Shown here: one piece after another, positions 1-64,000 of the stretch
Position numbering within the stretch: position 1 is the stretch's first letter
How the letters are laid out: each line of letters starts with the position of its first letter
DNA from: Mesorhizobium australicum WSM2073
Lineage (GTDB): Bacteria > Pseudomonadota > Alphaproteobacteria > Rhizobiales > Rhizobiaceae
DNA: 64,000 bases
Assembly (NCBI RefSeq): GCF_000230995.2
Contig: NC_019973.1
Coordinates: 4,788,001-4,852,000, forward strand
Direction of reading: 5' to 3'
Translations under genes and position numbers: made by a program
The notes under the pieces: model-generated
Seen by the model: the letters and a program-made list of their open reading frames with translations, nothing else
Databases searched by the model: none
What the model was told of the DNA's origin: nothing

Positions 1-48
1 CCATTCGGTCATCTCCAGCTTCAGCACATCACGATCGATTTCAGCCAT
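1..48 (-). CDS. Start of an unidentified gene (window edge)
   Basis: Only the first 16 codons lie in the window, reading MAEIDRDVLKLEMTEW. The ATG overlaps the last 8 bases of the upstream amidohydrolase gene, so the two are probably translationally coupled and this is the third gene of the dpaL operon. In other bacteria dpaL (ygeX) clusters carry further M20 peptidases or aminotransferases, but 16 residues cannot decide the family. Confidence 0.55.
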   Translation of the reverse strand, partial: MAEIDRDVLKLEMTEW

Positions 49-1306
49 CGCCTGATACCTCCTGATCCGCAAGCTGGGCGACGATATCAAGCAGGATGTT
101 GGCGCCGGCGACAAGCTCGGCATCGGCGGTATGTTCGCGCGGATTGTGGCTGATGCCACCGGCGCTCGGCACGAAAATCATCGCCGCGGGCGCGAGGCGC
201 GCCATCATCTGCGCATCGTGGCCGGCGCCTGAGGTCATGCGCTTGGATGCATACCCGCGCTTCTTCGCGGCAGCTTCGATCAATTCGACAATGCTTATAT
301 CGAAGATCACCGGCTCGAAGCGGGCCAGCCGCTCGACCGAGATCGCGACGCCACCATCGGCGGCCAGGTTCTCAAGAAACGCGGCGAGTGCGGCTTCCTC
401 GGCTTGCAGGCGATGCTCGAAAGGGTCGCGCAGGTCGACGGTGAAGACGGCGCGCGAGGGAATGACATTGATGGCGTTTGGCTCGAAACGCATCGTTCCG
501 ACCGTTGCAACGGTCGGCGTGTTCGAGGCTTTGGCGCGGTCGTGCAGGAACGTGACGACACGCGCGGCCGCATGCCCGGCGTCATTGCGCATCGACATCG
601 GCGTGGTGCCGGCGTGGTTGGCGACGCCGTCTATGGTGATGCGCTGCCAGGAGATGCCTTGCAGGTTTTCCACAGCACCGATCGGCACGCCTTCGCGTTC
701 CAGAACCGGGCCCTGCTCGATATGCAATTCGAGATAGACGTGCGGCTTGAGGAAGCCTGGCTCCTCGTCGCCGGCATAGCCGATGCGGGCCAGTTCCTCT
801 CCCAGCACGCTTCCGTCGGTGCCGACGGCCGCCAGCGCCTCGTCGATACCGACGCCGCCGGCATGGACCAGTGAACCCATCATGTCGGGGGAATAGCGAA
901 CCCCTTCCTCGTTGGTGAAGGCGGCGACCGCGAGCGGTCGCGACGGGACAAGAGCCGACGCCTTCAACGTCTCGATCACCTCCAGCCCGGCGAGCACGCC
1001 GTAGCAGCCGTCATAGATGCCGGCATCGATGACGGTGTCGATATGCGAGCCGACGAGGATCGGCGCATGGCCGGCATTCGCCGGCGCCTGCCAGACGCCG
1101 AAGATATTTCCCATGCGATCGATGGCGATTTCGAGACCGGCCTCGCGCAGCCAGCCGACGAAGCGGTCGCGACCCAGCCTGTCGGCGTCGGAGGCGGCCA
1201 GCCGCACCAATCTGCCCTCGCCATCACGACCGATGCCGCCGAGTTCGCGGATGCGGCCAAGCAGCCTTTGTGCGTCGATCGAGGTCATCGCATCGATCAA
1301 GGTCAT
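41..1306 (-). CDS. M20-family Zn-dependent amidohydrolase (N-carbamoyl-L-amino-acid hydrolase / allantoate amidohydrolase type)
   Basis: A 421-residue cytosolic enzyme predicted to hydrolyse an N-carbamoyl or ureido group from an amino acid. Metal-site motifs of the hydantoinase/carbamoylase branch are visible: GSHIDT (His88, Asp90), YDG (Asp99), TNEEG (Glu133-Glu134), LELHIEQGP (His195) and a late SHNPREHT. Length is normal for the family. The start codon overlaps the dpaL stop as ATGA (1303-1306), so it is translated from the same message. The substrate is not fixed by sequence. The company of diaminopropionate ammonia-lyase suggests salvage of an unusual amino acid derivative rather than pyrimidine or purine breakdown, which is inference. 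Confidence 0.88.
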   Translation of the reverse strand: MTLIDAMTSIDAQRLLGRIRELGGIGRDGEGRLVRLAASDADRLGRDRFVGWLREAGLEIAIDRMGNIFGVWQAPANAGHAPILVGSHIDTVIDAGIYDGCYGVLAGLEVIETLKASALVPSRPLAVAAFTNEEGVRYSPDMMGSLVHAGGVGIDEALAAVGTDGSVLGEELARIGYAGDEEPGFLKPHVYLELHIEQGPVLEREGVPIGAVENLQGISWQRITIDGVANHAGTTPMSMRNDAGHAAARVVTFLHDRAKASNTPTVATVGTMRFEPNAINVIPSRAVFTVDLRDPFEHRLQAEEAALAAFLENLAADGGVAISVERLARFEPVIFDISIVELIEAAAKKRGYASKRMTSGAGHDAQMMARLAPAAMIFVPSAGGISHNPREHTADAELVAGANILLDIVAQLADQEVSGDG

Positions 1307-2511
1307 GGCGTCGCTCCAGAAAGCACCTTGCCGGCAAGCACATCCGCCGGACTCGTGCCGACGAGTTCGGCATAGCGGCGGGGATCTGTCGCGCCTTCGG
1401 TGTTGACGACCAGCACGCGCGAAGTGGCGTCGAGGCCAAGCTCGGCCTTATGATCGGCCATCGCCCGGATCAGCCCGGCAAGGCCGACCCCGCCGCTTTC
1501 ACCGGCGACGATGGCCGGATCGTTGCCGGCCGGGCGTGCCAGCCGCCGCATCACGGCGATGGCTTCGTCCTCGTCGACGGTCATGAAGGCATCGGCGACG
1601 CGTGCCAGCACGCGCCAGGCGACCGGCGAGGCCTCGTAGCATTCGAGCATCGCCATGACTGTCGCCTCGCCATGCGCGATCTTGACCGGGTGCCCGGCCT
1701 TGGCGGCGCCGAAAACGCAGGCGGCACGGGCGGGTTCCACCACCGTGAAAACCGGCCTGGCTTCGCCAAGCACGATGGCGAGATGGCCGCCGACCGCCGC
1801 CGCGATGCCGCCGACGCCGGCCTGCACGAAGACATGGGTCGGCGGTTCGGAGACCTGGCCCAGCGCCTCGCGCACGATCGCGGTGTAGCCCTGCATGACG
1901 AGGCCCGGAATGCGTTCGTAGCCCGGCCATGAGGTATCGGAAACCACCGTCCAGCCCTTCTCCGCGGCGACGCGCGCCGCCTGCCTGACCGAATCGTCGT
2001 AGTTGCCGTCGACGCGGATCATCTCCGCCCCATAGCGGGCGATGGCCGCGACGCGCCCGTCGCTGACGCCGGCATGGACAAAGATCGCTGCCTTTGCGCC
2101 GACAAGCTCGGCGCCTTGCGCGACGGAGCGGCCATGATTGCCGTCGGTAGCGCAAGCAACCGTCATGGTCGCAGCGACCGACCGGACTTCGGGCCGATCG
2201 AGATCGCCGACATCGACGGAGCGGCCGAGCCGCTTGCTTGCCTCCTCCAGGACCAGGCGGAAGACCGCATAGGCGCCGCCCAGCGCCTTGAAGCTGCCTA
2301 GGCCGAGGCGAAAGCCCTCATCCTTGACATACAAGGTGCCGAGACCGAGTTCGCCAGCCAACGCCGGCAGGGCGTGCAGCGGCGTCGCCAAGTGATTGTC
2401 ACGGCGGGCAAGGAAACGCTCGACAGTGTCCGCCCCGGCGATGCCGAGGGTTTCGGCATCGGCCTCGTCCAGCGGCTGGCGGTGCAAGGCATGGCGATTG
2501 GGCAGGAACAT
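1303..2511 (-). CDS. dpaL: Diaminopropionate ammonia-lyase
   Basis: PLP enzyme that cleaves 2,3-diaminopropionate to pyruvate and two ammonia. The PLP lysine sits in GSFKALGG (Lys75), followed by an ATDGNHGRS-type phosphate region and a late glycine-rich loop (ESGGVGLAG). The ATG at 2511 is preferred over an in-frame upstream start because AAGGAG lies just ahead of it (about 2518-2525) and the protein then has the usual length, 402 residues. It is first in an operon with the M20 amidohydrolase. The Lrp-type gene on the other strand, 103 bp away, is the likely regulator. Confidence 0.9.
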   Translation of the reverse strand: MFLPNRHALHRQPLDEADAETLGIAGADTVERFLARRDNHLATPLHALPALAGELGLGTLYVKDEGFRLGLGSFKALGGAYAVFRLVLEEASKRLGRSVDVGDLDRPEVRSVAATMTVACATDGNHGRSVAQGAELVGAKAAIFVHAGVSDGRVAAIARYGAEMIRVDGNYDDSVRQAARVAAEKGWTVVSDTSWPGYERIPGLVMQGYTAIVREALGQVSEPPTHVFVQAGVGGIAAAVGGHLAIVLGEARPVFTVVEPARAACVFGAAKAGHPVKIAHGEATVMAMLECYEASPVAWRVLARVADAFMTVDEDEAIAVMRRLARPAGNDPAIVAGESGGVGLAGLIRAMADHKAELGLDATSRVLVVNTEGATDPRRYAELVGTSPADVLAGKVLSGATP

Positions 2512-2614
2512 TGCGGTCTCTCCTTGGCGTCCAAGAGAAGATATATTGCAAACCCTGCGCAAAAAGCGCCGCAATTTAGCTCTTGAAATGCAAGTTTGTT
2601 TCGTCAGGATAGCA
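2512..2614. promoter_or_regulatory. Divergent control region between dpaL and the Lrp gene
   Basis: A short AT-richer gap holding both promoters. A loose dyad TTGC (2546-2549) ... GCAA (2571-2574) encloses GCGC-AAAAA-GCGC. Lrp/AsnC proteins commonly bind such regions and control the divergent gene. The exact operator is inferred. Confidence 0.4.
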
Positions 2615-3094
2615 ATGTCTCAGTCGCCAGCCTCACTCGACAGCTTCGATCTCGCCATCCTTGCCATCCTGCAGCGGGACAACACGACGCCGCAACGGCT
2701 GATCGGCGAGGCGGTGAACCTGTCGGCGCCAGCCGTGCAGCGCCGCATCAAGCGCATGGAGCAGACCGGCGTCATTACCGGCAATGTCGCCATTGTCGAG
2801 CCGGCGGCCGTCGGCCAGCCGATCACTATCTTCGTCGAGGTGGAGCTCGAGAGCGAACGCACCGAACTGATCGACGAAGCCAAGCGGCAATTCTCGGCGG
2901 AGCCGCAAGTACAGCAATGCTATTATGTCACCGGCGAGGCCGACTTCATCCTCGTCATCGCCGTGGCCGACATGGGCGCCTACGAGGCGCTGACGCGAAA
3001 ACTGTTCTTCGGCAGCAACAATGTGCGGAAGTTCCGCACCTTCGTCGCCATGGACCGCGTCAAGGTCGGGTTGACGGTGCCCCTGCCTGGATGA
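2615..3094 (+). CDS. Lrp/AsnC-family transcriptional regulator
   Basis: A 159-residue regulator with an N-terminal helix-turn-helix (about residues 8-60, including SAPAVQRRIKRME) and a C-terminal RAM ligand-binding domain (about 70-150) with the typical QQCYYVTGEADFIL stretch. The ATG at 2615 is chosen because AGGAT ends 4 bases before it; an in-frame ATG at 2588 lacks a good ribosome site. Being divergent from dpaL, it probably senses diaminopropionate or a related amino acid and controls that operon (inference from position). Confidence 0.9.
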   Translation: MSQSPASLDSFDLAILAILQRDNTTPQRLIGEAVNLSAPAVQRRIKRMEQTGVITGNVAIVEPAAVGQPITIFVEVELESERTELIDEAKRQFSAEPQVQQCYYVTGEADFILVIAVADMGAYEALTRKLFFGSNNVRKFRTFVAMDRVKVGLTVPLPG

Positions 3095-3155
3095 GCCGGT
3101 GCACCCTTGCCACGTTTCTGACATTCTGGATCGCCAATTGGAGGGGGAGGCGCGC

Positions 3156-4298
3156 ATGGACGAAACCACGAAAGTCGCGATCATCGGTGCCGGGCCGGCG
3201 GGCCTGGCGGTTGCCGCATGTCTTCGCCAGGCCGGGCAGGATTTCGTCATGCTTGAGAAGGAGCAGCAGGCCGCGCCAGCCTGGCGGCGTCACTATGACC
3301 GTGTGCATCTGCATACGACCAAGCGTTACTCCTCGCTGCCCTTCGTTCCCTTCCCAAGGGATTATCCGCGCTATGTGCCGCGCCACCTCGTGGTCGAGTA
3401 TCTCGACGCCTATGCAAAAGGCTTCGCCCTGGAGCCCCGCTTCGGCGAAACGGTGCGAGCGGTCGCCAGGGATGGCCGCGGTTGGCGGGTGGAATCGACC
3501 TCCGGCGCCTTACGCGCTTCGCATGTGGTGATCGCGTCCGGCTACAATGCCGAACCCTTGCTGCCCAGATTTGCCGGCATCGAGGCCTTCAAGGGCAAGA
3601 CGCTGCACAGCGCCGACTATCGCAACGCCGCGCCTTTTGCCGGCCAATCGGTGCTGGTCGTCGGCATGGGCAATACCGGCGCGGAGATTGCGCTCGACCT
3701 GGTGGAAGGCGGCGCCCGACCGACGATCTCGGTGCGCGGGGGCGTTCACATCGTCCCGCGCGAACTGTTCGGCGTGCCGATCCAGATGGTCGGCATGGCG
3801 ACGCGGCTCGGGCCGCAGCGCATCAACGACGCGCTGTTCCCCGTCATCCTCGATCTGGTGCTGGGGAGGCTGGAGAAGTTTGGGCTCAGACGGCCGAAGC
3901 AGGGATTGCTGCAGCAGATCGCCCTTGCGTCGCGCATTCCGGTGATCGATGTCGGCACCATCGGCAAGATCCGGGAAGGTGCTATCAAGGTGGCGCCCGA
4001 CATCGCCGAAATCTCGGAACGCGGTGCCCGTTTTGCGGACGGCAAGCACGGCGAATTCGACGCCATCCTCTTCGCCACCGGCTATCGGCCGGGCTATGCC
4101 AGGTTCCTCGAACCCGGCGTGGAGCCCGGCCCCAGCGGCGTCAATGCCCGAGCTTCGGATCTCGGCCTTTATCTGGTCGGCTTTCACAACGCGGTCACCG
4201 GGCTGTTGCGCGAAATCGGCATCGAGGCCCAGGCGGTCGGCGATGACATCCGCCAACGGCAAAACAGGAAAAAGGTGGCCGAAACCCTGCCGGTGTGA
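3156..4298 (+). CDS. Flavin-dependent monooxygenase (class B, YUCCA-like)
   Basis: A 380-residue enzyme with an FAD Rossmann motif (IIGAGPAG, residues 9-16), the flavin-monooxygenase fingerprint F-x-G-x3-H (FKGKTLHSADY, near residue 145), a second NADPH-binding glycine motif (VVGMGNTG, about 168-175) and a C-terminal ATGYRPGY. This arrangement is typical of single-component FMO/YUCCA-type oxygenases acting on amines, sulfides or indole-3-pyruvate. The ATG at 3156 follows a strong GGAGG tract (3141-3150). It lies 61 bp after the Lrp gene and may be cotranscribed. The substrate is unknown. Confidence 0.85.
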   Translation: MDETTKVAIIGAGPAGLAVAACLRQAGQDFVMLEKEQQAAPAWRRHYDRVHLHTTKRYSSLPFVPFPRDYPRYVPRHLVVEYLDAYAKGFALEPRFGETVRAVARDGRGWRVESTSGALRASHVVIASGYNAEPLLPRFAGIEAFKGKTLHSADYRNAAPFAGQSVLVVGMGNTGAEIALDLVEGGARPTISVRGGVHIVPRELFGVPIQMVGMATRLGPQRINDALFPVILDLVLGRLEKFGLRRPKQGLLQQIALASRIPVIDVGTIGKIREGAIKVAPDIAEISERGARFADGKHGEFDAILFATGYRPGYARFLEPGVEPGPSGVNARASDLGLYLVGFHNAVTGLLREIGIEAQAVGDDIRQRQNRKKVAETLPV

Positions 4299-4329
4299 TG
4301 GGCTCGCGGACGACCTGGCTCCGCTCGGC

Positions 4330-6438
4330 TCAATCCGCCTTGCGCAGCCAGACCTTGTTGTCGTGAAAGGCAGCGCCGCCATAGGGTGCGGGGGCGTCGG
4401 CGCCGGTCAGCACATTGATGCCCTCGCCGCGCTCATGCGCGCTGTTCGGCCAGATACCCTCGGCGATCACGACGCCGCGCTTGATGCCGCCGAACAGTCT
4501 GGCGTGCAGCACCACCTCGCCGCGCATGTTGCCGATCTCGACACGGTCGCCCTCGGCCAGCCCTAGAGCCGCCGCGTCCTCGGGATGCAGCAGGAGTTCC
4601 GGGCGGACCTCCTTGGCCTTCGACACCGGTGTTTCGGAAAAGGTCGAGTTGAGGAAGTTGCGCGCCGGCGAGGTCGTCAGCCGGAACGGATGGGCTTCGT
4701 CAGCCACCTCGATCAGGTCGACATGATCAGGAAATTCGGGCAATCGCGCCACCGGGCCGAACAGGCCCATGCTCTTCGGCGGCCGGTTCGGAGCCGCCTG
4801 GCCGGTCCAGTCGGCGCGAAAACGGAATTTCCCATCCGCATGGCCAAAGCCCCGGATGAAATGCGCCGTGTCGAAATCCGGCTGCAGATCAATCCACTTC
4901 TGCTCTTCCAAGCTGGCGAAGCTGCCCAACCCGCGCTTGCCAAGGATGATGTCGATATGCTGCTGCTCGGTCAGCCCGAAGCCCGGCCTGTCGGCGACAC
5001 CAAGGCGCCCGGCCAGCTGCTCGATGACGAAATGGTTGGTGCGCGGCCCTTCCGGCGGTTCGATCAGCTTGGGGCCGAGCGTGATGTGCTGGTTGCCGCC
5101 GCCCTTGTAGATGTCGTCATGCTCGACGAACATCGTCGCCGGCAGCACGACGTCGGCCAGCTTGGCCGTGTCGGTCATGAACTGCTCGTGCACGCAGGTG
5201 AACAAATCGTCTCGCAAAAATCCCTGCTTCACCAGCCGCTGCTCGGGCGCGACATTCACCGGATTGGTGTTCTGGATCAGCATCGCCGTCACCGGCGGTC
5301 CGCCATAGAGCGCGTCACTGGCGCCGGTCAGCACCGGGCCGATGCGGGAATGGTCGAGATAGCGGATCGAGGGATCGCGCATGCGCGTGCCCTCGAGCAC
5401 CTCCTGGTTGAGCTTGAAGATGCCGGAATTGGAATGGAAGGCGCCGCCGCCCTCATACTGCCAGGCGCCGGTGACGGCGGCGATGCATGACGCGGCATGC
5501 ATGTTGACGGCGCCGTTGCGCTGGCGGGCAAAGCCGTAGCCGAGGCGAAAATAGGTCTTTTTCGTCGTGCCGACGAGGCGCGCGAAGGTCTCGATCTCGG
5601 CGACCGTCAAACCGGTAATATCAGCCGCCCATTCCGGCGTGCGGGTAACGAGATGCGCCTCCAGGCCCTTCGGATCGTCCGTATATTTCTGCAGATAGGC
5701 GCGGTCGGCCAGGCCCTCGCGAAACAGGACATGCATGACGGCACAAGCGAGCGCGCCGTCGGTGCCGGGCTTCAGGACCAGACCGATGTCGGCCTGCTTC
5801 ATCGTCGCATTCTCATAGACGTCGATGACCACGATCTTCGCGCCGCGTTCCTTGCGCGCCTTGACGGCGTGGGTCATCACATTGACCTGCGTGACCACGG
5901 CGTTGGTGCCCCAGATCACCACGCAGTCGGATTTCGCCATCTCGCGCGGGTCCGGTCCGCGCAGCGCGCCTGCCCCCATCATCCAGCCGGTCCAGGCGAG
6001 ATTGGTGCAGATCGAGCCGAAGAAGCCCGAGTATTTTTTCGCGTGGCGCAACCTCTCGATGCCGTCGCGCTGCACCAGCCCCATCGTGCCGGCATAGTAA
6101 TAGGGCCAGACCGTCTCGGAGCCGTACTTCGCTTCGGCCGCGTCGAATTTCTCGGCGACGAGGTCGAGAGCGGCCTCCCAGCTAGATTCCTGCCAGACGC
6201 CCTCGCCCTTGGCGCCCTTGCGCACCAACGGCTTCAGCAGACGATCGGGGTGATGGACGCGGTCGGCATAGCGGGCGACCTTGGCGCAGACGACGCCCGA
6301 TGTGTAGCTGTTGGCCTTGGCGCCATGGACCCGGCCGATGCGGTTGCCGTCGAGCAATTCGACCTCGAGAGCACAGGTCGACGGGCAATCATGCGGACAG
6401 GCCGAATGGCCGATGCGGAGGTTGGCGTGCTGGTTCAT
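4330..6438 (-). CDS. Molybdopterin bis-MGD oxidoreductase, single subunit
   Basis: A 702-residue Mo/W enzyme of the DMSO-reductase/formate-dehydrogenase superfamily. The N-terminal [4Fe-4S] motif is complete: Cys14-x3-Cys18-x3-Cys22-x28-Cys51 (CPHDCPSTC ... VVCAKV). The central Mo-MGD domains and the C-terminal molydopterin dinucleotide-binding domain (LTTSPARNFLNSTF onwards) follow. No Tat signal is seen, so it should be cytosolic. No electron-transfer or membrane-anchor partner gene is adjacent, so its redox partner and substrate are unknown. It converges with the monooxygenase gene, with 31 bp between them. The cofactor genes moaE and moaD lie 9 kb away. Confidence 0.85.
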   Translation of the reverse strand: MNQHANLRIGHSACPHDCPSTCALEVELLDGNRIGRVHGAKANSYTSGVVCAKVARYADRVHHPDRLLKPLVRKGAKGEGVWQESSWEAALDLVAEKFDAAEAKYGSETVWPYYYAGTMGLVQRDGIERLRHAKKYSGFFGSICTNLAWTGWMMGAGALRGPDPREMAKSDCVVIWGTNAVVTQVNVMTHAVKARKERGAKIVVIDVYENATMKQADIGLVLKPGTDGALACAVMHVLFREGLADRAYLQKYTDDPKGLEAHLVTRTPEWAADITGLTVAEIETFARLVGTTKKTYFRLGYGFARQRNGAVNMHAASCIAAVTGAWQYEGGGAFHSNSGIFKLNQEVLEGTRMRDPSIRYLDHSRIGPVLTGASDALYGGPPVTAMLIQNTNPVNVAPEQRLVKQGFLRDDLFTCVHEQFMTDTAKLADVVLPATMFVEHDDIYKGGGNQHITLGPKLIEPPEGPRTNHFVIEQLAGRLGVADRPGFGLTEQQHIDIILGKRGLGSFASLEEQKWIDLQPDFDTAHFIRGFGHADGKFRFRADWTGQAAPNRPPKSMGLFGPVARLPEFPDHVDLIEVADEAHPFRLTTSPARNFLNSTFSETPVSKAKEVRPELLLHPEDAAALGLAEGDRVEIGNMRGEVVLHARLFGGIKRGVVIAEGIWPNSAHERGEGINVLTGADAPAPYGGAAFHDNKVWLRKAD

Positions 6439-6520
6439 GGCCCCTGTTTAGCGGGTTTCGGGAGTGGCGTGTAGGGCCAGATAATCAGCCAATCTCCCCC
6501 TCGTCGGGAGACTACGCACC

Positions 6521-8398
6521 CTACTCCGCCGTGCCTTCCTCATATTCGGCCGACATGGTCAGCCATTTTTCCTCGTGGCCTGCCAGCGTCTGCGCAAGCT
6601 GCGAGCGCTCCTTGGCGAGCCGCGTCGCGGTTGAGGGATCCTTTTCATAGACCGCCGGATTGGACAGCTCGTCCTCGATGCCGTCGATGCGTTTGCGGAT
6701 GCGATCCATCAGCGCCTCGGTGGCGCGGATTTCCTTGGCCAGCGGTTCGAAGGCGGCGCGGCGTGCGGCCGCGTCGCGGCGACGGTCGGCTTTTGACGCC
6801 TTGTCCGCTTCGCGCTTGCCACGGCGGTCGCTGGAAACGCCGGTGACCAGCGTCTTGTAATCCTCCAGGTCGCCGTCATAGGGATTGACCGCACCGTCCT
6901 TGACCAGCCACAGCCGGTCGGCGGTCGCTTCCAGCAGATGGCGGTCGTGCGAAATCAGGATAACGGCGCCGGGAAATTCGTTCAGCGCATGGATCAGCGA
7001 TTCGCGGCTGTCGATGTCGAGATGGTTGGTCGGTTCGTCGAGGATGAACAGGTTCGGGCCCTCGAAGGCAGACAGGCCCATCAGAAGGCGCGCCTTCTCG
7101 CCACCGGACAGGTCCTTGGCGGGCGTATTCATTTTCTCGGTCGTGAGGCCGAACTGGGCAACGCGGCCGCGCACTTTCGATTCCGGCGCCTCCGGCATCA
7201 GCCGGCGGACGTGCTCATAGGCATTCTCCTCAGGACGCAGATCGTCGAGCTGGTGCTGGGCGAAGATCGCCACCTTCAAACCCGGCGCCACCGTCATGGT
7301 GCCGGTTTCCTGCTTCAGGCGACCCGACAGAAGTTTGGCGAAGGTCGACTTGCCGTTGCCATTGGCACCGAGCAGCGCGATGCGGTCGTCGGCATCGATA
7401 CGCAGCGTCATCTTCTTCAGGATCGGCTGACCCTCGGTGTAGCCGACATTGACGTTGTTCAGCGCCACGATCGGCGAGGCCACGGTCTTCACAGGCTCGG
7501 GGAAAGAGAACGGCCGTACCGTGTCGTTGACGATGGCCGAGATCGGCTTCATCTTTTCCAACGCCTTGATGCGCGACTGTGCCTGCCTTGCCTTGGAGGC
7601 CTTTGCGCGAAAACGCTCGACGAAGGATTCCATGTGCTTGCGGGCGGCCTCCTGCTTAACCCGGCCCTTTTCCTGCAATTCCTTCTGCTCGGTATACTGG
7701 CGCTCGAACTGGTCGTAGCCGCCGCGCCAGAACGTCAGCCTCTTCTGGTCGAGATGAACGATCGAATTGACGGCACGGTTGAGCAGATCTCGGTCGTGCG
7801 AAATCAGAAGCACCGTGTGCGGATACTTTGAAACATAGTTCTCAAGCCACAACGTCCCTTCAAGGTCGAGATAGTTGGTCGGCTCGTCGAGCAACAGAAG
7901 GTCGGGCTCCGAAAACAGCACGGCGGCCAACGCAACGCGCATGCGCCAGCCGCCGGAGAAGGACGAGGCCGGACGGCGCTGCGCGGCGTCGTCGAAGCCT
8001 AGGCCGGCCAGGATGGTGGCCGCGCGAGACTCGGCCGAATGGGCGTCGATATCGGCCAGCCGCATGTGGATGTCGGCGATGCGGTGCGGATCGGTGGCGG
8101 TCTTTTCCTCTTCGAGGAGCGCGGAACGTTCGAGGTCGGCCTTGAGCACGATCTCGATCAGCGGGTCCTCGGTGCCGGGCGCTTCCTGCGCCACCTGACC
8201 GATCCGCGTATTCTTCGGCAGGCTGATCGAACCGGTCTCGGAGGGGAAATCGCCTGTTATGGCCTTGAACAGCGTCGTCTTGCCGGTCCCGTTGCGGCCG
8301 ACAAGACCGGCCTTGGTGCCGGCCGGCAGGGTGAGCGAGGCGTGGTCGAGAAGCAGGCGCCCCGCCATGCGGAGCGAGAGGTCGTTGATGATAAGCAT
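6521..8398 (-). CDS. ABC-F family ATPase
   Basis: A 625-residue duplicated ABC ATPase without membrane segments. Domain 1 has Walker A GRNGTGKTT, signature FSGGW and Walker B LLLDEPTNYLD. A charged linker follows (about 240-300, rich in K/R/E/Q). Domain 2 has GANGNGKST, LSGGEKAR and FILDEPTNHLD. A coiled-coil C-terminal tail runs from about residue 540. ABC-F proteins act on the ribosome rather than in transport. The ATG at 8398 starts directly at the first domain (MLIINDLSL). An upstream in-frame start adds 21 unlikely residues. Confidence 0.92.
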   Translation of the reverse strand: MLIINDLSLRMAGRLLLDHASLTLPAGTKAGLVGRNGTGKTTLFKAITGDFPSETGSISLPKNTRIGQVAQEAPGTEDPLIEIVLKADLERSALLEEEKTATDPHRIADIHMRLADIDAHSAESRAATILAGLGFDDAAQRRPASSFSGGWRMRVALAAVLFSEPDLLLLDEPTNYLDLEGTLWLENYVSKYPHTVLLISHDRDLLNRAVNSIVHLDQKRLTFWRGGYDQFERQYTEQKELQEKGRVKQEAARKHMESFVERFRAKASKARQAQSRIKALEKMKPISAIVNDTVRPFSFPEPVKTVASPIVALNNVNVGYTEGQPILKKMTLRIDADDRIALLGANGNGKSTFAKLLSGRLKQETGTMTVAPGLKVAIFAQHQLDDLRPEENAYEHVRRLMPEAPESKVRGRVAQFGLTTEKMNTPAKDLSGGEKARLLMGLSAFEGPNLFILDEPTNHLDIDSRESLIHALNEFPGAVILISHDRHLLEATADRLWLVKDGAVNPYDGDLEDYKTLVTGVSSDRRGKREADKASKADRRRDAAARRAAFEPLAKEIRATEALMDRIRKRIDGIEDELSNPAVYEKDPSTATRLAKERSQLAQTLAGHEEKWLTMSAEYEEGTAE

Positions 8399-8531
8399 GG
8401 CCGCGCTTTTGCACTGGACACCAACGCTTCGCAAGACCTTGCGGGCCAGTTGGCCGCACAAGGCCTGGAAACGGCGCCCACAACCGCGCCGTCAGAGCCG
8501 CGACAGCGCCCGCCGTGCAGTCGGCAAGGCC

Positions 8532-8993
8532 TCAGGCAGCCGCCTTGCCGCGCTTTGTCGTCTTGGCCACGACTGCCGGCGCAGCGGCCGGCTTGCGGCC
8601 AAGTCCCGTCGACTTCGCCAACGCCGACCGGGTCGCGGAGTAATTCGGCGCGACCATCGGGTAGTCCGGCGGCAAGCCCCATTTGGCGCGATAGTCGTCA
8701 GGGCTCAAGCCGTAGTCCGTCCTGAGATGTCGCTTGAGCGACTTGAACTTCTTTCCGTCCTCCAGGCAGATGATGTAGTCGGGAAACACCGACCTTTTCG
8801 GATTCACGGCCGGAACAAGGCTCGGGCTTTCCACGACAGCCGCACCAGCCAGCTTTCGGACCGAGGCGCTGACGCTGGCAATCAAGTCAGGCAGGCCCGA
8901 AGCCGGGAGCGGATTGTTGCCTACATAAGCCGAGACAATATCGGCGGTTAGCTCGATAACGATCTTATCCTCGATATTTGACAATTCTTTCAC
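8532..8993 (-). CDS. mucR: MucR/Ros-family transcriptional regulator
   Basis: A 153-residue H-NS-like regulator with the Ros/MucR domain (about residues 60-110: ICLEDGKKFKSLKRHL ... YRAKWGLPPDYP) and an Ala/Lys-rich C-terminal tail. MucR proteins bind AT-rich DNA and control exopolysaccharide and motility genes in rhizobia, so this gene is a candidate controller of the glycan locus at 26-40 kb (inference). In the zinc-finger region the ligand series reads Cys76, Asp79, His89, Asp93; the usual last His is Asp. A zinc-free fold is known for some M. loti Ros homologues. The gene is monocistronic, with a palindrome upstream. Confidence 0.9.
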   Translation of the reverse strand: MKELSNIEDKIVIELTADIVSAYVGNNPLPASGLPDLIASVSASVRKLAGAAVVESPSLVPAVNPKRSVFPDYIICLEDGKKFKSLKRHLRTDYGLSPDDYRAKWGLPPDYPMVAPNYSATRSALAKSTGLGRKPAAAPAVVAKTTKRGKAAA

Positions 8994-9070
8994 CCTATTT
9001 GCGACAAAGTCGTCTACCCCAGTGAAGACTTTTGTCGATGTATCTCTTTAACCGTGCCCCCAACGGACCC

Positions 9071-9100
9071 GCCAAGTCCCAAAACGAATCAAGACTTGGC
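9071..9100. promoter_or_regulatory. Inverted repeat upstream of mucR
   Basis: Perfect 8-bp arms GCCAAGTC (9071-9078) and GACTTGGC (9093-9100) with a 14-base A-rich spacer, 78-107 bp upstream of the mucR start. A second palindrome, ATTAGA-AAA-TCTAAT (9136-9150), sits at the stop of the upstream gene. MucR proteins repress their own promoters, so an operator role is plausible. It could also be the 3' hairpin of the upstream operon. Confidence 0.4.
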
Positions 9101-9145
9101 GCCAACTACTTTTATGGGAAATCGACCTCGTGCAAATTAGAAAAT

Positions 9146-9349
9146 CTAATACTTGGATACGGCAGACTTGGTTGAACGGCTGTCAGCCAATATCTCAAGA
9201 ATACGCTTCCAGCGGGCACAACGCCCGAAATCCTTCTGCTCGATCGCCTTTTCGGCCTTCATCGCGGCGTAAAGTGGTGCCTCGGCGCCAAATTCCTTGA
9301 TCAGCCAATGCGCTTCCTGCCTGGCGAGACGTTCATTGTCGTCAAACAT
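9146..9349 (-). CDS. Small hypothetical protein, 67 aa
   Basis: A short acidic/basic helical protein with no signal peptide or membrane segment (MFDDNERLARQEAHWL start, KDFGRCARWKRILEIL near the middle). Its ATG overlaps the stop region of the DMT transporter gene by 8 bases, which strongly suggests translational coupling and a real gene. Function is not recognised. It is the last gene of the oxygenase-transporter group. Confidence 0.65.
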   Translation of the reverse strand: MFDDNERLARQEAHWLIKEFGAEAPLYAAMKAEKAIEQKDFGRCARWKRILEILADSRSTKSAVSKY

Positions 9350-10211
9350 AATTTTCCGCCTCCGAACGTTCCAGTCCGACCGCGATGCAACTGCCTATGA
9401 CAAGGACGGCTCCGGCAATGGCTGTCGTCGTCAACCGTTCGCCGGACAAGGTCAGCAGCAGTGTCGAAGCGATCGGCGTGAGATAGGCAATGACAGCCAC
9501 CTTCCCGCTGCCTCCCAGTTTCAGGGCCCGCGACCAGAAGTAGTAACCAAGCCCCATGGGGCCGGCACCGAGATAGAGCCCGAGGGCCAGATCCACCCCG
9601 GTGGGCCAGGCGAAGCCTTCGCGAGCGGACCATATAAGGGTCAAAGCGACGCCAACCAGCGACGATGGCAGCAACAGGCGGTCCGGCGAAGTGGCGAGCC
9701 GTCCCACCATCACCGAATAGAAAGCCATGCACAGCGCGGACCCGAATGCGCACAGATAGCCGGCGAGATCACCCTGAAACCAGGTGCGGTCGCGGCCTCC
9801 CGAAATCACCAGCGCGACGCCGACGAACCCAAGGGCCGCTGCAAGGCCCAGCAAAGCCGGACGCCGGGGATTTTCGAAGGCGATCACTGCCGCGGCAACC
9901 ATCAAGGGCCAGGTGTAGGCCACGAGATTGGCTTCGATCACCGGCATCGAGGCGAAGGCGATATATTGCAGCACCATGGTGCCGACCAGACCGATGAAGC
10001 CGACCGCGAGCGGCGCCAGCGCGGTGCTCGCCGCGATTGCCGTGGCTTTCTCCCGGCTCATCAACCGGATGGCCGCGAAGACCAGCGCGGCCCCTACAAA
10101 TTGCAGGAACTGCACCTGCGACACCGGGTGACTGGCCAGCAGGGATTTGCCGACCAGCGCATTTGTCGACCACAACGCCACCGCGCCGGTGGCGAAGACC
10201 AGCGCGGACAT
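9342..10211 (-). CDS. EamA/DMT-family transporter
   Basis: A 289-residue inner-membrane protein made of two EamA repeats, about ten hydrophobic helices, typical of drug/metabolite exporters. The ATG at 10211 (MSALVFATGAVALWS) begins at the first membrane helix. The longer frame from 10307 would translate a palindromic intergenic repeat (MIRKKGSRFSDRIM) and is rejected. Together with the upstream oxygenase it suggests export of an oxidised metabolite, which is inference from order and strand only. Confidence 0.85.
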   Translation of the reverse strand: MSALVFATGAVALWSTNALVGKSLLASHPVSQVQFLQFVGAALVFAAIRLMSREKATAIAASTALAPLAVGFIGLVGTMVLQYIAFASMPVIEANLVAYTWPLMVAAAVIAFENPRRPALLGLAAALGFVGVALVISGGRDRTWFQGDLAGYLCAFGSALCMAFYSVMVGRLATSPDRLLLPSSLVGVALTLIWSAREGFAWPTGVDLALGLYLGAGPMGLGYYFWSRALKLGGSGKVAVIAYLTPIASTLLLTLSGERLTTTAIAGAVLVIGSCIAVGLERSEAENYV

Positions 10212-10264
10212 CGAGCCTGATCCATGCCGAAAGAAGCGCCATGGGGCTCTATCCCTGCGTTCGA

Positions 10265-10309
10265 CCATGATCCTGTCCGAAAACCGGCTCCCTTTTTTCC
10301 GGATCATGG
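10265..10309. repeat. Palindromic intergenic repeat (rhizobial type)
   Basis: Perfect 9-bp outer arms CCATGATCC (10265-10273) and GGATCATGG (10301-10309) enclose TCCGAAAACCGG and a T-rich segment ending CCGGA. The build matches the GATCATG...CCGAAAACCGG elements scattered in rhizobial genomes (recalled, not searched). It lies between the oxygenase and transporter genes and could form a hairpin in their shared message. Confidence 0.6.
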
Positions 10310-10313
10310 ATCG

Positions 10314-11147
10314 TTACCATGATTCCCTGGCCCCACCCGGAACCGGTGCTTCGGCCGGAGCCGGCGTCGGATGTTCCGCCTCGAACCGGCGATAGGCCGG
10401 CAGCTGATTGGTCCACACGTCCTCGGCCAGTTCATTGACCCATTCGCGGTCGTGATCATTGTCGGCGGCAAGGTAAAACATCCTGTTGTCGTCGACATAG
10501 GGCTTGGCCACGGAGCGCTGGTTGAGCACCAGGGTGACGCGTTCGCCGAACTGGATCGGCGCCGTGCGGTGCAGGACGCCGAGGAACTGCCCGAGCGTCG
10601 CATATCTCATCTTGTGATCGATGCGCATGATACGGTTGCGCGGAATCTCGCGGCCGGATTCGAGAATGGCGCGGCCGGTCTCGGAATCATCGCAATAGAT
10701 TTCGAGATGGCCGCCGACCAGCGGATCGCTGATCGACAGCGGAATGAGTTCGGTGACCGGAACGCCGTCGCAATGCCATTCGACGGCGCCATCCCTGGGA
10801 TTCATGAAGGTAACGGTCGAACCGACGATCGACAGCGGATAGGGTTCCAGCTTCGTGCCCATCATGTCGGACAGGCGCTCCAGGCGCAACTTGTCGTTCA
10901 GCAACTCCTTGATTTCAGGTATGAAACGGTCGGCGCCGGTGATGAAGGTCAGATCGAGATGCTTGTGCACGGCATGGCTGGCCTTGAGCTTCAGGGCGGC
11001 CTCCTCGATCGCGGCAAGCAGTACCGGATCATAGCCATGCAGATACTGCGCAACGCCGAAGCTCGACACCTTCCAGGCGGTTTCGTGGCCGATAATGGCC
11101 TCGCGGCTCATCGCATAGCGCAATTCGGGTATCGTATGTGCGTTCAT
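10314..11147 (-). CDS. Putative 2-oxoglutarate/Fe(II)-dependent oxygenase
   Basis: A 277-residue soluble protein with a plausible double-stranded beta-helix iron site: His125-x-Asp127 (VEWHCDG), distal His193 (VLHRTAP) and Arg203 ten residues later (GERVTLVLN), the classic spacing of 2OG oxygenases. GGHLEIYCDD between them resembles a strand of the barrel. The ATG at 11147 has GGAGAAGT just upstream. It is divergent from a LysR gene and followed by a DMT exporter. The family call rests on the motif alone; the substrate, perhaps an amino acid, is unknown. Confidence 0.6.
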   Translation of the reverse strand: MNAHTIPELRYAMSREAIIGHETAWKVSSFGVAQYLHGYDPVLLAAIEEAALKLKASHAVHKHLDLTFITGADRFIPEIKELLNDKLRLERLSDMMGTKLEPYPLSIVGSTVTFMNPRDGAVEWHCDGVPVTELIPLSISDPLVGGHLEIYCDDSETGRAILESGREIPRNRIMRIDHKMRYATLGQFLGVLHRTAPIQFGERVTLVLNQRSVAKPYVDDNRMFYLAADNDHDREWVNELAEDVWTNQLPAYRRFEAEHPTPAPAEAPVPGGARESW

Positions 11148-11257
11148 TGTACTTCTCCAAGTGGGGGCAAACACTTGGCTAACAGTCGATTAAATTAGCT
11201 CCCCCTGTAAAATTAGGAATGCTAGTGCTACCGTAAGCCAAGCTTAAGGTCGAAACC
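11148..11257. promoter_or_regulatory. Divergent control region, oxygenase / LysR
   Basis: A 110-bp AT-rich gap between the two starts. It holds widely spaced inverted half-sites CTTGGCT (11174-11180) and AGCCAAG (11236-11242), plus repeated AATTAG words. LysR regulators usually bind in the shared gap with the gene they control. The precise site is inferred. Confidence 0.4.
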
Positions 11258-12217
11258 GTGCGTCTGCTCAGTCAGGTCAACCTCAATTCGCTGAAAATCG
11301 TGGAGAGTGCTGCGAGGCACGGCAATTTCACGCGTGCCGGAGAAGAACAGTTCATCACCGCATCGGCGGTCAGCCAGCGCGTCAAGAGCCTGGAGGACCA
11401 GCTGCGTTTCAAGATTTTCCAACGCGGCGGCAATGCGGTATCGCTGACACCGGAGGGCGAGACCTATGTCTCGCGCGTTCGCGAGGCGCTGGAGCGTATC
11501 GTCGCCGCCAGCATGGAAGCGACCGGGCAATCACAGGAACATGTGCTGAAAATATCCGTGCTGCCGACATTTGCCGCGCGCTGGCTGTTTCCGCGCCTGC
11601 CGCTGTTCCAGCAGCAACATCCCGATATCGTGATGCGGGTTTCGACCTCGTACGCGACGCATGAGTTCACGACTTCCGAATTCGATCTGGAAATCCGCTA
11701 TGGCGACGGCCATTTCAACGGACTGCCGTCCGACCTGCTGTTTCGGGAAGACCTGACCCCGGTGTGCAACCGCAAATTGTTCCATGAGGTTCTCGGCGAC
11801 AAGCCGGTATCAAAGGTGACGCCGGACGACCTCAAGCACTTCACGCTGCTGCATTCCGACACCTGCACCCAGAACTGGCAATCCTGGCTTGGTTTCGCCG
11901 GGGCCAGTTTTGTGCTCAGCGAGACCAAAAGCATCTATTTCGACTCTTGCATGATGTCCTACGAGGCGGCCAATGCCGGAATGGGTTTTGCCGTCGCCAA
12001 CCGTGCCTATATGGCCAGCGACATCCGCGCCGAGAGGTTGGTCGCTCCCTTTGCCGTCCACCATCCGAACACGGCCGGCTGGTATTTCGTCTCGCCCCAC
12101 AAGAGCCTTGCCGCGCGCAAGGTGCTGCGGTTCAAGCAATGGGTGATGGCGGAAGCGGCTCTGACACAGAGCCAATTGGATGGCGAAGTCACCGGCTTGG
12201 CTTCGGCGGCTGTGTGA
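11258..12217 (+). CDS. LysR-family transcriptional regulator (GcvA-like)
   Basis: A 319-residue regulator. The N-terminal winged helix (residues 7-66) has NLNSLKIVESAARHGNFTRA and ASAVSQRVKSLE, followed by a LysR substrate-binding domain. The start is GTG at 11258 with AAGG 8 bases upstream; no closer ATG fits the family start. The LNSLKIVE...SAVSQRVKSLE form is that of the GcvA group. It most likely regulates the divergent oxygenase-transporter operon. Confidence 0.88.
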   Translation: MRLLSQVNLNSLKIVESAARHGNFTRAGEEQFITASAVSQRVKSLEDQLRFKIFQRGGNAVSLTPEGETYVSRVREALERIVAASMEATGQSQEHVLKISVLPTFAARWLFPRLPLFQQQHPDIVMRVSTSYATHEFTTSEFDLEIRYGDGHFNGLPSDLLFREDLTPVCNRKLFHEVLGDKPVSKVTPDDLKHFTLLHSDTCTQNWQSWLGFAGASFVLSETKSIYFDSCMMSYEAANAGMGFAVANRAYMASDIRAERLVAPFAVHHPNTAGWYFVSPHKSLAARKVLRFKQWVMAEAALTQSQLDGEVTGLASAAV

Positions 12218-12277
12218 AAATGCGGCGATAGTCCGCGCCAACCGTTCGCCGTCGAATTTAGAACGAAACCATCTGGA

Positions 12278-12790
12278 TCAGGCGAAAGCCCTGCCCTCTT
12301 CGGTGCGCTGGAAATGCGCCAGATCGAGCGGCACTGACGGGCGACCCAGGACCGTCAGGATCATATGCGCCTGGCCGCGGTGATGGGTCTGGTGGTTGAA
12401 GACATGAGCCAGCGCGGGCGCCAGACGTTGCGAGACGGTGCGCATGTCCGATACGGTCATATAGGTGAAACGACCCGACAGCGCCTTGTCGCTCAAGCCG
12501 CCGAGCCAGTCGATAATCCGCCGGTCCTCGGCCTCGCGCGCTGTCCTCAGGACAGGCAAGGCCCGGTACAATATAGCGTCCAATGTCGTCGGCGCGGCGC
12601 CTTCGCCGGTGAAGCGCTTCATCCAGATGCGATCGGCGGCGAGCAGGTGGTTGAGCGTGCCCATCAGCGAGCCGAAGAAGGCGCCGACGTCGCGATTGAA
12701 TTCCTCGTCGTTGAGATCGTCGGCGGCATCGTAGATGCGGCCATTGGCCCATTGATTGTATGCCGCAAACATCATGAAGTGCTGTTTCAT
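12278..12790 (-). CDS. DinB-family protein
   Basis: A 170-residue four-helix-bundle protein of the DinB/YfiT metal-binding group. The likely metal histidines are in TLNHLLAADRIW (near residue 47) and FNHQTHHRGQAHMIL (near 132-140). Members include bacillithiol- or mycothiol-type thiol transferases, but most are uncharacterised. The glutathione-transferase gene next to it is divergent and may share control. Confidence 0.85.
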   Translation of the reverse strand: MKQHFMMFAAYNQWANGRIYDAADDLNDEEFNRDVGAFFGSLMGTLNHLLAADRIWMKRFTGEGAAPTTLDAILYRALPVLRTAREAEDRRIIDWLGGLSDKALSGRFTYMTVSDMRTVSQRLAPALAHVFNHQTHHRGQAHMILTVLGRPSVPLDLAHFQRTEEGRAFA

Positions 12791-12854
12791 TTTTTCCCGC
12801 CGGTCCGTTTCGGGTGTCGGGAGCGATACCTAGACTGCAAAGGAACCCGCGCCA

Positions 12855-13547
12855 ATGACCATTCTGCTTTACGAACTCGTCGGGCGTGACGAGGGCCGCC
12901 CGTTCAGTCCACATTGCTGGAAGGCAACAATGGCGCTGGCCCACAAGGGGCTCGAAATGTCGACCGCGCCGACGCGTTTTCTCGAAGTGCCCGCCGTTGA
13001 GGGCGGCGTTTCGAAAACCGTTCCGGTGATCCGCGACGGCGACAAAGTCGTCACCGATTCCTTTGCCATCGCGCTCTATCTCGAGGAGGCCTATCCGGAT
13101 CGGCCTAGCCTGTTTGGCGGCGAAGGCGGCAAGGCGATGGCGCGCTTCATCGAGCGCTGGTCGCAATCGACGGTCCACCCTTACGTCACCACGGCGGCGC
13201 TCGTCGACCTTCATGCCATGCAAGACGAACAGAATGGCTCGTATTTCCGCCAGAGCCGGGAGCAGCGCTTCGGCAAGCGCCTGGAGGACGTCGTCGCCGC
13301 ACGCGACGCCGGCCTGGCAACTTTCCGGGCGGCGCTGGAGCCGCTGCGCTCCATGTTGAGCTACCAGCCATTCATCGGCGGCGCCTCGCCGCTGTTTGCA
13401 GACTATATCGTCTTCGGCGCACTGCAATGGGCGCGCATCGCATCGCCGTACAAGTTGCTCGAAGACAGCGACGTGGTGGCGCAGTGGTTCACCCGCTGCC
13501 TCGACCTGCATGGCGGGCTTGGACGAAAGGTTGCGGCGGCGGCGTGA
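12855..13547 (+). CDS. Glutathione S-transferase, beta-etherase (LigE)-like
   Basis: A 230-residue cytosolic protein. The thioredoxin-fold N-terminal domain begins YELVGRDEGRPFSPHCWKA, where the Ser after Pro-Phe is the probable glutathione-activating residue. SKTVPVIRDGDKVVTDSFAIALYLEEAYPD gives the conserved VPVI and DS pocket, and a helical C-terminal domain follows. The opening and the LEEAYPDRPSLF segment resemble LigE-type etherases more than beta or theta classes. AAAGGAAC precedes the ATG. The substrate is not inferable. Confidence 0.82.
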   Translation: MTILLYELVGRDEGRPFSPHCWKATMALAHKGLEMSTAPTRFLEVPAVEGGVSKTVPVIRDGDKVVTDSFAIALYLEEAYPDRPSLFGGEGGKAMARFIERWSQSTVHPYVTTAALVDLHAMQDEQNGSYFRQSREQRFGKRLEDVVAARDAGLATFRAALEPLRSMLSYQPFIGGASPLFADYIVFGALQWARIASPYKLLEDSDVVAQWFTRCLDLHGGLGRKVAAAA

Positions 13548-13638
13548 CGCCGCAAAGGCCTTCTATCCGCAAGGCAGATCGAGCCCGTCAGCCTGTTGCG
13601 AAAATCAGGGGCCGAACAGCTGACCTTACTTCGCCGCC

Positions 13639-13911
13639 TTACTTCGCCGCCTTCTTTGGCTTGCTGGCTTTCGGCTTGCCGGCTTTGGCGACGAGCTTTT
13701 CTTGCTTGGGCGCGGCTTTTGCCTTGCTGGCGCCAGGTGCCTTCTTGGCCGGCTTCTTGCCCACCGTCGGCTTCCCCGCATCCTCCCGGTCGACGTCGGC
13801 CGCCGCCTGATGCCAATGGCGTTCGTGCTGACCGGCCGGGTGCCCTTCTTCCTGCCAGATCTGATGTGCACGGTTGCGAATGCGCTCCTGACGATCGTCT
13901 GTCATGGTCAT
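13639..13911 (-). CDS. DUF2934 protein with Lys/Ala-rich tail
   Basis: A 90-residue protein. Residues 8-40 carry the DUF2934 pattern (IRNRAHQIWQEEGHPAGQHERHWHQA), and residues 48-90 are a lysine/alanine/proline tail like that of bacterial histone-H1 proteins. GGAG lies 5 bases before the ATG at 13911. The last codons and stop are followed by a second copy of a 13-base unit (TTACTTCGCCGCC on the plus strand, 13626-13651), a small tandem duplication at the 3' end. Function unknown; DNA or RNA binding by the tail is likely. Confidence 0.75.
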   Translation of the reverse strand: MTMTDDRQERIRNRAHQIWQEEGHPAGQHERHWHQAAADVDREDAGKPTVGKKPAKKAPGASKAKAAPKQEKLVAKAGKPKASKPKKAAK

Positions 13912-14169
13912 GTTGTCTCCATTCGGGCCGACTTCAGCGCGGCGCCGACCGGGCGACTATAGCAAGCAAACCGTTGCTGTGCAGCCGTCTGATGCCGACG
14001 GCCGACGGGATCAGTCACGGAAGCACCGACCATTCCGGCCCTGAGCTGTCGCTCCGGGCGTTCGCTTGGCGGACCACGCCTCACCCCTCTCCTCAGCCCT
14101 CTTGGCAATCAGCCGGGCGGCTTGTATAGAGCCCGCCACTCTCAATTCGAATTCAGACAAGGACGACCC

Positions 14170-14592
14170 ATGGCGCTCGAACGCACTTTTTCCATGATCA
14201 AGCCGGACGCGACGCGGCGCAATCTCACCGGCGCCATCACCAGGATGCTGGAAGAGGCCGGCCTGCGCGTTATCGCCTCGCGCCGGGTGTGGATGAGCCG
14301 CCGCGAGGCGGAGGGCTTCTACGCCGTCCACAAGGAGCGCCCATTCTTCGGCGAACTGGTGGACTCCATGTCCTCGGGCCCGACCATCGTGCAGGTGCTG
14401 GAAGGTGAGAACGCCATCGCCAGGAACCGCGAAGTGATGGGCGCCACCAACCCGGCCAACGCTGCCGAAGATACCATCCGCAAGGTGCATGCGCTCTCGA
14501 TCGGTGAGAATTCGGTGCACGGCTCGGATGCGCCGGAAACGGCCGCGCAGGAGATCAAGTACTGGTTCTCGGATACCGAAATCGTCGGCTGA
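14170..14592 (+). CDS. ndk: Nucleoside diphosphate kinase
   Basis: A 140-residue enzyme moving the gamma-phosphate of ATP to NDPs through phospho-His117 (ENSVHGSD). The N-terminal [11 protein letters not shown] is diagnostic, and the length is exact for the family. The ATG at 14170 follows AAGGACG. An intrinsic terminator lies 26 bp downstream. Confidence 0.97.
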
Positions 14593-14617
14593 GTCGACAC
14601 TGCACGTTCCATGCGAG

Positions 14618-14646
14618 AAGGCCGGTGTTTCGCCGGCCTTTTTCTT
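14618..14646 (+). terminator. Intrinsic terminator of ndk
   Basis: Stem AAGGCCGG(TG) / (CG)CCGGCCTT with a TTT loop, followed by TTTCTTT. A clear rho-independent terminator 26 bp after the ndk stop. Confidence 0.88.
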
Positions 14647-14851
14647 TGCTGGCGGTCAAACTCTCGCGCACGAATCGCAGCACATCGGCATGCAGCCGAT
14701 CCATATGGGTGTACATGAGGCCATGCGGCGCGCCCTCGTAAACGAGGAAACGGCAGTCCGGAATGAGCCTGGCGGACGGAATGCCCGTCAGCTCGATGGG
14801 CGCCGAGCGGTCGCGGTTGCCATGGACGAGCAAGGTCGGCACGGTATTATT
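14641..14851 (-). pseudogene. C-terminal remnant of an alpha/beta hydrolase (non-haem chloroperoxidase type)
   Basis: About 70 residues read VPTLLVHGNRDRSAPIE ... FLVYEGAPHGLMYTH ... HADVLRFV, the C-terminal lid-to-His part of an esterase/chloroperoxidase-like hydrolase, including the acid (Asp51 of the frame, in GNRDRS) and the catalytic His (APHG). No N-terminal half with a GXSXG nucleophile exists; the frame enters directly from the 3' end of moaE, out of its frame. The remnant runs into the ndk terminator. It is a decayed gene end, not a functional enzyme. Confidence 0.75.
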
Positions 14852-15329
14852 CGGATGGCGGCCGCTTCCAGCGCTGGGCTGCCTGGGCATCGGTTTCCTT
14901 GGCCTCGACCCAGCCGCCCTCGGAGCCGTCGGTGCGATGTTCCTTCTTCCAGAAGGGTGCACGCGACTTGAGATAGTCCATGAGGAAGTCCGCCGCCTCG
15001 AACGCCGCCTGGCGGTGCGCCGAAGCGGCTACCACCAGCACGATGTTCTCTCCCGGCGCGATCTTGCCATGGCGATGGATGACGGAGAGGCCTTGCAGCG
15101 GCCAGCGCTCGCTGGCTTCGGTTGCGATGCGGCCGATCTCGGCTTCAGCCATGCCCGGATAGTGCTCGAGTTCGAGTGCCGAGAGCGCGCCCTGCTCGTC
15201 GCGGCACAGGCCTGAGAAGGTGACCACCGCGCCAATGTCGACGCGGCCTTGCGTCAGTGCGGCGATCTCGGCGGCGACGTCGAAATCCTGGCGCTGAATG
15301 CGCACGGTCGCTGCCAGGACGCCCGGCAT
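14847..15329 (-). CDS. moaE: Molybdopterin synthase catalytic subunit
   Basis: A 160-residue MoaE that, with MoaD thiocarboxylate, inserts the dithiolene sulfurs into precursor Z. Conserved features seen: GAVVTFSGLCRDE, LELEHYPGMAE, VIHRHGKIAPGE, and FLMDYLKSRAPFWKKEH with the active-site lysines. It lies 5 bp after moaD and forms the operon pgsA-moaD-moaE. The product would serve the molybdopterin oxidoreductase at 4330-6438. Confidence 0.95.
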   Translation of the reverse strand: MPGVLAATVRIQRQDFDVAAEIAALTQGRVDIGAVVTFSGLCRDEQGALSALELEHYPGMAEAEIGRIATEASERWPLQGLSVIHRHGKIAPGENIVLVVAASAHRQAAFEAADFLMDYLKSRAPFWKKEHRTDGSEGGWVEAKETDAQAAQRWKRPPSE

Positions 15330-15334
15330 GACTG

Positions 15335-15592
15335 TCAGCCCCCGGTCATCGGCGGGAACAGCGCGATTTCGCGCGCGCCCGTTATCTTCTCGCGGTGGTC
15401 GACATGTTCCTGGTCGATGGCAACGCGGATCACGTCGGGATACTGCAACGCGTGTTCGTAGCCTTCGCCGCGCGACCGCAGCCAGCGCAAGAGGTCGGCG
15501 ACCGTCTCTATGCCGGCCGGCAGTTCGACATCTTCTTCCGGCATGCCGATCCGTTCGCGAACCCAGGCAAAGTAGATGAGACGGGTCGTCAT
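15335..15592 (-). CDS. moaD: Molybdopterin synthase sulfur carrier subunit
   Basis: An 85-residue ubiquitin-like protein ending in the required Gly-Gly (FPPMTGG), which is thiocarboxylated and donates sulfur to MoaE. It starts 1 bp after the pgsA stop and ends 5 bp before moaE, so the three are one operon. Confidence 0.95.
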   Translation of the reverse strand: MTTRLIYFAWVRERIGMPEEDVELPAGIETVADLLRWLRSRGEGYEHALQYPDVIRVAIDQEHVDHREKITGAREIALFPPMTGG

Positions 15593-15593
15593 C

Positions 15594-16190
15594 TCACTCG
15601 TCCATGATGTGCTTGAGGCCGGCGCGGAAATAGTCGTAGCCGGTGTAGAGCGTCACGAGGGCCGCGATCCACAGCAGCACGAGACCGGTCTGCGTTGTCA
15701 GCGGGAAGACCTTGTCGCCGGCCGGCCCCGCCAGCAGGAAAGCGATGGCGACCATCTGAATGGTGGTCTTCCACTTAGCGAGCTGCGTCACCGGCACCGA
15801 GACCTTGAGTGCCGCCAGATATTCGCGCAGGCCAGAAACCAGGATTTCGCGGCACAGGATGATGATGGCCGCCCACAGCGACCAGCCGGCGATGCCGGCA
15901 TGGCGGTCGGTGTCGGCAGCAAGCAGCAAGAGGCACGTGGCGACCAGCAGCTTGTCGGCGATCGGATCGAGCATCTTGCCGATGTTGGAGGTCTGCTGCC
16001 AGGCACGCGCAAAATAGCCATCGAAATAATCGGTAACGGACGCCAGCAGGAAAATGACCAGCGCCGACCAGCGAGCGAAGTCGCTCGATTTCAGATGGCC
16101 TTCGAGAAAAAAACACAACACGACCAGCGGCACCGCGACGATACGGGCGTAGGTCAGCATATTAGGCAGGTTGAACGCGCGCTGGGCCAT
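15594..16190 (-). CDS. pgsA: CDP-diacylglycerol--glycerol-3-phosphate 3-phosphatidyltransferase
   Basis: A 198-residue integral membrane enzyme making phosphatidylglycerol-phosphate. It has the complete CDP-alcohol phosphotransferase motif D-x2-D-G-x2-A-R-x8-G-x3-D-x3-D (TDYFDGYFARAW ... GKMLDPIADK) and five to six hydrophobic helices. It is first in the operon with moaD and moaE and sits 98 bp downstream of uvrC on the same strand, an arrangement usual in rhizobia. Confidence 0.94.
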   Translation of the reverse strand: MAQRAFNLPNMLTYARIVAVPLVVLCFFLEGHLKSSDFARWSALVIFLLASVTDYFDGYFARAWQQTSNIGKMLDPIADKLLVATCLLLLAADTDRHAGIAGWSLWAAIIILCREILVSGLREYLAALKVSVPVTQLAKWKTTIQMVAIAFLLAGPAGDKVFPLTTQTGLVLLWIAALVTLYTGYDYFRAGLKHIMDE

Positions 16191-16288
16191 GTCTGGTGGA
16201 CTCTTTCTGCCTGCGTACTCAAATCAGAAGCTGTTGTAGGGGGTCAACAGGCCAGATTCGACTGGCCAGCTGAAAGTGGCGAATTTTT

Positions 16289-18373
16289 TCAACTTTCGTG
16301 GAAATGATTGTAGACCAATTTGGCGACCTGCTCGGAAATGCCATCGACTTTTCTCAGATCCTCGATCGCGGCGCGGCTGACCGCCTTGGCGGTTCCGAAT
16401 GCCAGCAGCAGGGCGCGCTTGCGGCCGGGGCCGATGCCGGCGATTTCATCGAGCGGGCTCTTGACCATCTCCTTCTTGCGGCGGGCCCGGTGCGAGCCGA
16501 TGGCGAAGCGGTGGACCTCGTCGCGCAGCCGCTGGACGAAATAGAGCACGGGGTCGCGAACCGGCAATGAAAACGAGTCCCTGCCCCTGACGAAGAAACG
16601 CTCGCGGCCGGCATCGCGGTCCTGCCCCTTGGCGATGCCGATGGCGACGACCCGGTCCTCGATGCCGAGATCCGACAGGATCTTGCGCACCGCCGTCATC
16701 TGGCCCTGGCCGCCATCGATCAGGATGACGTCCGGCCATGCCGGGAAGCTGCCGGAAATGTCGTCCTCGATATCATCGCCCGCCTCGGCCGCCATCGCCT
16801 CGCCCGCTGCCGCATCCTCAGCCACGGCGACATCGCCATGCTCCTTGAGCAGCCGCGAAAAACGCCGCTCCATCACTTCGCGCATCATGCCGAAATCGTC
16901 GCCCGGCGTGATCTCGGTCGAGCGGATGTTGAATTTTCTGTACTGGTTTTTCACAAAGCCTTCCGGCCCCGCGACGACCATCGCGCCGACCGCGTTGGTG
17001 CCCATGATGTGCGAATTGTCGTAAACCTCGATGCGCACCGGCGGCTTGGCGAGGCCAAAGGTCTCGGCGAAACCGGCAAGCAACCGCGCTTGCGTCGAGG
17101 TTTCGGCCAGCCGACGGCCGAGTGCCTCACGCGCATTCTGCAGGGCGTTGTCGGTCAGGTCCTTCTTCTCGCCGCGCTGCGGCACGGAAATCGCCACCTT
17201 GCGGCCGGCGCGGGTCGAGAGCGCCTCGGCCAGCAGTTCCTGGTCCTCGACGGTCTGCGACAAGAGAATGGCACGCGGTGTCGGCTTGTCGTCATAGAAC
17301 TGCGCCAGGAACGAGCCCAGCACTTCCGATCCCTCCAGCGCCGGATCGGCCTTCGGGAAATAGGCACGGTTGCCCCAGTTCTGGCCGGTGCGGAAGAAAA
17401 ACACCTGGATGCAGACCTGGCCGCCTTCCTGGTGGATGGCGAACACATCGGCCTCGTCGACGGTCGCCGGGTTGATGCCCTGATGGCTTTGCACGTGCGA
17501 CAGGGCCGCCAGTCGGTCGCGATAGATGGCGGCGCGCTCGAAATCGAGGTCTTGCGAAGCCTGCTGCATGGCGGCCGAAATCTCGGTCTTCACCTTCTGG
17601 CTGCGGCCGGACAAAAAGTCCTTCGCTTCGGCGACCAACTCGGCATAACCCTCATGCGAAATTTCGCCGGTGCACGGACCCGCGCAGCGCTTGATCTGGT
17701 AGAGCAGGCATGGCCGCGTGCGGTTCTCGTAGAAAGAATTGGTGCAGCTTCTGAGCAGGAAGGCGCGCTGCAGGGAATTGATGGTGCGGCCGACGGCACC
17801 GGCCGAGGCAAAGGGGCCGAAATAGTCGCCCTTTCGCGACCGCGCGCCGCGATGCTTGTAAATGCCGGGCGAGACATGGTCGCCGGTCAAAAGGATATAC
17901 GGGAACGACTTGTCGTCCCGCATCAGCACATTGAATCGCGGCCGCAAACGCTTGATGAGATTGGCTTCGAGAAGAAGCGCCTCGATCTCGGTGCGGGTGA
18001 CGACGAATTCCATCGTCGACGTCTCGCGCACCATGCGGCCGATGCGGTTGGTGTGGAATCTGCCTTGCGCGTAGTTGGTGACACGCTTCTTCAGGCTGCG
18101 CGCCTTGCCGACGTAGAGCACGTCGCCGGCGGCGTTCATCATCCGGTAGACGCCGGGCGCATTGGGCAGCCGCTTGACCAGCGTCTGGATCACCTCGGCG
18201 CCGACCATGCCTTCGGCGTCGCCCGCATGCGGCGTCCAGTCGATGGCCGTGAAGGCGACATCCGGGCCAACCGGTTCGACGATCTCCTCCAGCGCCTCGT
18301 CCTCGAGGTCGATTTCGGGAGGAAGATCATCGGCGCCGCCGCGCGCCTTGTTCTTGTGATCCAAAGGACTCAT
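16289..18373 (-). CDS. uvrC: UvrABC system protein C
   Basis: A 694-residue excinuclease that makes both incisions in nucleotide-excision repair. Order: GIY-YIG domain ([10 protein letters not shown] ... [14 protein letters not shown]), Cys cluster ([25 protein letters not shown]), UvrB-binding region, RNase H-like C-domain ([27 protein letters not shown]) and a terminal helix-hairpin-helix ([13 protein letters not shown]). The ATG at 18373 overlaps the stop of the upstream SDR gene (ATGA); the longer frame start is disfavoured. A low-complexity Ala/Glu/Asp insertion lies at about residues 530-560. Confidence 0.96.
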
Positions 18374-19134
18374 TCCGCCATGCCTGTCACATCGGGCGTC
18401 TGCCATGCAAGATGCTGGCCGCCGTCGAGCGCGATCATCTGACCGGTGACCGAGCGCGCCTCCCAGAGATAGCGGATGGTGGCGCCGAATTCCGGCAATT
18501 CCGGGCCGCGCCTCAGAATGAGGCCAGCGACCTGCGCGTCAAAATCCGAATCGTCCTGGCGCACATTCTTCAGCGTCGGGCCTGGCCCGATCGCATTGAC
18601 GCGGATGCGCGGCCCGAGCGCCTGGGCCAACATCTGCGTCTGCGTCCACAATGCCGATTTCGATAGCGCATAGGAAAAATAGCGCGGCGTCGGCCGCCAG
18701 ACGCGCTGGTCGATGATGTTGACGATCAGCCCCTCCTGCCCTTCCGGCAAGGAACGGGCGAAGTTCTGCGCCAACAGCGCCGGGGTTTTCAGGTGAATGG
18801 CAAAATGGCGGTCCCAGGCGCGCCAGTCGAAATCCTCGACGGAATCATCGACGAAGAGCGAAGCATTGTTGACCAGCAGCGAGATTGGACCCAGCGCGGC
18901 CTCCGCCTGGCCGACGAGGTCGCCGACGGCATCCATGTCGGTCAGGTCGGCCACAACCACGGCGGCGCGCCCGCCCGACCGGTTGATCCCCGTGGCCAGC
19001 GCATCCGCCGCATCGTGAGAGCGATTGGAATGGATGGCGACCGCAAAGCCATGGCTGGCAAGGTCCTCGACAATCGCCTTGCCGATCCGTTTCGCCCCAC
19101 CGGTCACCAGCGCCACGGCAGTGGCTTTGCTCAT
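18370..19134 (-). CDS. Short-chain dehydrogenase/reductase (FolM/pteridine-reductase-like)
   Basis: A 254-residue NAD(P)-dependent reductase with TGGAKRIG (cofactor loop), NNAS, and the Tyr-x3-Lys pair in YALSKSALW. The [11 protein letters not shown] start is shared with pteridine-reductase-like SDRs, but the substrate is unproven. The ATG at 19134 has GAGGA about 10 bases upstream; a TTG 9 bases earlier is less likely. It is translationally coupled to uvrC. Confidence 0.85.
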
Positions 19135-19408
19135 ATGTGTCAATCCTCAATTTCGGCCCGAAAACGCGACGCCGACGAAATATGGCCCGGCATGCGTTAA
19201 ACGGCGTTCGCACCTGGGGCAACATTGTGGCGAAGTGCCCAGTTCGACGTGCCGGGCCCTCTTGGACTCGCAACCGCCGGACCGCAATATAGGTCGCTGG
19301 AGTCCTTGCACCAAGCCGCGTGCAGCGCAGCACGAACTTGCTGCTGACATTTCGCTGTTGCGAAGATGCAACGTCAAGGTTCTGCCTCATTCGCGCCGGG
19401 GAATGACC
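19135..19408. other. Non-coding gap upstream of the outer-membrane protein gene
   Basis: No credible gene. It contains a small inverted repeat GTTGC-GAAGAT-GCAAC (about 19355-19370). With the element at 19412-19441 it makes up a roughly 400-bp promoter and leader region. Confidence 0.5.
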
Positions 19409-19411
19409 CAA

Positions 19412-19441
19412 GTTCAGGTTCGGTTCAGCCGCATTTTGACA
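19412..19441 (+). promoter_or_regulatory. Direct-repeat element and possible -35 box
   Basis: GTTCAG occurs at 19412-19417 and again at 19423-19428, an 11-bp period (one DNA turn) typical of OmpR/PhoB-type response-regulator sites. TTGACA follows at 19436-19441. It lies about 105-135 bp upstream of the barrel gene. The role is inferred. Confidence 0.4.
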
Positions 19442-19546
19442 CGACATTTGGAACCGACGAACGCCAGATCCGTTTCACCCCCCGGACGGGTCGATGGCGA
19501 TCGTGAGAAACAAGCCTGTGTCCTGTGGCTTAAGGAGTAAAGAACA

Positions 19547-20203
19547 ATGCAAGCCAATCTCAAATTCGCACGGCCGCTGGCTGTTGCGCTCGGGCTCTTC
19601 GCCCTCGGTGGTACCGCTTATGCCGCGGACGTCGTTTCGGAAGAGCCGCCGGCACCCGCTCCGGTTGCCGAACTTCCGGTCGCCTCGTGGGCCGGTCCCT
19701 ACGCCGGTATCAACCTTGGCTACGGCTTCGGCGGCAAGACCAAGGAAAAGGATTTCGGCGTTTCGACCGACACCAAGGGTTTTGTCGGCAGTGTCTTCGG
19801 CGGCTATCAGTGGCAGCAGGAGAACTTCGTGTACGGCGGTGAAGCCGAACTCGGCTACAACGGCGTCAAGGGTGACGACAACGGCATCCACTCCAAGGGC
19901 GGCTTCGAAGGCTCGCTGCGTGCCCGTCTCGGCTACGCCGTGACCCCGGAAATCCTGCTCTATGGCACCGGCGGTCTCGCCGGCAAAAGCCAGAAGGTGG
20001 AAGACTCGGTCCTTCTCGCCAGCGACCGCGCCACCATGCTCGGCTGGACGGCAGGCGTCGGCACCGACATCAAGCTGACCGACAATGTCTTCGGCCGCGT
20101 CGAGTATCGCTACACCGACTTCGGCAGCAAGAGCTTCGACGGTATCGGCAAGGTCAAGGCGACGGACAACCGCGTCACCTTCGGCCTCGGTATGAAGTTC
20201 TAA
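19547..20203 (+). CDS. Outer-membrane beta-barrel protein (Omp25/Omp31/RopB type)
   Basis: A 218-residue exported porin-like protein. The signal peptide (residues 1-26, ending TAYA-AD) is followed by a Pro/Ala spacer (EEPPAPAPVAELP). The barrel then opens with SWAGPYAGINLGYGFG and closes with a strand ending in Phe (VTFGLGMKF), as needed for Bam recognition. AAGGAG lies 9 bases ahead of the ATG, and a strong terminator follows. Related proteins are abundant surface antigens in Brucella and rhizobia. Confidence 0.92.
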   Translation: MQANLKFARPLAVALGLFALGGTAYAADVVSEEPPAPAPVAELPVASWAGPYAGINLGYGFGGKTKEKDFGVSTDTKGFVGSVFGGYQWQQENFVYGGEAELGYNGVKGDDNGIHSKGGFEGSLRARLGYAVTPEILLYGTGGLAGKSQKVEDSVLLASDRATMLGWTAGVGTDIKLTDNVFGRVEYRYTDFGSKSFDGIGKVKATDNRVTFGLGMKF

Positions 20204-20226
20204 GTCGTCGTTCAAGCCACGACACG

Positions 20227-20255
20227 AAAAGCCGGGCCTCGCGCCCGGCTTTTTT
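20227..20255 (+). terminator. Intrinsic terminator of the outer-membrane protein gene
   Basis: Stem GCCGGGC (20231-20237) / GCCCGGC (20243-20249), extended by AAAA/TTTT, loop CTCGC, then a T run to 20255. Confidence 0.9.
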
Positions 20256-20266
20256 GTGCCGATCGC

Positions 20267-20863
20267 TCAGGCCGGAACCGCGGACTTCAGCTCCGGGAAT
20301 TTTTCGTCGAAACGCGCCGCCCAGCGGGTCAACCGGCCGCGCCCCTTCTCCCACCGTCCGCCAAAGCGGAGCGAGAGATAGCCGAGGCAGGCACGCAATG
20401 CCAACTGACCTGCCGTGATCTTCTTCGGCAGCTTTGGCGGATTGGCGTTGAGCAGATCGAGTGCCGCCGTGATCTTCGCCCACTGCCGATCGAGCCAGGG
20501 CTGATAGACCATCTCTTCAGGCCGGGTGCGGCGTTCGTAGACCATCGACAGCGCGCAATCGCAGATACCGTCGGCCAGCGCCTCCAGCACTTCCGCTTCC
20601 AGACGCTTGTCGGGATTGCGTGGAAACAAGACGTTCTTCGAAATCCGGTTGAGGTGCTGGGTGATGGCGCGGCTGTCGTGAACCGAACGGCCATCGTCGA
20701 GCACCAGCACCGGGATCTTGCCGAGCGGATTGGCGCCGATCAGTTCGGCCGGCCTGTCCTCGGTCTTGACCGGCACCTCATGGAGGGCGATTCCGGCATA
20801 GGCCGCTGCCATCCTTACCTTGGAGCTGTAGGGAGAGGCGGACGCGTAGAGCAGCTTCGGCAT
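20267..20863 (-). CDS. Glutathione S-transferase
   Basis: A 198-residue GST with the N-terminal thioredoxin fold (LLYASASPYSSKVRMAA; Ser active-site region), NPLGKIPVLVLDDG and HDSRAITQHL, then a helical C-terminal domain. Start 20863 (MPKLLYASAS) is preferred to 20887 by family alignment. It converges with the outer-membrane gene across its terminator. Not the same class as the GST at 12855. Confidence 0.88.
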   Translation of the reverse strand: MPKLLYASASPYSSKVRMAAAYAGIALHEVPVKTEDRPAELIGANPLGKIPVLVLDDGRSVHDSRAITQHLNRISKNVLFPRNPDKRLEAEVLEALADGICDCALSMVYERRTRPEEMVYQPWLDRQWAKITAALDLLNANPPKLPKKITAGQLALRACLGYLSLRFGGRWEKGRGRLTRWAARFDEKFPELKSAVPA

Positions 20864-21126
20864 GATCGGTTTCCTGTTTGCAAACATCCAGTGTTGACCG
20901 CAGGACTGTCGCGATCAATTGCCAGAGTGCAAAAAAACAGCGGCCAGAAACCGGCTGCGGTTTCCGCCTTGGCATCACGACAAGCCTGATGCCGGTACTC
21001 TGGAAAGTATCAGCAGGCCACGACAAAAAGTCGCCCGATTCGAACGTGCGCCTACACTTCTCTGGCACCCACGCTTCGCAGGCGCTAAGCGTCACGCCGA
21101 TACATTCGCCAACCACCGCGAGGAGC
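20864..21126. other. Non-coding gap
   Basis: No gene supported on either strand. A minus-strand open frame across it has no protein-like features. Confidence 0.45.
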
Positions 21127-21167
21127 AAAAAAGTTGGGCGAGCGAGGCAGCCAACCGGCGCCTCGCT
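21127..21167 (-). terminator. Possible terminator of the H1-like gene
   Basis: On the minus strand AGCGAGGC ... GCCTCGCT (8-bp arms, 11-base loop) is followed 7-8 bases later by TTTTTT. It lies 120-160 bp after the H1-like stop. The gap between stem and T run makes it weak. Confidence 0.35.
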
Positions 21168-21289
21168 TTGCTTGCCCCTCGGCCCCTTCCCGACGCTCAG
21201 CCCAGAGGGCTGAACCCGTTGCCGAACATGCTCCGATCCAGAGCGTCCTTGCCGGATCCCGAAGGACACGCGACGCCCCAACGATCCGT

Positions 21290-21757
21290 CTACTTCTTGG
21301 CCGGAGCCTTCGCCTTCGCAGGCGCTGCCTTTGCCTTCGGCGCTGGGGCTTTCTTCACCGCCGGCTTGGTCGCGGCGGCGGCTGCTTTGGCAGCTGGCTT
21401 GGCCGCCGGCTTCTTGGCCGGTGCCGCTTTTGCTGCCGGCCTCGCCGCGGCTTTCGCGGGAGCCGCCTTCTTGGCAGCGGGTTTGGCTGTGGGTTTGGCC
21501 GTCGCCTTGGCAGCAGGCTTCTTGGCCGGCGCCGCTTTCGCCGCCGCTTTCGCGGGCGCCGCCTTCTTCACTGCCGGCTTCACGACAGTCTTGGCCGCCG
21601 CCGGTTTCTTGGCCGGCGCCTTCGCTGCCGGCTTTGCCGCCGCCTTGGCAGGCGCTGCTTTCTTCACTGCTGTTGCGGCCTTCGCCGCGACTGCTTTTGC
21701 GGGTGCTTTCTTTGCCGGTGCCTTGGATGCCGGCGCTTTAGATGACTGCTTAGCCAT
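21290..21757 (-). CDS. Histone H1-like Ala/Lys/Pro-rich protein
   Basis: A 155-residue, highly basic, low-complexity protein built of degenerate AAAKPAAK / APAKKPA repeats, as in bacterial H1-like nucleoid proteins. No folded domain is evident. The ATG at 21757 has AAGGGG upstream; a longer frame is rejected. It probably binds DNA non-specifically. The repeat array is prone to length change between strains. Confidence 0.82.
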
Positions 21758-22161
21758 GTCATGCCCCTTCACGTTATGCCGATGGCCGTGAATGACCCCG
21801 GCGCGCAATGCATATCTGACTCGCGTCTCGCTAGCCAGCGAAGCAATGGTATGATTTTCTCAACTTAAATTTTAGTTGCGATCCACACACAATCACACTC
21901 ATCATCGCAAAAATCCGCTGCTGATCTTCTGACGTCGCCAGCAAATCGATACCGGCATTCCCGATGCGATCTCGCCATCAAGATCCGAAGATTAGCGAGC
22001 GGCTTCACGCGTGATCCTTGGCCGTGAACATCATAACCCGCCGCGTCATCGAAGCGATCATCTTTTGCAGGCGCGCGGTTCGCGCGGATCACGAGCGCGA
22101 TGCGACGGTCGATCTGAAGATCACCTTGTCAAGCATGGCTTGAGCATCGGCTTTCCGACTG
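21758..22161. other. Non-coding gap
   Basis: Upstream region of the H1-like gene (minus) and the winged-helix gene (plus). AT-rich near 21850-21900. A 75-codon minus-strand frame (21865-22092) was not accepted for lack of any recognisable feature. Confidence 0.4.
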
Positions 22162-22192
22162 ACAGAATACTCTGTAGAACAGAGTATTCTGT
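22162..22192. promoter_or_regulatory. Perfect 13-bp inverted repeat, probable operator
   Basis: Arms ACAGAATACTCTG (22162-22174) and CAGAGTATTCTGT (22180-22192) with spacer TAGAA. AT-rich and perfectly symmetric, 110 bp upstream of a winged-helix regulator. The shape fits a dimeric regulator site rather than a terminator, since no T run follows. Autoregulation is inferred. Confidence 0.6.
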
Positions 22193-22301
22193 ATGAGATG
22201 CGATTGCGCCGTCGGTTTCGGCCATACAGAAGCAAATGGCACCGCAAAATCGCCAAGCCATATGGCGACAACCCAAGGCTTTGCCGCATTGGAGCCTGTT
22301 G

Positions 22302-22613
22302 ATGAGCGCCGATGACATTATCCACCAGAGTACACGGCTCAGGATCATGGCCGTCCTGAACATGCTGGAAAGGCGCGAGACCCTGGAGTTCGTCCAGTTG
22401 AAAGCCATGATCGAAGTCACCGACGGCAATCTCGGAGCACATCTCGATACGCTGGCCAGAGCTGGCTATGTCGATATTGAAAAGCTTTTCGTCGGACGCC
22501 GGCCGCAGACACGGATCAGGGTCACGACGGCCGGGCGGCAGGCCTTTCGCGGTCACATTGCCTTTCTTCGCAAGATCATCGATCAGGCAGAGGCAACGCG
22601 TCGCAGAAAATAG
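22302..22613 (+). CDS. Winged-helix DNA-binding regulator (MarR-like, single domain)
   Basis: A 103-residue protein, essentially one winged helix: STRLRIMAVLNMLERRETLEF, then TDGNLGAHLDTLARAGYVDIEK (recognition helix) and the wing GRRPQTRIRVTTAGRQAF. The ATG at 22302 has GGAG 7 bases upstream; the longer frame is rejected. Such small regulators usually repress themselves or a neighbour. The palindrome at 22162-22192 is the obvious candidate site. Confidence 0.82.
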   Translation: MSADDIIHQSTRLRIMAVLNMLERRETLEFVQLKAMIEVTDGNLGAHLDTLARAGYVDIEKLFVGRRPQTRIRVTTAGRQAFRGHIAFLRKIIDQAEATRRRK

Positions 22614-22854
22614 CAAAGCGACGAGCCTTGGTTCACCGCCTCACGATACGGCGAGCCGCCCGTCGACAGTTCGACGGCGGCGGAATTGCCGCGTGTTTCG
22701 ACAAGGAGCGCGTTGTCATCACGGCTGATAGCCGAGACAGATGGCGCCGAGCGCGACGCCGGCGCAGGCGCCGACCCGCCGGGGCGTCAGCGTCTCGCCT
22801 GCGCCCCCTTCAGGCCGCAGGCGCGAAAAAGATCGGAAGGAGAACGAGGTGCGT

Positions 22855-23307
22855 TCAGCGCAGGACGCGGCAACGGCCGTTATAGACCATCCAGCGATCG
22901 AAGCCCGAGACGCAGAACTCGACATTGTCGCCGATCGAGGCAAAGCCCTGGCCTTCCTCGATCAGATAGAAGATCGATCGGTCCCGGCCATCCGACAGGC
23001 TGACGGTTGCCCGGCAATAGTGACGACCGATCGGCCATTCCTCGCTCGCCTGCTGATAACGGTGCTGGCGAATGTCGCGAAAATCGGTAATGGCGACGTC
23101 GGGCAGATGGGGCACGTGATGCACCTGGTAGGAGAACCGATGCGTGATCTTGCTCAGCACCCATGTCTCGCCACAGATGCTGCCATCGTCCTCAGTATAG
23201 ACGCCGAGGTCGGCCGCCTGGACCGCCCGGGTGACACCGAGAGGCGCGGCAAGGGGCGTGCAGAGCGAAATCAGGGCAGCAAGTGCGGATTTGGCGAAGC
23301 GAGTCAT
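22855..23307 (-). CDS. Exported hypothetical protein
   Basis: A 150-residue protein with a clear signal peptide (about residues 1-32, ending AVQAAD). The mature part has four cysteines (ICGETW, HYCRAT, EFCVSG, GRCRVLR), enough for two disulfides, so a periplasmic location is likely. No family recognised. It stands alone, with gaps of about 185-240 bp on both sides. Confidence 0.7.
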   Translation of the reverse strand: MTRFAKSALAALISLCTPLAAPLGVTRAVQAADLGVYTEDDGSICGETWVLSKITHRFSYQVHHVPHLPDVAITDFRDIRQHRYQQASEEWPIGRHYCRATVSLSDGRDRSIFYLIEEGQGFASIGDNVEFCVSGFDRWMVYNGRCRVLR

Positions 23308-23492
23308 GGCAGCCTCTCAAGGTCGATTGCGCGCACTGTGCGGATTCGCTCGGCGGCGGTCAAGCGGTTGCCGAAACAATGGTTTCCAGAAACCGGCGCC
23401 GGGCAGTTGCTGTAAGCAGCAACCCGCAGGAAACGGCTAAGTTCCCCACGGACTGATCGTGCGGTCGTAAGGAACGCGGCGATCGAAACGGG

Positions 23493-24359
23493 CTATTCCG
23501 GCGGCGGGACCTGCTCGCCGGCCAGCCATTCCAGCGACCAGTGGGCCGGCTTGCCCACGGCGAGCAATTTGTGCAGTGCCGGCAGTATGGTTCGCAGCTC
23601 GCCTTCCAGCGTGAAGGGCGGATTGACCACCACCATGCCGGTGCCATCGAGGCTGGGATCGGAAGAGGCCGGCCTGATCTCGAATTCTATGTCGAGGATT
23701 TTCGAGATGCCGGATTGCTTCAGCGCTTTCCTGAAGGCGATCACCGCCTTGCGGTCCTTGATTGGATACCACAGCGCGTAGATGCCGCTGGGCCAGCGCC
23801 TGTGCGCCTTCACCAGCCCGTCGACGAGGCGGCCGAACTCACCCTCTTCCTCGAAGGGGGGATCGATGAGCACCAGGCCGCGCTTTTCCTTCGGCGGCAG
23901 GTGCGCTCCGAGGGCAAGCCAGCCGTCCAGTTCCATCACCTTTGTCTGAAAATCGCCGGCGAACTCCGTCTTCAGCCTGACGGCGTCTTTCGGATGCAGC
24001 TCGATCGCCGACAACCGGTCCTGCTTGCGCAGGAGATTGCGCGCGAGCAGCGGCGAGCCCGGATATTTCTTTACGCCGCCCTCGGGATTGAGCGAGCGCA
24101 CCGCCGCCAGATAAGGCGCCAGCAGCGCTGCCGCCTTCGCATCGAACGAGGCATCTATCAGCCTGCCGATGCCGCCCTGCCACTCGCCTGTCTTGTGCGC
24201 TTCGAGTGACGACAGATCGTAGCGGCCAATGCCGGCATGGGTGTCGATGACGCGAAACGCCTTGTCCTTCTGCTTCAGGTAGTCGAGCAGGCGCGTCAGC
24301 ACGACATGCTTGACGACATCGGCAAAATTGCCGGCGTGGTAGGCGTGGCGATAGTTCAT
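23493..24359 (-). CDS. rlmJ: 23S rRNA (adenine(2030)-N6)-methyltransferase
   Basis: A 288-residue SAM-dependent enzyme that methylates A2030 of 23S rRNA. The start MNYRHAYHAGNFADVVKHVVL and the catalytic LIDPPFEE motif are diagnostic of RlmJ. The ATG at 24359 overlaps the upstream stop (ATGA), so it is coupled to the membrane-protein gene. Confidence 0.93.
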   Translation of the reverse strand: MNYRHAYHAGNFADVVKHVVLTRLLDYLKQKDKAFRVIDTHAGIGRYDLSSLEAHKTGEWQGGIGRLIDASFDAKAAALLAPYLAAVRSLNPEGGVKKYPGSPLLARNLLRKQDRLSAIELHPKDAVRLKTEFAGDFQTKVMELDGWLALGAHLPPKEKRGLVLIDPPFEEEGEFGRLVDGLVKAHRRWPSGIYALWYPIKDRKAVIAFRKALKQSGISKILDIEFEIRPASSDPSLDGTGMVVVNPPFTLEGELRTILPALHKLLAVGKPAHWSLEWLAGEQVPPPE

Positions 24360-24964
24360 GTGGGACCCCTGCCCCAACGTGGCGGCGGCTGCGAATTCGG
24401 ATTTTCCGGTCGCCCGCCAGCCGAACGCAAGGACAGCAAGAAACCGATCAGGCCGACCGCCATCAGCGAGAAGCCTATCGGCCGCGCGCGGCCGTCGATT
24501 TCCCCGACACCGGAGCGCAACACAAGGTCGACCGCTCGCATCGGTATGTCCTCGGCATCGCCCGGGCCGACCGTGAAGACGTAAGCGCCAGGGCTGACGG
24601 TGGCGATCAGGCCAGCCTCGTCGCGAAAGATCTTGTCGGGCAGTTGCGGGCTGGCCTGGCGCGGATTGTCCACATGGTTGAACTGCAGCGTCGAGGCAAG
24701 CACCGTGTGGCCATTGGTGGCCGCGGTCAGCGTCAACACAGTGCGCTGCTGCGAAACGATGCGTTCGGCCCTCGCGGTCAGGTCCACCATCACCCGCACC
24801 GGCGCATCGCGATCCCTAAGCGATACGGTCAACGGCTTGAATCGGCCCTGCTCGTAGACCCGCCAGGTGCCGATTTCGCGGCCGGAAAAATTGGCCGTCG
24901 CCCAAGGGTAGATGAGACCGATGCCGGTGCCGGCCAACAGGATCAGGACGAAGAGAAAGCGCAT
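24356..24964 (-). CDS. Hypothetical membrane protein, two TM segments
   Basis: A 202-residue protein with an N-terminal hydrophobic helix (MRFLFVLILLAGTGIGLI), a beta-rich extracytoplasmic middle, and a second helix near residues 165-182 (GFSLMAVGLIGFLLSL). No known domain recognised. It overlaps rlmJ by four bases. Confidence 0.7.
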   Translation of the reverse strand: MRFLFVLILLAGTGIGLIYPWATANFSGREIGTWRVYEQGRFKPLTVSLRDRDAPVRVMVDLTARAERIVSQQRTVLTLTAATNGHTVLASTLQFNHVDNPRQASPQLPDKIFRDEAGLIATVSPGAYVFTVGPGDAEDIPMRAVDLVLRSGVGEIDGRARPIGFSLMAVGLIGFLLSLRSAGGRPENPNSQPPPRWGRGPT

Positions 24965-24983
24965 TCAGGCGGTCACCTTGCAA

Positions 24984-25661
24984 TCAAACCTTACCGGACA
25001 TTCGGCTTATATCGGCGCCGTCGCGCAGGCGTTCCATTTCGTCCAGCAGCATGTCGAGGCCGAGTTCGAAGGTCTTGTCGAATTCGGCGGCGCCAAAAAA
25101 GCGCCCGGCCTCCACGACGTTTGGATAGTCCCTGGCCAGTTGCTCGTCGCTGACGGTGTTCACCGCGGACGGGCCTCTGGAATAGCCCGCGTTCTCATCC
25201 AGCACCGCGCCCATCAGATAATAGCCCACGGCGCGGAAGAGCCGCGCACTGAGTTCCGCGTCGAAGCCGCCATCCTTGAACAAGCCGATAATGCCGTTCA
25301 ACCAGGCAAGGCAAGTCGGCGAATTCATCCGGTAGGTAACAATGAAAGTGGAATAGGCGGGATGCTCGCGGCCGATGCGGCGGAAATCGTCGACGGCAAC
25401 ACGCATTCTTTCCCGCCAGGGAAGGCTGGTGTCAGGCACTTCAAGGGCGCCGATCAGCCGGTCGATCAGCGCCTCGTGCAGATGCGCCACCGAGGGGAAG
25501 TGATGATAGATGCTCATGGCCTCGCAGCCGAGCGCGGCGGCGAGCTTGCGCATCGAAAAGCCGGAAAGGCCCTCCCTCTCGATCACCTCGAAAGCCGCGT
25601 CCTCGATCATTTCGCGCGACAGACGCCCGCGCGCTCTCTGTTTCGTGATTGGCTGATCCAT
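24984..25661 (-). CDS. TetR/AcrR-family regulator
   Basis: A 225-residue repressor. The N-terminal HTH is about residues 15-60 (EDAAFEVIEREGLSGFSMRKLAAALGCEAMSIYHHF, including the classic A-MSIYHHF recognition helix end), with a TetR-type C-terminal ligand domain. The ATG at 25661 is chosen over a TTG. Two palindromic CTTAC-N3-GTAAG sites lie in the gap to the divergent AhpD-like gene, so it very likely represses that gene and itself. Confidence 0.88.
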   Translation of the reverse strand: MDQPITKQRARGRLSREMIEDAAFEVIEREGLSGFSMRKLAAALGCEAMSIYHHFPSVAHLHEALIDRLIGALEVPDTSLPWRERMRVAVDDFRRIGREHPAYSTFIVTYRMNSPTCLAWLNGIIGLFKDGGFDAELSARLFRAVGYYLMGAVLDENAGYSRGPSAVNTVSDEQLARDYPNVVEAGRFFGAAEFDKTFELGLDMLLDEMERLRDGADISRMSGKV

Positions 25662-25676
25662 AGCGCCGCTTGACAA

Positions 25677-25721
25677 CTTACAGTGTAAGGTTCATTTTCG
25701 CCGTCACCTTACATCGTAAGG
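25677..25721. promoter_or_regulatory. Tandem TetR operators
   Basis: Two perfect palindromes share the consensus CTTAC-N3-GTAAG: CTTACAGTGTAAG (25677-25689) and CCTTACATCGTAAGG (25707-25721). Their centres are 31 bp apart, about three helical turns on one DNA face. They sit between the TetR gene and the AhpD-like gene. The assignment to this regulator is inferred from position. Confidence 0.75.
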
Positions 25722-25746
25722 CTAACAAAGACCAGAGGAGAAAACC

Positions 25747-26217
25747 ATGTCGTATCATCGCATCGTCAAATCCGTGCAGTCTTCATCCCAGCATGTGTTC
25801 CTGTCCGCCGCAGCGGCCTGTGTCCTGTCGCTTGGCTCCGCGCCTGCCCATGCCGACGACTATGATGCAACCCTCAAGGACATACAGTCGACCATGGGCG
25901 GCGTCCCAAGCTTTGTAAAACAGTTTCCCAAAACCGGTCTGCCCGGTGCCTGGGCCGAGGTCAAGGCCATCGAGCTCAGCGACAAGACGGCGTTGCCGCC
26001 CAAGGTCAAGTCGCTGATCTCCTTGGCCGTGGCGGCGCAGATTCCTTGCACCTACTGCATCTGGTCGGACACGCAGGACGCCAAGCGCGCCGGCGCTACC
26101 GACGAGGAGATCGAGGAAGCCGTGGCGATGGCGGCGCTGACGCGCCACTGGAGCACTATATTCAACGGCATGCAGGTCGATTTCGACACATTCAAGAAGG
26201 AAATGGGCGGGCAGTAA
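25747..26217 (+). CDS. Exported carboxymuconolactone decarboxylase/AhpD-like protein
   Basis: A 156-residue protein with a signal peptide (about 1-36, ending PAHADD) in front of a CMD/AhpD domain. The redox motif is Cys-x2-Cys (IPCTYCIWSD), with a following ATDEEIEEAVAMAALTRHWS helix carrying the His. Such domains act as thiol peroxidase partners and are normally cytosolic, so export is unusual. AGAGGAG precedes the ATG. The last seven codons and stop form unit 1 of a 34-bp tandem repeat. Controlled, by inference, by the divergent TetR. Confidence 0.82.
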   Translation: MSYHRIVKSVQSSSQHVFLSAAAACVLSLGSAPAHADDYDATLKDIQSTMGGVPSFVKQFPKTGLPGAWAEVKAIELSDKTALPPKVKSLISLAVAAQIPCTYCIWSDTQDAKRAGATDEEIEEAVAMAALTRHWSTIFNGMQVDFDTFKKEMGGQ

Positions 26218-26329
26218 GCCCGCCGGCAAGAAGGAAATGGGCGGGCAGTAAGCCCGCCGGCAAGAAGGAAATGGGCGGGCAGTAAGCCCGCCGGCAAGAA
26301 GGAAATGGGCGGGCAGTAAGCCCGCCGGG
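26194..26329 (+). repeat. 34-bp tandem repeat, four units, spanning the stop codon
   Basis: Units begin at 26194, 26228, 26262 and 26296. Each encodes KKEMGGQ-stop and contains the hairpin GGCGGGC-AGTAA-GCCCGCC. Only unit 1 is in the gene; three more follow the stop. The four possible stem-loops in a row could protect the 3' end or act as a strong pause. It arose by tandem duplication. Confidence 0.93.
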
Positions 26330-26433
26330 CGGGCAGTCCCGCCGGGAGTAACATAGCCAAGCTGGAGCATCGCGCCGCGTCAGGAGCGGTCTGCCACACG
26401 ATAACAGGCGTCCCTGTTTTGTGGTTGCCTGAA

Positions 26434-26470
26434 CGAGATGGCCCGCTGAGAAACGGACCATCTCGACCAT
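26434..26470 (+). terminator. Possible terminator downstream of the AhpD-like gene
   Basis: Arms CGAGATGG (26434-26441) and CCATCTCG (26458-26465), with a small inner CCG/CGG stem, followed by ACCATTTTTG. Fits a rho-independent terminator with a short T run. Confidence 0.55.
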
Positions 26471-26649
26471 TTTTGCGGCCCGCGCGCCAGTGCGGCGGTC
26501 AACCTGGATGCGTGGTCGCGCCATGGACAGCAGCTAGCCTATGCCCTCAAATGCCATTGCCGAGATGGCCGGCATTCCACTATGACTTCGATGCGCCTGC
26601 AGGCGAGAAGGGGATGTCGACTCATACCTTGGCGGATGAGGAACCTCGA

Positions 26650-26877
26650 ATGCACAGAGGACACGGGCGGCCCGACAGAGAGAAATCGGCGTTAAAAGTC
26701 ATTCCTGCGGGCCGATTCTGCCTTCTAACTTTGACTCTTGGTCTGCTCTGCGCCGCTGCCAGTTGCGACGTGGATTTCGTCCGCAGAGAGATACTGGCAA
26801 AGTATTCACGGCCAAGCGTTTATGTCTGCAGTCCCAGCGGATTTGGGCAGCAATCTCATTGCAACCTGAAGATTTGA
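26650..26877 (+). CDS. Small exported protein with C-terminal CxPSGFGQxxxC motif (copy A)
   Basis: A 75-residue protein. A basic N-terminus is followed by a hydrophobic stretch (about residues 22-38) with a lipobox-like AAAS-Cys39, then a short mature part ending VYVCSPSGFGQQSHCNLKI. Cys60 and Cys71 are ten residues apart. The same C-terminus occurs in the genes at 29503 and 35233. GAGGA lies about 8 bases before the ATG. Function unknown. It sits upstream of the UDP-xylose synthase gene on the same strand. Confidence 0.65.
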   Translation: MHRGHGRPDREKSALKVIPAGRFCLLTLTLGLLCAAASCDVDFVRREILAKYSRPSVYVCSPSGFGQQSHCNLKI

Positions 26878-27103
26878 CGCCTTCTGAATCGCTCTTCATT
26901 TCAGACAGTGCCCAGGGGCTACCCACCCCAATGATCTCACAAGGACACTCCGCCCTGTTCCTCGACATCAGGCTTTTGATGGCTCCCGAGAAGAGATCGC
27001 GGCAGCCTGTGAAATTTGCTTGGATCGAGCCAATATGCTGATTCAAAATGAAGAACCCCGGCCGTGGCCATCCGCGCCCGCGCCGGGAACGCGTCGGCCA
27101 TGA
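26878..27103. other. Non-coding gap between copy A and the uxs control region
   Basis: No gene supported. It leads into the conserved promoter module at 27104. Confidence 0.4.
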
Positions 27104-27174
27104 TTAACCAATGGCAAACACAATGGTTAAGGAATCTCTAATTTAGTTGACTTGAATTTCCACAGGTATATTTT
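27104..27174 (+). promoter_or_regulatory. Shared glycan-locus promoter module (uxs copy)
   Basis: TTAACCA at 27104, GGTTAAG at 27125 and TTGACT at 27147, with TATTTT at 27169-27174 as a possible -10, 16 bases after TTGACT. The first two boxes form a dyad. The same boxes, at identical offsets of 0, 21 and 43, lie upstream of the GT2 gene at 37856 (minus), and a near copy precedes the GH26 gene. AATTTAG also precedes TTGACT in both close copies. Confidence 0.65.
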
Positions 27175-27370
27175 CAGGGCGTTGGGATGTGCAATTTGGG
27201 CGAGCAATCGGCGATGATGGCATGGGGCGCGTGATCGCGATCTTGGGGCGCATGGACTGCTGAACGGCAGATACAAGCCGGGCGGCAGCGGCCTCGTAAC
27301 TCAGCTAGTGACAAGCGCACATCAGTGATGGCGATCCGCGGATGCGGAGATTGCCGCGTTTAAGGACGTG

Positions 27371-27397
27371 GCCGGGCAGTGCTTTGCCCTGCCCGGC
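27371..27397 (+). other. GC-rich hairpin in the uxs leader
   Basis: Perfect 9-bp stem GCCGGGCAG (27371-27379) / CTGCCCGGC (27389-27397), nine-base loop, ending 20 bases before the ribosome site of uxs. No T run. If transcription starts near 27180 the leader is about 250 nt and ends in this stem, so an RNA-level control is possible. Confidence 0.5.
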
Positions 27398-27426
27398 GGT
27401 AGCGTGTGCGGTGCGTGGAGGAAAGC

Positions 27427-28473
27427 ATGAGTAAGGTCATCAAGGTTCTGAAACTTGGTTCCAGAAACGATCAAAGGGGCAACGGCAACGGCCATAACCG
27501 AGGCCGTGCGCTGGTCGCTGGAGGCGCGGGCTTCCTGGGATCGCATTTGTGCGAACGACTTTTGCAGGACGGATACGACGTCGTCGCACTGGACAATTTC
27601 CATACCGGCAAAAGATACAATCTCAATACGCTGCTGCGCGATCCGAGATTCAGCTGCATGGAGCACGACATCGTCGATGCATTGCCTTTGGACCTTCGGT
27701 TCGACGAGATCTACAATCTAGCCTGCCCTGCTTCTCCGCCACATTATCAGGCAGATCCGATCCATACCTTCAAGACCAGTGTGCTTGGCGCGCTGAACCT
27801 GTTGGAACTCGCGCGTCGGAACAATGCCAAGATATTCCAGGCCTCGACTTCCGAGGTCTACGGCGATCCGTTCGTGCACCCGCAGCCCGAAAGCTATTTC
27901 GGCAATGTGAACACGCACGGACCGCGCTCCTGCTATGATGAAGGCAAGCGTTCAGCCGAAACCCTTTTTTTCGACTATTCGAGGACGTATGGCCTCGATA
28001 TTCGCGTAGCCCGTATCTTCAACACCTACGGTCGTCGTATGCAACCCGATGACGGGCGCGTCGTCTCGAACTTCATCGTCCAGGCGTTGCGTGGCGAAGA
28101 CCTGACCGTCTATGGCAGCGGCCTGCAGACCCGCTCCTTCTGCTACGCCGACGACCTGATCGAGGGTTTCATGCGGCTGATGAATGCGCCGAGTGCGCCT
28201 GCCCATCCGGTCAACCTCGGCAATCCCGGCGAATTCACCATCATGGAACTCGCGACACTGGTTGTCAGCTATACCAACTCCAGATCGAAAATCGTGCATC
28301 GGCCATTGCCGATCGACGATCCCAGACAACGCAAGCCGGATATTTCCTTCGCCAGGAGCAATCTTGGCTGGGAGCCGAAGATCAGTCTGGCCCAAGGGCT
28401 CGCGCATACCGTCGACTATTTCGACGCCCTGCTCTACGGGAGCCGGATTACCAAAGGGGCCGCGGCTTCATGA
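27427..28473 (+). CDS. uxs: UDP-glucuronate decarboxylase (UDP-xylose synthase)
   Basis: A 348-residue NAD-dependent SDR that converts UDP-glucuronate to UDP-xylose. Visible: GGAGFLGSH (residues 32-40), the UXS-specific [16 protein letters not shown] (about 96-111), TSEVYGDP (141-148), and the catalytic Tyr170-x3-Lys174 (CYDEGK). An unusual basic, Gly/Asn-rich N-terminal extension covers about residues 1-27. GGAGG precedes the ATG at 27427. Its stop overlaps the next start (ATGA), giving a uxs-uxe operon like that described in Sinorhizobium meliloti. Confidence 0.9.
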
Positions 28474-29501
28474 GCCAGCCGCCAGTCCTGGTGACAGGGG
28501 GAGCCGGCTTTATCGGCAGCCATACGTGCAAGCTGCTTGCCGAGGCCGGTTATCTGCCGGTGGCATTCGACAACATGTCCCGCGGCAATCGGAAATCCGT
28601 CGCCTGGGGTCCGCTTGTCATCGGCGACATCCGCGACCGGGATGCATTGCAGGCGGCGATCGAAGCCTATCGGCCCGCATCCATCATACACTTCGCGGCG
28701 CTTGCTTATGTTGGAGAGTCCGTCGGTCAGCCGGCCGAATACTATTCCACCAATGTCACGGGCACCATCGCCGTACTCGACGCCGCACGCGCGCATTCGA
28801 TCGAGAACATCATCTTTTCCAGCAGTTGCGCAACCTACGGCGTTCCGGAAGCACTGCCTATTCGTGAGACCTCTTCGCAAAATCCGATCAGCCCGTACGG
28901 GCGCACCAAGCTGATAGGCGAACAGATCATCAGCGACTATGCCAACGCATACGGAATGAAGTTCGCCATCCTGCGCTACTTCAATGCCTGCGGGGCCGAT
29001 CCCGACGGGGAGCTCGGCGAGTGGCATTCGCCGGAAACGCATCTGGTTCCCAGGGTGCTGATGGCGGCGTCAGGCATCATCGACGAGGTCGAGGTCTTCG
29101 GCACGGATTATGAGACATCGGACGGGACTTGCGTGCGCGACTACATCCACGTCAGCGATCTGGCCCGCGCCCATTTGAAAGCTCTCCAACATTTGGAGGG
29201 CGGTGGACAAAGCCTGGCGGTCAACCTCGGCACCGGGCGAGGCGTGTCCATCAAGGAGATTGTCCAGGCGGTCAGCCGGATGACGTCAAGACCTGTTCCG
29301 GCCGTCTTCAGGGCCCGGCGCCCGGGAGATCCGGCCGAACTCTATGCCGACCCGAGCAAGGCGCGCGCGCATCTTGGCTTTGTGCCGCAGCTTTCCGACA
29401 TCGACACGATCGTCAGGACCGCCGCCCCATTCTTCGGGCTGCGGACGAAACCGGTGATACTGCCACCAAGCGACGGCGCGGTAGCGGTCGCTGCTCGATA
29501 G
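28470..29501 (+). CDS. UDP-sugar 4-epimerase, probable UDP-xylose/UDP-arabinose 4-epimerase (GalE family)
   Basis: A 343-residue extended SDR with GGAGFIGSH (10-18), SSSCATYG and the catalytic Tyr143-x3-Lys147 (SPYGRTK). The segment [20 protein letters not shown] and [15 protein letters not shown] follow GalE/ExoB. Specificity for UDP-pentose is inferred from its overlap with the UDP-xylose synthase gene; UDP-glucose/galactose is the alternative. The product would be UDP-arabinopyranose, a substrate for the glycosyltransferases downstream. Confidence 0.82.
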
Positions 29502-29502
29502 A

Positions 29503-29925
29503 TCAGAGATAGCGCGGGTGGCAGCTTGCGCGTTGGCCAAATCCGCTGGGGCTGCAGATGTAAGGCGAGCCTCCTAACAACGCACCTTCATCGACAGGAC
29601 TGAAAGCGACCTTCACGGGTCCCGTTGTGCGGATCGCGACCGGCGGTGGCGGAGCAAAAGCGTAAGTTCTTTCAGTGGTGCGGATAGTCCTTGTCATCAG
29701 CACCTCAGGCTCGATCCTGAGCGAACGCACGATGTATCCAGCCTGGACCGGTCGGACTGAAGGCTTGCTCCGGAGCGGATGCGCGACCGGTGCAATGAGG
29801 ACGGAACCGGTTCTGGTCGTATCCATCCCCTGACATCCTGCAACCAGAGAGGTCATCGCCACCACAACAATAGAGAGAGCTTTCTTGCTTAGGCGAGAAG
29901 CGCCCATTACGGAATTGTTCCCCAT
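29503..29925 (-). CDS. Lipoprotein with C-terminal CxPSGFGQxxxC motif (copy B)
   Basis: A 140-residue predicted lipoprotein. The signal peptide ends in LVAG-Cys31, followed by QGMDTTRTGS, a Pro-rich middle (APPPP) and a C-terminus SPYICSPSGFGQRASCHPRYL with Cys124-x10-Cys135. AAGGGA precedes the ATG at 29925. Copy C at 35233 has the same length, the same start of the mature chain (C-Q-x-MDTT-x-TGS) and PVKV-x2-SP near the end. Function unknown; probably a periplasmic or outer-membrane accessory of the glycan locus. Converges with the epimerase gene. Confidence 0.78.
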   Translation of the reverse strand: MGNNSVMGASRLSKKALSIVVVAMTSLVAGCQGMDTTRTGSVLIAPVAHPLRSKPSVRPVQAGYIVRSLRIEPEVLMTRTIRTTERTYAFAPPPPVAIRTTGPVKVAFSPVDEGALLGGSPYICSPSGFGQRASCHPRYL

Positions 29926-30016
29926 GTGTCCCTTGCCTTTGAGTATAAGCTGGGGCGCGTTGCGACACCTGCGCCGCTTCACGCCGTTTCAGTGACCACT
30001 CGCACATCACACACAA

Positions 30017-30054
30017 ATATTAGACATCACTAATTATTAAATTTCATGAAAACC
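30017..30054 (-). promoter_or_regulatory. Conserved upstream element of lipoprotein B
   Basis: AT-rich block 92-129 bp upstream of the start. On the plus strand TTAGA (30020-30024) is followed by TTATTAA (30034-30040) and ATTTCATGAAAAC. The matching block occurs at about the same distance upstream of lipoprotein C (35761-35794). Confidence 0.5.
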
Positions 30055-30279
30055 ATATGGTGTTGGAGCCATCGTCTCGTCGTCTGTCAGAGAGAAGTGA
30101 TTGCGCCAATCGGCGGTCGGTGCGCCGACAATTCCAGCCGGACTGCTCAGCGTTTTATAAGCGATTCGCAAGCTTCTTCACAGGCCTGGCAAAAGCGGCC
30201 TGCCTGAATCCGCCCCTCCGGACACGCCGTCACCGATGTGGTATCGGGAGCGGCCAACGGAGCCAGGAACGGCGCCTGC

Positions 30280-30372
30280 CGCGGCGAATAGGATTCGCCC
30301 GACCTGCTGTAAGCTTCTGATTTCGTGCATGTCGTTGTCCCGGAACCGAGGACACTTCCGAGCCATATGCAT
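30280..30372. repeat. Interspersed repeat, copy 1 (about 93 bp)
   Basis: Begins CGCGGCGAATAGGATTCG, passes GACCTGCTGTAAGCTTCTGA and ends in a palindromic core GCATGTCG-TTGT-CCCGGAA ... ACACTTCCG ... ATGCAT. It matches copy 2 at 35129-35218 over nearly its whole length. The right arm is partly decayed. It abuts the stop of the DUF995-like gene and may act as its 3' hairpin. This type of palindrome is common in rhizobia (recalled). Confidence 0.82.
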
Positions 30373-30998
30373 CAGTTCTTGGAGTCGATCAACTTGCGGG
30401 CCTCTTCGAACCGCGCGGCCTTGGTATCACCAGATTCGAATTTTCGGTATTCGTCGGAAGGACCTTCGGGAGTTCGTTTGAAACTGTACCATTCTCCGTC
30501 CGGATCCTTGCGTTGCTCGATCGTTCCATCCTTGATTCGGTGGCTGTAGCAGGTGCGGCGCTGTTTGCCCTTGTAGCTGTTGGACCGCCAAGCGACATCC
30601 ATGCACATCTTGCCGTCTTTGGTCACCAGCCACCTGCCCTCTGCGACAGACGCTGAATCCTGCCCCGACGTCCAGGCCTCAAGGCGCCGATTGCCCTTCG
30701 CGAAATAGGCCGCTCCATTTTCCCATATCCATGTGCGATCGGCATACAGAAGCTGCAGCTCATAGGCAGTTGGAACAGTGGCGGCAATTGGAGCAATAGC
30801 GCTATCCGCTTTTGCAGGTGCGCTGTCCTTGGCGGCAGCCGCGTGGGACGTTCCCGGGAGGGCCACCTGGCCGCAGAGGGCCAGGACAAACAGGAGCAGC
30901 GTGAAACGTGCGGACCGACGACGTTCCCTGCGCCGCAGACGATCTACGCCATGCGGCGGCGACCTGGTCGGAGCTATCGGTACAATCAGCGTTGGCAT
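30372..30998 (-). CDS. Exported DUF995-like protein (copy 1)
   Basis: A 208-residue protein with an Arg-rich N-terminus and signal peptide (hydrophobic core about 32-45, cleavage near TSHAAAA). The domain, from about residue 78, has WIWENGAAYF, AEGRWLVTKDGKMC, RRTCYSHR and PDGEWYSFKR, which match copy 2 at 39526 box for box. Two conserved cysteines probably pair. The family is recalled as DUF995 (rhizobial, unknown function). The exact start is uncertain because no ribosome site is seen before 30998. Confidence 0.72.
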   Translation of the reverse strand: MPTLIVPIAPTRSPPHGVDRLRRRERRRSARFTLLLFVLALCGQVALPGTSHAAAAKDSAPAKADSAIAPIAATVPTAYELQLLYADRTWIWENGAAYFAKGNRRLEAWTSGQDSASVAEGRWLVTKDGKMCMDVAWRSNSYKGKQRRTCYSHRIKDGTIEQRKDPDGEWYSFKRTPEGPSDEYRKFESGDTKAARFEEARKLIDSKN

Positions 30999-31190
30999 GT
31001 CTGTGCGGCCCAGGGCAGCGCTATCGGCGCGACAGCCTTTGCGAATTATTTAACAGCCGCGGGAGCTGCGATGTCAACTTTCGCGGCGCCCGCTGTCGCC
31101 AAAATTAAGGATTGCGTCGTATACTCCCTCGCCTTTGACAATCGCGCGCAAAAGCAACATCCGCAGACGTCAGAGAGGACGCGGTTCCAA

Positions 31191-32816
31191 ATGGGCGACG
31201 ATCCGGAATTGAATCAGGCCGAGGTTCAGCAATACCTGCAGCAGCCGATCGCTCGGGACCCGGCTGCTCGCAATTACCTGAACCTCGACACGGCGATCTT
31301 GCTGGGGATCCTGTTCATCGCGGTCGTGTTCAGGTTCCACAACATAACCTTGCCGCTGGTCGACGCTTTCAGCTGGCGCGAGACAAGCACGGCAATGATG
31401 GCCGACAATTTTCAACAGCGCAGCTGGAACATCTTCTTCCCGGAGGTGAGTTGGACCGGACCCGGCCCGAGTTATCAGGGCCGCGAGTTCCAGATCGTCA
31501 GCTATCTGACCGCCCTGCTCTACCAACTCTTCGGCTGGCACGACTGGTTTGGCCGCGTGGTTGCGGCCTTCTTCGGTCTGGTGACGGTGTTTTCGCTGCA
31601 CAGGTTGACGGCGCTATGCTGGGGCCAAACGCATGCCCATGCGGCGGCGCTCGCCTACGCGCTGATGCCGGCGGCGATCATGATCGACAGCTCGTTCCTG
31701 CCCGATCCGTCGATGCTGGCACTGGTAACAACAGGCGTTTGGCTGTTCGCCAAATACTGGGCTGGCGGCAGCCGATGGCTTTTGCCGCTCGCCGCCGTCA
31801 GCTTCACGCTCGGTGCGCTGGCAAAGCCGCCGGGCGTGGCGGCGGGCGCCGTCATCTTCTACCTGATGGTGCGCTGGATTCTGCAGAAGAAACGACGGCA
31901 GGCGACCGAGGTCTTCCTGTGGGGATTTTTGAGCCTGGCCATCATCGGCGCCTATTTCAGCTGGGCCATCTATCTCGGCCGCAGCTATCCACCCTATCAC
32001 GTCGCAGGCAGCGGCTACATCTGGAACTCCGGATTGTGGACGTTCGTCAATGATGGCTTCTACTTCAAATCCGTGTGGAACACCTCTGTCTGGTGGTTCT
32101 ACGGCTATCCGTTCATGGCGCTGATCGCGGTCGGTTTCTGGATACCGCCCGGCCCCGCCGAAGACCCGACGCAGCGCACCCTTTCGGCCATTCCCTATAT
32201 TTGGCTGGGTGCGGCCATGATCGTCTACCTGGCGGCGGCGCGCGAAATCACCAGCAACCCCTGGAATTACCACATTTTCCATGTGCCGTTCGCGATGTTC
32301 TGCGGCCGCGGCGCGCTTCTTCTGGCAACGTTTGCATCGGGAACCGTTCTGTCGCCGGTCGTGCTGCGTTCGATCTGTATCGTTGTCGTGACCCTCGTGT
32401 GGTCGACCTTTCCTCTCGTGAGGACAATGAAGGCGCCGGTCGCGATGAACGGCAAGCTGCTCGGCGAGGAGTTGGCGCGGTTGGCGCAACCGGGCGACCT
32501 CGTCGTGGCCATCGCGCCGGAGGTCGGCGATCCCGTCGCCGTCTACTACAGCAGGGCACGCGGCTGGGTGTTCCCGCCTGGCGGAGGCGATGTCGAATGG
32601 TCGAAATTCGTCGCGGACGACGCCACCGCGATCGCTCAGCTCGAGGAGTTGCGCGGTCAAGGCGCGGATCTGTTCGGCACGGCCAAGAACGCTGCCGACA
32701 ATCAGGACCAGTTGTTCATCGAGCATCATGGGGGGGTCGTCGACTATCTGGACAAGACCGCAACCAAGCTTGTGGATTCGGATGCTTTGCTGGTCTATAG
32801 GATCACCCGTCCATGA
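31191..32816 (+). CDS. GT-C glycosyltransferase, ArnT/PMT (GT39/GT83)-like
   Basis: A 541-residue multipass membrane protein that would transfer a sugar from a polyprenyl-phosphate donor on the outer face of the membrane. The first periplasmic loop after TM1 has the GT-C signature VDAFSWRET (Asp58, Arg63, Glu64). About 10-11 TM helices follow, then a soluble C-terminal part from about residue 430. The ATG at 31191 is chosen because it leaves a short cytoplasmic tail; 31071 is an alternative with GGGAG upstream. It is followed by the flippase-like and GT2 genes on the same strand. Confidence 0.78.
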   Translation: MGDDPELNQAEVQQYLQQPIARDPAARNYLNLDTAILLGILFIAVVFRFHNITLPLVDAFSWRETSTAMMADNFQQRSWNIFFPEVSWTGPGPSYQGREFQIVSYLTALLYQLFGWHDWFGRVVAAFFGLVTVFSLHRLTALCWGQTHAHAAALAYALMPAAIMIDSSFLPDPSMLALVTTGVWLFAKYWAGGSRWLLPLAAVSFTLGALAKPPGVAAGAVIFYLMVRWILQKKRRQATEVFLWGFLSLAIIGAYFSWAIYLGRSYPPYHVAGSGYIWNSGLWTFVNDGFYFKSVWNTSVWWFYGYPFMALIAVGFWIPPGPAEDPTQRTLSAIPYIWLGAAMIVYLAAAREITSNPWNYHIFHVPFAMFCGRGALLLATFASGTVLSPVVLRSICIVVVTLVWSTFPLVRTMKAPVAMNGKLLGEELARLAQPGDLVVAIAPEVGDPVAVYYSRARGWVFPPGGGDVEWSKFVADDATAIAQLEELRGQGADLFGTAKNAADNQDQLFIEHHGGVVDYLDKTATKLVDSDALLVYRITRP

Positions 32817-32997
32817 GAGCTGCGACAGCTGTGGGCCTTGACAGGATATGGCCCGACGGCTCAGCGGCCACGCATCCGCCCCGCGGAAGGCCGGCAAGGC
32901 GGTGGGCCAGGCGAACCGCCCCAGGATGACGCCTTGGACGTTCAGTCGCCACGATGCCGCCGCTGGAACTGGGCGGTGAAAACCGGCGGAGAATTGG

Positions 32998-33924
32998 TTG
33001 AAAAGAGCAATCTCGATAATGGTGACGCTGGCCCTGCTGGCTTGGCTGGCAAGCGACTCGCGCTGGCGGATGGTCGGCGATGCCTTCGACCGCATCACGC
33101 CAGCTACGTTCGCGGTGGCGACGATCGCCTTTTTCGTCACCTATGTCTTGCGTGCGCTACGCGTCTGCGACGAGTTCCGCGACGAGGTGAATGGCCGTTT
33201 CGGAGCCTGCCTGCGCGTCATTCTGATCCACAATGCGATGATCAACGTCGTACCCTTCCGGGGCGGCGAGACGGCCTTTCCCTTGCTCCTGCGCCAGGTC
33301 TTCGGCGTGCCGATCATGCGCGCCAGCGCCTCGCTGCTGTGGTTCAGGCTGCAGGACGCTTTCGTCGTCGGCGTGCTGGCGCTGGCGGTGTGGCCGGGCC
33401 TGCATGCGGCGATAAGGATCGCTGGAATCGCCGCCTTGATCGCTGCCGCCTGGTACCTGCCGCGCTGGGCGCGCGCGCCGCATGACTGGGCCGGGCGCGG
33501 CAGGATCGTGGCGAAGCTCGGCCTGCTGCGCGACACCTTCACCGAGGCGACCGGGCGCTCGCGTTACGGCTGGTGGTGGACGATCGCCAACTGGTCGCTG
33601 AAGCTCGCCGTGCAGGGATGGCTGCTGGCCCTGATACTGGGAACATCCTTCACGACGGCGTTTCCAGGCGTCGTCGGGGCCGAAGGCGCCGCAATATTGC
33701 CGGTGCAAGGCGTCGCCGGCTTCGGCACTTATGAAGCGGGAGCGGCGGCGGCACTGCTCACATCCGGAATTGCGATGAAGAGCGGTCTGCAGGCGGCCCT
33801 GGCGCTGCACCTGTTCATCTTCTGCTCGGCTATCGCCACCGGCGCTATAGCCTGGCTGTTTCCCTCGAAATCGACGCTGCCAGGGACTCCGGCCGTCGGA
33901 CCTGCAAGGAAGCCATCCCAATGA
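32998..33924 (+). CDS. Flippase-like / LPG-synthase-TM-domain membrane protein
   Basis: A 308-residue protein with about seven to eight TM helices resembling the PF03706 group, conserved around VVPFRGGETAFPLLLRQ and VQGVAGFGTYEAG. Such proteins often accompany polyprenyl-linked glycan genes and are thought to move lipid-linked intermediates. The start is TTG at 32998 with GGAG six bases upstream; the ATG at 33019 has no ribosome site. Its stop overlaps the GT2 start as ATGA. Confidence 0.75.
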   Translation: MKRAISIMVTLALLAWLASDSRWRMVGDAFDRITPATFAVATIAFFVTYVLRALRVCDEFRDEVNGRFGACLRVILIHNAMINVVPFRGGETAFPLLLRQVFGVPIMRASASLLWFRLQDAFVVGVLALAVWPGLHAAIRIAGIAALIAAAWYLPRWARAPHDWAGRGRIVAKLGLLRDTFTEATGRSRYGWWWTIANWSLKLAVQGWLLALILGTSFTTAFPGVVGAEGAAILPVQGVAGFGTYEAGAAAALLTSGIAMKSGLQAALALHLFIFCSAIATGAIAWLFPSKSTLPGTPAVGPARKPSQ

Positions 33925-34970
33925 ACATATTGCCCATCCCCGCTTCGGGGCTGCCTGAGGGCGCGATGATGCCGGACCATACGCTGTCCATCGTCGTGCC
34001 CATGTACAACGAGGCCGAAAACGTCGAGCCGCTGCTGACGCGGATTCACCAGGCGATGGAGCGCTACGAGCAGCCGTGGGAGGTCGTGCTGGTCGATGAC
34101 GGCAGCACCGACGCGACGGTGAGCGAGATCAGGCGCCTGGCTGCGCATTATGGCCCGCATGTGCATGCGGTCGAACTCGTGCGCAATTACAAGCAGACCG
34201 CCGCGATGCAGGCCGGCATCGACGCGGCGCGCGGCGATGTCATCGCCACGATCGACGGCGACCTGCAAAATGATCCCTTCGACATCCCGCGCATGGTCTA
34301 CCGCCTGCTGAGCGAGGATCTCGACTTGGTGGTCGGCTGGCGCAAGGACCGCCAGGAGGGGCTTTTGATGCGCAGGCTCCCTTCGCGTATCGCCAATGCG
34401 CTGATCGCGCGCGTCACCGGCGTGCGCCTCAAGGACTATGGCTGCAGCCTCAAGGTCTATCGCGGCAGCGTCATCCGCAGCGTCAAGCTCTATGGTGAGA
34501 TGCACCGTTTCATCCCGGCATGGCTGGCTACCGTGACGACCCCCAGACGCATCGCGCAGGAGGTCGTGACGCATCATGCCCGCATCCACGGCCAGTCCAA
34601 ATACGGCATTTCGCGCACCTTCAGGGTCGTGCTCGATCTGGTGTTCATGTATTTCTTCATGCGCTATCGCACACGGCCCGGACATTTCTTCGGTGGCATC
34701 GGCATCACGCTTGGCGCGCTAGGTTCGCTGATACTTGCCTATCTGCTTTGCCTGAAGCTGTTTTTCGCGCAAGACATCGGAACACGGCCGATGCTGTTCA
34801 CTGGCTTCTTTCTGCTGATCGCCGGAGTGCAGATGGTGACGTCGGGCGTGCTGGCGGAAATGCTGGCCCGCGTCTATCACGAGGCAAACGGATCATCGGC
34901 CTATGTCGCGCGGCCACGGCCGGCGCCCGACGACGATGACGGCTGGCTCCGCCCGAGCCGGCCTTCATGA
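33921..34970 (+). CDS. GT2 polyprenyl-phosphate glycosyltransferase (ArnC/DPM1/GtrB-like)
   Basis: A 349-residue enzyme with a cytosolic GT-A domain and two C-terminal TM helices (about 240-300). Motifs: SIVVPMYNEAENV (23-35), VLVDDGSTD, the metal DxD in DGDLQNDP (Asp112, Asp114) and HGQSKYG. This architecture transfers a sugar from a nucleotide donor to undecaprenyl phosphate. With the UDP-pentose genes it suggests a UDP-pentose donor (inference). It would feed the GT-C enzyme two genes upstream. Confidence 0.88.
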   Translation: MNILPIPASGLPEGAMMPDHTLSIVVPMYNEAENVEPLLTRIHQAMERYEQPWEVVLVDDGSTDATVSEIRRLAAHYGPHVHAVELVRNYKQTAAMQAGIDAARGDVIATIDGDLQNDPFDIPRMVYRLLSEDLDLVVGWRKDRQEGLLMRRLPSRIANALIARVTGVRLKDYGCSLKVYRGSVIRSVKLYGEMHRFIPAWLATVTTPRRIAQEVVTHHARIHGQSKYGISRTFRVVLDLVFMYFFMRYRTRPGHFFGGIGITLGALGSLILAYLLCLKLFFAQDIGTRPMLFTGFFLLIAGVQMVTSGVLAEMLARVYHEANGSSAYVARPRPAPDDDDGWLRPSRPS

Positions 34971-35128
34971 GGAGATCGGAACGCCAGGGATATTCATGGC
35001 CACGAGCCCGTGGCGGTCGAAGGGCAAGAGATAAGGCGCAACCCTGCGCCCACCTCTCGCCCTCGACTCGCGCCCCCAGCGAAGACCTCGGCGGCAGCCC
35101 TCGGTCAGGCACCGCCACTTACACATGT

Positions 35129-35218
35129 CGCGGCGAATAGGATTCGCCCGACCTGCTTTAAGCTTCTGATCTGCATGTCGTTGTCCCGGAACCGAGCACA
35201 CTTCCGGGCGACATGCAT
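35129..35218. repeat. Interspersed repeat, copy 2 (about 90 bp)
   Basis: Same element as 30280-30372, here with an intact palindrome: GCATGTCG-TTGT-CCCGGAA ... TTCCGGG-CGACATGC (35173-35216). It lies 14 bp beyond the stop of lipoprotein C, between convergent genes, where it could work as a two-way transcription stop. Confidence 0.85.
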
Positions 35219-35232
35219 TTAGGTCCAATGCT

Positions 35233-35655
35233 CTAGTAACGCGAACGGCAGCTGGCGCGCTGGCCGAAACCGCTCGGGCCGCAAATCCAGGGCGAATGCC
35301 CCAGGAACTGACCGCCATTGCCCGGGCTGTAGGAAACCTTCACCGGTGCCGGCCTATCAATCCGTTGCGGCCGCACGAAGGCCGCGTAGGCCTCCTCCCT
35401 GGTACGCGTCACGACGCTCATCTGTGTAAGCGGTTTGCGGTAGAGAAGCTTTGTCTTGACGTGATGGACCTTCCCAGCGTGATGGGCCATTTTGCCGAAC
35501 CCGTAGTCGATGGTTCGCCCGTTGATCGAGCCGGTCTTGGTTGTATCCATGGTCTGGCAGCCGGACACCATCGAGACGAGCACAAAAGCAGCAACAGCAC
35601 AGGTATATTTTCTGCCGTTGTTGGCCAAATGTTCCATAACCCTGTTCATCTGCAT
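35233..35655 (-). CDS. Lipoprotein with C-terminal CxPSGFGQxxxC motif (copy C)
   Basis: A 140-residue predicted lipoprotein: signal peptide with lipobox VSG-Cys33, then QTMDTTKTGS, a His/Lys-rich middle, PVKVSYSP and the C-terminus SPWICGPSGFGQRASCRSRY (Cys125-x10-Cys136). AAGGG lies 7 bases before the ATG at 35655. Clear paralogue of copy B, with equal length and shared upstream element. Function unknown. It lies between the lipid-carrier glycosyltransferases and the processive synthase. Confidence 0.8.
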   Translation of the reverse strand: MQMNRVMEHLANNGRKYTCAVAAFVLVSMVSGCQTMDTTKTGSINGRTIDYGFGKMAHHAGKVHHVKTKLLYRKPLTQMSVVTRTREEAYAAFVRPQRIDRPAPVKVSYSPGNGGQFLGHSPWICGPSGFGQRASCRSRY

Positions 35656-35760
35656 CTCTCTACCCTTAAACATAATTCGGTTATGTGCGGGTGATATACT
35701 TTATAGTCGGCTTCTTTCCGCACTTTTTAAGTGATCATCGCCACTCAATCTGCATACGTA

Positions 35761-35794
35761 TATTAGAACGAACTTATTAAAATTCGTGCAAACA
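35761..35794 (-). promoter_or_regulatory. Conserved upstream element of lipoprotein C
   Basis: TTAGA (35763-35767), TTATTAA (35774-35780) and AATTCGTGCAAAC on the plus strand, 106-139 bp upstream of the start. Corresponds to 30017-30054 at lipoprotein B, with a 3-base difference in spacing. Confidence 0.5.
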
Positions 35795-35975
35795 GCATAA
35801 TGAACACAGTCTTTCGGTGTTCGTTCGAATATGATGAAAATTCGATTGATTGGATCGGAGCCTGGCAGGGCGCGTGGGGTGCTTCGGCAAACGAAGCCTC
35901 CGCACCGGTGGCAACGACGGCGATCGGCGCTCAGGCTGGCAGAGTCGAAGGGCTGTTGCAGGTGTTAGGGGACGC

Positions 35976-37856
35976 TCAGCGCTGCGTTTCCCAACCTGGA
36001 TCGAAGTAGAAATTGCGGGCGCCGATTTCGCCCATGCCGGCGCCCGAAACTGGGAAAGCCATCTTGACGAGATGAACGGCGCCGGCACCCTGCTGCAGTC
36101 CGTAAATGCCCTCCAGGCCGCGGCCGTAAAAACCCGCGAGCGGAGCCGTTAAAGCCACGCCGGCGAGCGAAGCCTGCAAGACAAATTTGCCGATACTTGG
36201 CCGAAGGGAAATCTTGTTCTCGGTGACGTGCTTGGCAATGATCACGATGGTCAGCAGGCTATATAAAGCTGCATTGAACGCGGCGAACCAGTAAAAACCC
36301 GTGGCGCTCTGCGGATTTTGTACAAGGAGCACGGGCAACGACGCACCGACGGCAAGCGCCACATAGGGGATGACGACACGAACCGGCAGGAGATCCTTCG
36401 GGCCGCGGCCCTTCGGTGTGACGCGAAAATCGACAAACGATTTGGTCAGATAGTCGCGGACGGCCGACAGCGTGCCCGCCAGCACCCACGGCCAGCGCGC
36501 GAAGAAATGAAACAGCATGCCTTCCCAGCTGAGTGCCTTGGCCGTTACCGGTCGTGAGAGCGCGAACGCCTTCAACATCATCACCAAGACGATCGGCGTA
36601 ACCGAACTCGGCGCGTAGTGGAGAATGAAATCCAGATACGTCACATTGGCGAAGTTCCGGCCAGAAAACAGCGCGTAGATCGGCATGAGATACGTGGAGA
36701 GCGCGAGCAGTGCGAACAGCGGGTACCAAAGCTGGCAGAAAACGAACTGCAACCTCAATCGCAACCTCAGCTTGGAGAGATACATGGGCGAGTATTCGAG
36801 CAGGATGGTGGTCAGGCTCCTCGACCACTGGAATTCCTGAGTGACGAGGTCGGCGAAAGTCTGTGGGCCATCACCGTGCGCAATGGCGTCGATTGCATGC
36901 ACGCCGCGCCAGCCCCCCGCGTTGATCAGCATGGAGGTCGAGTGGTCTTCGGCCAGTTCTGGGCCAAGCCCGCCCGCCTGCTTCAATGCGGCGGTGCGCA
37001 CTGCATAGTGCGAGCCTATGCACAGTGGCGCTCCGACGCTCGTGTAGCCCGACTGCAGCAGGCCGTGCAGCATTCCCTCCACGAACAGTCGGCCGCGGGC
37101 CGACCAACTCTCGGCGGCATTGTTGTCGCAAATGCTCGGCGCCGAGACGTAGCCGACAGCGGGATCGGCGAAGGCCGCCAGCATCTCGCGCAGATAGGTC
37201 AGCGTCGGCACGTGATCGGCGTCCATCTGGGCGACGAAGTCGTAGCGTTCATAGCCGTAGTGATCATAGAAGAACGCGAGATTGCCTTCCTTGCAACGGG
37301 TTCGGCGCGGCCAGGTCTTGCGATGATAGTCTTCCCGGCCTCGCCGCGTCGAAATCTGGATGTTTCGCGCCTCGCACCATGCGATCGTCTCCTCGGAAGG
37401 GTCCTCGTCGGCAAGCCAGGTGTCGTGAGGATAATCCTGCGCAAGCATCGCCTCGAGCGTGCGCGCAACCACGAAAAACGGTTCGGATGGCGCTTTCGTC
37501 ACCACCATCGCCACCCTCGAACTCGCGGCGACCGTGTAAAATTTGGACGGCCTTTTCGACACAAGCACGAATAACAGGAAATACATCGGCATCAGCGTCA
37601 GCCAGGCCAGCACCGTCGTCGCGAAGGCGTATGGCCCGATGTACTCGACATGCTCGGGCCTTAGCCACCAGATCCAGAAAAAACCGAGCGTGACGAACCA
37701 GAATGCCAGCGCCAGCCTCAGGATCCATTGCTGAGCGGCAGACAGGACGGGAACCAGAAAAGGGCCCTTCTGCGCCGCCTTGGCCAGAGCCGCCCGAGAC
37801 CGGCGTTTCGGCCTGTTCTTACCGCTGATGGTCGCTACGTCCGCGGAAACACTCAT
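35976..37856 (-). CDS. Processive GT2 glycan synthase (cellulose-synthase-like)
   Basis: A 626-residue membrane enzyme: two N-terminal TM helices (about 45-100), a cytosolic GT-A domain and five to six C-terminal helices. Catalytic features: WLADEDPSE (Asp150), the DxD in MDADH (Asp212, Asp214), LAEDHST (Asp304, the catalytic-base position) and QEFQWSRS (340-347), a variant of Q-x2-R-W. This marks a processive beta-glycan synthase that also moves the chain out. No PilZ domain or bcsB is seen. It is divergent from a secreted GH26-like hydrolase, and its promoter carries the shared module. The polymer is unknown. Confidence 0.85.
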   Translation of the reverse strand: MSVSADVATISGKNRPKRRSRAALAKAAQKGPFLVPVLSAAQQWILRLALAFWFVTLGFFWIWWLRPEHVEYIGPYAFATTVLAWLTLMPMYFLLFVLVSKRPSKFYTVAASSRVAMVVTKAPSEPFFVVARTLEAMLAQDYPHDTWLADEDPSEETIAWCEARNIQISTRRGREDYHRKTWPRRTRCKEGNLAFFYDHYGYERYDFVAQMDADHVPTLTYLREMLAAFADPAVGYVSAPSICDNNAAESWSARGRLFVEGMLHGLLQSGYTSVGAPLCIGSHYAVRTAALKQAGGLGPELAEDHSTSMLINAGGWRGVHAIDAIAHGDGPQTFADLVTQEFQWSRSLTTILLEYSPMYLSKLRLRLRLQFVFCQLWYPLFALLALSTYLMPIYALFSGRNFANVTYLDFILHYAPSSVTPIVLVMMLKAFALSRPVTAKALSWEGMLFHFFARWPWVLAGTLSAVRDYLTKSFVDFRVTPKGRGPKDLLPVRVVIPYVALAVGASLPVLLVQNPQSATGFYWFAAFNAALYSLLTIVIIAKHVTENKISLRPSIGKFVLQASLAGVALTAPLAGFYGRGLEGIYGLQQGAGAVHLVKMAFPVSGAGMGEIGARNFYFDPGWETQR

Positions 37857-37943
37857 AAACGTACCGCCGCCACTCTAAGCGTCAGCCGAAGACGGCCGAC
37901 AACCTTCAACCCCGGCGCCAGAATCCATCGCAAATTTATTAGA
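37857..37943. other. Leader of the GT2 synthase gene
   Basis: Gap to the promoter module. The whole synthase-GH26 gap (37857-38470, 614 bp) has no gene and holds two outward-facing copies of the module. Confidence 0.5.
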
Positions 37944-37992
37944 GTCAACTAAATTAAGAGCTTCTTAACTATGCTTCTTGGGAACTGGTTAA
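37944..37992 (-). promoter_or_regulatory. Shared glycan-locus promoter module (GT2 copy)
   Basis: On the minus strand: TTAACCA (37992-37986), AGTTAAG (37971-37965) and TTGACT (37949-37944), with offsets 0, 21 and 43, identical to the uxs copy. The 14-base string TAATTTAGTTGACT is shared exactly. TTGACT lies 88 bases before the start codon. Confidence 0.68.
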
Positions 37993-38130
37993 CCTAGCGC
38001 CTTTGAAGCGCCGGGCCGATCCGGCGGTCGCGTGCGCCCGACCAGCGCTGGACAGGCAAGCCGGACGTTTTGCGTTGAGGAATTCACCGAGAGGGGGATG
38101 GTCCCCATGTCTGGATGAGGACAAGCAGCG

Positions 38131-38181
38131 TTAACCACGTTGCGAGCGCCAAGGTTAAGCAACCGTTAATTGTGCTTGACT
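38131..38181 (+). promoter_or_regulatory. Shared glycan-locus promoter module (GH26 copy)
   Basis: TTAACCA (38131), GGTTAAG (38153) and TTGACT (38176), with offsets 0, 22 and 45. This is the most divergent of the three copies, lacking the AATTTAG word but keeping TTAATTG before TTGACT. It is 290 bases from the start codon, so a long leader is predicted. Confidence 0.55.
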
Positions 38182-38470
38182 CTTGGCCCCGACCGGCTCT
38201 TAAATTAGCTAGGGATGATATATCGGGATGTTGACGCGAATTTGTGAGTATCGCGGCGAACTTTCTCTCTGAAGCTCTTCAGTATCGGAGCCTTGAGGGA
38301 TAATTTTGGGTGGGTCCGTGCAAAGTTCGCACACTCGCCAATGGTCGCTCCGAAATCCCGCAGATTACGCCAATAGAGCCGATGGGTGTTGGATGGGCGT
38401 GTCGATCAGGCATCGACGCGCCGGGCGAAGCCTTGGCTTTCGTAGGAAGTCGGGCCTTGGGAGGCAAACA

Positions 38471-39394
38471 ATGAAACGCTCCGCAGCAAATGCGCTTGTA
38501 GTCACGCTGGTTTTGGGCGGAAGCGCCGCGTTCCCCACGGCGGGAGGCGCCGGCTCCGTCCCCGTGACGGACCCCGTTCAGACGAGCAGCGCCGCGTCGG
38601 CATTCGGGTCGTACGATCCGTATGGCGATTTCACCAATGACAAGACCGCCAGCATCGAGGAACTGTTCCTGCCTTGGGAAGACGTCGATTTATCGACGCT
38701 GCCTCTGGCCGATGCTTATGCCCAGCAGCGCGGGCGCTCGCTGTTGATCACGATCGAGCCGTGGACCTGGTCGAAGGACTGGCGCATCACCCCGCCCGAG
38801 CTGCGAGACGGCATATTGGGCGGCAGATATGATGCCAATATGCAGGCGATCTGCGGCTTGGTGGGACAGATGAAAAGCCCGGTGACCATTCGCTGGGCGC
38901 AAGAAATGGAAGACAAGAACGGTCGCTTCACCTGGGCCAACTGGGCACCGAAGGACTGGATTTCCGCCTACAAGCGCGAAGTCGATATCTGCCGCAAGGC
39001 CGCCCCCACGGCCAAATATATGTGGTCGCCCAAAGGCGATGAAGGCTTGGAAAAATACTACCCTGGTGACGACTATGTCGACGTGATCGGCCTGTCGGTG
39101 TTCGGCCTGCAGAAAAAGGACAACGACGAGGCCGGTCACGACCGTACGTTCGCCGAGTTGCTGAAGCCAGGCTATGATCGCGTTGCGGGGTTCAACAAGC
39201 CGATCGTGGTGGCGGAACTCGGCTATGTCGGCAAGCAGGACTATGTTTCGAAGTGGCAGGACGATTCTCGCAAGTCCTATGCGGAGTTCCCGGCGCTGAC
39301 TTCAGTTGTCTACTTCAACCAGAAGGAAGTGTGGCCGTGGCTGGGGGGCTATGGTCTGCCCGACTGGAGGGTGACCCAGCACGTCCTGCCGTAG
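38471..39394 (+). CDS. Secreted GH26-like glycoside hydrolase
   Basis: A 307-residue exported protein (hydrophobic signal about 6-27). The TIM-barrel pair of acids fits GH26: Glu145 in IRWAQEM (acid/base) and Glu249 in PIVVAELG (nucleophile). WANWAPKDWISAYKREVDICRKAAP and DYVDVIGLSVFG are also GH26-like. Family members cut beta-mannan, mixed-linkage glucan or xylan. GGAGG precedes the ATG at 38471. Divergent from the processive GT2, it probably trims or releases that polymer (inference). Confidence 0.82.
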   Translation: MKRSAANALVVTLVLGGSAAFPTAGGAGSVPVTDPVQTSSAASAFGSYDPYGDFTNDKTASIEELFLPWEDVDLSTLPLADAYAQQRGRSLLITIEPWTWSKDWRITPPELRDGILGGRYDANMQAICGLVGQMKSPVTIRWAQEMEDKNGRFTWANWAPKDWISAYKREVDICRKAAPTAKYMWSPKGDEGLEKYYPGDDYVDVIGLSVFGLQKKDNDEAGHDRTFAELLKPGYDRVAGFNKPIVVAELGYVGKQDYVSKWQDDSRKSYAEFPALTSVVYFNQKEVWPWLGGYGLPDWRVTQHVLP

Positions 39395-39455
39395 ACGCGT
39401 CGTCCCGATGCGTCCCGACACGATCGGGATGGATCTCCATCTTTCTGTTTGTTTG

Positions 39456-39489
39456 CCATCCATGCCGAACCAGCGTTTCGGCATGATGG
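39456..39489 (+). other. Hairpin between GH26 and DUF995 genes
   Basis: CATGCCGAA (39461-39469) / TTCGGCATG (39477-39485), 7-base loop, extended by CCAT/ATGG across a one-base bulge. No T run. It ends 26 bases before the GGAG of the next gene. Could separate the two genes' expression or stabilise the GH26 message. Confidence 0.5.
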
Positions 39490-39525
39490 TGAGGCGTGGC
39501 GTGAATCAGTCCGTGGAGTAGTTCC

Positions 39526-40044
39526 GTGAAACGAGTGCTGGGTAATTGTCTTGGAGCGGCATTCGCCTGCTCCGTTCTTGTTCTTGCCTTACAGGTCCCC
39601 GCGACAGCCAAGACAGCGGCCAAAATCGCCGAGCAGGCGCAAAAGGGCGCCGTGGTGCCCGACGAAGGCGTCTACCAGATCTATCAGAACCGTTCGTGGA
39701 TGTGGGGCAATCACGGGGCCGCGTTCTTTGCCGTCAGGCAGCGGCAATTTAACGCCTGGTCGACGGAAAAGGGCCAGCCGGGCTATGGCGACGGGATATG
39801 GTTCATCCCCGGCGGCGGCAAGTTGTGCTACCGCGCGCAATGGCACGGCTCCTGGGGCGTGAAGGGCTCAATGACCTGCTTCGAGCATCGCCAGACCGGC
39901 AAGGCGATCTACAAGCGCAAGTCGCCTGATGGCGAGTGGTACGTTTTCAGGAGTTCGCATCGGAACCGGTCGGACGAGTCCGCGAAATTGAAATACGGCG
40001 ACTACGTCACCAGGAAACAGACACGGATCAAGGCAAGGCTTTAG
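39526..40044 (+). CDS. Exported DUF995-like protein (copy 2)
   Basis: A 172-residue protein with a signal peptide (about 1-28, ending PATAK). Domain boxes WMWGNHGAAFF, GDGIWFIPGGGKLC, SMTCFEHR and SPDGEWYVFRS match copy 1 at 30372. The start is GTG at 39526 with GGAG seven bases upstream. It lies downstream of the GH26 gene on the same strand and may be cotranscribed. Family name recalled, function unknown. Confidence 0.78.
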   Translation: MKRVLGNCLGAAFACSVLVLALQVPATAKTAAKIAEQAQKGAVVPDEGVYQIYQNRSWMWGNHGAAFFAVRQRQFNAWSTEKGQPGYGDGIWFIPGGGKLCYRAQWHGSWGVKGSMTCFEHRQTGKAIYKRKSPDGEWYVFRSSHRNRSDESAKLKYGDYVTRKQTRIKARL

Positions 40045-40117
40045 AACCGTCCTCCGCGAAAGCCGCCGGGCTGGAGTTGTTCATCGTTCCAGGCGAACGT
40101 CGAACTGCTCTTCGTTC

Positions 40118-40190
40118 TAGCGCAATTCGCCAGGCAAGGCGCTGCGCGCTTTTCCCGGGATAGGTCCACACTTTCCGTGGAATTGCTCTA
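40118..40190. repeat. Palindromic intergenic repeat (AGCAATTC type)
   Basis: Outer arms TAGCGCAATTC (40118-40128) and GAATTGCTCTA (40180-40190) match at 10 of 11 positions and enclose CGCGCTTTTCCCGGG and CACACTTTCCG words. This resembles a frequent rhizobial repeat (recalled). Its right arm contains the holC stop codon. Confidence 0.6.
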
Positions 40191-40637
40191 CGCCTTGCGC
40201 TCCCAGCGGCGGTCCGCGGCTTGCTGCCAGTAGGTCACGGCGTGGCCGGCGTCCTTCATCGTCTTCCAATGCGCCCGGGCCATCTCGACCTGGGCCGCGT
40301 CATGGCCGTCGAACAGGAACACCGCACGCTCATAGCCGCCGAGGTCGGGCGGAGCCGCGCCGTCTACGAGGAACCTGATCTTGGCTTGGTTGGGATTGCC
40401 CTCGCCGGTGGTCAACAGGATTGGCTGTTCACCGGGATAAGCTTCGCGATCGGTCGCGTGCGCCAGGAAAGAATCGTCGCGGAAAGTCCACAGATGCTGG
40501 TCGAGCGCGTCGCGCCGCTCCTCGGTGCCGGTCTGCACCACGGCGCGCCAGCCGCGATCGATGCTGCGCTCGAGCAGGCCCGGCAGCGCATCCTCCAGCG
40601 TCGATTCGGTCAGATGGTAGAACAGCACATCGGCCAT
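40188..40637 (-). CDS. holC: DNA polymerase III chi subunit
   Basis: A 149-residue clamp-loader accessory. Family hallmarks: MADVLFYHLTESTLEDALPGLLERS start, GWRAVVQTGTEERRDALDQHLWTF, and GYERAVFLFDGHD with AHWKTMKDAGH near the end. It lies 9 bp after pepA, the usual neighbour in alphaproteobacteria. Confidence 0.93.
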   Translation of the reverse strand: MADVLFYHLTESTLEDALPGLLERSIDRGWRAVVQTGTEERRDALDQHLWTFRDDSFLAHATDREAYPGEQPILLTTGEGNPNQAKIRFLVDGAAPPDLGGYERAVFLFDGHDAAQVEMARAHWKTMKDAGHAVTYWQQAADRRWERKA

Positions 40638-40646
40638 GGACGAACG

Positions 40647-42194
40647 TCAGCTCTCGTAGTGATCACGCACCAGCCGGTCCAGCAGCCGAACGCCGAAACC
40701 CGAACCCCAGGACTGGTTGATCTCGTTCAACGGCGAGCCCATCGCGGTCCCGGCAATATCGAGATGCGCCCAGGGCGTGTCCTTGACGAAGCGCTGCAGG
40801 AACTGCGCGGCAATGATCGCGCCGCCGTAGCGGCCGCCGATGTTCTTCATGTCGGCGTTCTTGGAATCGATCAGCTTGTCGTATTCGGCGCCGAGCGGCA
40901 TGCGCCACAGCCGTTCCTGCGTTGACTGTCCGGCCGCGGTCAGCCTTTGCGCCAGTTCGTCGTCGTTGGAGAACAGGCCGGCATAATGCAGGCCGAGCGC
41001 AACCATGATGGCGCCGGTCAGCGTTGCCAGGTTGACCATGAATTTCGGCTGGAAGCGGTCGTTGCAGTACCACAGCGCGTCGGCCAGAACGAGGCGCCCC
41101 TCCGCGTCGGTGTTGAGCACCTCGATGGTCTGTCCGGACATGGAGGTGACGATGTCGCCGGGGCGCTGGGCATGACCGTCGACCGCGTTTTCGACAAGAC
41201 CGATGATGCCGACGACATTGGCCTTGGCTTTGCGCGCGGCAAGCGCATGCATCAACCCGGTCACGGCGGCGGCCCCGCCCATGTCGCCCTTCATGTCCTC
41301 CATGCCCGAGGCCGGCTTGATCGAATTGCCGCCGGTGTCGAATGTGACACCCTTGCCGACGAAGGCGACGGGCCTGTCCTTCGGCTTGCCGCCGTTCCAC
41401 TGCATGACCGCCATGCGGGCGCCCCGGGGCGAGCCTTGCGCGACGCCGAGCAGCGAACCCATGCCGAGCTTCTTCATCTCCTTCTCGGTCAGGATCTCGA
41501 CGTTGACGCCGAGTGCCTCGAGTTCCTTGGCGCGGGCGGCGAACTCGACAGGTCCCAGCACGTTTGCCGGTTCGTTGACGAGATCGCGCGCCAGAAGCAC
41601 ACCGTCGATCACCGCCTCGGCATCGGCGAAAGCTTTCTTGGCGCCTGCGGGGTCGGCGGTATGGATGGTCACCTTGACCGGCTTTTTCGGATCGGGCTTA
41701 CCGTTCCCTTGGCCACCCCCCTGGCCGCCTCCTTGGCCGTCGTCCTTATCCTTCCTGGTCTTGTACTTGTCGAAGGAATAGCTGCGCAAAAGAATGCCCG
41801 CCGCGAGGTTCGCGGCATCCTTGCCATCGGGCGAAGCGCCGGCCAGGTCGAGCACCACGGCCACGTCGGTTGCCTTGCGCAGCGATGCCGCAATGGTGCC
41901 GCCGAGCTTCAGCCAGGCATATTCGTCGAGCCCCGCGACCTTGCCGGCGCCGATCGCGACCAACCTGTCGAGCGACGTCGTTTCCGGCGCCAGGATTTCG
42001 ACGATGCCGGCGAGCTTGCCGGTAAACTCGGCGATCGGGAAAGCCCGATCCAGCGTCTTGCCCGGATCGTAAGCCCTGGCCGCATCGCTCAGGCCGCCAC
42101 TATCCGCCGACAGCACGAAGACCGTGCCCTTCCTGCTCGCCGCCGCCTGGGGCGCGGCGAATTTCGCAAAGGCGATCGACGGTCTCGGGTTCAT
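40647..42194 (-). CDS. pepA: Leucyl aminopeptidase
   Basis: A 515-residue M17 metallopeptidase. The C-terminal catalytic domain has [26 protein letters not shown] and the signature [14 protein letters not shown] with the two-zinc ligands and Arg. A Gly/Gln repeat insert ([13 protein letters not shown], about residues 160-172) sits in the linker between N- and C-domains and is unusual. The ATG at 42194 follows AGGAC; a longer frame is rejected. Operon with holC. Confidence 0.93.
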
Positions 42195-42558
42195 CATGTC
42201 CTGCTTTCGGGGATTGGGCGACTTTGCGCGAAGCGGTGTGAAGTGATCCGCGACATTTGGTCGTTTTCCGGCATTTGGCAAGACTTTGCCAAAATGGCTG
42301 CCCATATGAGACGTGGAATCGAAGGCGATTCGTCGCGGCACGGCCCCGCTTCATGCCGCAACCTGTTGTTAACCATCGATGTTCGTCCTTTCTTATCCAT
42401 TGCCGCCGACACTCCGATCCGCTGCGGCACGCGACGTGGGACGGGAACCAGATCGCCTGCCTGATGCAGCCCAACGGAGCCAGTTGTGCGGGCGTCGCCG
42501 GACAGCTACCCTTAGCGTGGTGGCATGATGCCGTTCGAGAAAATCGAGTAAAGCCTTC
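42195..42558. promoter_or_regulatory. Divergent promoter region pepA / lptF
   Basis: A 364-bp gap without a gene, holding the two back-to-back promoters of the pepA-holC and lpt operons. No clear operator recognised. Confidence 0.45.
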
Positions 42559-43761
42559 ATGAAGGTCATTGAACGCTACATCATGCGGCGCACTTTCGTT
42601 GTCTTCATCGCAGCGCTGGTCTGGACGCTGGCCATCGTGTGGACGACGCAGGTGCTGGCCAAGATCAATCTGGTCACGGACAGCGGCCAGTCGGCCTTGA
42701 CCTTCTTCGAGGTCGCGTCTCTCATTCTCCCTTCTATCGTTCCGATCGTCGTGCCTTTCGCGCTCGTGGTGGCGGTCGCGCAGACACTCAGCGTGATGAA
42801 TTCGGATTCGGAACTCGCGGTGGTCAATGCATCGGGTGCCTCGCGCTGGACCATCGTGCGGCCGATCATGCTGCTGGCGCTGGCCGCCAGCGTCTTTTCA
42901 TTCGCCGTGGACAACGGCATCGACCCCTATGCACGACAGAAGAACCGCGCCCTGGTGGCGGAGTCGCGCGCCGACCTTTTGTCGCTGATCATTCAGGAAG
43001 GCACCTTCCGCAAGATCGAGGAAGGACTGTTCCTGCAGATTGGCGAGCGGCTTCCCGACAACCGGCTGGGTGGCATCTTCGTCGCCGATTCCCGTGAGGA
43101 AGGCGTCAATCTCGTCTATTATGCCAAGACCGGCAGCATCATCGAGCGGGGCGGCGAAAAGGTGCTGATGATGAACGACGGCGTCATCCATCGCAAGACG
43201 CTGACAGGCGACCTCAGTGTCATCCGGTTCACGTCCTATGCCTTCGACATGTCGGCCTTCATGTCGGCGGCCAACCAGGTGACGCTCCTGCCAAAAGACC
43301 AGACCACCCAGTACCTGCTCAATCCAAGCCCCAACGACAAGAACTACCAGCAAAGTCCGCAGGAGTACCGGGCGGAGATCGACCAGCGGTTTTCGGAATG
43401 GACATACTCCATGGTTTTCGCACTGATCGCGCTCGCGGTCGCGGGAGACGCGCGTTCGCATCGCGAGGCGCGCGTCAATCCGCTGATCACCGCCATCGCG
43501 ATATCGCTGTTCGTACGCTGGCTGGGATTCTTCGCCGCAAGCAAGGCCGACGAGGTCCCGCAATATTCCTATGTGGTCTATGGCATACCGATCGCGGCTT
43601 CCGCGGTGGCGATCTGGTTCATTGTGTCGAACCGGACCATGGAACTGCCGGTTGCCTGGGCGGACTGGATGACAAACCTGGCCAGCCGCATCGGTGACGG
43701 GTGGAATGCCCTCAAGTCTCGTTTGTCCAGGCGCGACACCTCGGGCCAGGGAGTCGGCTGA
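42559..43761 (+). CDS. lptF: LPS export ABC transporter permease LptF
   Basis: A 400-residue inner-membrane permease of the LptB2FG complex that extracts LPS. N-terminal MKVIERYIMRRTF and three TM helices, a periplasmic jellyroll domain (about 130-270), then three TM helices. First gene of lptF-lptG-lptD-surA-pdxA-rsmA. Overlaps lptG by one base. Confidence 0.95.
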   Translation: MKVIERYIMRRTFVVFIAALVWTLAIVWTTQVLAKINLVTDSGQSALTFFEVASLILPSIVPIVVPFALVVAVAQTLSVMNSDSELAVVNASGASRWTIVRPIMLLALAASVFSFAVDNGIDPYARQKNRALVAESRADLLSLIIQEGTFRKIEEGLFLQIGERLPDNRLGGIFVADSREEGVNLVYYAKTGSIIERGGEKVLMMNDGVIHRKTLTGDLSVIRFTSYAFDMSAFMSAANQVTLLPKDQTTQYLLNPSPNDKNYQQSPQEYRAEIDQRFSEWTYSMVFALIALAVAGDARSHREARVNPLITAIAISLFVRWLGFFAASKADEVPQYSYVVYGIPIAASAVAIWFIVSNRTMELPVAWADWMTNLASRIGDGWNALKSRLSRRDTSGQGVG

Positions 43762-44843
43762 TGGGCTGGACGCTGGGCCGTTACTTCTTCTTCCGTTACG
43801 TGGCGATCACGATCTGGTTCTTCATCGGCCTTCTGGCGCTGGTGTTCCTGATCGATTTCACGGAATTGTCGGGCCGCACCACTGGCCTGCCGGGCTTCAC
43901 CTATGGGACGGCGATGGCCATTTCAGGCCTTCGAATGCCCATGATCATGCTGCAGACGGTGCCGTTTGTCGGCTTGTTCTCGGCGATGGCGACGCTGGTT
44001 TCGCTCAACCGGCGTTACGAACTCGTTATCGCGCGGTCCGCGGGCGTCTCCGCCTGGCAGTTCCTTTTGCCGTGCTGCATCGGCGCATTGCTGTTCGGCG
44101 TCGTGTCGGTCGGGATCATCAACCCGCTTGCCGCCCACGCTTTCTCCTTGTCCGAACAGATCGAGACCGAGCTGCGCTCCGGCAAGTCCAATACCGTTTC
44201 AGCCGATGCCGCGCCCTGGATTCGCCAGAAAACCAGTTCCGGCGACACGATCATCGGCGCGCGGGCCATCCTCGACCAGGGCCTCGAGATGGCCGACGCC
44301 GTGTTTTTCATCCTCGACCAGCAAGGCAACATCGTCGAGCGCAAGGACGCCGCACGGGCCTACCTGCGCGACGGCTATTGGGAATTGCAGGATGTAAAGA
44401 CGTTCAGGAACGGCACCATCCAGCCCGTCGCGAGCGATCGTGTGCCGACCAATCTGAAGCCGGAATTCGTGCAGGAGCGGCTGGCGCGCCCGGAGACAAT
44501 TCCCTTCTATGACCTGCCCGGAAAAATCGAGGTTGCCCGTTCCTTCGGCCTCAAGGCAAATGCCTTTGCCATGCAGTTTGATTCGCTGGTGGCGTTGCCG
44601 TTCCTGCTCGTCGCCATGACGCTGATTGCGGCAACAGTTTCAATGCGATTTGCGAGGATGGGACAATCGGCAACGATGATTCTGGGTGGCGTCGTTGCCG
44701 GGTTTCTGCTTTATGTCGTTTCGGTGCTGGTGAAGGCGTTCGGCGTGGCGGGGTTCGTGCCGACTGCCATAGCCGCCTGGGTGCCGGTCGTGGTAGCTAT
44801 GTTCTTCGGGGTGACTTTCCTGCTATACAAGGAAGACGGCTAG
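43761..44843 (+). CDS. lptG: LPS export ABC transporter permease LptG
   Basis: A 360-residue partner of LptF with the same fold. N-terminal MGWTLGRYFFFRY, EL-SGRTTGLPG periplasmic entry, and C-terminal TM helices. Its ATG at 43761 overlaps the lptF stop (TGATG), and its stop overlaps the GTG of lptD. Confidence 0.95.
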   Translation: MGWTLGRYFFFRYVAITIWFFIGLLALVFLIDFTELSGRTTGLPGFTYGTAMAISGLRMPMIMLQTVPFVGLFSAMATLVSLNRRYELVIARSAGVSAWQFLLPCCIGALLFGVVSVGIINPLAAHAFSLSEQIETELRSGKSNTVSADAAPWIRQKTSSGDTIIGARAILDQGLEMADAVFFILDQQGNIVERKDAARAYLRDGYWELQDVKTFRNGTIQPVASDRVPTNLKPEFVQERLARPETIPFYDLPGKIEVARSFGLKANAFAMQFDSLVALPFLLVAMTLIAATVSMRFARMGQSATMILGGVVAGFLLYVVSVLVKAFGVAGFVPTAIAAWVPVVVAMFFGVTFLLYKEDG

Positions 44844-47284
44844 TGAGGGAGGCGTTTTTGCCCAGCGACAGGCAGGCCCATTTGGCGCGCCTTTATGCGG
44901 CGAGCGCCTTGGCGTGCCTGCTTGCCTGCGGCGTCCCGGTGCCGGCCTTCGCGCAGGAGGTCGGCAACTTGGCGACCACCGTTCCATCCGGTTCGCAGAT
45001 GCTGCTGGCCGCCGACACGCTGGAATACAACAACGACAACCAGACCGTGACCGCCGTCGGCGGCGTGCAGATCGACTACGGCGGCAACCGCCTCGTCGCC
45101 CAGAAGGTCGTCTACAACCGCAACACCAAGCGGATGGTTGCCAGTGGCAATGTCGAAATCGTCAACAGCGACGGCACGAAGATCAATTCACAACACATCG
45201 ACATCACCGACGATTTCGCCGACGGTTTCGTCAACGCGCTGCGCGTTGAAACGGTCGACAAGGCCTATTTCGCCGCCGAAAGCGCCGAACGCATGGGCGG
45301 CGTGCTGACCACCTTCCACAATGGTGTCTACACCGCCTGCGAACCGTGCGAGGACAAGCCCGACAAGGCGCCGACATGGCGCGTCAAAGCCAGGAAGATC
45401 ATCTGGAACGGTGAGAAGAAGACGGTTCGCTTCGAGAACGCGAATTTCGAGTTCTTCGGCTTTCCGCTGGCTTACCTGCCGGCGTTCGAGATCGCCGATC
45501 CCACCGTGAAGCGCAAGAGCGGCTTCCTGATCCCCAGCATCGGCTACAACAGCCATCTGGGGTATAGCGTCAAGGTTCCCTATTATTTCGCCCTTTCGCC
45601 GACATATGATCTGACGGTGACCGGAAGCGGTTACACCAAGCAGGGCTTCCTCGGCGAAGCCGAATGGCGCCAGCGCTTCAACAACGGCGAATACACATTT
45701 AAGGTCGCCGGGATCCAGCAGCAGGATCCGGACGCTTTTCTCGATGCCGCCGGTTTTCCGCCCTCCGGGAACAATGTGAATTCAGGCGCGGCCGGCGATC
45801 CGAACAAGTTCCGCGGCATGATGGGCACGCAGGGGCAGTTCGCCATCAACGAACGCTGGAATTTCGGCTGGGACGTGTTGCTGCAGACCGACAAGAACTT
45901 CTCGAATACCTACAACATCGCCAAGTACAATTCATACGTCCACCAGTCGTCGGTCTATTTGACCGGTCTGAACGACCGCAACTATTTCGACGTGCGCGCC
46001 ATGCATTTCGAAGTTCAGGAAAACACGCCGAACGACAATGCCGCCGCGAGAAGTGGCCAGCAGCCCTGGGTGCTGCCCTCGCTTGATTATGCCTATATCC
46101 CCGACACATCGGTCGGCGGCGGCCAGTTGTCGCTCAACGTCAACACGCGCGTCATCCGCCGCGAAGATCTCGACGAGGCTTTCAACACGCCATACGACTC
46201 TTCTACGCTTGCTCAGCGCGTGCGCGGCATCGAAGGCGAGTCCGGCCGCCTCACCGCCGAGGCCGAGTGGAAACGGAGCTTCGTCACTGATGACGGGCTG
46301 GTATTGACACCGCTGCTGGCATTCCAGGGCGACGTTGATTACGTCCGCGCTTCATCAGCTTCGCTTGCGGCCATTCAGGAGATGGCCGCCAACCCTGTGA
46401 TAAATACCAGCGAAGACATGCGCTCGTCCTTTGCCCGCTACATGGCGACCGCCGGGCTCGAGATGAGCTGGCCCCTGTTGTTCTCGCTGGCCAGCGGGTC
46501 GAGCCACGTTGTCGAGCCGATGGCACAGGTGTTCCTGCGTCCGAACGAACAGTATGTCGGCGGCCTTTCCATTCCCAATGAAGACGCGCAGAGCATGGTT
46601 TTCGATGCGACCACGCTGTTCGAGCGCGACAAGTTCTCCGGTTATGACCGTATCGAGGGCGGCTCGCGTGCCAATGTCGGGCTGCGCTATTCCGGCTCCT
46701 ACATCAATGGCTGGGGGACCAATGCCATCTTCGGCCAATCCTATCAAATTGGCGGCGAGAACTCCTTCGCGGCCCCCGACCTGGTCAATGTCGGCGCAAA
46801 TTCAGGCCTTGAGACCACCAAGTCCGACTATGTCGGCCTGTTTGGCATAACCAGCCCCAATGGATTCGCGGCCTCGGTCAGCGGCCGGTTCGACGAACAG
46901 AGCTTCGAGATCCGCCGCGCCGAGCTGAAAGCTGCCTATTCCGGCCTGCCGGTGTCGTTGAGCGCCAAGTATGCCTTCATCCAGGCCCAGCCGCTCTACG
47001 GTTTCACCACCGACCGTCACGAGGTCACGCTGGGTGCATCCACGCATCTTGCCGAGAACTGGCGCGTGTTCGGGACAGGAACCTACGATTTGCAAGAGGG
47101 CCTGCTGGTCAAGGACGGGGTGGGCTTCGCCTACAACGATTCCTGCTTCACCTATCTGATGACGTACGCGCAGTCGCGTGACCTGAACACCAGGGAAGTG
47201 ACGCAAAGCATCGGATTCAACCTCTCGTTCCGCACCCTCGGCGACTTCGGCTCGTCGAGCAACGGAGTCGACACCATCCAATAG
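44843..47284 (+). CDS. lptD: LPS-assembly protein LptD
   Basis: An 813-residue outer-membrane protein that inserts LPS. Signal peptide (about 1-38, ending PAFAQE), an OstA/LptA-like jellyroll (about 50-170: VTAVGGVQIDYGGNRLVAQ, INSQHIDITDDFADGFV), then the LptD barrel (about 300-800). A CEPC pair is visible in TACEPCEDKPDKAP. The GTG start overlapping lptG has AAGGAAG upstream; a TTG at 44858 after GGAGG is an alternative. Confidence 0.95.
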   Translation: MREAFLPSDRQAHLARLYAASALACLLACGVPVPAFAQEVGNLATTVPSGSQMLLAADTLEYNNDNQTVTAVGGVQIDYGGNRLVAQKVVYNRNTKRMVASGNVEIVNSDGTKINSQHIDITDDFADGFVNALRVETVDKAYFAAESAERMGGVLTTFHNGVYTACEPCEDKPDKAPTWRVKARKIIWNGEKKTVRFENANFEFFGFPLAYLPAFEIADPTVKRKSGFLIPSIGYNSHLGYSVKVPYYFALSPTYDLTVTGSGYTKQGFLGEAEWRQRFNNGEYTFKVAGIQQQDPDAFLDAAGFPPSGNNVNSGAAGDPNKFRGMMGTQGQFAINERWNFGWDVLLQTDKNFSNTYNIAKYNSYVHQSSVYLTGLNDRNYFDVRAMHFEVQENTPNDNAAARSGQQPWVLPSLDYAYIPDTSVGGGQLSLNVNTRVIRREDLDEAFNTPYDSSTLAQRVRGIEGESGRLTAEAEWKRSFVTDDGLVLTPLLAFQGDVDYVRASSASLAAIQEMAANPVINTSEDMRSSFARYMATAGLEMSWPLLFSLASGSSHVVEPMAQVFLRPNEQYVGGLSIPNEDAQSMVFDATTLFERDKFSGYDRIEGGSRANVGLRYSGSYINGWGTNAIFGQSYQIGGENSFAAPDLVNVGANSGLETTKSDYVGLFGITSPNGFAASVSGRFDEQSFEIRRAELKAAYSGLPVSLSAKYAFIQAQPLYGFTTDRHEVTLGASTHLAENWRVFGTGTYDLQEGLLVKDGVGFAYNDSCFTYLMTYAQSRDLNTREVTQSIGFNLSFRTLGDFGSSSNGVDTIQ

Positions 47285-47362
47285 GCGGCGACATCGTTTC
47301 GCCGCATAGGGCTGGCACGGATTCGCGCATCCGGAACGGGCGGAGCCGGGAATAGAATTGGG

Positions 47363-48295
47363 ATGCCAAGGATGAGGAAATACCTCTTTTCAGCAGGGTT
47401 CGCGTTGCTTGTGGCGGCGACATCCGTGTCAATGACCGTCATGACGCCGCCGGCTTTCGCCAGCGAGATCAAATACGTCGTCAACGACATACCGATCACC
47501 ACCGGTGATATCGCCCATCGTGCCGCCTTCCTGAAGCTGCAGCGCAAAAAGGGTGATGCTGGCCAGGAAATGATCGACCAGACGCTGCGGCTCGCCGAGG
47601 CCAGGCGGCTTGGTATCCGCATCAGCGATGCACAGGTCGAGGCCGCCTATCAGCGCTTTGCCGCCAACAACAAGATGCAGCGCGGCCAGCTCGACGGCGT
47701 CATGGAAAAATCCGGCGTCGGCAAGGACCATTTCAAGGAGTTCATCCGCGCCCAGATGGCCTGGAACCAGGCCTTGAGCGCGCGCTACCGTTCCGGCGAA
47801 GGCGGCAGCGTGACCGAACAGGACGCGGTGCGACGCATGCTCGACAAGGGCGGCGCCAAGCCGAGCGCCATGGAATACATGCTGCAGCAGGTCATCTTCG
47901 TCGTGCCGGCGGCCGAACGCAGCGCGACGCTGGCCAAGCGCAAGCGCGAGGCCGACGCCATGCGCGCTCGCTTCAACGGCTGCAACACGACGCGCGAGTT
48001 CGCCAAGGGCCTGATCGACGTCACGGTTCGTGATCTCGGCCGGGTTCTGGCGCCGCAACTGCCGCCAGACTGGGCCGAGCAGATCAAAGCGACCAAGGTC
48101 GGCGGCGCCACCGTTACGCGCGAGACCGAACGCGGCGTCGAGTTCATCGGCATCTGCTCGTCGCGCGAAGTGTCCGACGACAAGACCGCCCAGATGGTGT
48201 TCCAGAGCGAAGGCTCCAACGACAAGGCCGCCGACGATCTCAGCAAGAAATATGTCGACGAACTGAAGGCCAAAGCCCGCATCGTCAAGCGCTGA
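47363..48295 (+). CDS. surA: SurA-type periplasmic chaperone / peptidyl-prolyl isomerase
   Basis: A 310-residue exported protein. Signal peptide (about 1-34, ending AFASE), a SurA N-domain ([21 protein letters not shown], about 35-150) and a C-terminal region corresponding to a degenerate parvulin domain ([13 protein letters not shown] onward). It delivers barrel proteins such as LptD. Start 47363 or 47372. Fits the operon position between lptD and pdxA. Confidence 0.88.
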
Positions 48296-48308
48296 CGTGG
48301 GTAGCGCG

Positions 48309-49325
48309 ATGACCGCGCTGGCGTTGAGTGTCGGCGACCCATCGGGTATCGGCCCTGAAATAGCCATCGCCGCCTTCCTTGCGCGTGACGCCGTCGGCTT
48401 GCCGCCGTTCTATCTGCTGGCCGACCCGGCTGTGGTCGCCGCGCGCGCACACCGCCTTGGCATTTTGCTGCCCGTCCAGGAGGTGACGCCGGTGCAGGCG
48501 ATCGAGGTCTTTGGCCACGCCTTGCCGATCGTTCCGCTGACGGCGCGCTTCATCGACAGCCCCGGCCGGCCGGACCCGGCCAATGCGGCCGGCACCATCG
48601 AAGCGATCGACCGTGCGGTCGCCGCCTGCCTTGCCGGTGAGGCCGCCGCCGTCGTGACCTGCCCGATTGCCAAGAAGCCTCTCTATGATGCGGGCTTCCT
48701 TTTTCCCGGCCACACCGAATATCTGGCGCATCTCGCGGCTCGGCACAGCGGCGTCGAGGCGATGCCGGTGATGATGCTGGCAGGCCCCGACCTGCGCACC
48801 GTTCCCGTCACCATCCACATCGCCCTGGCCGAGGTGCCGAAGGTCCTGAGCACCGAATTGATCGTCGCGACCGCGCGCATCGCCGCGGCCGACCTTGCCA
48901 GCCGCTTCGGCATCGCCAGGCCGCGGCTCGCCATTGCCGGCCTCAATCCGCATGCCGGCGAAGGCGGCTCGATGGGCACGGAAGACGAGCACATCGTGCG
49001 CCCGGCGGTCGACATCCTGCGCGCCGAAGGCATCGACGCTTTCGGCCCCCTGCCCGCCGACACGCTGTTCCATGCCCGGGCGCGGGCAGGTTACGACGCG
49101 GCACTTTGCATGTATCACGATCAGGCCTTGATCCCGGCCAAGGCGCTGGCCTTCGACGAGGCGGTCAACGTCACGCTGGGCCTGCCCTTCATCCGCACCT
49201 CGCCCGACCATGGCACCGCCTTCGACATCGCCGGCAAGGGCATTGCGCGGCCCGACAGCCTGATCGCGGCGCTGAAGCTCGCCAGAAAACTCGCCGACAC
49301 CGACGCAAGGGCCGCGGCCGCATGA
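48309..49325 (+). CDS. pdxA: 4-hydroxythreonine-4-phosphate dehydrogenase
   Basis: A 338-residue enzyme of vitamin B6 synthesis. Motifs: [12 protein letters not shown] (start), [30 protein letters not shown] and [13 protein letters not shown] with the metal-binding histidines. The ATG at 48309 is preferred over the GTG at 48297. Overlaps rsmA by ATGA. Confidence 0.95.
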
Positions 49326-50161
49326 GCATCGATGGGCTGCCGCCGCTGCGCGAAGTCATCGAGCGTCATGGACTGCAGGCGAAAAAGGCGCTTGGGCAGA
49401 ACTTCCTGCTCGACCTCAATTTGACAGGCAAGATCGCGCGCAGCGCCGGCGACCTGACAAATGCCACGGTGATCGAGGTCGGGCCCGGGCCCGGAGGGCT
49501 GACGAGGGCGCTGCTTTCCAACGGCGCCCGCCGGGTCGTTGCCATAGAGCGCGACGAACGCTGCCTGGCAGCGCTTGCCGAAGTCTCGGCTCATTACCCC
49601 GGCCGGCTGGAGGTGATTTCGGGCGACGCGCTGAAGACCGACTTCGCCGCCCTCGCCGCAGAGGCGGCTGGAGATAGCGGGCAGGTGCGGATCGTGGCCA
49701 ATCTGCCCTACAATATCGGCACGGAACTGCTGGTCAGATGGCTGACGGTCACGGACTGGCCGCCCTTCTACGCCTCCATGACATTGATGTTCCAGCGTGA
49801 GGTCGCCCAGCGCATCGTCGCAGCGCCCGACAGCGACGCCTATGGCCGGCTGGGTGTGCTCGCCGGCTGGCGCACGCAGGCCAGGATCGCCTTCGACGTG
49901 CCGCCTCAGGCCTTCACGCCACCGCCCAAGGTCACCTCTTCGGTGGTGCATCTCGAGCCCCGCGCGACACCCCTGCCCGCCGATGTGAAGAAACTCGCTC
50001 GGGTCACGGAAGCCGCCTTCGGCCAACGCCGAAAGATGCTGCGGCAAAGCGTGAAAAGCCTCGGCGGCGAGGCCTTGCTCGAACGAGTGGGGATCGACCC
50101 GACACGACGCGCCGAAACGCTTAGCGTCGAGGAGTTCGTGCGGCTGACCAATGCAGTGTAG
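49322..50161 (+). CDS. rsmA: 16S rRNA dimethyladenosine transferase
   Basis: A 279-residue SAM enzyme dimethylating A1518/A1519 of 16S r[30 protein letters not shown] (SAM loop) and the catalytic NLPYNIGT are all present. Last gene of the lptF operon. It converges with gmk, with a weak CTTCTC...GAGAAG stem in the 41-bp gap. Confidence 0.96.
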
Positions 50162-50202
50162 CTCTCTTCTCGCCGCTCACGCAGGGAGAAGGAAAAAAGC
50201 GG

Positions 50203-50877
50203 TCAATCCGTCTTCTCGTCCAGCAAGCCCGACACGAAATCGAAAAGACCTGGCCGGCGGTCGCGGCGCAGCCGCTCTGCCACGACGATGCCGCGCACTT
50301 CGGCGAAAGCACGGTCTAGATCGTCGTTGACGATGACGAAGTCATATTCCTTCCAGTGCTCGATCTCGTTGCGGGCGTTCTTCAGCCGCGTCTCGATCAC
50401 CGCTTCCTGATCCTCGGCGCGGCGCTTCAGCCGCGCCTTCAATTCCTTCATCGACGGAGGCAGGATGAAGATCGAGACGATGTCGGCGCGCATCTTCTCC
50501 TTGAGCTGCTGGGCGCCCTGCCAGTCGATGTCGAACAGCATGTCGCGTCCCTGCGCCAGCGCCAGTTCGGCAGGTTCACGCGGCGTCGCATAGCAATTGC
50601 CATGCACCTCGGCCCATTCGAGCAGCGCGTCGGAATCACGCAGCCGCTCGAATTCGCGCATCGTGCGGAAATGGTAGTGAACGCCCTCGATTTCCGAGCC
50701 GCGGCGAGGCCTTGTGGTGACCGAGACCGACAGTTCGAGGCTGGAATCGCTCTCAAGAAGATTGCGCGCGATCGTCGACTTGCCGGCACCCGATGGTGAC
50801 GACAGGACGAGCATCAACCCCCGGCGGCGGATGCGGGACCCCAAATCCCTGGCAACCATCGGTTCCTTGGCAACCAT
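50203..50877 (-). CDS. gmk: Guanylate kinase
   Basis: A 224-residue enzyme converting GMP to GDP. P-loop [10 protein letters not shown] (26-35), [18 protein letters not shown] (GMP site) and [11 protein letters not shown]. Two starts each have a ribosome site: 50877 (after GGAG, coupled to yicC) and 50859 (after AAGGAA), because a short segment (CCATCGG-TTCCTTGGCAA unit) is duplicated there. Confidence 0.95.
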
Positions 50878-50880
50878 CGG

Positions 50881-51771
50881 CTACTCCAGATTCTGGACCT
50901 GTTCGCGAAACTGGTCGACGACCGCCTTCAGTTCCAGTCCGATCGCGGTGACGGCGGCGGCATTCGACTTCGAACACAGCGTATTCGATTCGCGGTTAAA
51001 TTCCTGTGCCAGAAAATCGAGCTTGCGGCCAACGGCGCCGCCGCCCTCGAGCAAGGCCCGGCCAGACGCGACATGCGTTTTCAGCCGGTCGATCTCCTCG
51101 CGAATATCGGCCTTGGTGGCAAGAAACGCCGCCTCCATGTGCAATCGGCTTGCATCCAGATTGGCGGATGCATCCATCAACAGCCTGACCTGCTCGGCGA
51201 TGCGTTCGCGGATCGCCGCCGTATCGCGCGACGGATCCGCTTCCGCGCGCAGGGTCAGTGTCTCGATAACGTCGATATGACCGGACAAAAGCAGGGCCAA
51301 TGCGGCACCTTCGCCTTGCCGGGCCTGTTCCAGGCCGTTCAGCGCCACGTCGAGCGCGGCCATGATGGCGGTGTCGAGCGCGGCCCGCGCCTCGTCGGTT
51401 TCGATGGTTTCGGGAACGTCGAGCACACCACGCAGCGACAGCAAACCGTCAGCCGTTGCGGGCGCGACGCCGAACTGTTCCTGCAATCGCTTGGCCAGGC
51501 CGGCGAGATCTTTCAAAAACACCTCGTTGACGACTGGTTGCGCCTGCGCGCCGGCGGCACGGCCGATGGTCAACGTCGCCTGGAAGTTGCCGCGCGCGAA
51601 ACGCTTCTGCAGCGTTTGCCGAAGCACAGGCTCCAACCGCTCGAACCCTTGAGGCAGCCGCAACCGTACCTCGACGCTCTTGCCGTTGACGGATTTGACT
51701 TCCCAGGCAATGGAGGTGCCGTCATGCTCGGCGACGGCGCGCGCAAAACCGGTCATGCTCTGCAAATTCAT
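50881..51771 (-). CDS. yicC: YicC-family endoribonuclease-like protein
   Basis: A 296-residue member of the YicC/YloC family, which in E. coli is an RNase. N-terminal MNLQSMTGFARA, EVKSVNGKSVEVRLRLP, and C-terminal DFLAQEFNRESNTLCSKS with DUF1732. The ATG at 51771 starts at the conserved MTGFA. Three bp before gmk. Confidence 0.93.
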   Translation of the reverse strand: MNLQSMTGFARAVAEHDGTSIAWEVKSVNGKSVEVRLRLPQGFERLEPVLRQTLQKRFARGNFQATLTIGRAAGAQAQPVVNEVFLKDLAGLAKRLQEQFGVAPATADGLLSLRGVLDVPETIETDEARAALDTAIMAALDVALNGLEQARQGEGAALALLLSGHIDVIETLTLRAEADPSRDTAAIRERIAEQVRLLMDASANLDASRLHMEAAFLATKADIREEIDRLKTHVASGRALLEGGGAVGRKLDFLAQEFNRESNTLCSKSNAAAVTAIGLELKAVVDQFREQVQNLE

Positions 51772-51931
51772 GTCGCCTGCACATCCCTGGCGCCTCACCC
51801 CGAAACCGGTTTTCCGGAGGGACGAGTGCGGCTTAACTTAAAATGACCATTCCGCGAATACGTCGAAATTGGACGCCTGGCGTTCCTTCAAATGTCAGGC
51901 CGCCGCCTTCCAGGCAACGCTTTTCTTCGCC

Positions 51932-53203
51932 TTACTGGGCCGCGCCCGCATCACCGCCAGCATCGCCATCGATGCCGCTGTCAATGGCAGGCTTCTCGTC
52001 AGCTGGCTTGTCGTCAGCAGGCTTGTCGGCACTGCCGCTGGCACCGGCGGCAGCAGCGGCCTTGGCTGCCTCATCGGCCTGCTTCTTCTGCAGCGCGCGA
52101 TAGCGGGCGACGTTTTCATTATGCTCGTTCAGCGTCGAGGCAAAGACGTGACCGCCCGTGCCGTCGGCGACGAAATAGAGATCGTCGGTCTTCGACGGGT
52201 TGGCCACGGCCTCGAGGGCCGCGCGGCCTGGATTGGCGATGGGCGTCGGCGGCAAGCCGCTGATCACATAGGTGTTGTAAGGCGTCTGCTTCTGGATGTC
52301 GGACTGATAGATCGGGCGATCCGCCGGCTTGCCCTTGCCGCCAAACAGACCGTAGATGATGGTCGGATCGGACTGCAGGCGCATGCCCTTGGCCAACCGA
52401 TTCAGGAAGACGGCGGCCACGCGCGAGCGTTCGTCGCCCTTGCCGGTTTCCTTCTCGACGATCGAGGCCAGGGTGACAAAGTCCTCGACGCTGGCCAGGG
52501 GCAGATCCGGCGAGCGCCGCTGCCACACCTCATCGACCAGTTTCTTCTGATCGGCGAGCAGCTTGTCGACCATCTGCTGACGCGTTGCGCCACGCGTGAA
52601 GCGCAGCGTGTCGGTGGCAAGGCTGCCTTCAGGGGGTGTCTTCGCCGGCATATCGCCGCTCAAAGCCGGTTCGTCGGCGATGCGCTGCAAGGCCTGCTCG
52701 ACCGTCAGCCCCTCGGGAATAGTCAGCGAATACATCACCGACTTGCCGCTCTTCAGCAGTTCCATGATGTCGCGCATGGATGCCCTGGGCTTGATCTCGT
52801 ACTCACCGGCCTTGAGCGCGGAATCGTTGCCGAAGGCACGCACCCCGAGGCGGAATACGCGGGCGTCGCTGATCAATCCGCGGCGCTCGAGCTGGTCGGC
52901 AATGTCCTGGACGCCGGTGCTGGGCTTGACGAGGAAAGTGTCGCCATTGGCGGATGGGCCGGGTTCGGTAAACTCCTGCTTGCCGAAATAGAGGGCCACG
53001 CCCGCCGCCAGAACGATCAGCATCACCGCCGAGATGACGAAGTTCATGAACACGACGACCTGGCTGCGCGAAGCACGCGAACGTTTCGGCGGCGGTGTTC
53101 CGGCTTCCGGCCGCAAGGCTTCGCTGGCCGTCTTCGGCACGATCGGCCCGGTGTTCGCCGGCCTTTGCCCGAATTCTCCGTTGCCCGACGGATTAGTGTT
53201 CAT
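51932..53203 (-). CDS. mltG: Endolytic murein transglycosylase MltG
   Basis: A 423-residue inner-membrane enzyme that cleaves nascent glycan strands. Pro/Arg-rich cytosolic tail (1-45), one TM helix (about 50-75), a LysM-like region (TFLVKPSTGVQDIADQLERRGL), the YceG catalytic domain with ASIVEKETGKGDERSRVAAVFLNRL (catalytic Glu) and MRLQSDPTIIYG. The C-terminal 45 residues are low-complexity Ala/Asp/Lys (ADKPADDKPADEKP). Confidence 0.94.
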   Translation of the reverse strand: MNTNPSGNGEFGQRPANTGPIVPKTASEALRPEAGTPPPKRSRASRSQVVVFMNFVISAVMLIVLAAGVALYFGKQEFTEPGPSANGDTFLVKPSTGVQDIADQLERRGLISDARVFRLGVRAFGNDSALKAGEYEIKPRASMRDIMELLKSGKSVMYSLTIPEGLTVEQALQRIADEPALSGDMPAKTPPEGSLATDTLRFTRGATRQQMVDKLLADQKKLVDEVWQRRSPDLPLASVEDFVTLASIVEKETGKGDERSRVAAVFLNRLAKGMRLQSDPTIIYGLFGGKGKPADRPIYQSDIQKQTPYNTYVISGLPPTPIANPGRAALEAVANPSKTDDLYFVADGTGGHVFASTLNEHNENVARYRALQKKQADEAAKAAAAAGASGSADKPADDKPADEKPAIDSGIDGDAGGDAGAAQ

Positions 53204-53305
53204 GTCGCCCTACCGTTCGATCTCTCAACGAATCCCCTGCGGCAGAGTAGGGGCGAATATGGCAAAATTGACGGCACGCCAAAGCATTGCACGGTAACCG
53301 GACCG

Positions 53306-54568
53306 TCAGCCATTATACCGCTGGAAGACGAGCGAGGCGTTGGTGCCACCGAAGCCGAAGGAATTGGACAGTGCCACGTCGATCTGGCGGACGCGTGGCT
53401 TGTTCGGCACCAGGTCGATCGCCGTTTCGCGTTCTGGATTGTCGAGGTTGATGGTCGCCGGTGCGATATTGTCGCGGATGGCGAGAATCGAAAAGATCGC
53501 TTCGGCCGCGCCTGCCGCTCCCAGCAAATGGCCGATCGACGACTTGGTCGACGACATCGAAATCTTCGACGCCGCATCGCCGACCAGCCGCTCGACGGCG
53601 CCGAGTTCGATCGTATCGGCCATGGTCGAGGTGCCGTGCGCATTGATGTAGTCGACATCGGCCGGCGTAAGCTTTGCCCGGTTCAACGCCGCCGTCATGC
53701 AACGGAAAGCGCCATCGCCATCTTCAGCCGGTGCGGTGATGTGATAGGCATCGCCGGTCAGGCCGTAGCCGGTCACCTCGGCATAGATCTTGGCGCCGCG
53801 CGCCTTGGCATGCTCAAGCTCCTCCAGCACGAGGACGCCGGCGCCCTCGCCCATGACGAAGCCGTCACGGTCGCGGTCATAGGGCCGCGAGGCCGTTTGC
53901 GGGGTATCGTTGCGCTCGGTCGACAGCGCCCGGCATGCGGCGAAGCCGGCGAGCGACAGCCGGGTCACCGGCGATTCGGCGCCGCCAGCCAGCATGATGT
54001 CGGCATCGCCGAAGATGATCAGCCGGGCGGCGTCGCCAATGGCGTGCGCGCCGGTCGAGCAAGCGGTGACGACAGCGTGGTTGGGGCCTTTCAACCCGTG
54101 CCGGATCGAAACCTGGCCCGACACGAGATTGATGATGTTTCCGGGAATGAAGAACGGGCTGATGCGTCGCGGGCCGCGTTCCTTGAGGATGATCGCGTTC
54201 TCGGCGATGCCCTCAAGACCGCCGATACCGGAGCCGATCAGCACACCGGTGGCGCAACGCTCCTCCTCGGTTGAAGGCTGCCAGCCGGAATCCTTCAGCG
54301 CTTCATCGGCGGCCGCGATCCCGTACAGGATGAAGTCGCCGATCTTGCGGAGTTCCTTCGGCTCAAGAATGGCTTCGGGATTGAGCGTGCCGTTGGAGCC
54401 GTCGCCGCGCGGAATGACGTGGGCGATCTTGCAGGCAAGATCGTCCACCTCGAACTCGGTGACGCGCTTGGCAGCGCTGCGGCCGGTCAGCAGTTCCTTC
54501 CAGCCGTGCTCGAAGCCCATACCGAACGGCGAAACCAGGCCAAGGCCCGTGACGACGACACGCCTCAT
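53306..54568 (-). CDS. fabF: 3-oxoacyl-ACP synthase II
   Basis: A 420-residue condensing enzyme of fatty-acid elongation. Catalytic Cys170 in VVTACSTG and two His in NAHGTST and SSIGHLLGAAG, with the GFGGTNASLVF C-terminus. It lies 34 bp after acpP in the fab operon. Confidence 0.97.
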   Translation of the reverse strand: MRRVVVTGLGLVSPFGMGFEHGWKELLTGRSAAKRVTEFEVDDLACKIAHVIPRGDGSNGTLNPEAILEPKELRKIGDFILYGIAAADEALKDSGWQPSTEEERCATGVLIGSGIGGLEGIAENAIILKERGPRRISPFFIPGNIINLVSGQVSIRHGLKGPNHAVVTACSTGAHAIGDAARLIIFGDADIMLAGGAESPVTRLSLAGFAACRALSTERNDTPQTASRPYDRDRDGFVMGEGAGVLVLEELEHAKARGAKIYAEVTGYGLTGDAYHITAPAEDGDGAFRCMTAALNRAKLTPADVDYINAHGTSTMADTIELGAVERLVGDAASKISMSSTKSSIGHLLGAAGAAEAIFSILAIRDNIAPATINLDNPERETAIDLVPNKPRVRQIDVALSNSFGFGGTNASLVFQRYNG

Positions 54569-54602
54569 CGCAGGTCCTCCCCGGTGACGACTGCGAAAAG
54601 CG

Positions 54603-54839
54603 TCAGGCCGAAGCCTTGTCGATGTACTTCACCGCATCGCCGACCGTCAGGATGGTCTCGGCCGCGTCATCGGGGATCTCGACGCCGAATTCTTCTTCAA
54701 ACGCCATGACGAGTTCAACCGTGTCGAGGCTGTCAGCGCCCAGATCATCGATGAAGCTCGCCTGCTCCGTCACTTTGTCGGCATCGACGCCAAGGTGCTC
54801 GATGACGATCTTCTTGACGCGCTCTGCGGTGTCACTCAT
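54603..54839 (-). CDS. acpP: Acyl carrier protein
   Basis: A 78-residue acidic carrier. Ser37 in [11 protein letters not shown] takes the phosphopantetheine arm. The ATG at 54839 has GAGGA about 9 bases upstream and gives the standard length. The 212-bp gap before it probably holds its own promoter, needed for its high level. Confidence 0.98.
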
Positions 54840-55051
54840 TTGGGGCATCCTCGTCTATTGTTTGTCTGTCTTCGTTAGCGGGCGGAATGCCGCTAATCAA
54901 GCTGAAAGATGGTCCTGCCGGAAACGCAACGGCCACGGACCGGTTTTTGCCCGAACCGCCGGGTTGCGGGCCGCATTACACGAAAAATAGCCGAGGTCCA
55001 AGCCGAAATGGTGGGTTTTCACAGCCCGTCGGCGTTGCTGTCGGACCTCGC

Positions 55052-55789
55052 TCAGATCATCGCCATACCGCCATTCACATGAATGGTCTGCCCGGTTATG
55101 TAGGCGGCCTCGTTCGAAGCCAGATAAGCAACGGCGGACGCCACTTCGGCACTGGTGCCCATGCGCTTGGTGGGGATCGCCGCCATGATCGCCTCTTTCT
55201 GCTTGTCATTGAGCTTGTCGGTCATCGCCGATTCGATGAAGCCCGGCGCGACGCAGTTGACGGTGATGTTGCGGGTGGCGATCTCCTGCGCCAGCGATTT
55301 GGACAAGCCGATCATGCCGGCCTTGGAGGCGCAGTAATTCGCCTGGCCGGGATTGCCGGTCACCCCGACCACCGAAGTGATGTTGATGATGCGGCCATGG
55401 CGGCGGCGCATCATCGGGTGAGTGAGTTCACGGGTCAGCCGGAAAACGGCGGTGAGATTGACCTCCAGCACCGTATCCCAGTCGGCGTCCGACATGCGCA
55501 CGAACAGGCCGTCCTTGGTGATGCCGGCATTGTTGACCAGGATGTCGACGCCCTCGAGATCGGCCTCCGCCTTCTGGCCGAGTGCCTTGACCTCGTCACG
55601 GTTCGACAGGTTGGCCGGGAACAGCTTGACCCGGTCGCCCAATTCGGAGGCCAGCGTCTCCAGTTTCTCAACGCGCGTGCCGTGCAGGCCGACGGTCGCG
55701 CCTTGCGCATGCAACACCCTGGCGATCGCCTCGCCGATGCCCCCCGATGCGCCGGTGACAAGCGCCTTGCGGCCGGTCAGTTCGAACAT
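55052..55789 (-). CDS. fabG: 3-oxoacyl-ACP reductase
   Basis: A 245-residue SDR. TGASGGIGEAI (12-22), NNAGITKDGL, ITSVVG and the Tyr-x3-Lys in NYCASKAG. The ATG at 55789 follows GAGGA; the longer frame is rejected. Second functional gene of the fab operon. Confidence 0.97.
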   Translation of the reverse strand: MFELTGRKALVTGASGGIGEAIARVLHAQGATVGLHGTRVEKLETLASELGDRVKLFPANLSNRDEVKALGQKAEADLEGVDILVNNAGITKDGLFVRMSDADWDTVLEVNLTAVFRLTRELTHPMMRRRHGRIINITSVVGVTGNPGQANYCASKAGMIGLSKSLAQEIATRNITVNCVAPGFIESAMTDKLNDKQKEAIMAAIPTKRMGTSAEVASAVAYLASNEAAYITGQTIHVNGGMAMI

Positions 55790-55820
55790 CTCTTGTCCTC
55801 TTCTCAAATCGTACGGACGG

Positions 55821-55940
55821 TTATCGATAAACATCACCCCGATGGCCAATCGTTACCACCAGAATGACCAGACGCTTGTCCTTTACATCGCAGATTACGC
55901 GGCAATCCCCAATCCGATATCTCCAAAAACTCGTCAAAGA
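55821..55940 (-). pseudogene. C-terminal remnant of a RelE/ParE-type toxin
   Basis: About 36-40 codons read [19 protein letters not shown] ... [17 protein letters not shown], the C-terminal beta-sheet of a RelE toxin (WRYR-GDYRV, GHR--VY). The N-terminal half and any antitoxin gene are missing; fabD ends 26 bp upstream. A relic of an inserted toxin-antitoxin unit, inside the gap between fabD and fabG. Confidence 0.8.
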
Positions 55941-55965
55941 AGATGTCGGCGGCGAAGAATTCAAG

Positions 55966-56916
55966 TCACAGCGCAGCCATAGCCGCCTCGACCTCGGCTG
56001 CGGAACCCACGGAGGCGGTGGCGATGTCGCGGTTGATGCGACGAGCCAGTCCTGAGAGCACCTTGCCGGCACCGATCTCGTAAAGCGTGGTGACGCCGTT
56101 GGCGCCGAACCACTCCACCGTTTCGCGCCAGCGGACGCGACCGGTCACCTGCTCGACCAGCCGCCCGGCGATCCCGTCGGGATCGGTCGACGGCTGCACC
56201 GATACGTTGGACACCACGGGAACGATTGGCGCGGTCTTTGTCACGCCGGCAAGTGCCTCGCGCATGACATTGGCGGCCGGCGTCATCAGCGCGGAATGGA
56301 AGGGCGCCGAAACCTGCAGCATCAGCGCCCGTTTGGCGCCTTTTTCGGTGCACAGTTTCGCTGCCAGTTCAACCGCCGCCTTCGCCCCTGATATGACCAG
56401 TTGGCCGCCGCCATTGTCGTTCGCCACCTGGCAGACGGCCCCCTTGCCGGCCCCAAGGGCGGCCTCAGCACAGGCGGCTTCGACATCGGCCTGCTCCAAC
56501 CCGATGATCGCCGCCATGGCGCCCTCGCCGGCCGGCACCGCTGCCTGCATGGCGTTGCCGCGGATGCGCAGCAGGCGGGCGGCATCGGCAACGGAAACGA
56601 AGCCGGCGGCGGCGAGTGCCGAATATTCGCCCAGCGAATGGCCGGCGACATAAGCGACCTTGTCCTTCAGCGAGAAGCCGCGCGATTCCAGCGCCTTGAC
56701 GGCGGCAAGCGACACCGCCATCAGCGCCGGCTGCGCGTTGGCCGTCAGCGTCAGCGTCTCTTCGGGACCTTCCCAGATCAGCTTCGACAGGTTTTCGCCG
56801 AGCGCGTCATCGACTTCCTGGAAAATCCTGCGTGCCTCGGGAAAGGCATCCGCAAGATCCTTGCCCATGCCGACAGCCTGGCTACCCTGTCCCGGAAAGG
56901 TGAATGCAACGGCCAT
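55966..56916 (-). CDS. fabD: Malonyl-CoA:ACP transacylase
   Basis: A 316-residue enzyme loading malonyl onto [17 protein letters not shown] start, catalytic Ser94 in [10 protein letters not shown], Arg in LRIRGNAMQ, and His in [10 protein letters not shown]. First gene of fabD-fabG-acpP-fabF-mltG-yicC-gmk. Confidence 0.97.
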
Positions 56917-57159
56917 GCGAGGGCTCCCCTGACTGGTTTTGCTTGCCTGATACTACGAATTTTCCCTGCCTGTGACGCAAGGCAGGCCGCCAAGTCAAGC
57001 CACTTCAGCCCACGCCAATGGGCCCATCCCCGCGCGAGTGCCTGTTCCGAAAGGCTTTTTGGCGATCACACCTGATGAAAACCGCTCACGAATCGTTCGC
57101 TGGCTCTTCTTATTTCCGCCACAGGCGCTAGCTTTGCGTGACAATTATATGACAATCGA

Positions 57160-59121
57160 ATGACGTGGGTTGTCTTTGGGCGGGAAGTTGAAGTGGCAAA
57201 GAGTTTCAAACGTGCCGGCAACGCGGCGCCGCAGTTCCTGGAAGACGATCCGTCCACCGGCTATCTGCCGGACCGTAGATGGCCTGTCGTCCGCTACGGG
57301 CTGATCAGCCTGGCGATCTCGGCCGTCCTGGTGTTCGCCATCGAACTGATCGTGCGCGGTGATGTCGCCGGCACCGTTTTCTTCTTCCTGCAGCCGTTCA
57401 AGCCGGGCTGGACAACTATCGTCGTCTTCGCGCTGGTCCTGATCGGTCTCGACGCGGTGCTCGGCCGCAGCCATCAGAGCCTGATGATCGTCGCGCCGCT
57501 GACCTTGTCGCTGGCCTTTGTCGGCCACCAGAAGTCGCATTATCTCGGCGATCCGCTCTACCCGACGGATTTCCTCTACGCCCGCCAGATCTTCGCCCTG
57601 CTGCCGCTCTTGGTGCGCGAGCGGCCAATGACAGCGCTGGCCATGGTCGCGGGCATCGTCGCCGGCCTGTCCCTGCTCGTCTACGGCTGGCGGCTATGGC
57701 GCTGCAAGGTTCCGGCCCTCAGCCGCAAGGGCCGCCTTGCCCGGCTGACGCTGGCGGTGCCGCTGCTCGCCTTCTTCGTCTCGATCATGGATTACGCCAC
57801 CTTCTCGTGGACCAGGGACCGGCTGCAGATCATCCCGATCATGTGGGACCAGAAGGAAAACTACGCCTCCAACGGCTTCGCGCTCGCCTTCGCGCTCAAC
57901 GTGCCGATGGCGCATGTCTCGGCACCGCCGGGCTATTCCGACAAGGCGATCGCGGCGATCGAGCGGCCCGAGGTGACCGCCTCGGTGCCGGCCCAGAAGC
58001 CGGACATCATCATCGTCATGAGCGAATCCTTCTGGGATCCAACCAAGCTACCCGGAGTCACCATCACTCCCGATCCGATGCCCAATGTGCGGGCGCTCCG
58101 CTCGGGCTCGATGTTCTCGCCCGAATTCGGCGGCATGACCGCCAACATCGAATTCGAAGCGCTGACCGGCTTTTCCAATGCTTTCCTGCCGGCCGGCAGC
58201 ATCCCCTACCAGCAATATGTCCGCACCCCGACGCCGTCGATGGCGACCTTCCTGAAGAGCCAAGGCTATAGGGCACGCGCCATCCATCCAGGCACGAACT
58301 GGTTCTGGAACCGCGGCGCGGTCTATGCCGATTTCGGTTTCAACGACTTCAAATCGGAAGAGACGCTGCCGCCCATGGAAAAGCGCGGACCGCTGGCATC
58401 CGACGCGGCGATGACCGACGAGATCATACGCGAAGCGGACGCCAGCGAGGACCCGGTGTTCTTCTTCGCCGTCAGTCTGCAGAACCACGGCCCCTATGAA
58501 CCGAACCGTTATTCGAATCCGACCCATTCGGTGCAAGCGCCGATCAGCCAGTGGGCGCGCGATTCGCTGCTCTCCTACGCCGAAGGTTCAGCCGACGCGG
58601 ACCGCGGCCTTGAACGGCTGATCGAATGGGCCAAGAGGCGCGAGCGGCCCACGATTGTCGCCTTTTTCGGTGACCACCTGCCGCCGCTCGGACCGGTCTA
58701 TGTCGAGACCGGCTTCCTGAAGGACAACGTCGCGCCGCGCAAGGAACCGACGCCGGAAGCCGCCCTCGAACATCACGCGACACCGCTGATCATCTGGTCG
58801 AACCGCTCCGGCCCGGTCGAGAATCTGGGCACGGTCAGCCCCGCGTTCCTGCCCTATCACATCCTCACCGCCGCCGGCATCACCCACCCTTACTACACCG
58901 GCTTCCTGGGCGAGATGCGGGAGCGCTATCGTGTCGTCGACCGCAACCTGCTGCTCACGCCGGCCGGGGCGGCCACGCCAGACTGGTCGCGTCAGAAAGA
59001 GATTGACCCGGCGATCCGCGACTTCCGGCTGATCCAGTACGACATGATGTTCGGCAAGCGCCATGCAGCGCCCGACTTCTTCCCCGAAACGGTCGACAAG
59101 ATCGTCGCCCATACGAGTTGA
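57160..59121 (+). CDS. LTA-synthase-family phosphoglycerol transferase (sulfatase fold)
   Basis: A 653-residue membrane enzyme: about five TM helices (45-215), then a large periplasmic alkaline-phosphatase/sulfatase domain. Metal and nucleophile positions are seen: MSESFWDPT (Glu289), FGGMTANIEFEALTG (Thr327, nucleophile) and AFFGDHLPPLG. Relatives add phosphoglycerol to teichoic acid, membrane-derived oligosaccharides (OpgB) or rhizobial cyclic glucans, the likeliest substrate here. Start 57160 (ATG) or 57193 (GTG after GGGAAG) is undecided. Confidence 0.85.
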   Translation: MTWVVFGREVEVAKSFKRAGNAAPQFLEDDPSTGYLPDRRWPVVRYGLISLAISAVLVFAIELIVRGDVAGTVFFFLQPFKPGWTTIVVFALVLIGLDAVLGRSHQSLMIVAPLTLSLAFVGHQKSHYLGDPLYPTDFLYARQIFALLPLLVRERPMTALAMVAGIVAGLSLLVYGWRLWRCKVPALSRKGRLARLTLAVPLLAFFVSIMDYATFSWTRDRLQIIPIMWDQKENYASNGFALAFALNVPMAHVSAPPGYSDKAIAAIERPEVTASVPAQKPDIIIVMSESFWDPTKLPGVTITPDPMPNVRALRSGSMFSPEFGGMTANIEFEALTGFSNAFLPAGSIPYQQYVRTPTPSMATFLKSQGYRARAIHPGTNWFWNRGAVYADFGFNDFKSEETLPPMEKRGPLASDAAMTDEIIREADASEDPVFFFAVSLQNHGPYEPNRYSNPTHSVQAPISQWARDSLLSYAEGSADADRGLERLIEWAKRRERPTIVAFFGDHLPPLGPVYVETGFLKDNVAPRKEPTPEAALEHHATPLIIWSNRSGPVENLGTVSPAFLPYHILTAAGITHPYYTGFLGEMRERYRVVDRNLLLTPAGAATPDWSRQKEIDPAIRDFRLIQYDMMFGKRHAAPDFFPETVDKIVAHTS

Positions 59122-59173
59122 GCCGATCGGCGGGCGCTTAATTTCCCCTGCCGCCCGCCTTCGGAGCAGCCGC

Positions 59174-59281
59174 TCAGTTCGTCAATTGCAGCTTCGAAAA
59201 TTTGTTGGCGATCTGCAGAAACACGTTCGGCAGCTTGGCCGGATCGTTGATGGCATAACGCTGGGATTCGAGGCGGAGGCG
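59174..59281 (-). pseudogene. Possible gene-end remnant, unidentified
   Basis: On the minus strand about 35 codons read LRLESQRYAINDPAKLPNV ... KLQLTN-stop, which looks like real protein, while the frame above it does not. No family recognised. Could be the decayed C-terminus of a lost gene between the LTA-synthase-like gene and rpsF. Confidence 0.3.
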
Positions 59282-59694
59282 CTGTAATGGGTGCGGTTGG
59301 CGACCGTTGACGGCATGGCTCAACCCTGTGCGACCTGACATTGCGGTTAAGGGCCGGTTGCCGGGAAAATCGCCGGCCTTGCCGGGCGCTGCCACGTGGG
59401 TTCCTGCGGCCTGCGACATCAGGGATGCCGCTTGGCCTTGCTTTATCAGCGGATTGCTTTATAGACGCCGCCAATCTGCCGGTCCCAGCTGGGGGCTGAA
59501 CGGAGGGCCGGAGGTTTTTTCGAGAACCTTCGTGTGAAGCCAGAAGCGTTTCCGCCTCCCGTGTCTCCGCTCTCGACCGTCTCGTCATGCTCCTTTCTTC
59601 CCCGCGCCTTTCGAGGCACATGCGGGTCAGAGAAGTTGCAGAGGCTTTTGCCGCCGGGAACCGGGAGAGAAACGAAGAAAGGCACCAAGACATA
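59282..59694. other. Leader/promoter gap before rpsF
   Basis: No credible gene. It should hold the ribosomal operon promoter and perhaps the S6:S18 feedback site of rpsF messages, but no clear -35/-10 pair was identified. Confidence 0.4.
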
Positions 59695-60183
59695 ATGGCT
59701 CTTTACGAACATGTGTTTCTTGCCCGGCAGGACCTCTCGCAGCAGCAGGTCGATGCGCTTGTCGAACAGTACAAGGGCGTCATCTCAGCGAATGGCGGGT
59801 CTGTCGGCCGGGTCGAGAACTGGGGACTGAAGTCCCTCACCTACCGGGTCAACAAGAACCGGAAGGCATACTACACGCTGATGGACCTCACCTGCCCGCC
59901 GGCAGCGCTCAACGAGATGGAGCGCCAGATGGGTCTGTCCGAGGACGTGCTGCGCTTCCTGACCATCAAGGTCGAGGCGCATGAGGAAGGCCCTTCGGCC
60001 ATGATGCAGAAGCGCGAAGAGCGCTCCGAGCGCGGTGGCTTCGGCGATCGCGACCGTGGCGATCGGCCGGCCCGCAGCTTCGGCGACCGCGGCGATCGTG
60101 GCCCGCGTTCGTTCGGCGATCGCGAAGGCGGCGACCGTGGTCCGCGCCGTCCGCGCGAAGGTTTTGAAGGGGGTGCAGAATAA
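59695..60183 (+). CDS. rpsF: 30S ribosomal protein S6
   Basis: A 162-residue S6: [15 protein letters not shown] core (1-95), then a charged tail of degenerate [26 protein letters not shown] repeats (about 110-160) usual in rhizobial S6. The ATG at 59695 is chosen by family start. Overlaps rpsR by one base. Confidence 0.97.
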
Positions 60184-60431
60184 TGGTCGACATCAACCAG
60201 ATCCCGACCCGGCGCCCTTTCCATCGCCGCCGCAAGACCTGCCCGTTCTCCGGCGCCAACGCCCCGAAGATCGACTACAAGGACGTGCGTCTTTTGCAGC
60301 GCTACATTTCCGAGCGCGGCAAGATCGTGCCGTCGCGCATCACCGCGGTCAGCCAGAAGAAGCAGCGCGAGCTCGCCAAGGCAATCAAGCGCGCCCGTTT
60401 CCTCGGCCTGCTGCCCTACGTGGTTCGCTAA
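60183..60431 (+). CDS. rpsR: 30S ribosomal protein S18
   Basis: An 82-residue S18 with [42 protein letters not shown] and a basic C-terminus. The start overlaps the rpsF stop (TAATG), so it is coupled. Confidence 0.98.
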
Positions 60432-60438
60432 TTCTTCC

Positions 60439-60462
60439 GAACGGGCGGTTCGCCGCCCGTTC
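60439..60462 (+). other. Strong hairpin after rpsR
   Basis: Perfect 10-bp stem GAACGGGCGG / CCGCCCGTTC with a TTCG tetraloop, 7 bases after the rpsR stop. Not followed by T residues, so it more likely fixes an mRNA 3' end or causes partial termination before rplI. Confidence 0.65.
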
Positions 60463-60644
60463 CTGTCACCGGCCATGACGGGCATGACCGGTTAGCGTCA
60501 AATCCCGAGTTGAGGTCAAAACCTCTAACTGCCGCGACAGGCAGGACAGCGACACCGGCGGCAACGCCCTTTTGCTTCCTGACCTGTTCCAAAGAATTCG
60601 GCGTCGGCCTTGTGGACGGACGCCCAACCAAAAGGAACATAATC

Positions 60645-61229
60645 ATGGACGTCATCCTTCTCGAACGCGTCTCCCGCCTCGGCCAGATGGGCGATACCGT
60701 CAAGGTCAAGGACGGTTTCGCCCGCAACTTCCTGCTGCCGCAGGGCAAGGCGTTGCGCGCCAACGAAGCCAACAAGAAGAAGTTCGAAGGCCAGCGCGCC
60801 CAGCTCGAAGCCCGCAACCTTGAGCGCAAGTCGGAAGCCGCAGAGGTTGCCGAAAAGCTGGACGGCAAGAGCTTCATCGCCGTTCGCTCGGCCGGTGAGA
60901 CCGGTCAGCTCTACGGTTCGGTGTCGACGCGCGACATCGCCGACCTGCTGACCGCGGAAGGCTTCACGGTCAACCGCAACCAGATCCAGCTCAACCAGCC
61001 AATCAAGACCATCGGCGTCACCAATGTGGCGATCGCGCTGCATCCGGAAGTCGAAGTCACCATAACGCTCAACATCGCCCGCACGGCTGACGAAGCCGAG
61101 CGCCAGGCCAAGGGCGAGACGCTGACCACCGCCGAAGCCATTTATGGCGACGACATCAACGACAATGCGCGGCCGGAAAACTTCTTCGATCCGAATGCCG
61201 AGTTCGAAGGCGGCGAAGAAAACGCCTGA
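60645..61229 (+). CDS. rplI: 50S ribosomal protein L9
   Basis: A 194-residue L9: [33 protein letters not shown]-domain, a long helix and a C-domain ([19 protein letters not shown]), plus an acidic tail. The ATG at 60645 follows AAAGGA. A 213-bp gap separates it from rpsR. Terminator downstream. Confidence 0.97.
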
Positions 61230-61297
61230 TCACATACGCTCCGAGCGCCGGACCGGCGCTCCGATCGTGCTGTCGATTTCCAGTCATTTCTGGACCA

Positions 61298-61327
61298 ATG
61301 CCCGGGCCTCTCGCCCGGGCATTTTTG
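61298..61327 (+). terminator. Intrinsic terminator of rplI
   Basis: 10-bp stem ATGCCCGGGC / GCCCGGGCAT, loop CTCTC, followed by TTTTG. A textbook rho-independent terminator ending the ribosomal operon. Confidence 0.92.
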
Positions 61328-61406
61328 TGCCAAAAGGAACTTTTCGAAACCCTATATATTGATGCAGAGTAGGACAGCCTGTCTGACCGTGAGGGGACAC
61401 CGGACC

Positions 61407-62699
61407 ATGAATATTCTGTTGAAGCGCGTTCTCGACCGCCTGGTGCGCACGGGCAGCCTCAAGGTAACCGGGCCGAAGGGCACGACGTTCATCTTCGGCG
61501 ACGGCAGCGGCGAGCCGGTGCACATGCACATCAAGACCAGGCATGCCGAGCGCGCCATCACCTTCGATCCGATGCTGGCGGTGCCTGAATCCTATATGGA
61601 CGGCGAGCTGGACATTCTCGAAGGCGGCGTGCTCGGACTGATGCGCATTGCCTTCCAGAACATGGGCAGCGGCGGCATCGACGCGACATGGTCGAAAGCC
61701 ATTGAGGGCCTGCGCCACGCCTTCCGCCGCCTGCAGCAGATCAACACCGCCGCTCGCTCGCGCCGCAACGTGCAGCGCCACTACGATCTGTCGGGCGAGC
61801 TTTACCGGCTCTTCCTCGATGAGGACATGCAGTATTCCTGTGCCTATTTCGAGCAGCCGGACATGACGCTCGACGAGGCGCAGGCCGCCAAGAAACGTCA
61901 TATCGCCGCCAAGCTCAGGCTGAAGGCTGGCCAGACGGTGCTCGACATCGGCTCCGGCTGGGGCGGGCTCGGCCTCTATCTGGCCAAGGCCTTCGATGTC
62001 GACGTGCAGGGCGTGACGCTGTCGACGGAACAGCATGGCGTCGCCACCGACCGGGCCCATGCGCAAGGGCTGGAAAACCACGTCCATTTCGAACTGAAGG
62101 ATTATCGCGAGCTCAACGAACGCTTCGACCGCATTGTCTCGGTCGGCATGTTCGAGCATGTCGGGGTCAACCATTACCGCACTTTCTTCGACAAGGCGGC
62201 AACATTGCTGAAGCCTGATGGCGTCATGCTTTTGCACACGATCGGCCGCTCCGGCGTGCCGTGGGCGACCAGCGCCTTCATCCGCAAGTATATTTTCCCG
62301 GGCGGCTACATCCCGGCGATGTCCGAGGTGCTGCCGGCGATCGAGAAGTCCGGCCTCGTGGTCACCGACGTCGAGATCCTGCGGCTCCATTATGCCGACA
62401 CGCTGAAGCATTGGGGCCAGCGCTTCGCCGCCAACCGCGACAAGGCAAAGGCGATCTATGACGAACGCTTCTGCCGCATGTGGGAGTTCTATCTGGCCGC
62501 CTCGGAAGCTGCCTTCCGTTGGCAGGACTTGGTGATTTTCCAGTTCCAGATCACCAAGAAGAACGACACGCTGCCGATGACGCGCGACTATATGGCCAAA
62601 TGCGAGAAGGCGCTGGAGTTGCGCGACATGGGCCGCCGCGAGGCGGCTCCTGTCGAGAAGTCCGCCAAGCCCGCCCGCCGACGCAAGGTGGCGGAATAG
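61407..62699 (+). CDS. cfa: Cyclopropane-fatty-acyl-phospholipid synthase
   Basis: A 430-residue SAM enzyme adding a methylene bridge to unsaturated acyl chains. N-terminal lipid-binding part, then VQRHYDLSGELYRLFLDEDMQYSCAYF, SAM loop VLDIGSGWGGLG, GVTLSTEQ, SVGMFEHVG and FIFPGGYIPAMSEV. The ATG at 61407 follows GAGGGGA. A 12-bp terminator stem follows the gene. Confidence 0.95.
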   Translation: MNILLKRVLDRLVRTGSLKVTGPKGTTFIFGDGSGEPVHMHIKTRHAERAITFDPMLAVPESYMDGELDILEGGVLGLMRIAFQNMGSGGIDATWSKAIEGLRHAFRRLQQINTAARSRRNVQRHYDLSGELYRLFLDEDMQYSCAYFEQPDMTLDEAQAAKKRHIAAKLRLKAGQTVLDIGSGWGGLGLYLAKAFDVDVQGVTLSTEQHGVATDRAHAQGLENHVHFELKDYRELNERFDRIVSVGMFEHVGVNHYRTFFDKAATLLKPDGVMLLHTIGRSGVPWATSAFIRKYIFPGGYIPAMSEVLPAIEKSGLVVTDVEILRLHYADTLKHWGQRFAANRDKAKAIYDERFCRMWEFYLAASEAAFRWQDLVIFQFQITKKNDTLPMTRDYMAKCEKALELRDMGRREAAPVEKSAKPARRRKVAE

Positions 62700-62754
62700 G
62701 GACAGCGCTGACGGGACGCATTATTGGCGCTTGCCATTGCAGGCTCCTGCCCCG

Positions 62755-62788
62755 AAAAAGGCCTCGTGATCGTCGCGAGGCCTTTTTT
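62755..62788 (+). terminator. Intrinsic terminator of cfa, touching the next start codon
   Basis: AAAAAGGCCTCG (62755-62766) pairs perfectly with CGAGGCCTTTTT (62776-62787), loop TGATCGTCG, T run to 62788. The ATG of the UPF0060 gene begins at 62790, so the stem covers the place where its ribosome site should be. Confidence 0.88.
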
Positions 62789-62789
62789 C

Positions 62790-63113
62790 ATGACCTATCT
62801 CCTCTACACAGCCGCGGCGCTTGCCGAGATCGCCGGCTGCTTTTCGGTGTGGGCGTGGTGGCGGCTGGAGAAATCGCCGCTCTGGCTGCTGCCTGGCTTT
62901 GCCTCTCTGATTGTGTTCGCCTGGCTTCTGGCGTTGGTCGACACCAATGCAGCCGGCCGCGCCTATGCCGCGTATGGCGGTATCTACATCGCTGCCTCGC
63001 TCGCCTGGTTGTGGCTGGCCGATGGCGTGCGGCCCGATCGCTGGGACCTTGCCGGCGCGGCGCTCTGCATGGCCGGCGCCTCGATTATCCTGCTTGCACC
63101 CAGGGGGGCATAG
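62790..63113 (+). CDS. UPF0060 (YnfA-like) small membrane protein
   Basis: A 107-residue protein with four TM helices: [50 protein letters not shown] and [22 protein letters not shown] are diagnostic of UPF0060. It is distantly SMR-transporter-like. No ribosome site, since a terminator stem lies directly upstream. An in-frame GTG at 62766 inside the stem is an alternative start. Confidence 0.88.
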
Positions 63114-63116
63114 GCC

Positions 63117-64000
63117 ATGGAGCTGCCGGGCGCTCTTCGACAGGGTGTCGATCGCCTTTTGGAAAAGGTGGCGCTGCCGGACCTGAAGCAGGCGGCGAAA
63201 ACCCTGTCCGACCGCTACCGCGCCGAATTGCGCGACGGTCGCCTGCATATGGCGCAGGACATGGCGGTCAAGGCCTATCTGGCGACGCGCATGCCGGCGA
63301 CCTACGCCGCGGTCCGCGCCAGCCTCGATGCGCTCGCCGAAGCCCGGCCGGATTTCACACCCGCGACCTTGCTCGACGTCGGCGCCGGCCCCGGCACCGT
63401 GCTTTGGGCCACCAGCGATCTCTGGCCTGACCTGGAACTGGCCACGCTGCTTGAGGCGAGTGCCGCGGTGCGCAAGGTCGGTGAGACGCTTGCCGCCAAT
63501 GCGATCACGGCCCAGACCGTCTGGCGGGCCGGCGATGTCACGACCGACATTGCCGACCTCCAGTCCGCCGACCTCGTCACATGTGCCTATGTGCTGGACG
63601 AGATCGCGCCGACGTCCCTGCCCAAAATGGTCGACCGGCTATGGCAACTCACCAAGGACACGCTGTTGATCGTCGAGCCGGGCACGCCGGCGGGCTGGCT
63701 GCGCATTCTAGCTGTACGCGCACAATTGATCGCGGCCGGCGCGCATGTGCTGGCGCCCTGTCCGCACGAGGCGCCCTGCCCGCTCAACCCGCCGGACTGG
63801 TGCCACTTTTCCCGCCGCGTCGCCCGCTCGCGCCTGCACCGCCTGGCCAAAGAGGCGGAAGTACCGTGGGAAGATGAGAAATTCATCTATGTAGCCGCTT
63901 CGCGCCAGCCGGCTGCCTTCCGCGCCGCGCGGGTCGTCGCGCCGCCGAAATCCGGTTCCGGCAAGGTCGTGCTCAAGCTTTGCGAGGCAAATGGCAGCGC
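63117..64000 (+). CDS. Rsm22-family ribosomal methyltransferase-like protein (partial)
   Basis: At least 294 residues, open at the window end. SAM-binding TLLDVGAGPGTVLW (about 82-95), a DEIAPTSL segment and a cysteine cluster CPHEAPCPLNPPDWCHFSRR (about 220-240) typical of the Rsm22 family, a mitoribosome-assembly methyltransferase-like group also found in alphaproteobacteria, where the cluster binds Fe-S. It starts 3 bp after the UPF0060 stop and is likely cotranscribed. Confidence 0.88.
   Translation, partial: MELPGALRQGVDRLLEKVALPDLKQAAKTLSDRYRAELRDGRLHMAQDMAVKAYLATRMPATYAAVRASLDALAEARPDFTPATLLDVGAGPGTVLWATSDLWPDLELATLLEASAAVRKVGETLAANAITAQTVWRAGDVTTDIADLQSADLVTCAYVLDEIAPTSLPKMVDRLWQLTKDTLLIVEPGTPAGWLRILAVRAQLIAAGAHVLAPCPHEAPCPLNPPDWCHFSRRVARSRLHRLAKEAEVPWEDEKFIYVAASRQPAAFRAARVVAPPKSGSGKVVLKLCEANGS

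Follow-up and report, generated by a model that had tools for sequence, protein, structure and literature searches.

What does a chromosomal locus make when it carries genes for UDP-pentose supply, a processive glycosyltransferase (GT), a secreted hydrolase, and enzymes resembling those of lipid-carrier sugar transfer, and do these parts belong to one system? The locus lies within a stretch of 64,000 nucleotides from Mesorhizobium australicum WSM2073 (NC_019973.1, positions 4,788,001 to 4,852,000), here called the window. A first-pass annotation made from the sequence alone had named the genes, and all of them are present at or near where it had placed them. The twelve locus genes are listed below in window coordinates, with the likely starts of the GT-C and GH26 genes (31191 and 38471) judged from relatives.

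26650..26877, plus strand: C-x10-C small protein A, motif C-x-PSGFG-x4-C; start uncertain, 26614 or 26650
27427..28473, plus strand: uxs, UDP-glucuronate decarboxylase / UDP-xylose synthase; PDB UDP-glucuronate decarboxylase, 4e-106; 66% to S. meliloti operon protein
28470..29501, plus strand: GalE-type epimerase (uxe-like); TIGR01179, 395.5 bits; 61% to S. meliloti operon protein
29503..29925, minus strand: C-x10-C lipoprotein-like protein B, with the C-x10-C motif
30372..30998, minus strand: DUF995 protein a (apsH1-like); PF06191, 8.1e-41; 34% to S. meliloti protein
31191..32816, plus strand: GT-C glycosyltransferase (PMT_2), cassette; PF13231, 1.1e-9
32998..33924, plus strand: PF03706 membrane protein, putative flippase, cassette; PF03706, 1.7e-16
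33921..34970, plus strand: ArnC-like GT2, cassette; ArnC structures, 5.9e-48
35233..35673, minus strand: C-x10-C lipoprotein-like protein C, with the C-x10-C motif
35976..37856, minus strand: ApsS-like processive GT2 synthase; 57% to S. meliloti operon protein; cellulose synthase structures, 6.8e-19
38471..39394, plus strand: GH26 hydrolase (apsE-like); PF02156, 25.2 bits against a cut-off of 20.2; 55% to S. meliloti protein
39526..40044, plus strand: DUF995 protein b (apsH2-like); PF06191, 1.5e-41; 42% to S. meliloti protein

The ATGA overlap described for uxs and the epimerase gene is found at 28470-28473, and a second one joins the PF03706 and ArnC-like genes (33921-33924). The GT-C, PF03706, and ArnC-like genes do share one strand (plus), and the name "ArnT-like" given to the first of them comes down to a GT-C assignment (PF13231, PMT_2). 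Most of the small genes lie between the larger ones as had been described, except that one C-x10-C gene is upstream of uxs and one DUF995 gene is downstream of the GH26 gene. The synthase and GH26 genes had been said to face each other and are instead divergent, standing back to back. Likewise, the synthase had been called a second processive synthase, whereas a genome-wide search with it as the query returned a single match. Because the arrangement is conserved across the genus, it reflects more than chance.

The first-pass annotation assigned these parts to no described system. This reading was rejected on finding the APS operon: six locus genes encode homologues (34-66% identity) of the proteins of an S. 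meliloti pSymB operon, with all six gene types represented. According to two reports, APS in S. meliloti is an arabinose-containing surface polysaccharide whose genes form one operon in the order uxs-uxe-S-H1-E-H2, which the operon compared here matches (PMC7902896, PMC9495663). Judged from homology, the core of our locus is almost certainly an APS homologue. It is thus already known, and the Mesorhizobium form is a split, rearranged APS locus. Unlike the S. meliloti operon, it is divided into several transcription units and has extra C-x10-C genes as well as the GT-C/PF03706/ArnC-like cassette. The single-operon order, which we took as an arrangement and not as a definition, is not found here.

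UDP-pentose genes, a processive synthase gene, and the gene for a secreted hydrolase occur together, as originally pointed out, in related genomes as well. Among 51 distinct compact-type loci, uxs is present in 50, galE in 51, and the GH26 gene in 50, and in many genera uxs-galE accompany the synthase with no cassette trio present. The DUF995 proteins exceed the PF06191 gathering score (139.5 and 141.9 bits against 20), and such proteins are found in 34/34 relatives with the synthase and in 6/67 without it. Loci were counted in stretches of at most ~10 kb on each side and by distinct synthase proteins (97 of 110, with 13 duplicates collapsed). Complete split loci number 42, with 4 incomplete ones excluded; 428 loci were found, of which the best 80 are named. 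Relatives gave 35 synthase matches, of which 29, together with the window, were examined at 20 kb; genome searches scored part of the first-look candidates.

The nearest solved relatives of the synthase and the GH26 protein are cellulose synthase (6.8e-19) and GH26 Endoglucanase H, respectively, as would be expected if the synthase made a beta-glucan of the cellulose or mixed-linkage kind, with pentose as a side sugar only and a lichenase-like GH26. We consider such a product unlikely. Against the cellulose synthase model TIGR03030 (BcsA), the synthase scores 67.4 bits where the cut-off is 699.1, and Pfam gave no match to PilZ in it. Cellulose synthases carry QxxRW, whereas QEFQW is present in 110/110 synthases of the type studied here. 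Moreover, a beta-1,3-xylanase is also among the GH26 matches, and a sulfatase-fold protein (SULF) encoded next to some synthases carries a xylan-binding CBM60 (2/2 tested). The GH26 protein itself exceeds the Pfam gathering score, and glutamate occupies both expected catalytic positions, judged with the help of an alignment to 2bvd, in 108/108 loci. The epimerase scores as GalE (395.5 bits, above the TIGR01179 cut-off of 262.3), which we counted against the APS explanation. Cellulose systems tailored by BcsG (pEtN) or WssI (O-acetyl) similarly combine a processive GT2 with a glycosidase and have optional sulfatase-fold or acyl-transfer tailoring enzymes; our locus differs in a synthase score far below the cellulose cut-off, the lack of a PilZ match, and its use of GH26 as the glycosidase (PMC11379886, PMC10302187).

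The GT-C, PF03706, and ArnC-like genes constitute a separate, dissociable, and exchangeable sugar-transfer cassette beside the APS core, because the trio is missing from 6/28 split-type genomes and the PF03706-ArnC pair is kept in 10 genomes that lack the split synthase. In the stretches examined, none of the three genes is found beside the APS set at any compact-type locus (51/51). The cassette has other uses, since the pair persists without the split synthase and GT-C genes occur outside APS loci in 6/12 named genomes. The Arn pathway (ArnC/ArnT) and the Rgt pathway of Rhizobium both pair a GT2 for a polyprenyl-phosphate sugar with a GT-C, and the cassette follows the same logic. It differs in having a PF03706 protein in the place of the flippase and in that the ArnC-like protein scores 189 bits against an NCBIfam ArnC cut-off of 529 and the GT-C matched no ArnT chain in single-sequence or profile searches. 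ArnA and ArnB are not among the twelve locus genes.

Pentose supply and the trio had originally been joined in one pathway, in which Uxs and the epimerase would feed the ArnC-like enzyme to give undecaprenyl-phosphate-pentose for the GT-C, with the synthase as a side product. In favor of this proposal, four synthase-less genomes (G001, G003, G011, and G052) still have uxs-galE next to PF03706-ArnC, and uxs-galE accompany GT-C in all 26 complete split loci having that gene. However, each part also stands without the other: six of the ten genomes keeping the pair in the absence of the split synthase (6/32 same-genus genomes) have no adjoining uxs or galE, and uxs-galE go with the synthase in many genera without the trio. 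Several loci also have an extra epimerase gene (~28% to uxs or galE) after ArnC, whose product may supply the ArnC-like donor. Given this dissociation, a single pentose-to-lipid pathway for the whole locus was rejected, and we regard it as very improbable.

A stronger competitor, although we still find it somewhat doubtful, is that two independent systems occupy one chromosomal site between a CMD gene and holC. On this view, APS would be the product of the APS genes, while lipopolysaccharide or another envelope lipid would receive a lipid-linked sugar from PF03706-ArnC (with or without GT-C), in the manner of the galacturonic-acid Rgt pathway of Rhizobium. Six genomes (G023, G044, G046, G057, G058, and G007) indeed have CMD-PF03706-ArnC at this site and no APS genes there, with holC following the pair in L077 and L080, the two stretches in which holC appears. 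In addition, the ArnC-like and PF03706 proteins are far more conserved (84-96%) than the synthase (70-78% among split loci), and the R. leguminosarum group has an orphan GT-C. On the other side, full-length GT-C is present in 17/101 relatives and all 17 have the split synthase, and loci without GT-C can hold SULF or an acyltransferase (ACT3) behind the synthase.

These two genes lie directly behind the synthase gene and on the same strand. Among the 42 complete split loci, 26 have GT-C, 5 have SULF, 2 have ACT3, and 9 have none of the three, with no overlap (4.2e-4 for GT-C against SULF or ACT3, relatedness ignored). Evidence for an exchange comes from a small number of events (8 state changes in the synthase tree), and SULF and ACT3 are limited to one or two clades of that tree. 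G003 also has SULF (70%) although it lacks the synthase, and in G011 SULF is in two pieces. We infer that GT-C, ACT3, and SULF provide alternative decorations of one polymer.

Overall, we favor a Mesorhizobium APS locus with a dissociable decorating cassette, at a probability of roughly 0.6. From the observed homology, gene content, conservation, dissociability, and C-x10-C co-occurrence, we infer its biochemical steps, polymer chemistry, and cassette acceptor. Uxs and the epimerase would produce UDP-xylose and UDP-arabinose, from which the ApsS-like GT2 would polymerize a linear glycan and extrude it across the inner membrane. This glycan would be trimmed by the secreted GH26. Within the periplasm or at the outer membrane, the DUF995 and C-x10-C proteins would bind, export, or anchor it. 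The ArnC-like GT2 would load a sugar onto undecaprenyl phosphate, the PF03706 protein would flip it, and the GT-C would transfer it outside, most likely as an APS side group; in some relatives, an acyltransferase or sulfatase-fold protein would take the place of the cassette. That the trio decorates a surface glycan is plausible, and we see about even chances that the glycan is APS. This analysis links a dispersed group of genes to a known polysaccharide and proposes testable roles for DUF995 and for a lipoprotein family apparently without a name. Provided that the decoration slot is real, Mesorhizobium would be a natural strain series with the same backbone and varied substituents, useful for studying the effects of surface chemistry on attachment and legume symbiosis.

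The C-x10-C proteins are present in 32/33 family genomes with the synthase and in 0/214 without it, and the corresponding numbers for relatives are 34/34 and 3/67 (Fisher values of 1.9e-39 and 8.9e-24, computed with relatedness ignored). APS loci supplied the sequences of alignment A1, the family-genome search scored at most 19 candidates per genome, and the lipobox-like cysteines were read by eye. Protein A has no Pfam match, and we found no published description of these proteins. They are apparently an undescribed, near-obligate APS partner, and we are quite confident that they are an APS component. We also considered whether the distant copies of the R. leguminosarum group are unlinked to APS; this was rejected, since the copy adjoins a second APS-like locus in L188 and L190, the two of five stretches examined in detail. 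Distant copies were looked at in five other genomes, with G335 left out. An extra GH26-like gene adjoins the copy in G183, G265, and G326 (the G183 stretch showed no strict motif, only an earlier profile match), whereas G217 and G345 have no APS gene within ~8 kb. More speculatively, the C-x10-C lipoproteins could be a missing, dedicated APS part, serving outer-membrane export or anchoring with GH26 and DUF995, with APS a beta-linked pentan and Mesorhizobium swapping decoration cassettes (lipid-linked sugar, acyl, or phospho-group) at one site.

Finally, regulation appears to differ. In S. meliloti, the CuxR gene adjoins the operon, whereas it is beside 0/46 split-type Mesorhizobium loci. This c-di-GMP-responsive activator seems to be missing in the window's strain, where no match was found at 1e-15 (19/37 candidates scored), and control of APS there must therefore differ from that in S. 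meliloti. CuxR-like genes (51-53%) do occur elsewhere in 7/28 split-type genomes, as well as in 9 synthase-less genomes; therefore, the genus does not lack CuxR, nor is CuxR specific to APS. The first count rises to 8 with G034, in which the CuxR-like copy adjoins its compact locus.

Gene calls and family searches of the window place twelve genes between 26650 and 40044, in a host genome that consists of one contig of 6.2 Mb. The gene set listed by the first-pass annotation is present, but its orientations, its starts, and its view of the synthase as a "second" one had to be corrected. The features discussed below are as follows.

26650..26877 (+), C-x10-C small protein A (start uncertain, 26614 or 26650)
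27427..28473 (+), uxs
28470..29501 (+), GalE-type epimerase
29503..29925 (-), C-x10-C protein B
30372..30998 (-), DUF995 protein a
31191..32816 (+), GT-C glycosyltransferase
32998..33924 (+), PF03706 protein
33921..34970 (+), ArnC-like GT2
35233..35673 (-), C-x10-C protein C
35976..37856 (-), ApsS-like processive GT2 (synthase)
38471..39394 (+), GH26 hydrolase
39526..40044 (+), DUF995 protein b

The core of this locus is already known. According to two reports (PMC7902896, PMC9495663), the operon for the arabinose-containing surface polysaccharide (APS) of rhizobia has the order uxs1-uxe-apsS-apsH1-apsE-apsH2 and is activated by the c-di-GMP receptor CuxR; an S. meliloti statement in a passage of PMC6024577 is credited there to Gu 2011. 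Used as a tblastn query against plasmids, the synthase matched 125 records, including 77 from Sinorhizobium and 34 from Rhizobium. On S. meliloti pSymB (CP140934.1), the match lies in a row of genes for an AraC regulator, UDP-glucuronic acid decarboxylase, GalE, a glycosyltransferase, DUF995, GH26, and DUF995, and these genes are present in strains 2011 and 1021 at 91-99%. With the published aps names assigned to the S. meliloti genes by gene order and type, six window genes share 66, 61, 57, 34, 55, and 42% identity with the operon proteins, in operon order. The closest named synthase among the best 80 of 428 loci is that of Mesorhizobium sp. B2-3-12 (92%). The operon also occurs on the conjugative S. 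meliloti plasmid pSmeSM11b (NC_010865.1), where transposase genes lie on both flanks and the annotation shows no adjoining AraC gene.

What appears to be new here is the arrangement, the slot that holds the GT-C/PF03706/ArnC-like cassette, and, most strikingly, a C-x10-C lipoprotein family that co-occurs almost perfectly with the synthase. This family is apparently undescribed, judging from a limited literature search. Among 101 relatives, C-x10-C proteins occur in 34/34 genomes with the synthase versus 3/67 without it; two of these three (G001, G052) retain locus remains and the third (G098) has a marginal match. Among 247 genomes of the bacterial family, 32 of the 33 with a synthase carry one, compared to 0 of the other 214, and coordinates place the pair within 10 kb in 26 of the 32 and not in the other 6. 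At least one C-x-PSGFG-x4-C protein per locus was found in all 29 fetched same-genus cases, in four from S. meliloti, and in one from R. jaguaris (the SM11 frame is not a clean gene). A follow-up search covered 14 named genomes, 12 without the motif in their stretch (some stretches are short) and two with it (L120, L121). Copies were found in 12 of the 14, including 10 of the 12, and not in the genomes of Microvirga (L149) and a Xanthobacteraceae member (L132). In a protein collection, 343 of 8000 scored candidates matched at E 0.01. Among the 120 matches listed, the named ones are labeled "hypothetical protein" or "lipoprotein," with one odd exception, and come from Mesorhizobium, Sinorhizobium/Ensifer, Rhizobium, Chelativorans, and Nitratireductor.

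Several other occurrences of the family were observed. G033 has an additional weak match distant from its locus. In two R. leguminosarum-group stretches (L188, L190), a C-x10-C gene is transcribed divergently from the uxs gene of a second APS-like locus (synthase ~54%). In L194, L195, L121, L123, L131, and L152, a C-x10-C gene has a second GH26-like gene (36-40%) close by, in the first two away from any APS locus within the stretch; these neighbors possibly form a functional pair.

Comparison of 97 distinct loci (out of 110) separates two architectures. The compact type (51/97) is spread over several genera, contains uxs (50/51), galE (51/51), and GH26 (50/51), and has a CuxR-like gene nearby in 46/51; GT-C, PF03706, and ArnC-like genes, the sulfatase-fold gene (SULF), and the acyltransferase gene (ACT3) were found in 0/51 stretches. 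The split type (46/97) comes from Mesorhizobium records and one titled "Bacterium," and CuxR adjoins 0/46. Whole-genome searches gave no CuxR match at 1e-15 in the window's genome, and found CuxR-like genes (51-53%) away from the locus in 7 of 28 split-type genomes and also in nine genomes without a synthase. Among the 101 relatives, 28 have the split-type synthase and 7 the compact type; one genome is counted under both types, giving the 34 synthase carriers.

Members of the cassette differ in their distribution. Full-length GT-C occurs in 17 of the 101 relatives, all 17 with the split synthase, and 37 residues remain in G032. Of the 32 same-genus genomes in which PF03706 (at least 83%) is found, 22 have the split synthase. 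The PF03706-ArnC pair occurs in ten genomes without that synthase; uxs/galE adjoin it in G001, G003, G011, and G052 and do not in G007 (9 kb covered, on a short contig), G023, G044, G046, G057, and G058. The whole trio is missing from six split-type genomes (G009, G018, G033, G038, G045, G049). Outside Mesorhizobium, GT-C (80-86%) was found in 6 of 12 named genomes searched, every one from the R. leguminosarum group. In five such stretches (L171-L175), the synthase, uxs, and ArnC-like genes were not found adjoining; two have a GalE-like gene (53%) ~4 kb away together with weak SULF matches, and L175, which is among these two, holds a 42-residue PF03706 remnant.

Among 42 complete split loci, 26 carry GT-C, 5 SULF, 2 ACT3, and 9 none of the three. 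Because the five-state label for this content needs only 8 changes on the synthase tree, the mutual exclusion reflects few events. SULF and ACT3 (an acyltransferase-3 protein) lie immediately behind the synthase on the same strand. Both SULF proteins tested combine a sulfatase domain with CBM60, a xylan-binding module by its Pfam description. SULF also occurs without the synthase in G003 (70%) and G011 (in two pieces), which argues that its role is not strictly tied to APS.

Known roles of these protein families, together with the linkage of the genes, predict that the locus would carry out supply, polymerization, trimming, and decoration. Synthase motifs are conserved across 110 loci (DADHVP in 108, EDH in 110, QEFQW in 110, FxVTPK in 100). 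Cellulose synthases have QxxRW in place of QEFQW, a difference that suggests a donor other than theirs. In GH26, Glu occupies the two expected positions in 108/108 loci; the matches of this enzyme include beta-1,3-xylanase, with the lichenase-type Endoglucanase H scoring about equally. The beta-1,3-xylanase match, the Uxs/epimerase genes adjoining the synthase in nearly all loci, and the CBM60 found in SULF suggest that the polymer is probably rich in pentose. DUF995 is present in 40 of the 101 relatives, including 34/34 with the synthase, and both copies in the window's genome are at this locus. Its predicted model (pLDDT 89.6, pTM 0.78) is mostly beta-strand and confident except for a weak N-terminus; a structure search with it gave middling matches, none naming a function.

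In eight loci (L073, L074, L079, L094, L098, L101, L104, L110), an extra NAD-dependent epimerase (~28% to uxs) lies 3' of the ArnC-like gene and may provide the donor for its product. At 26193-26328, a 34-bp unit is repeated in four perfect copies, each reproducing the end of the left-flanking CMD gene, stop codon included, along with a GC-rich palindrome.
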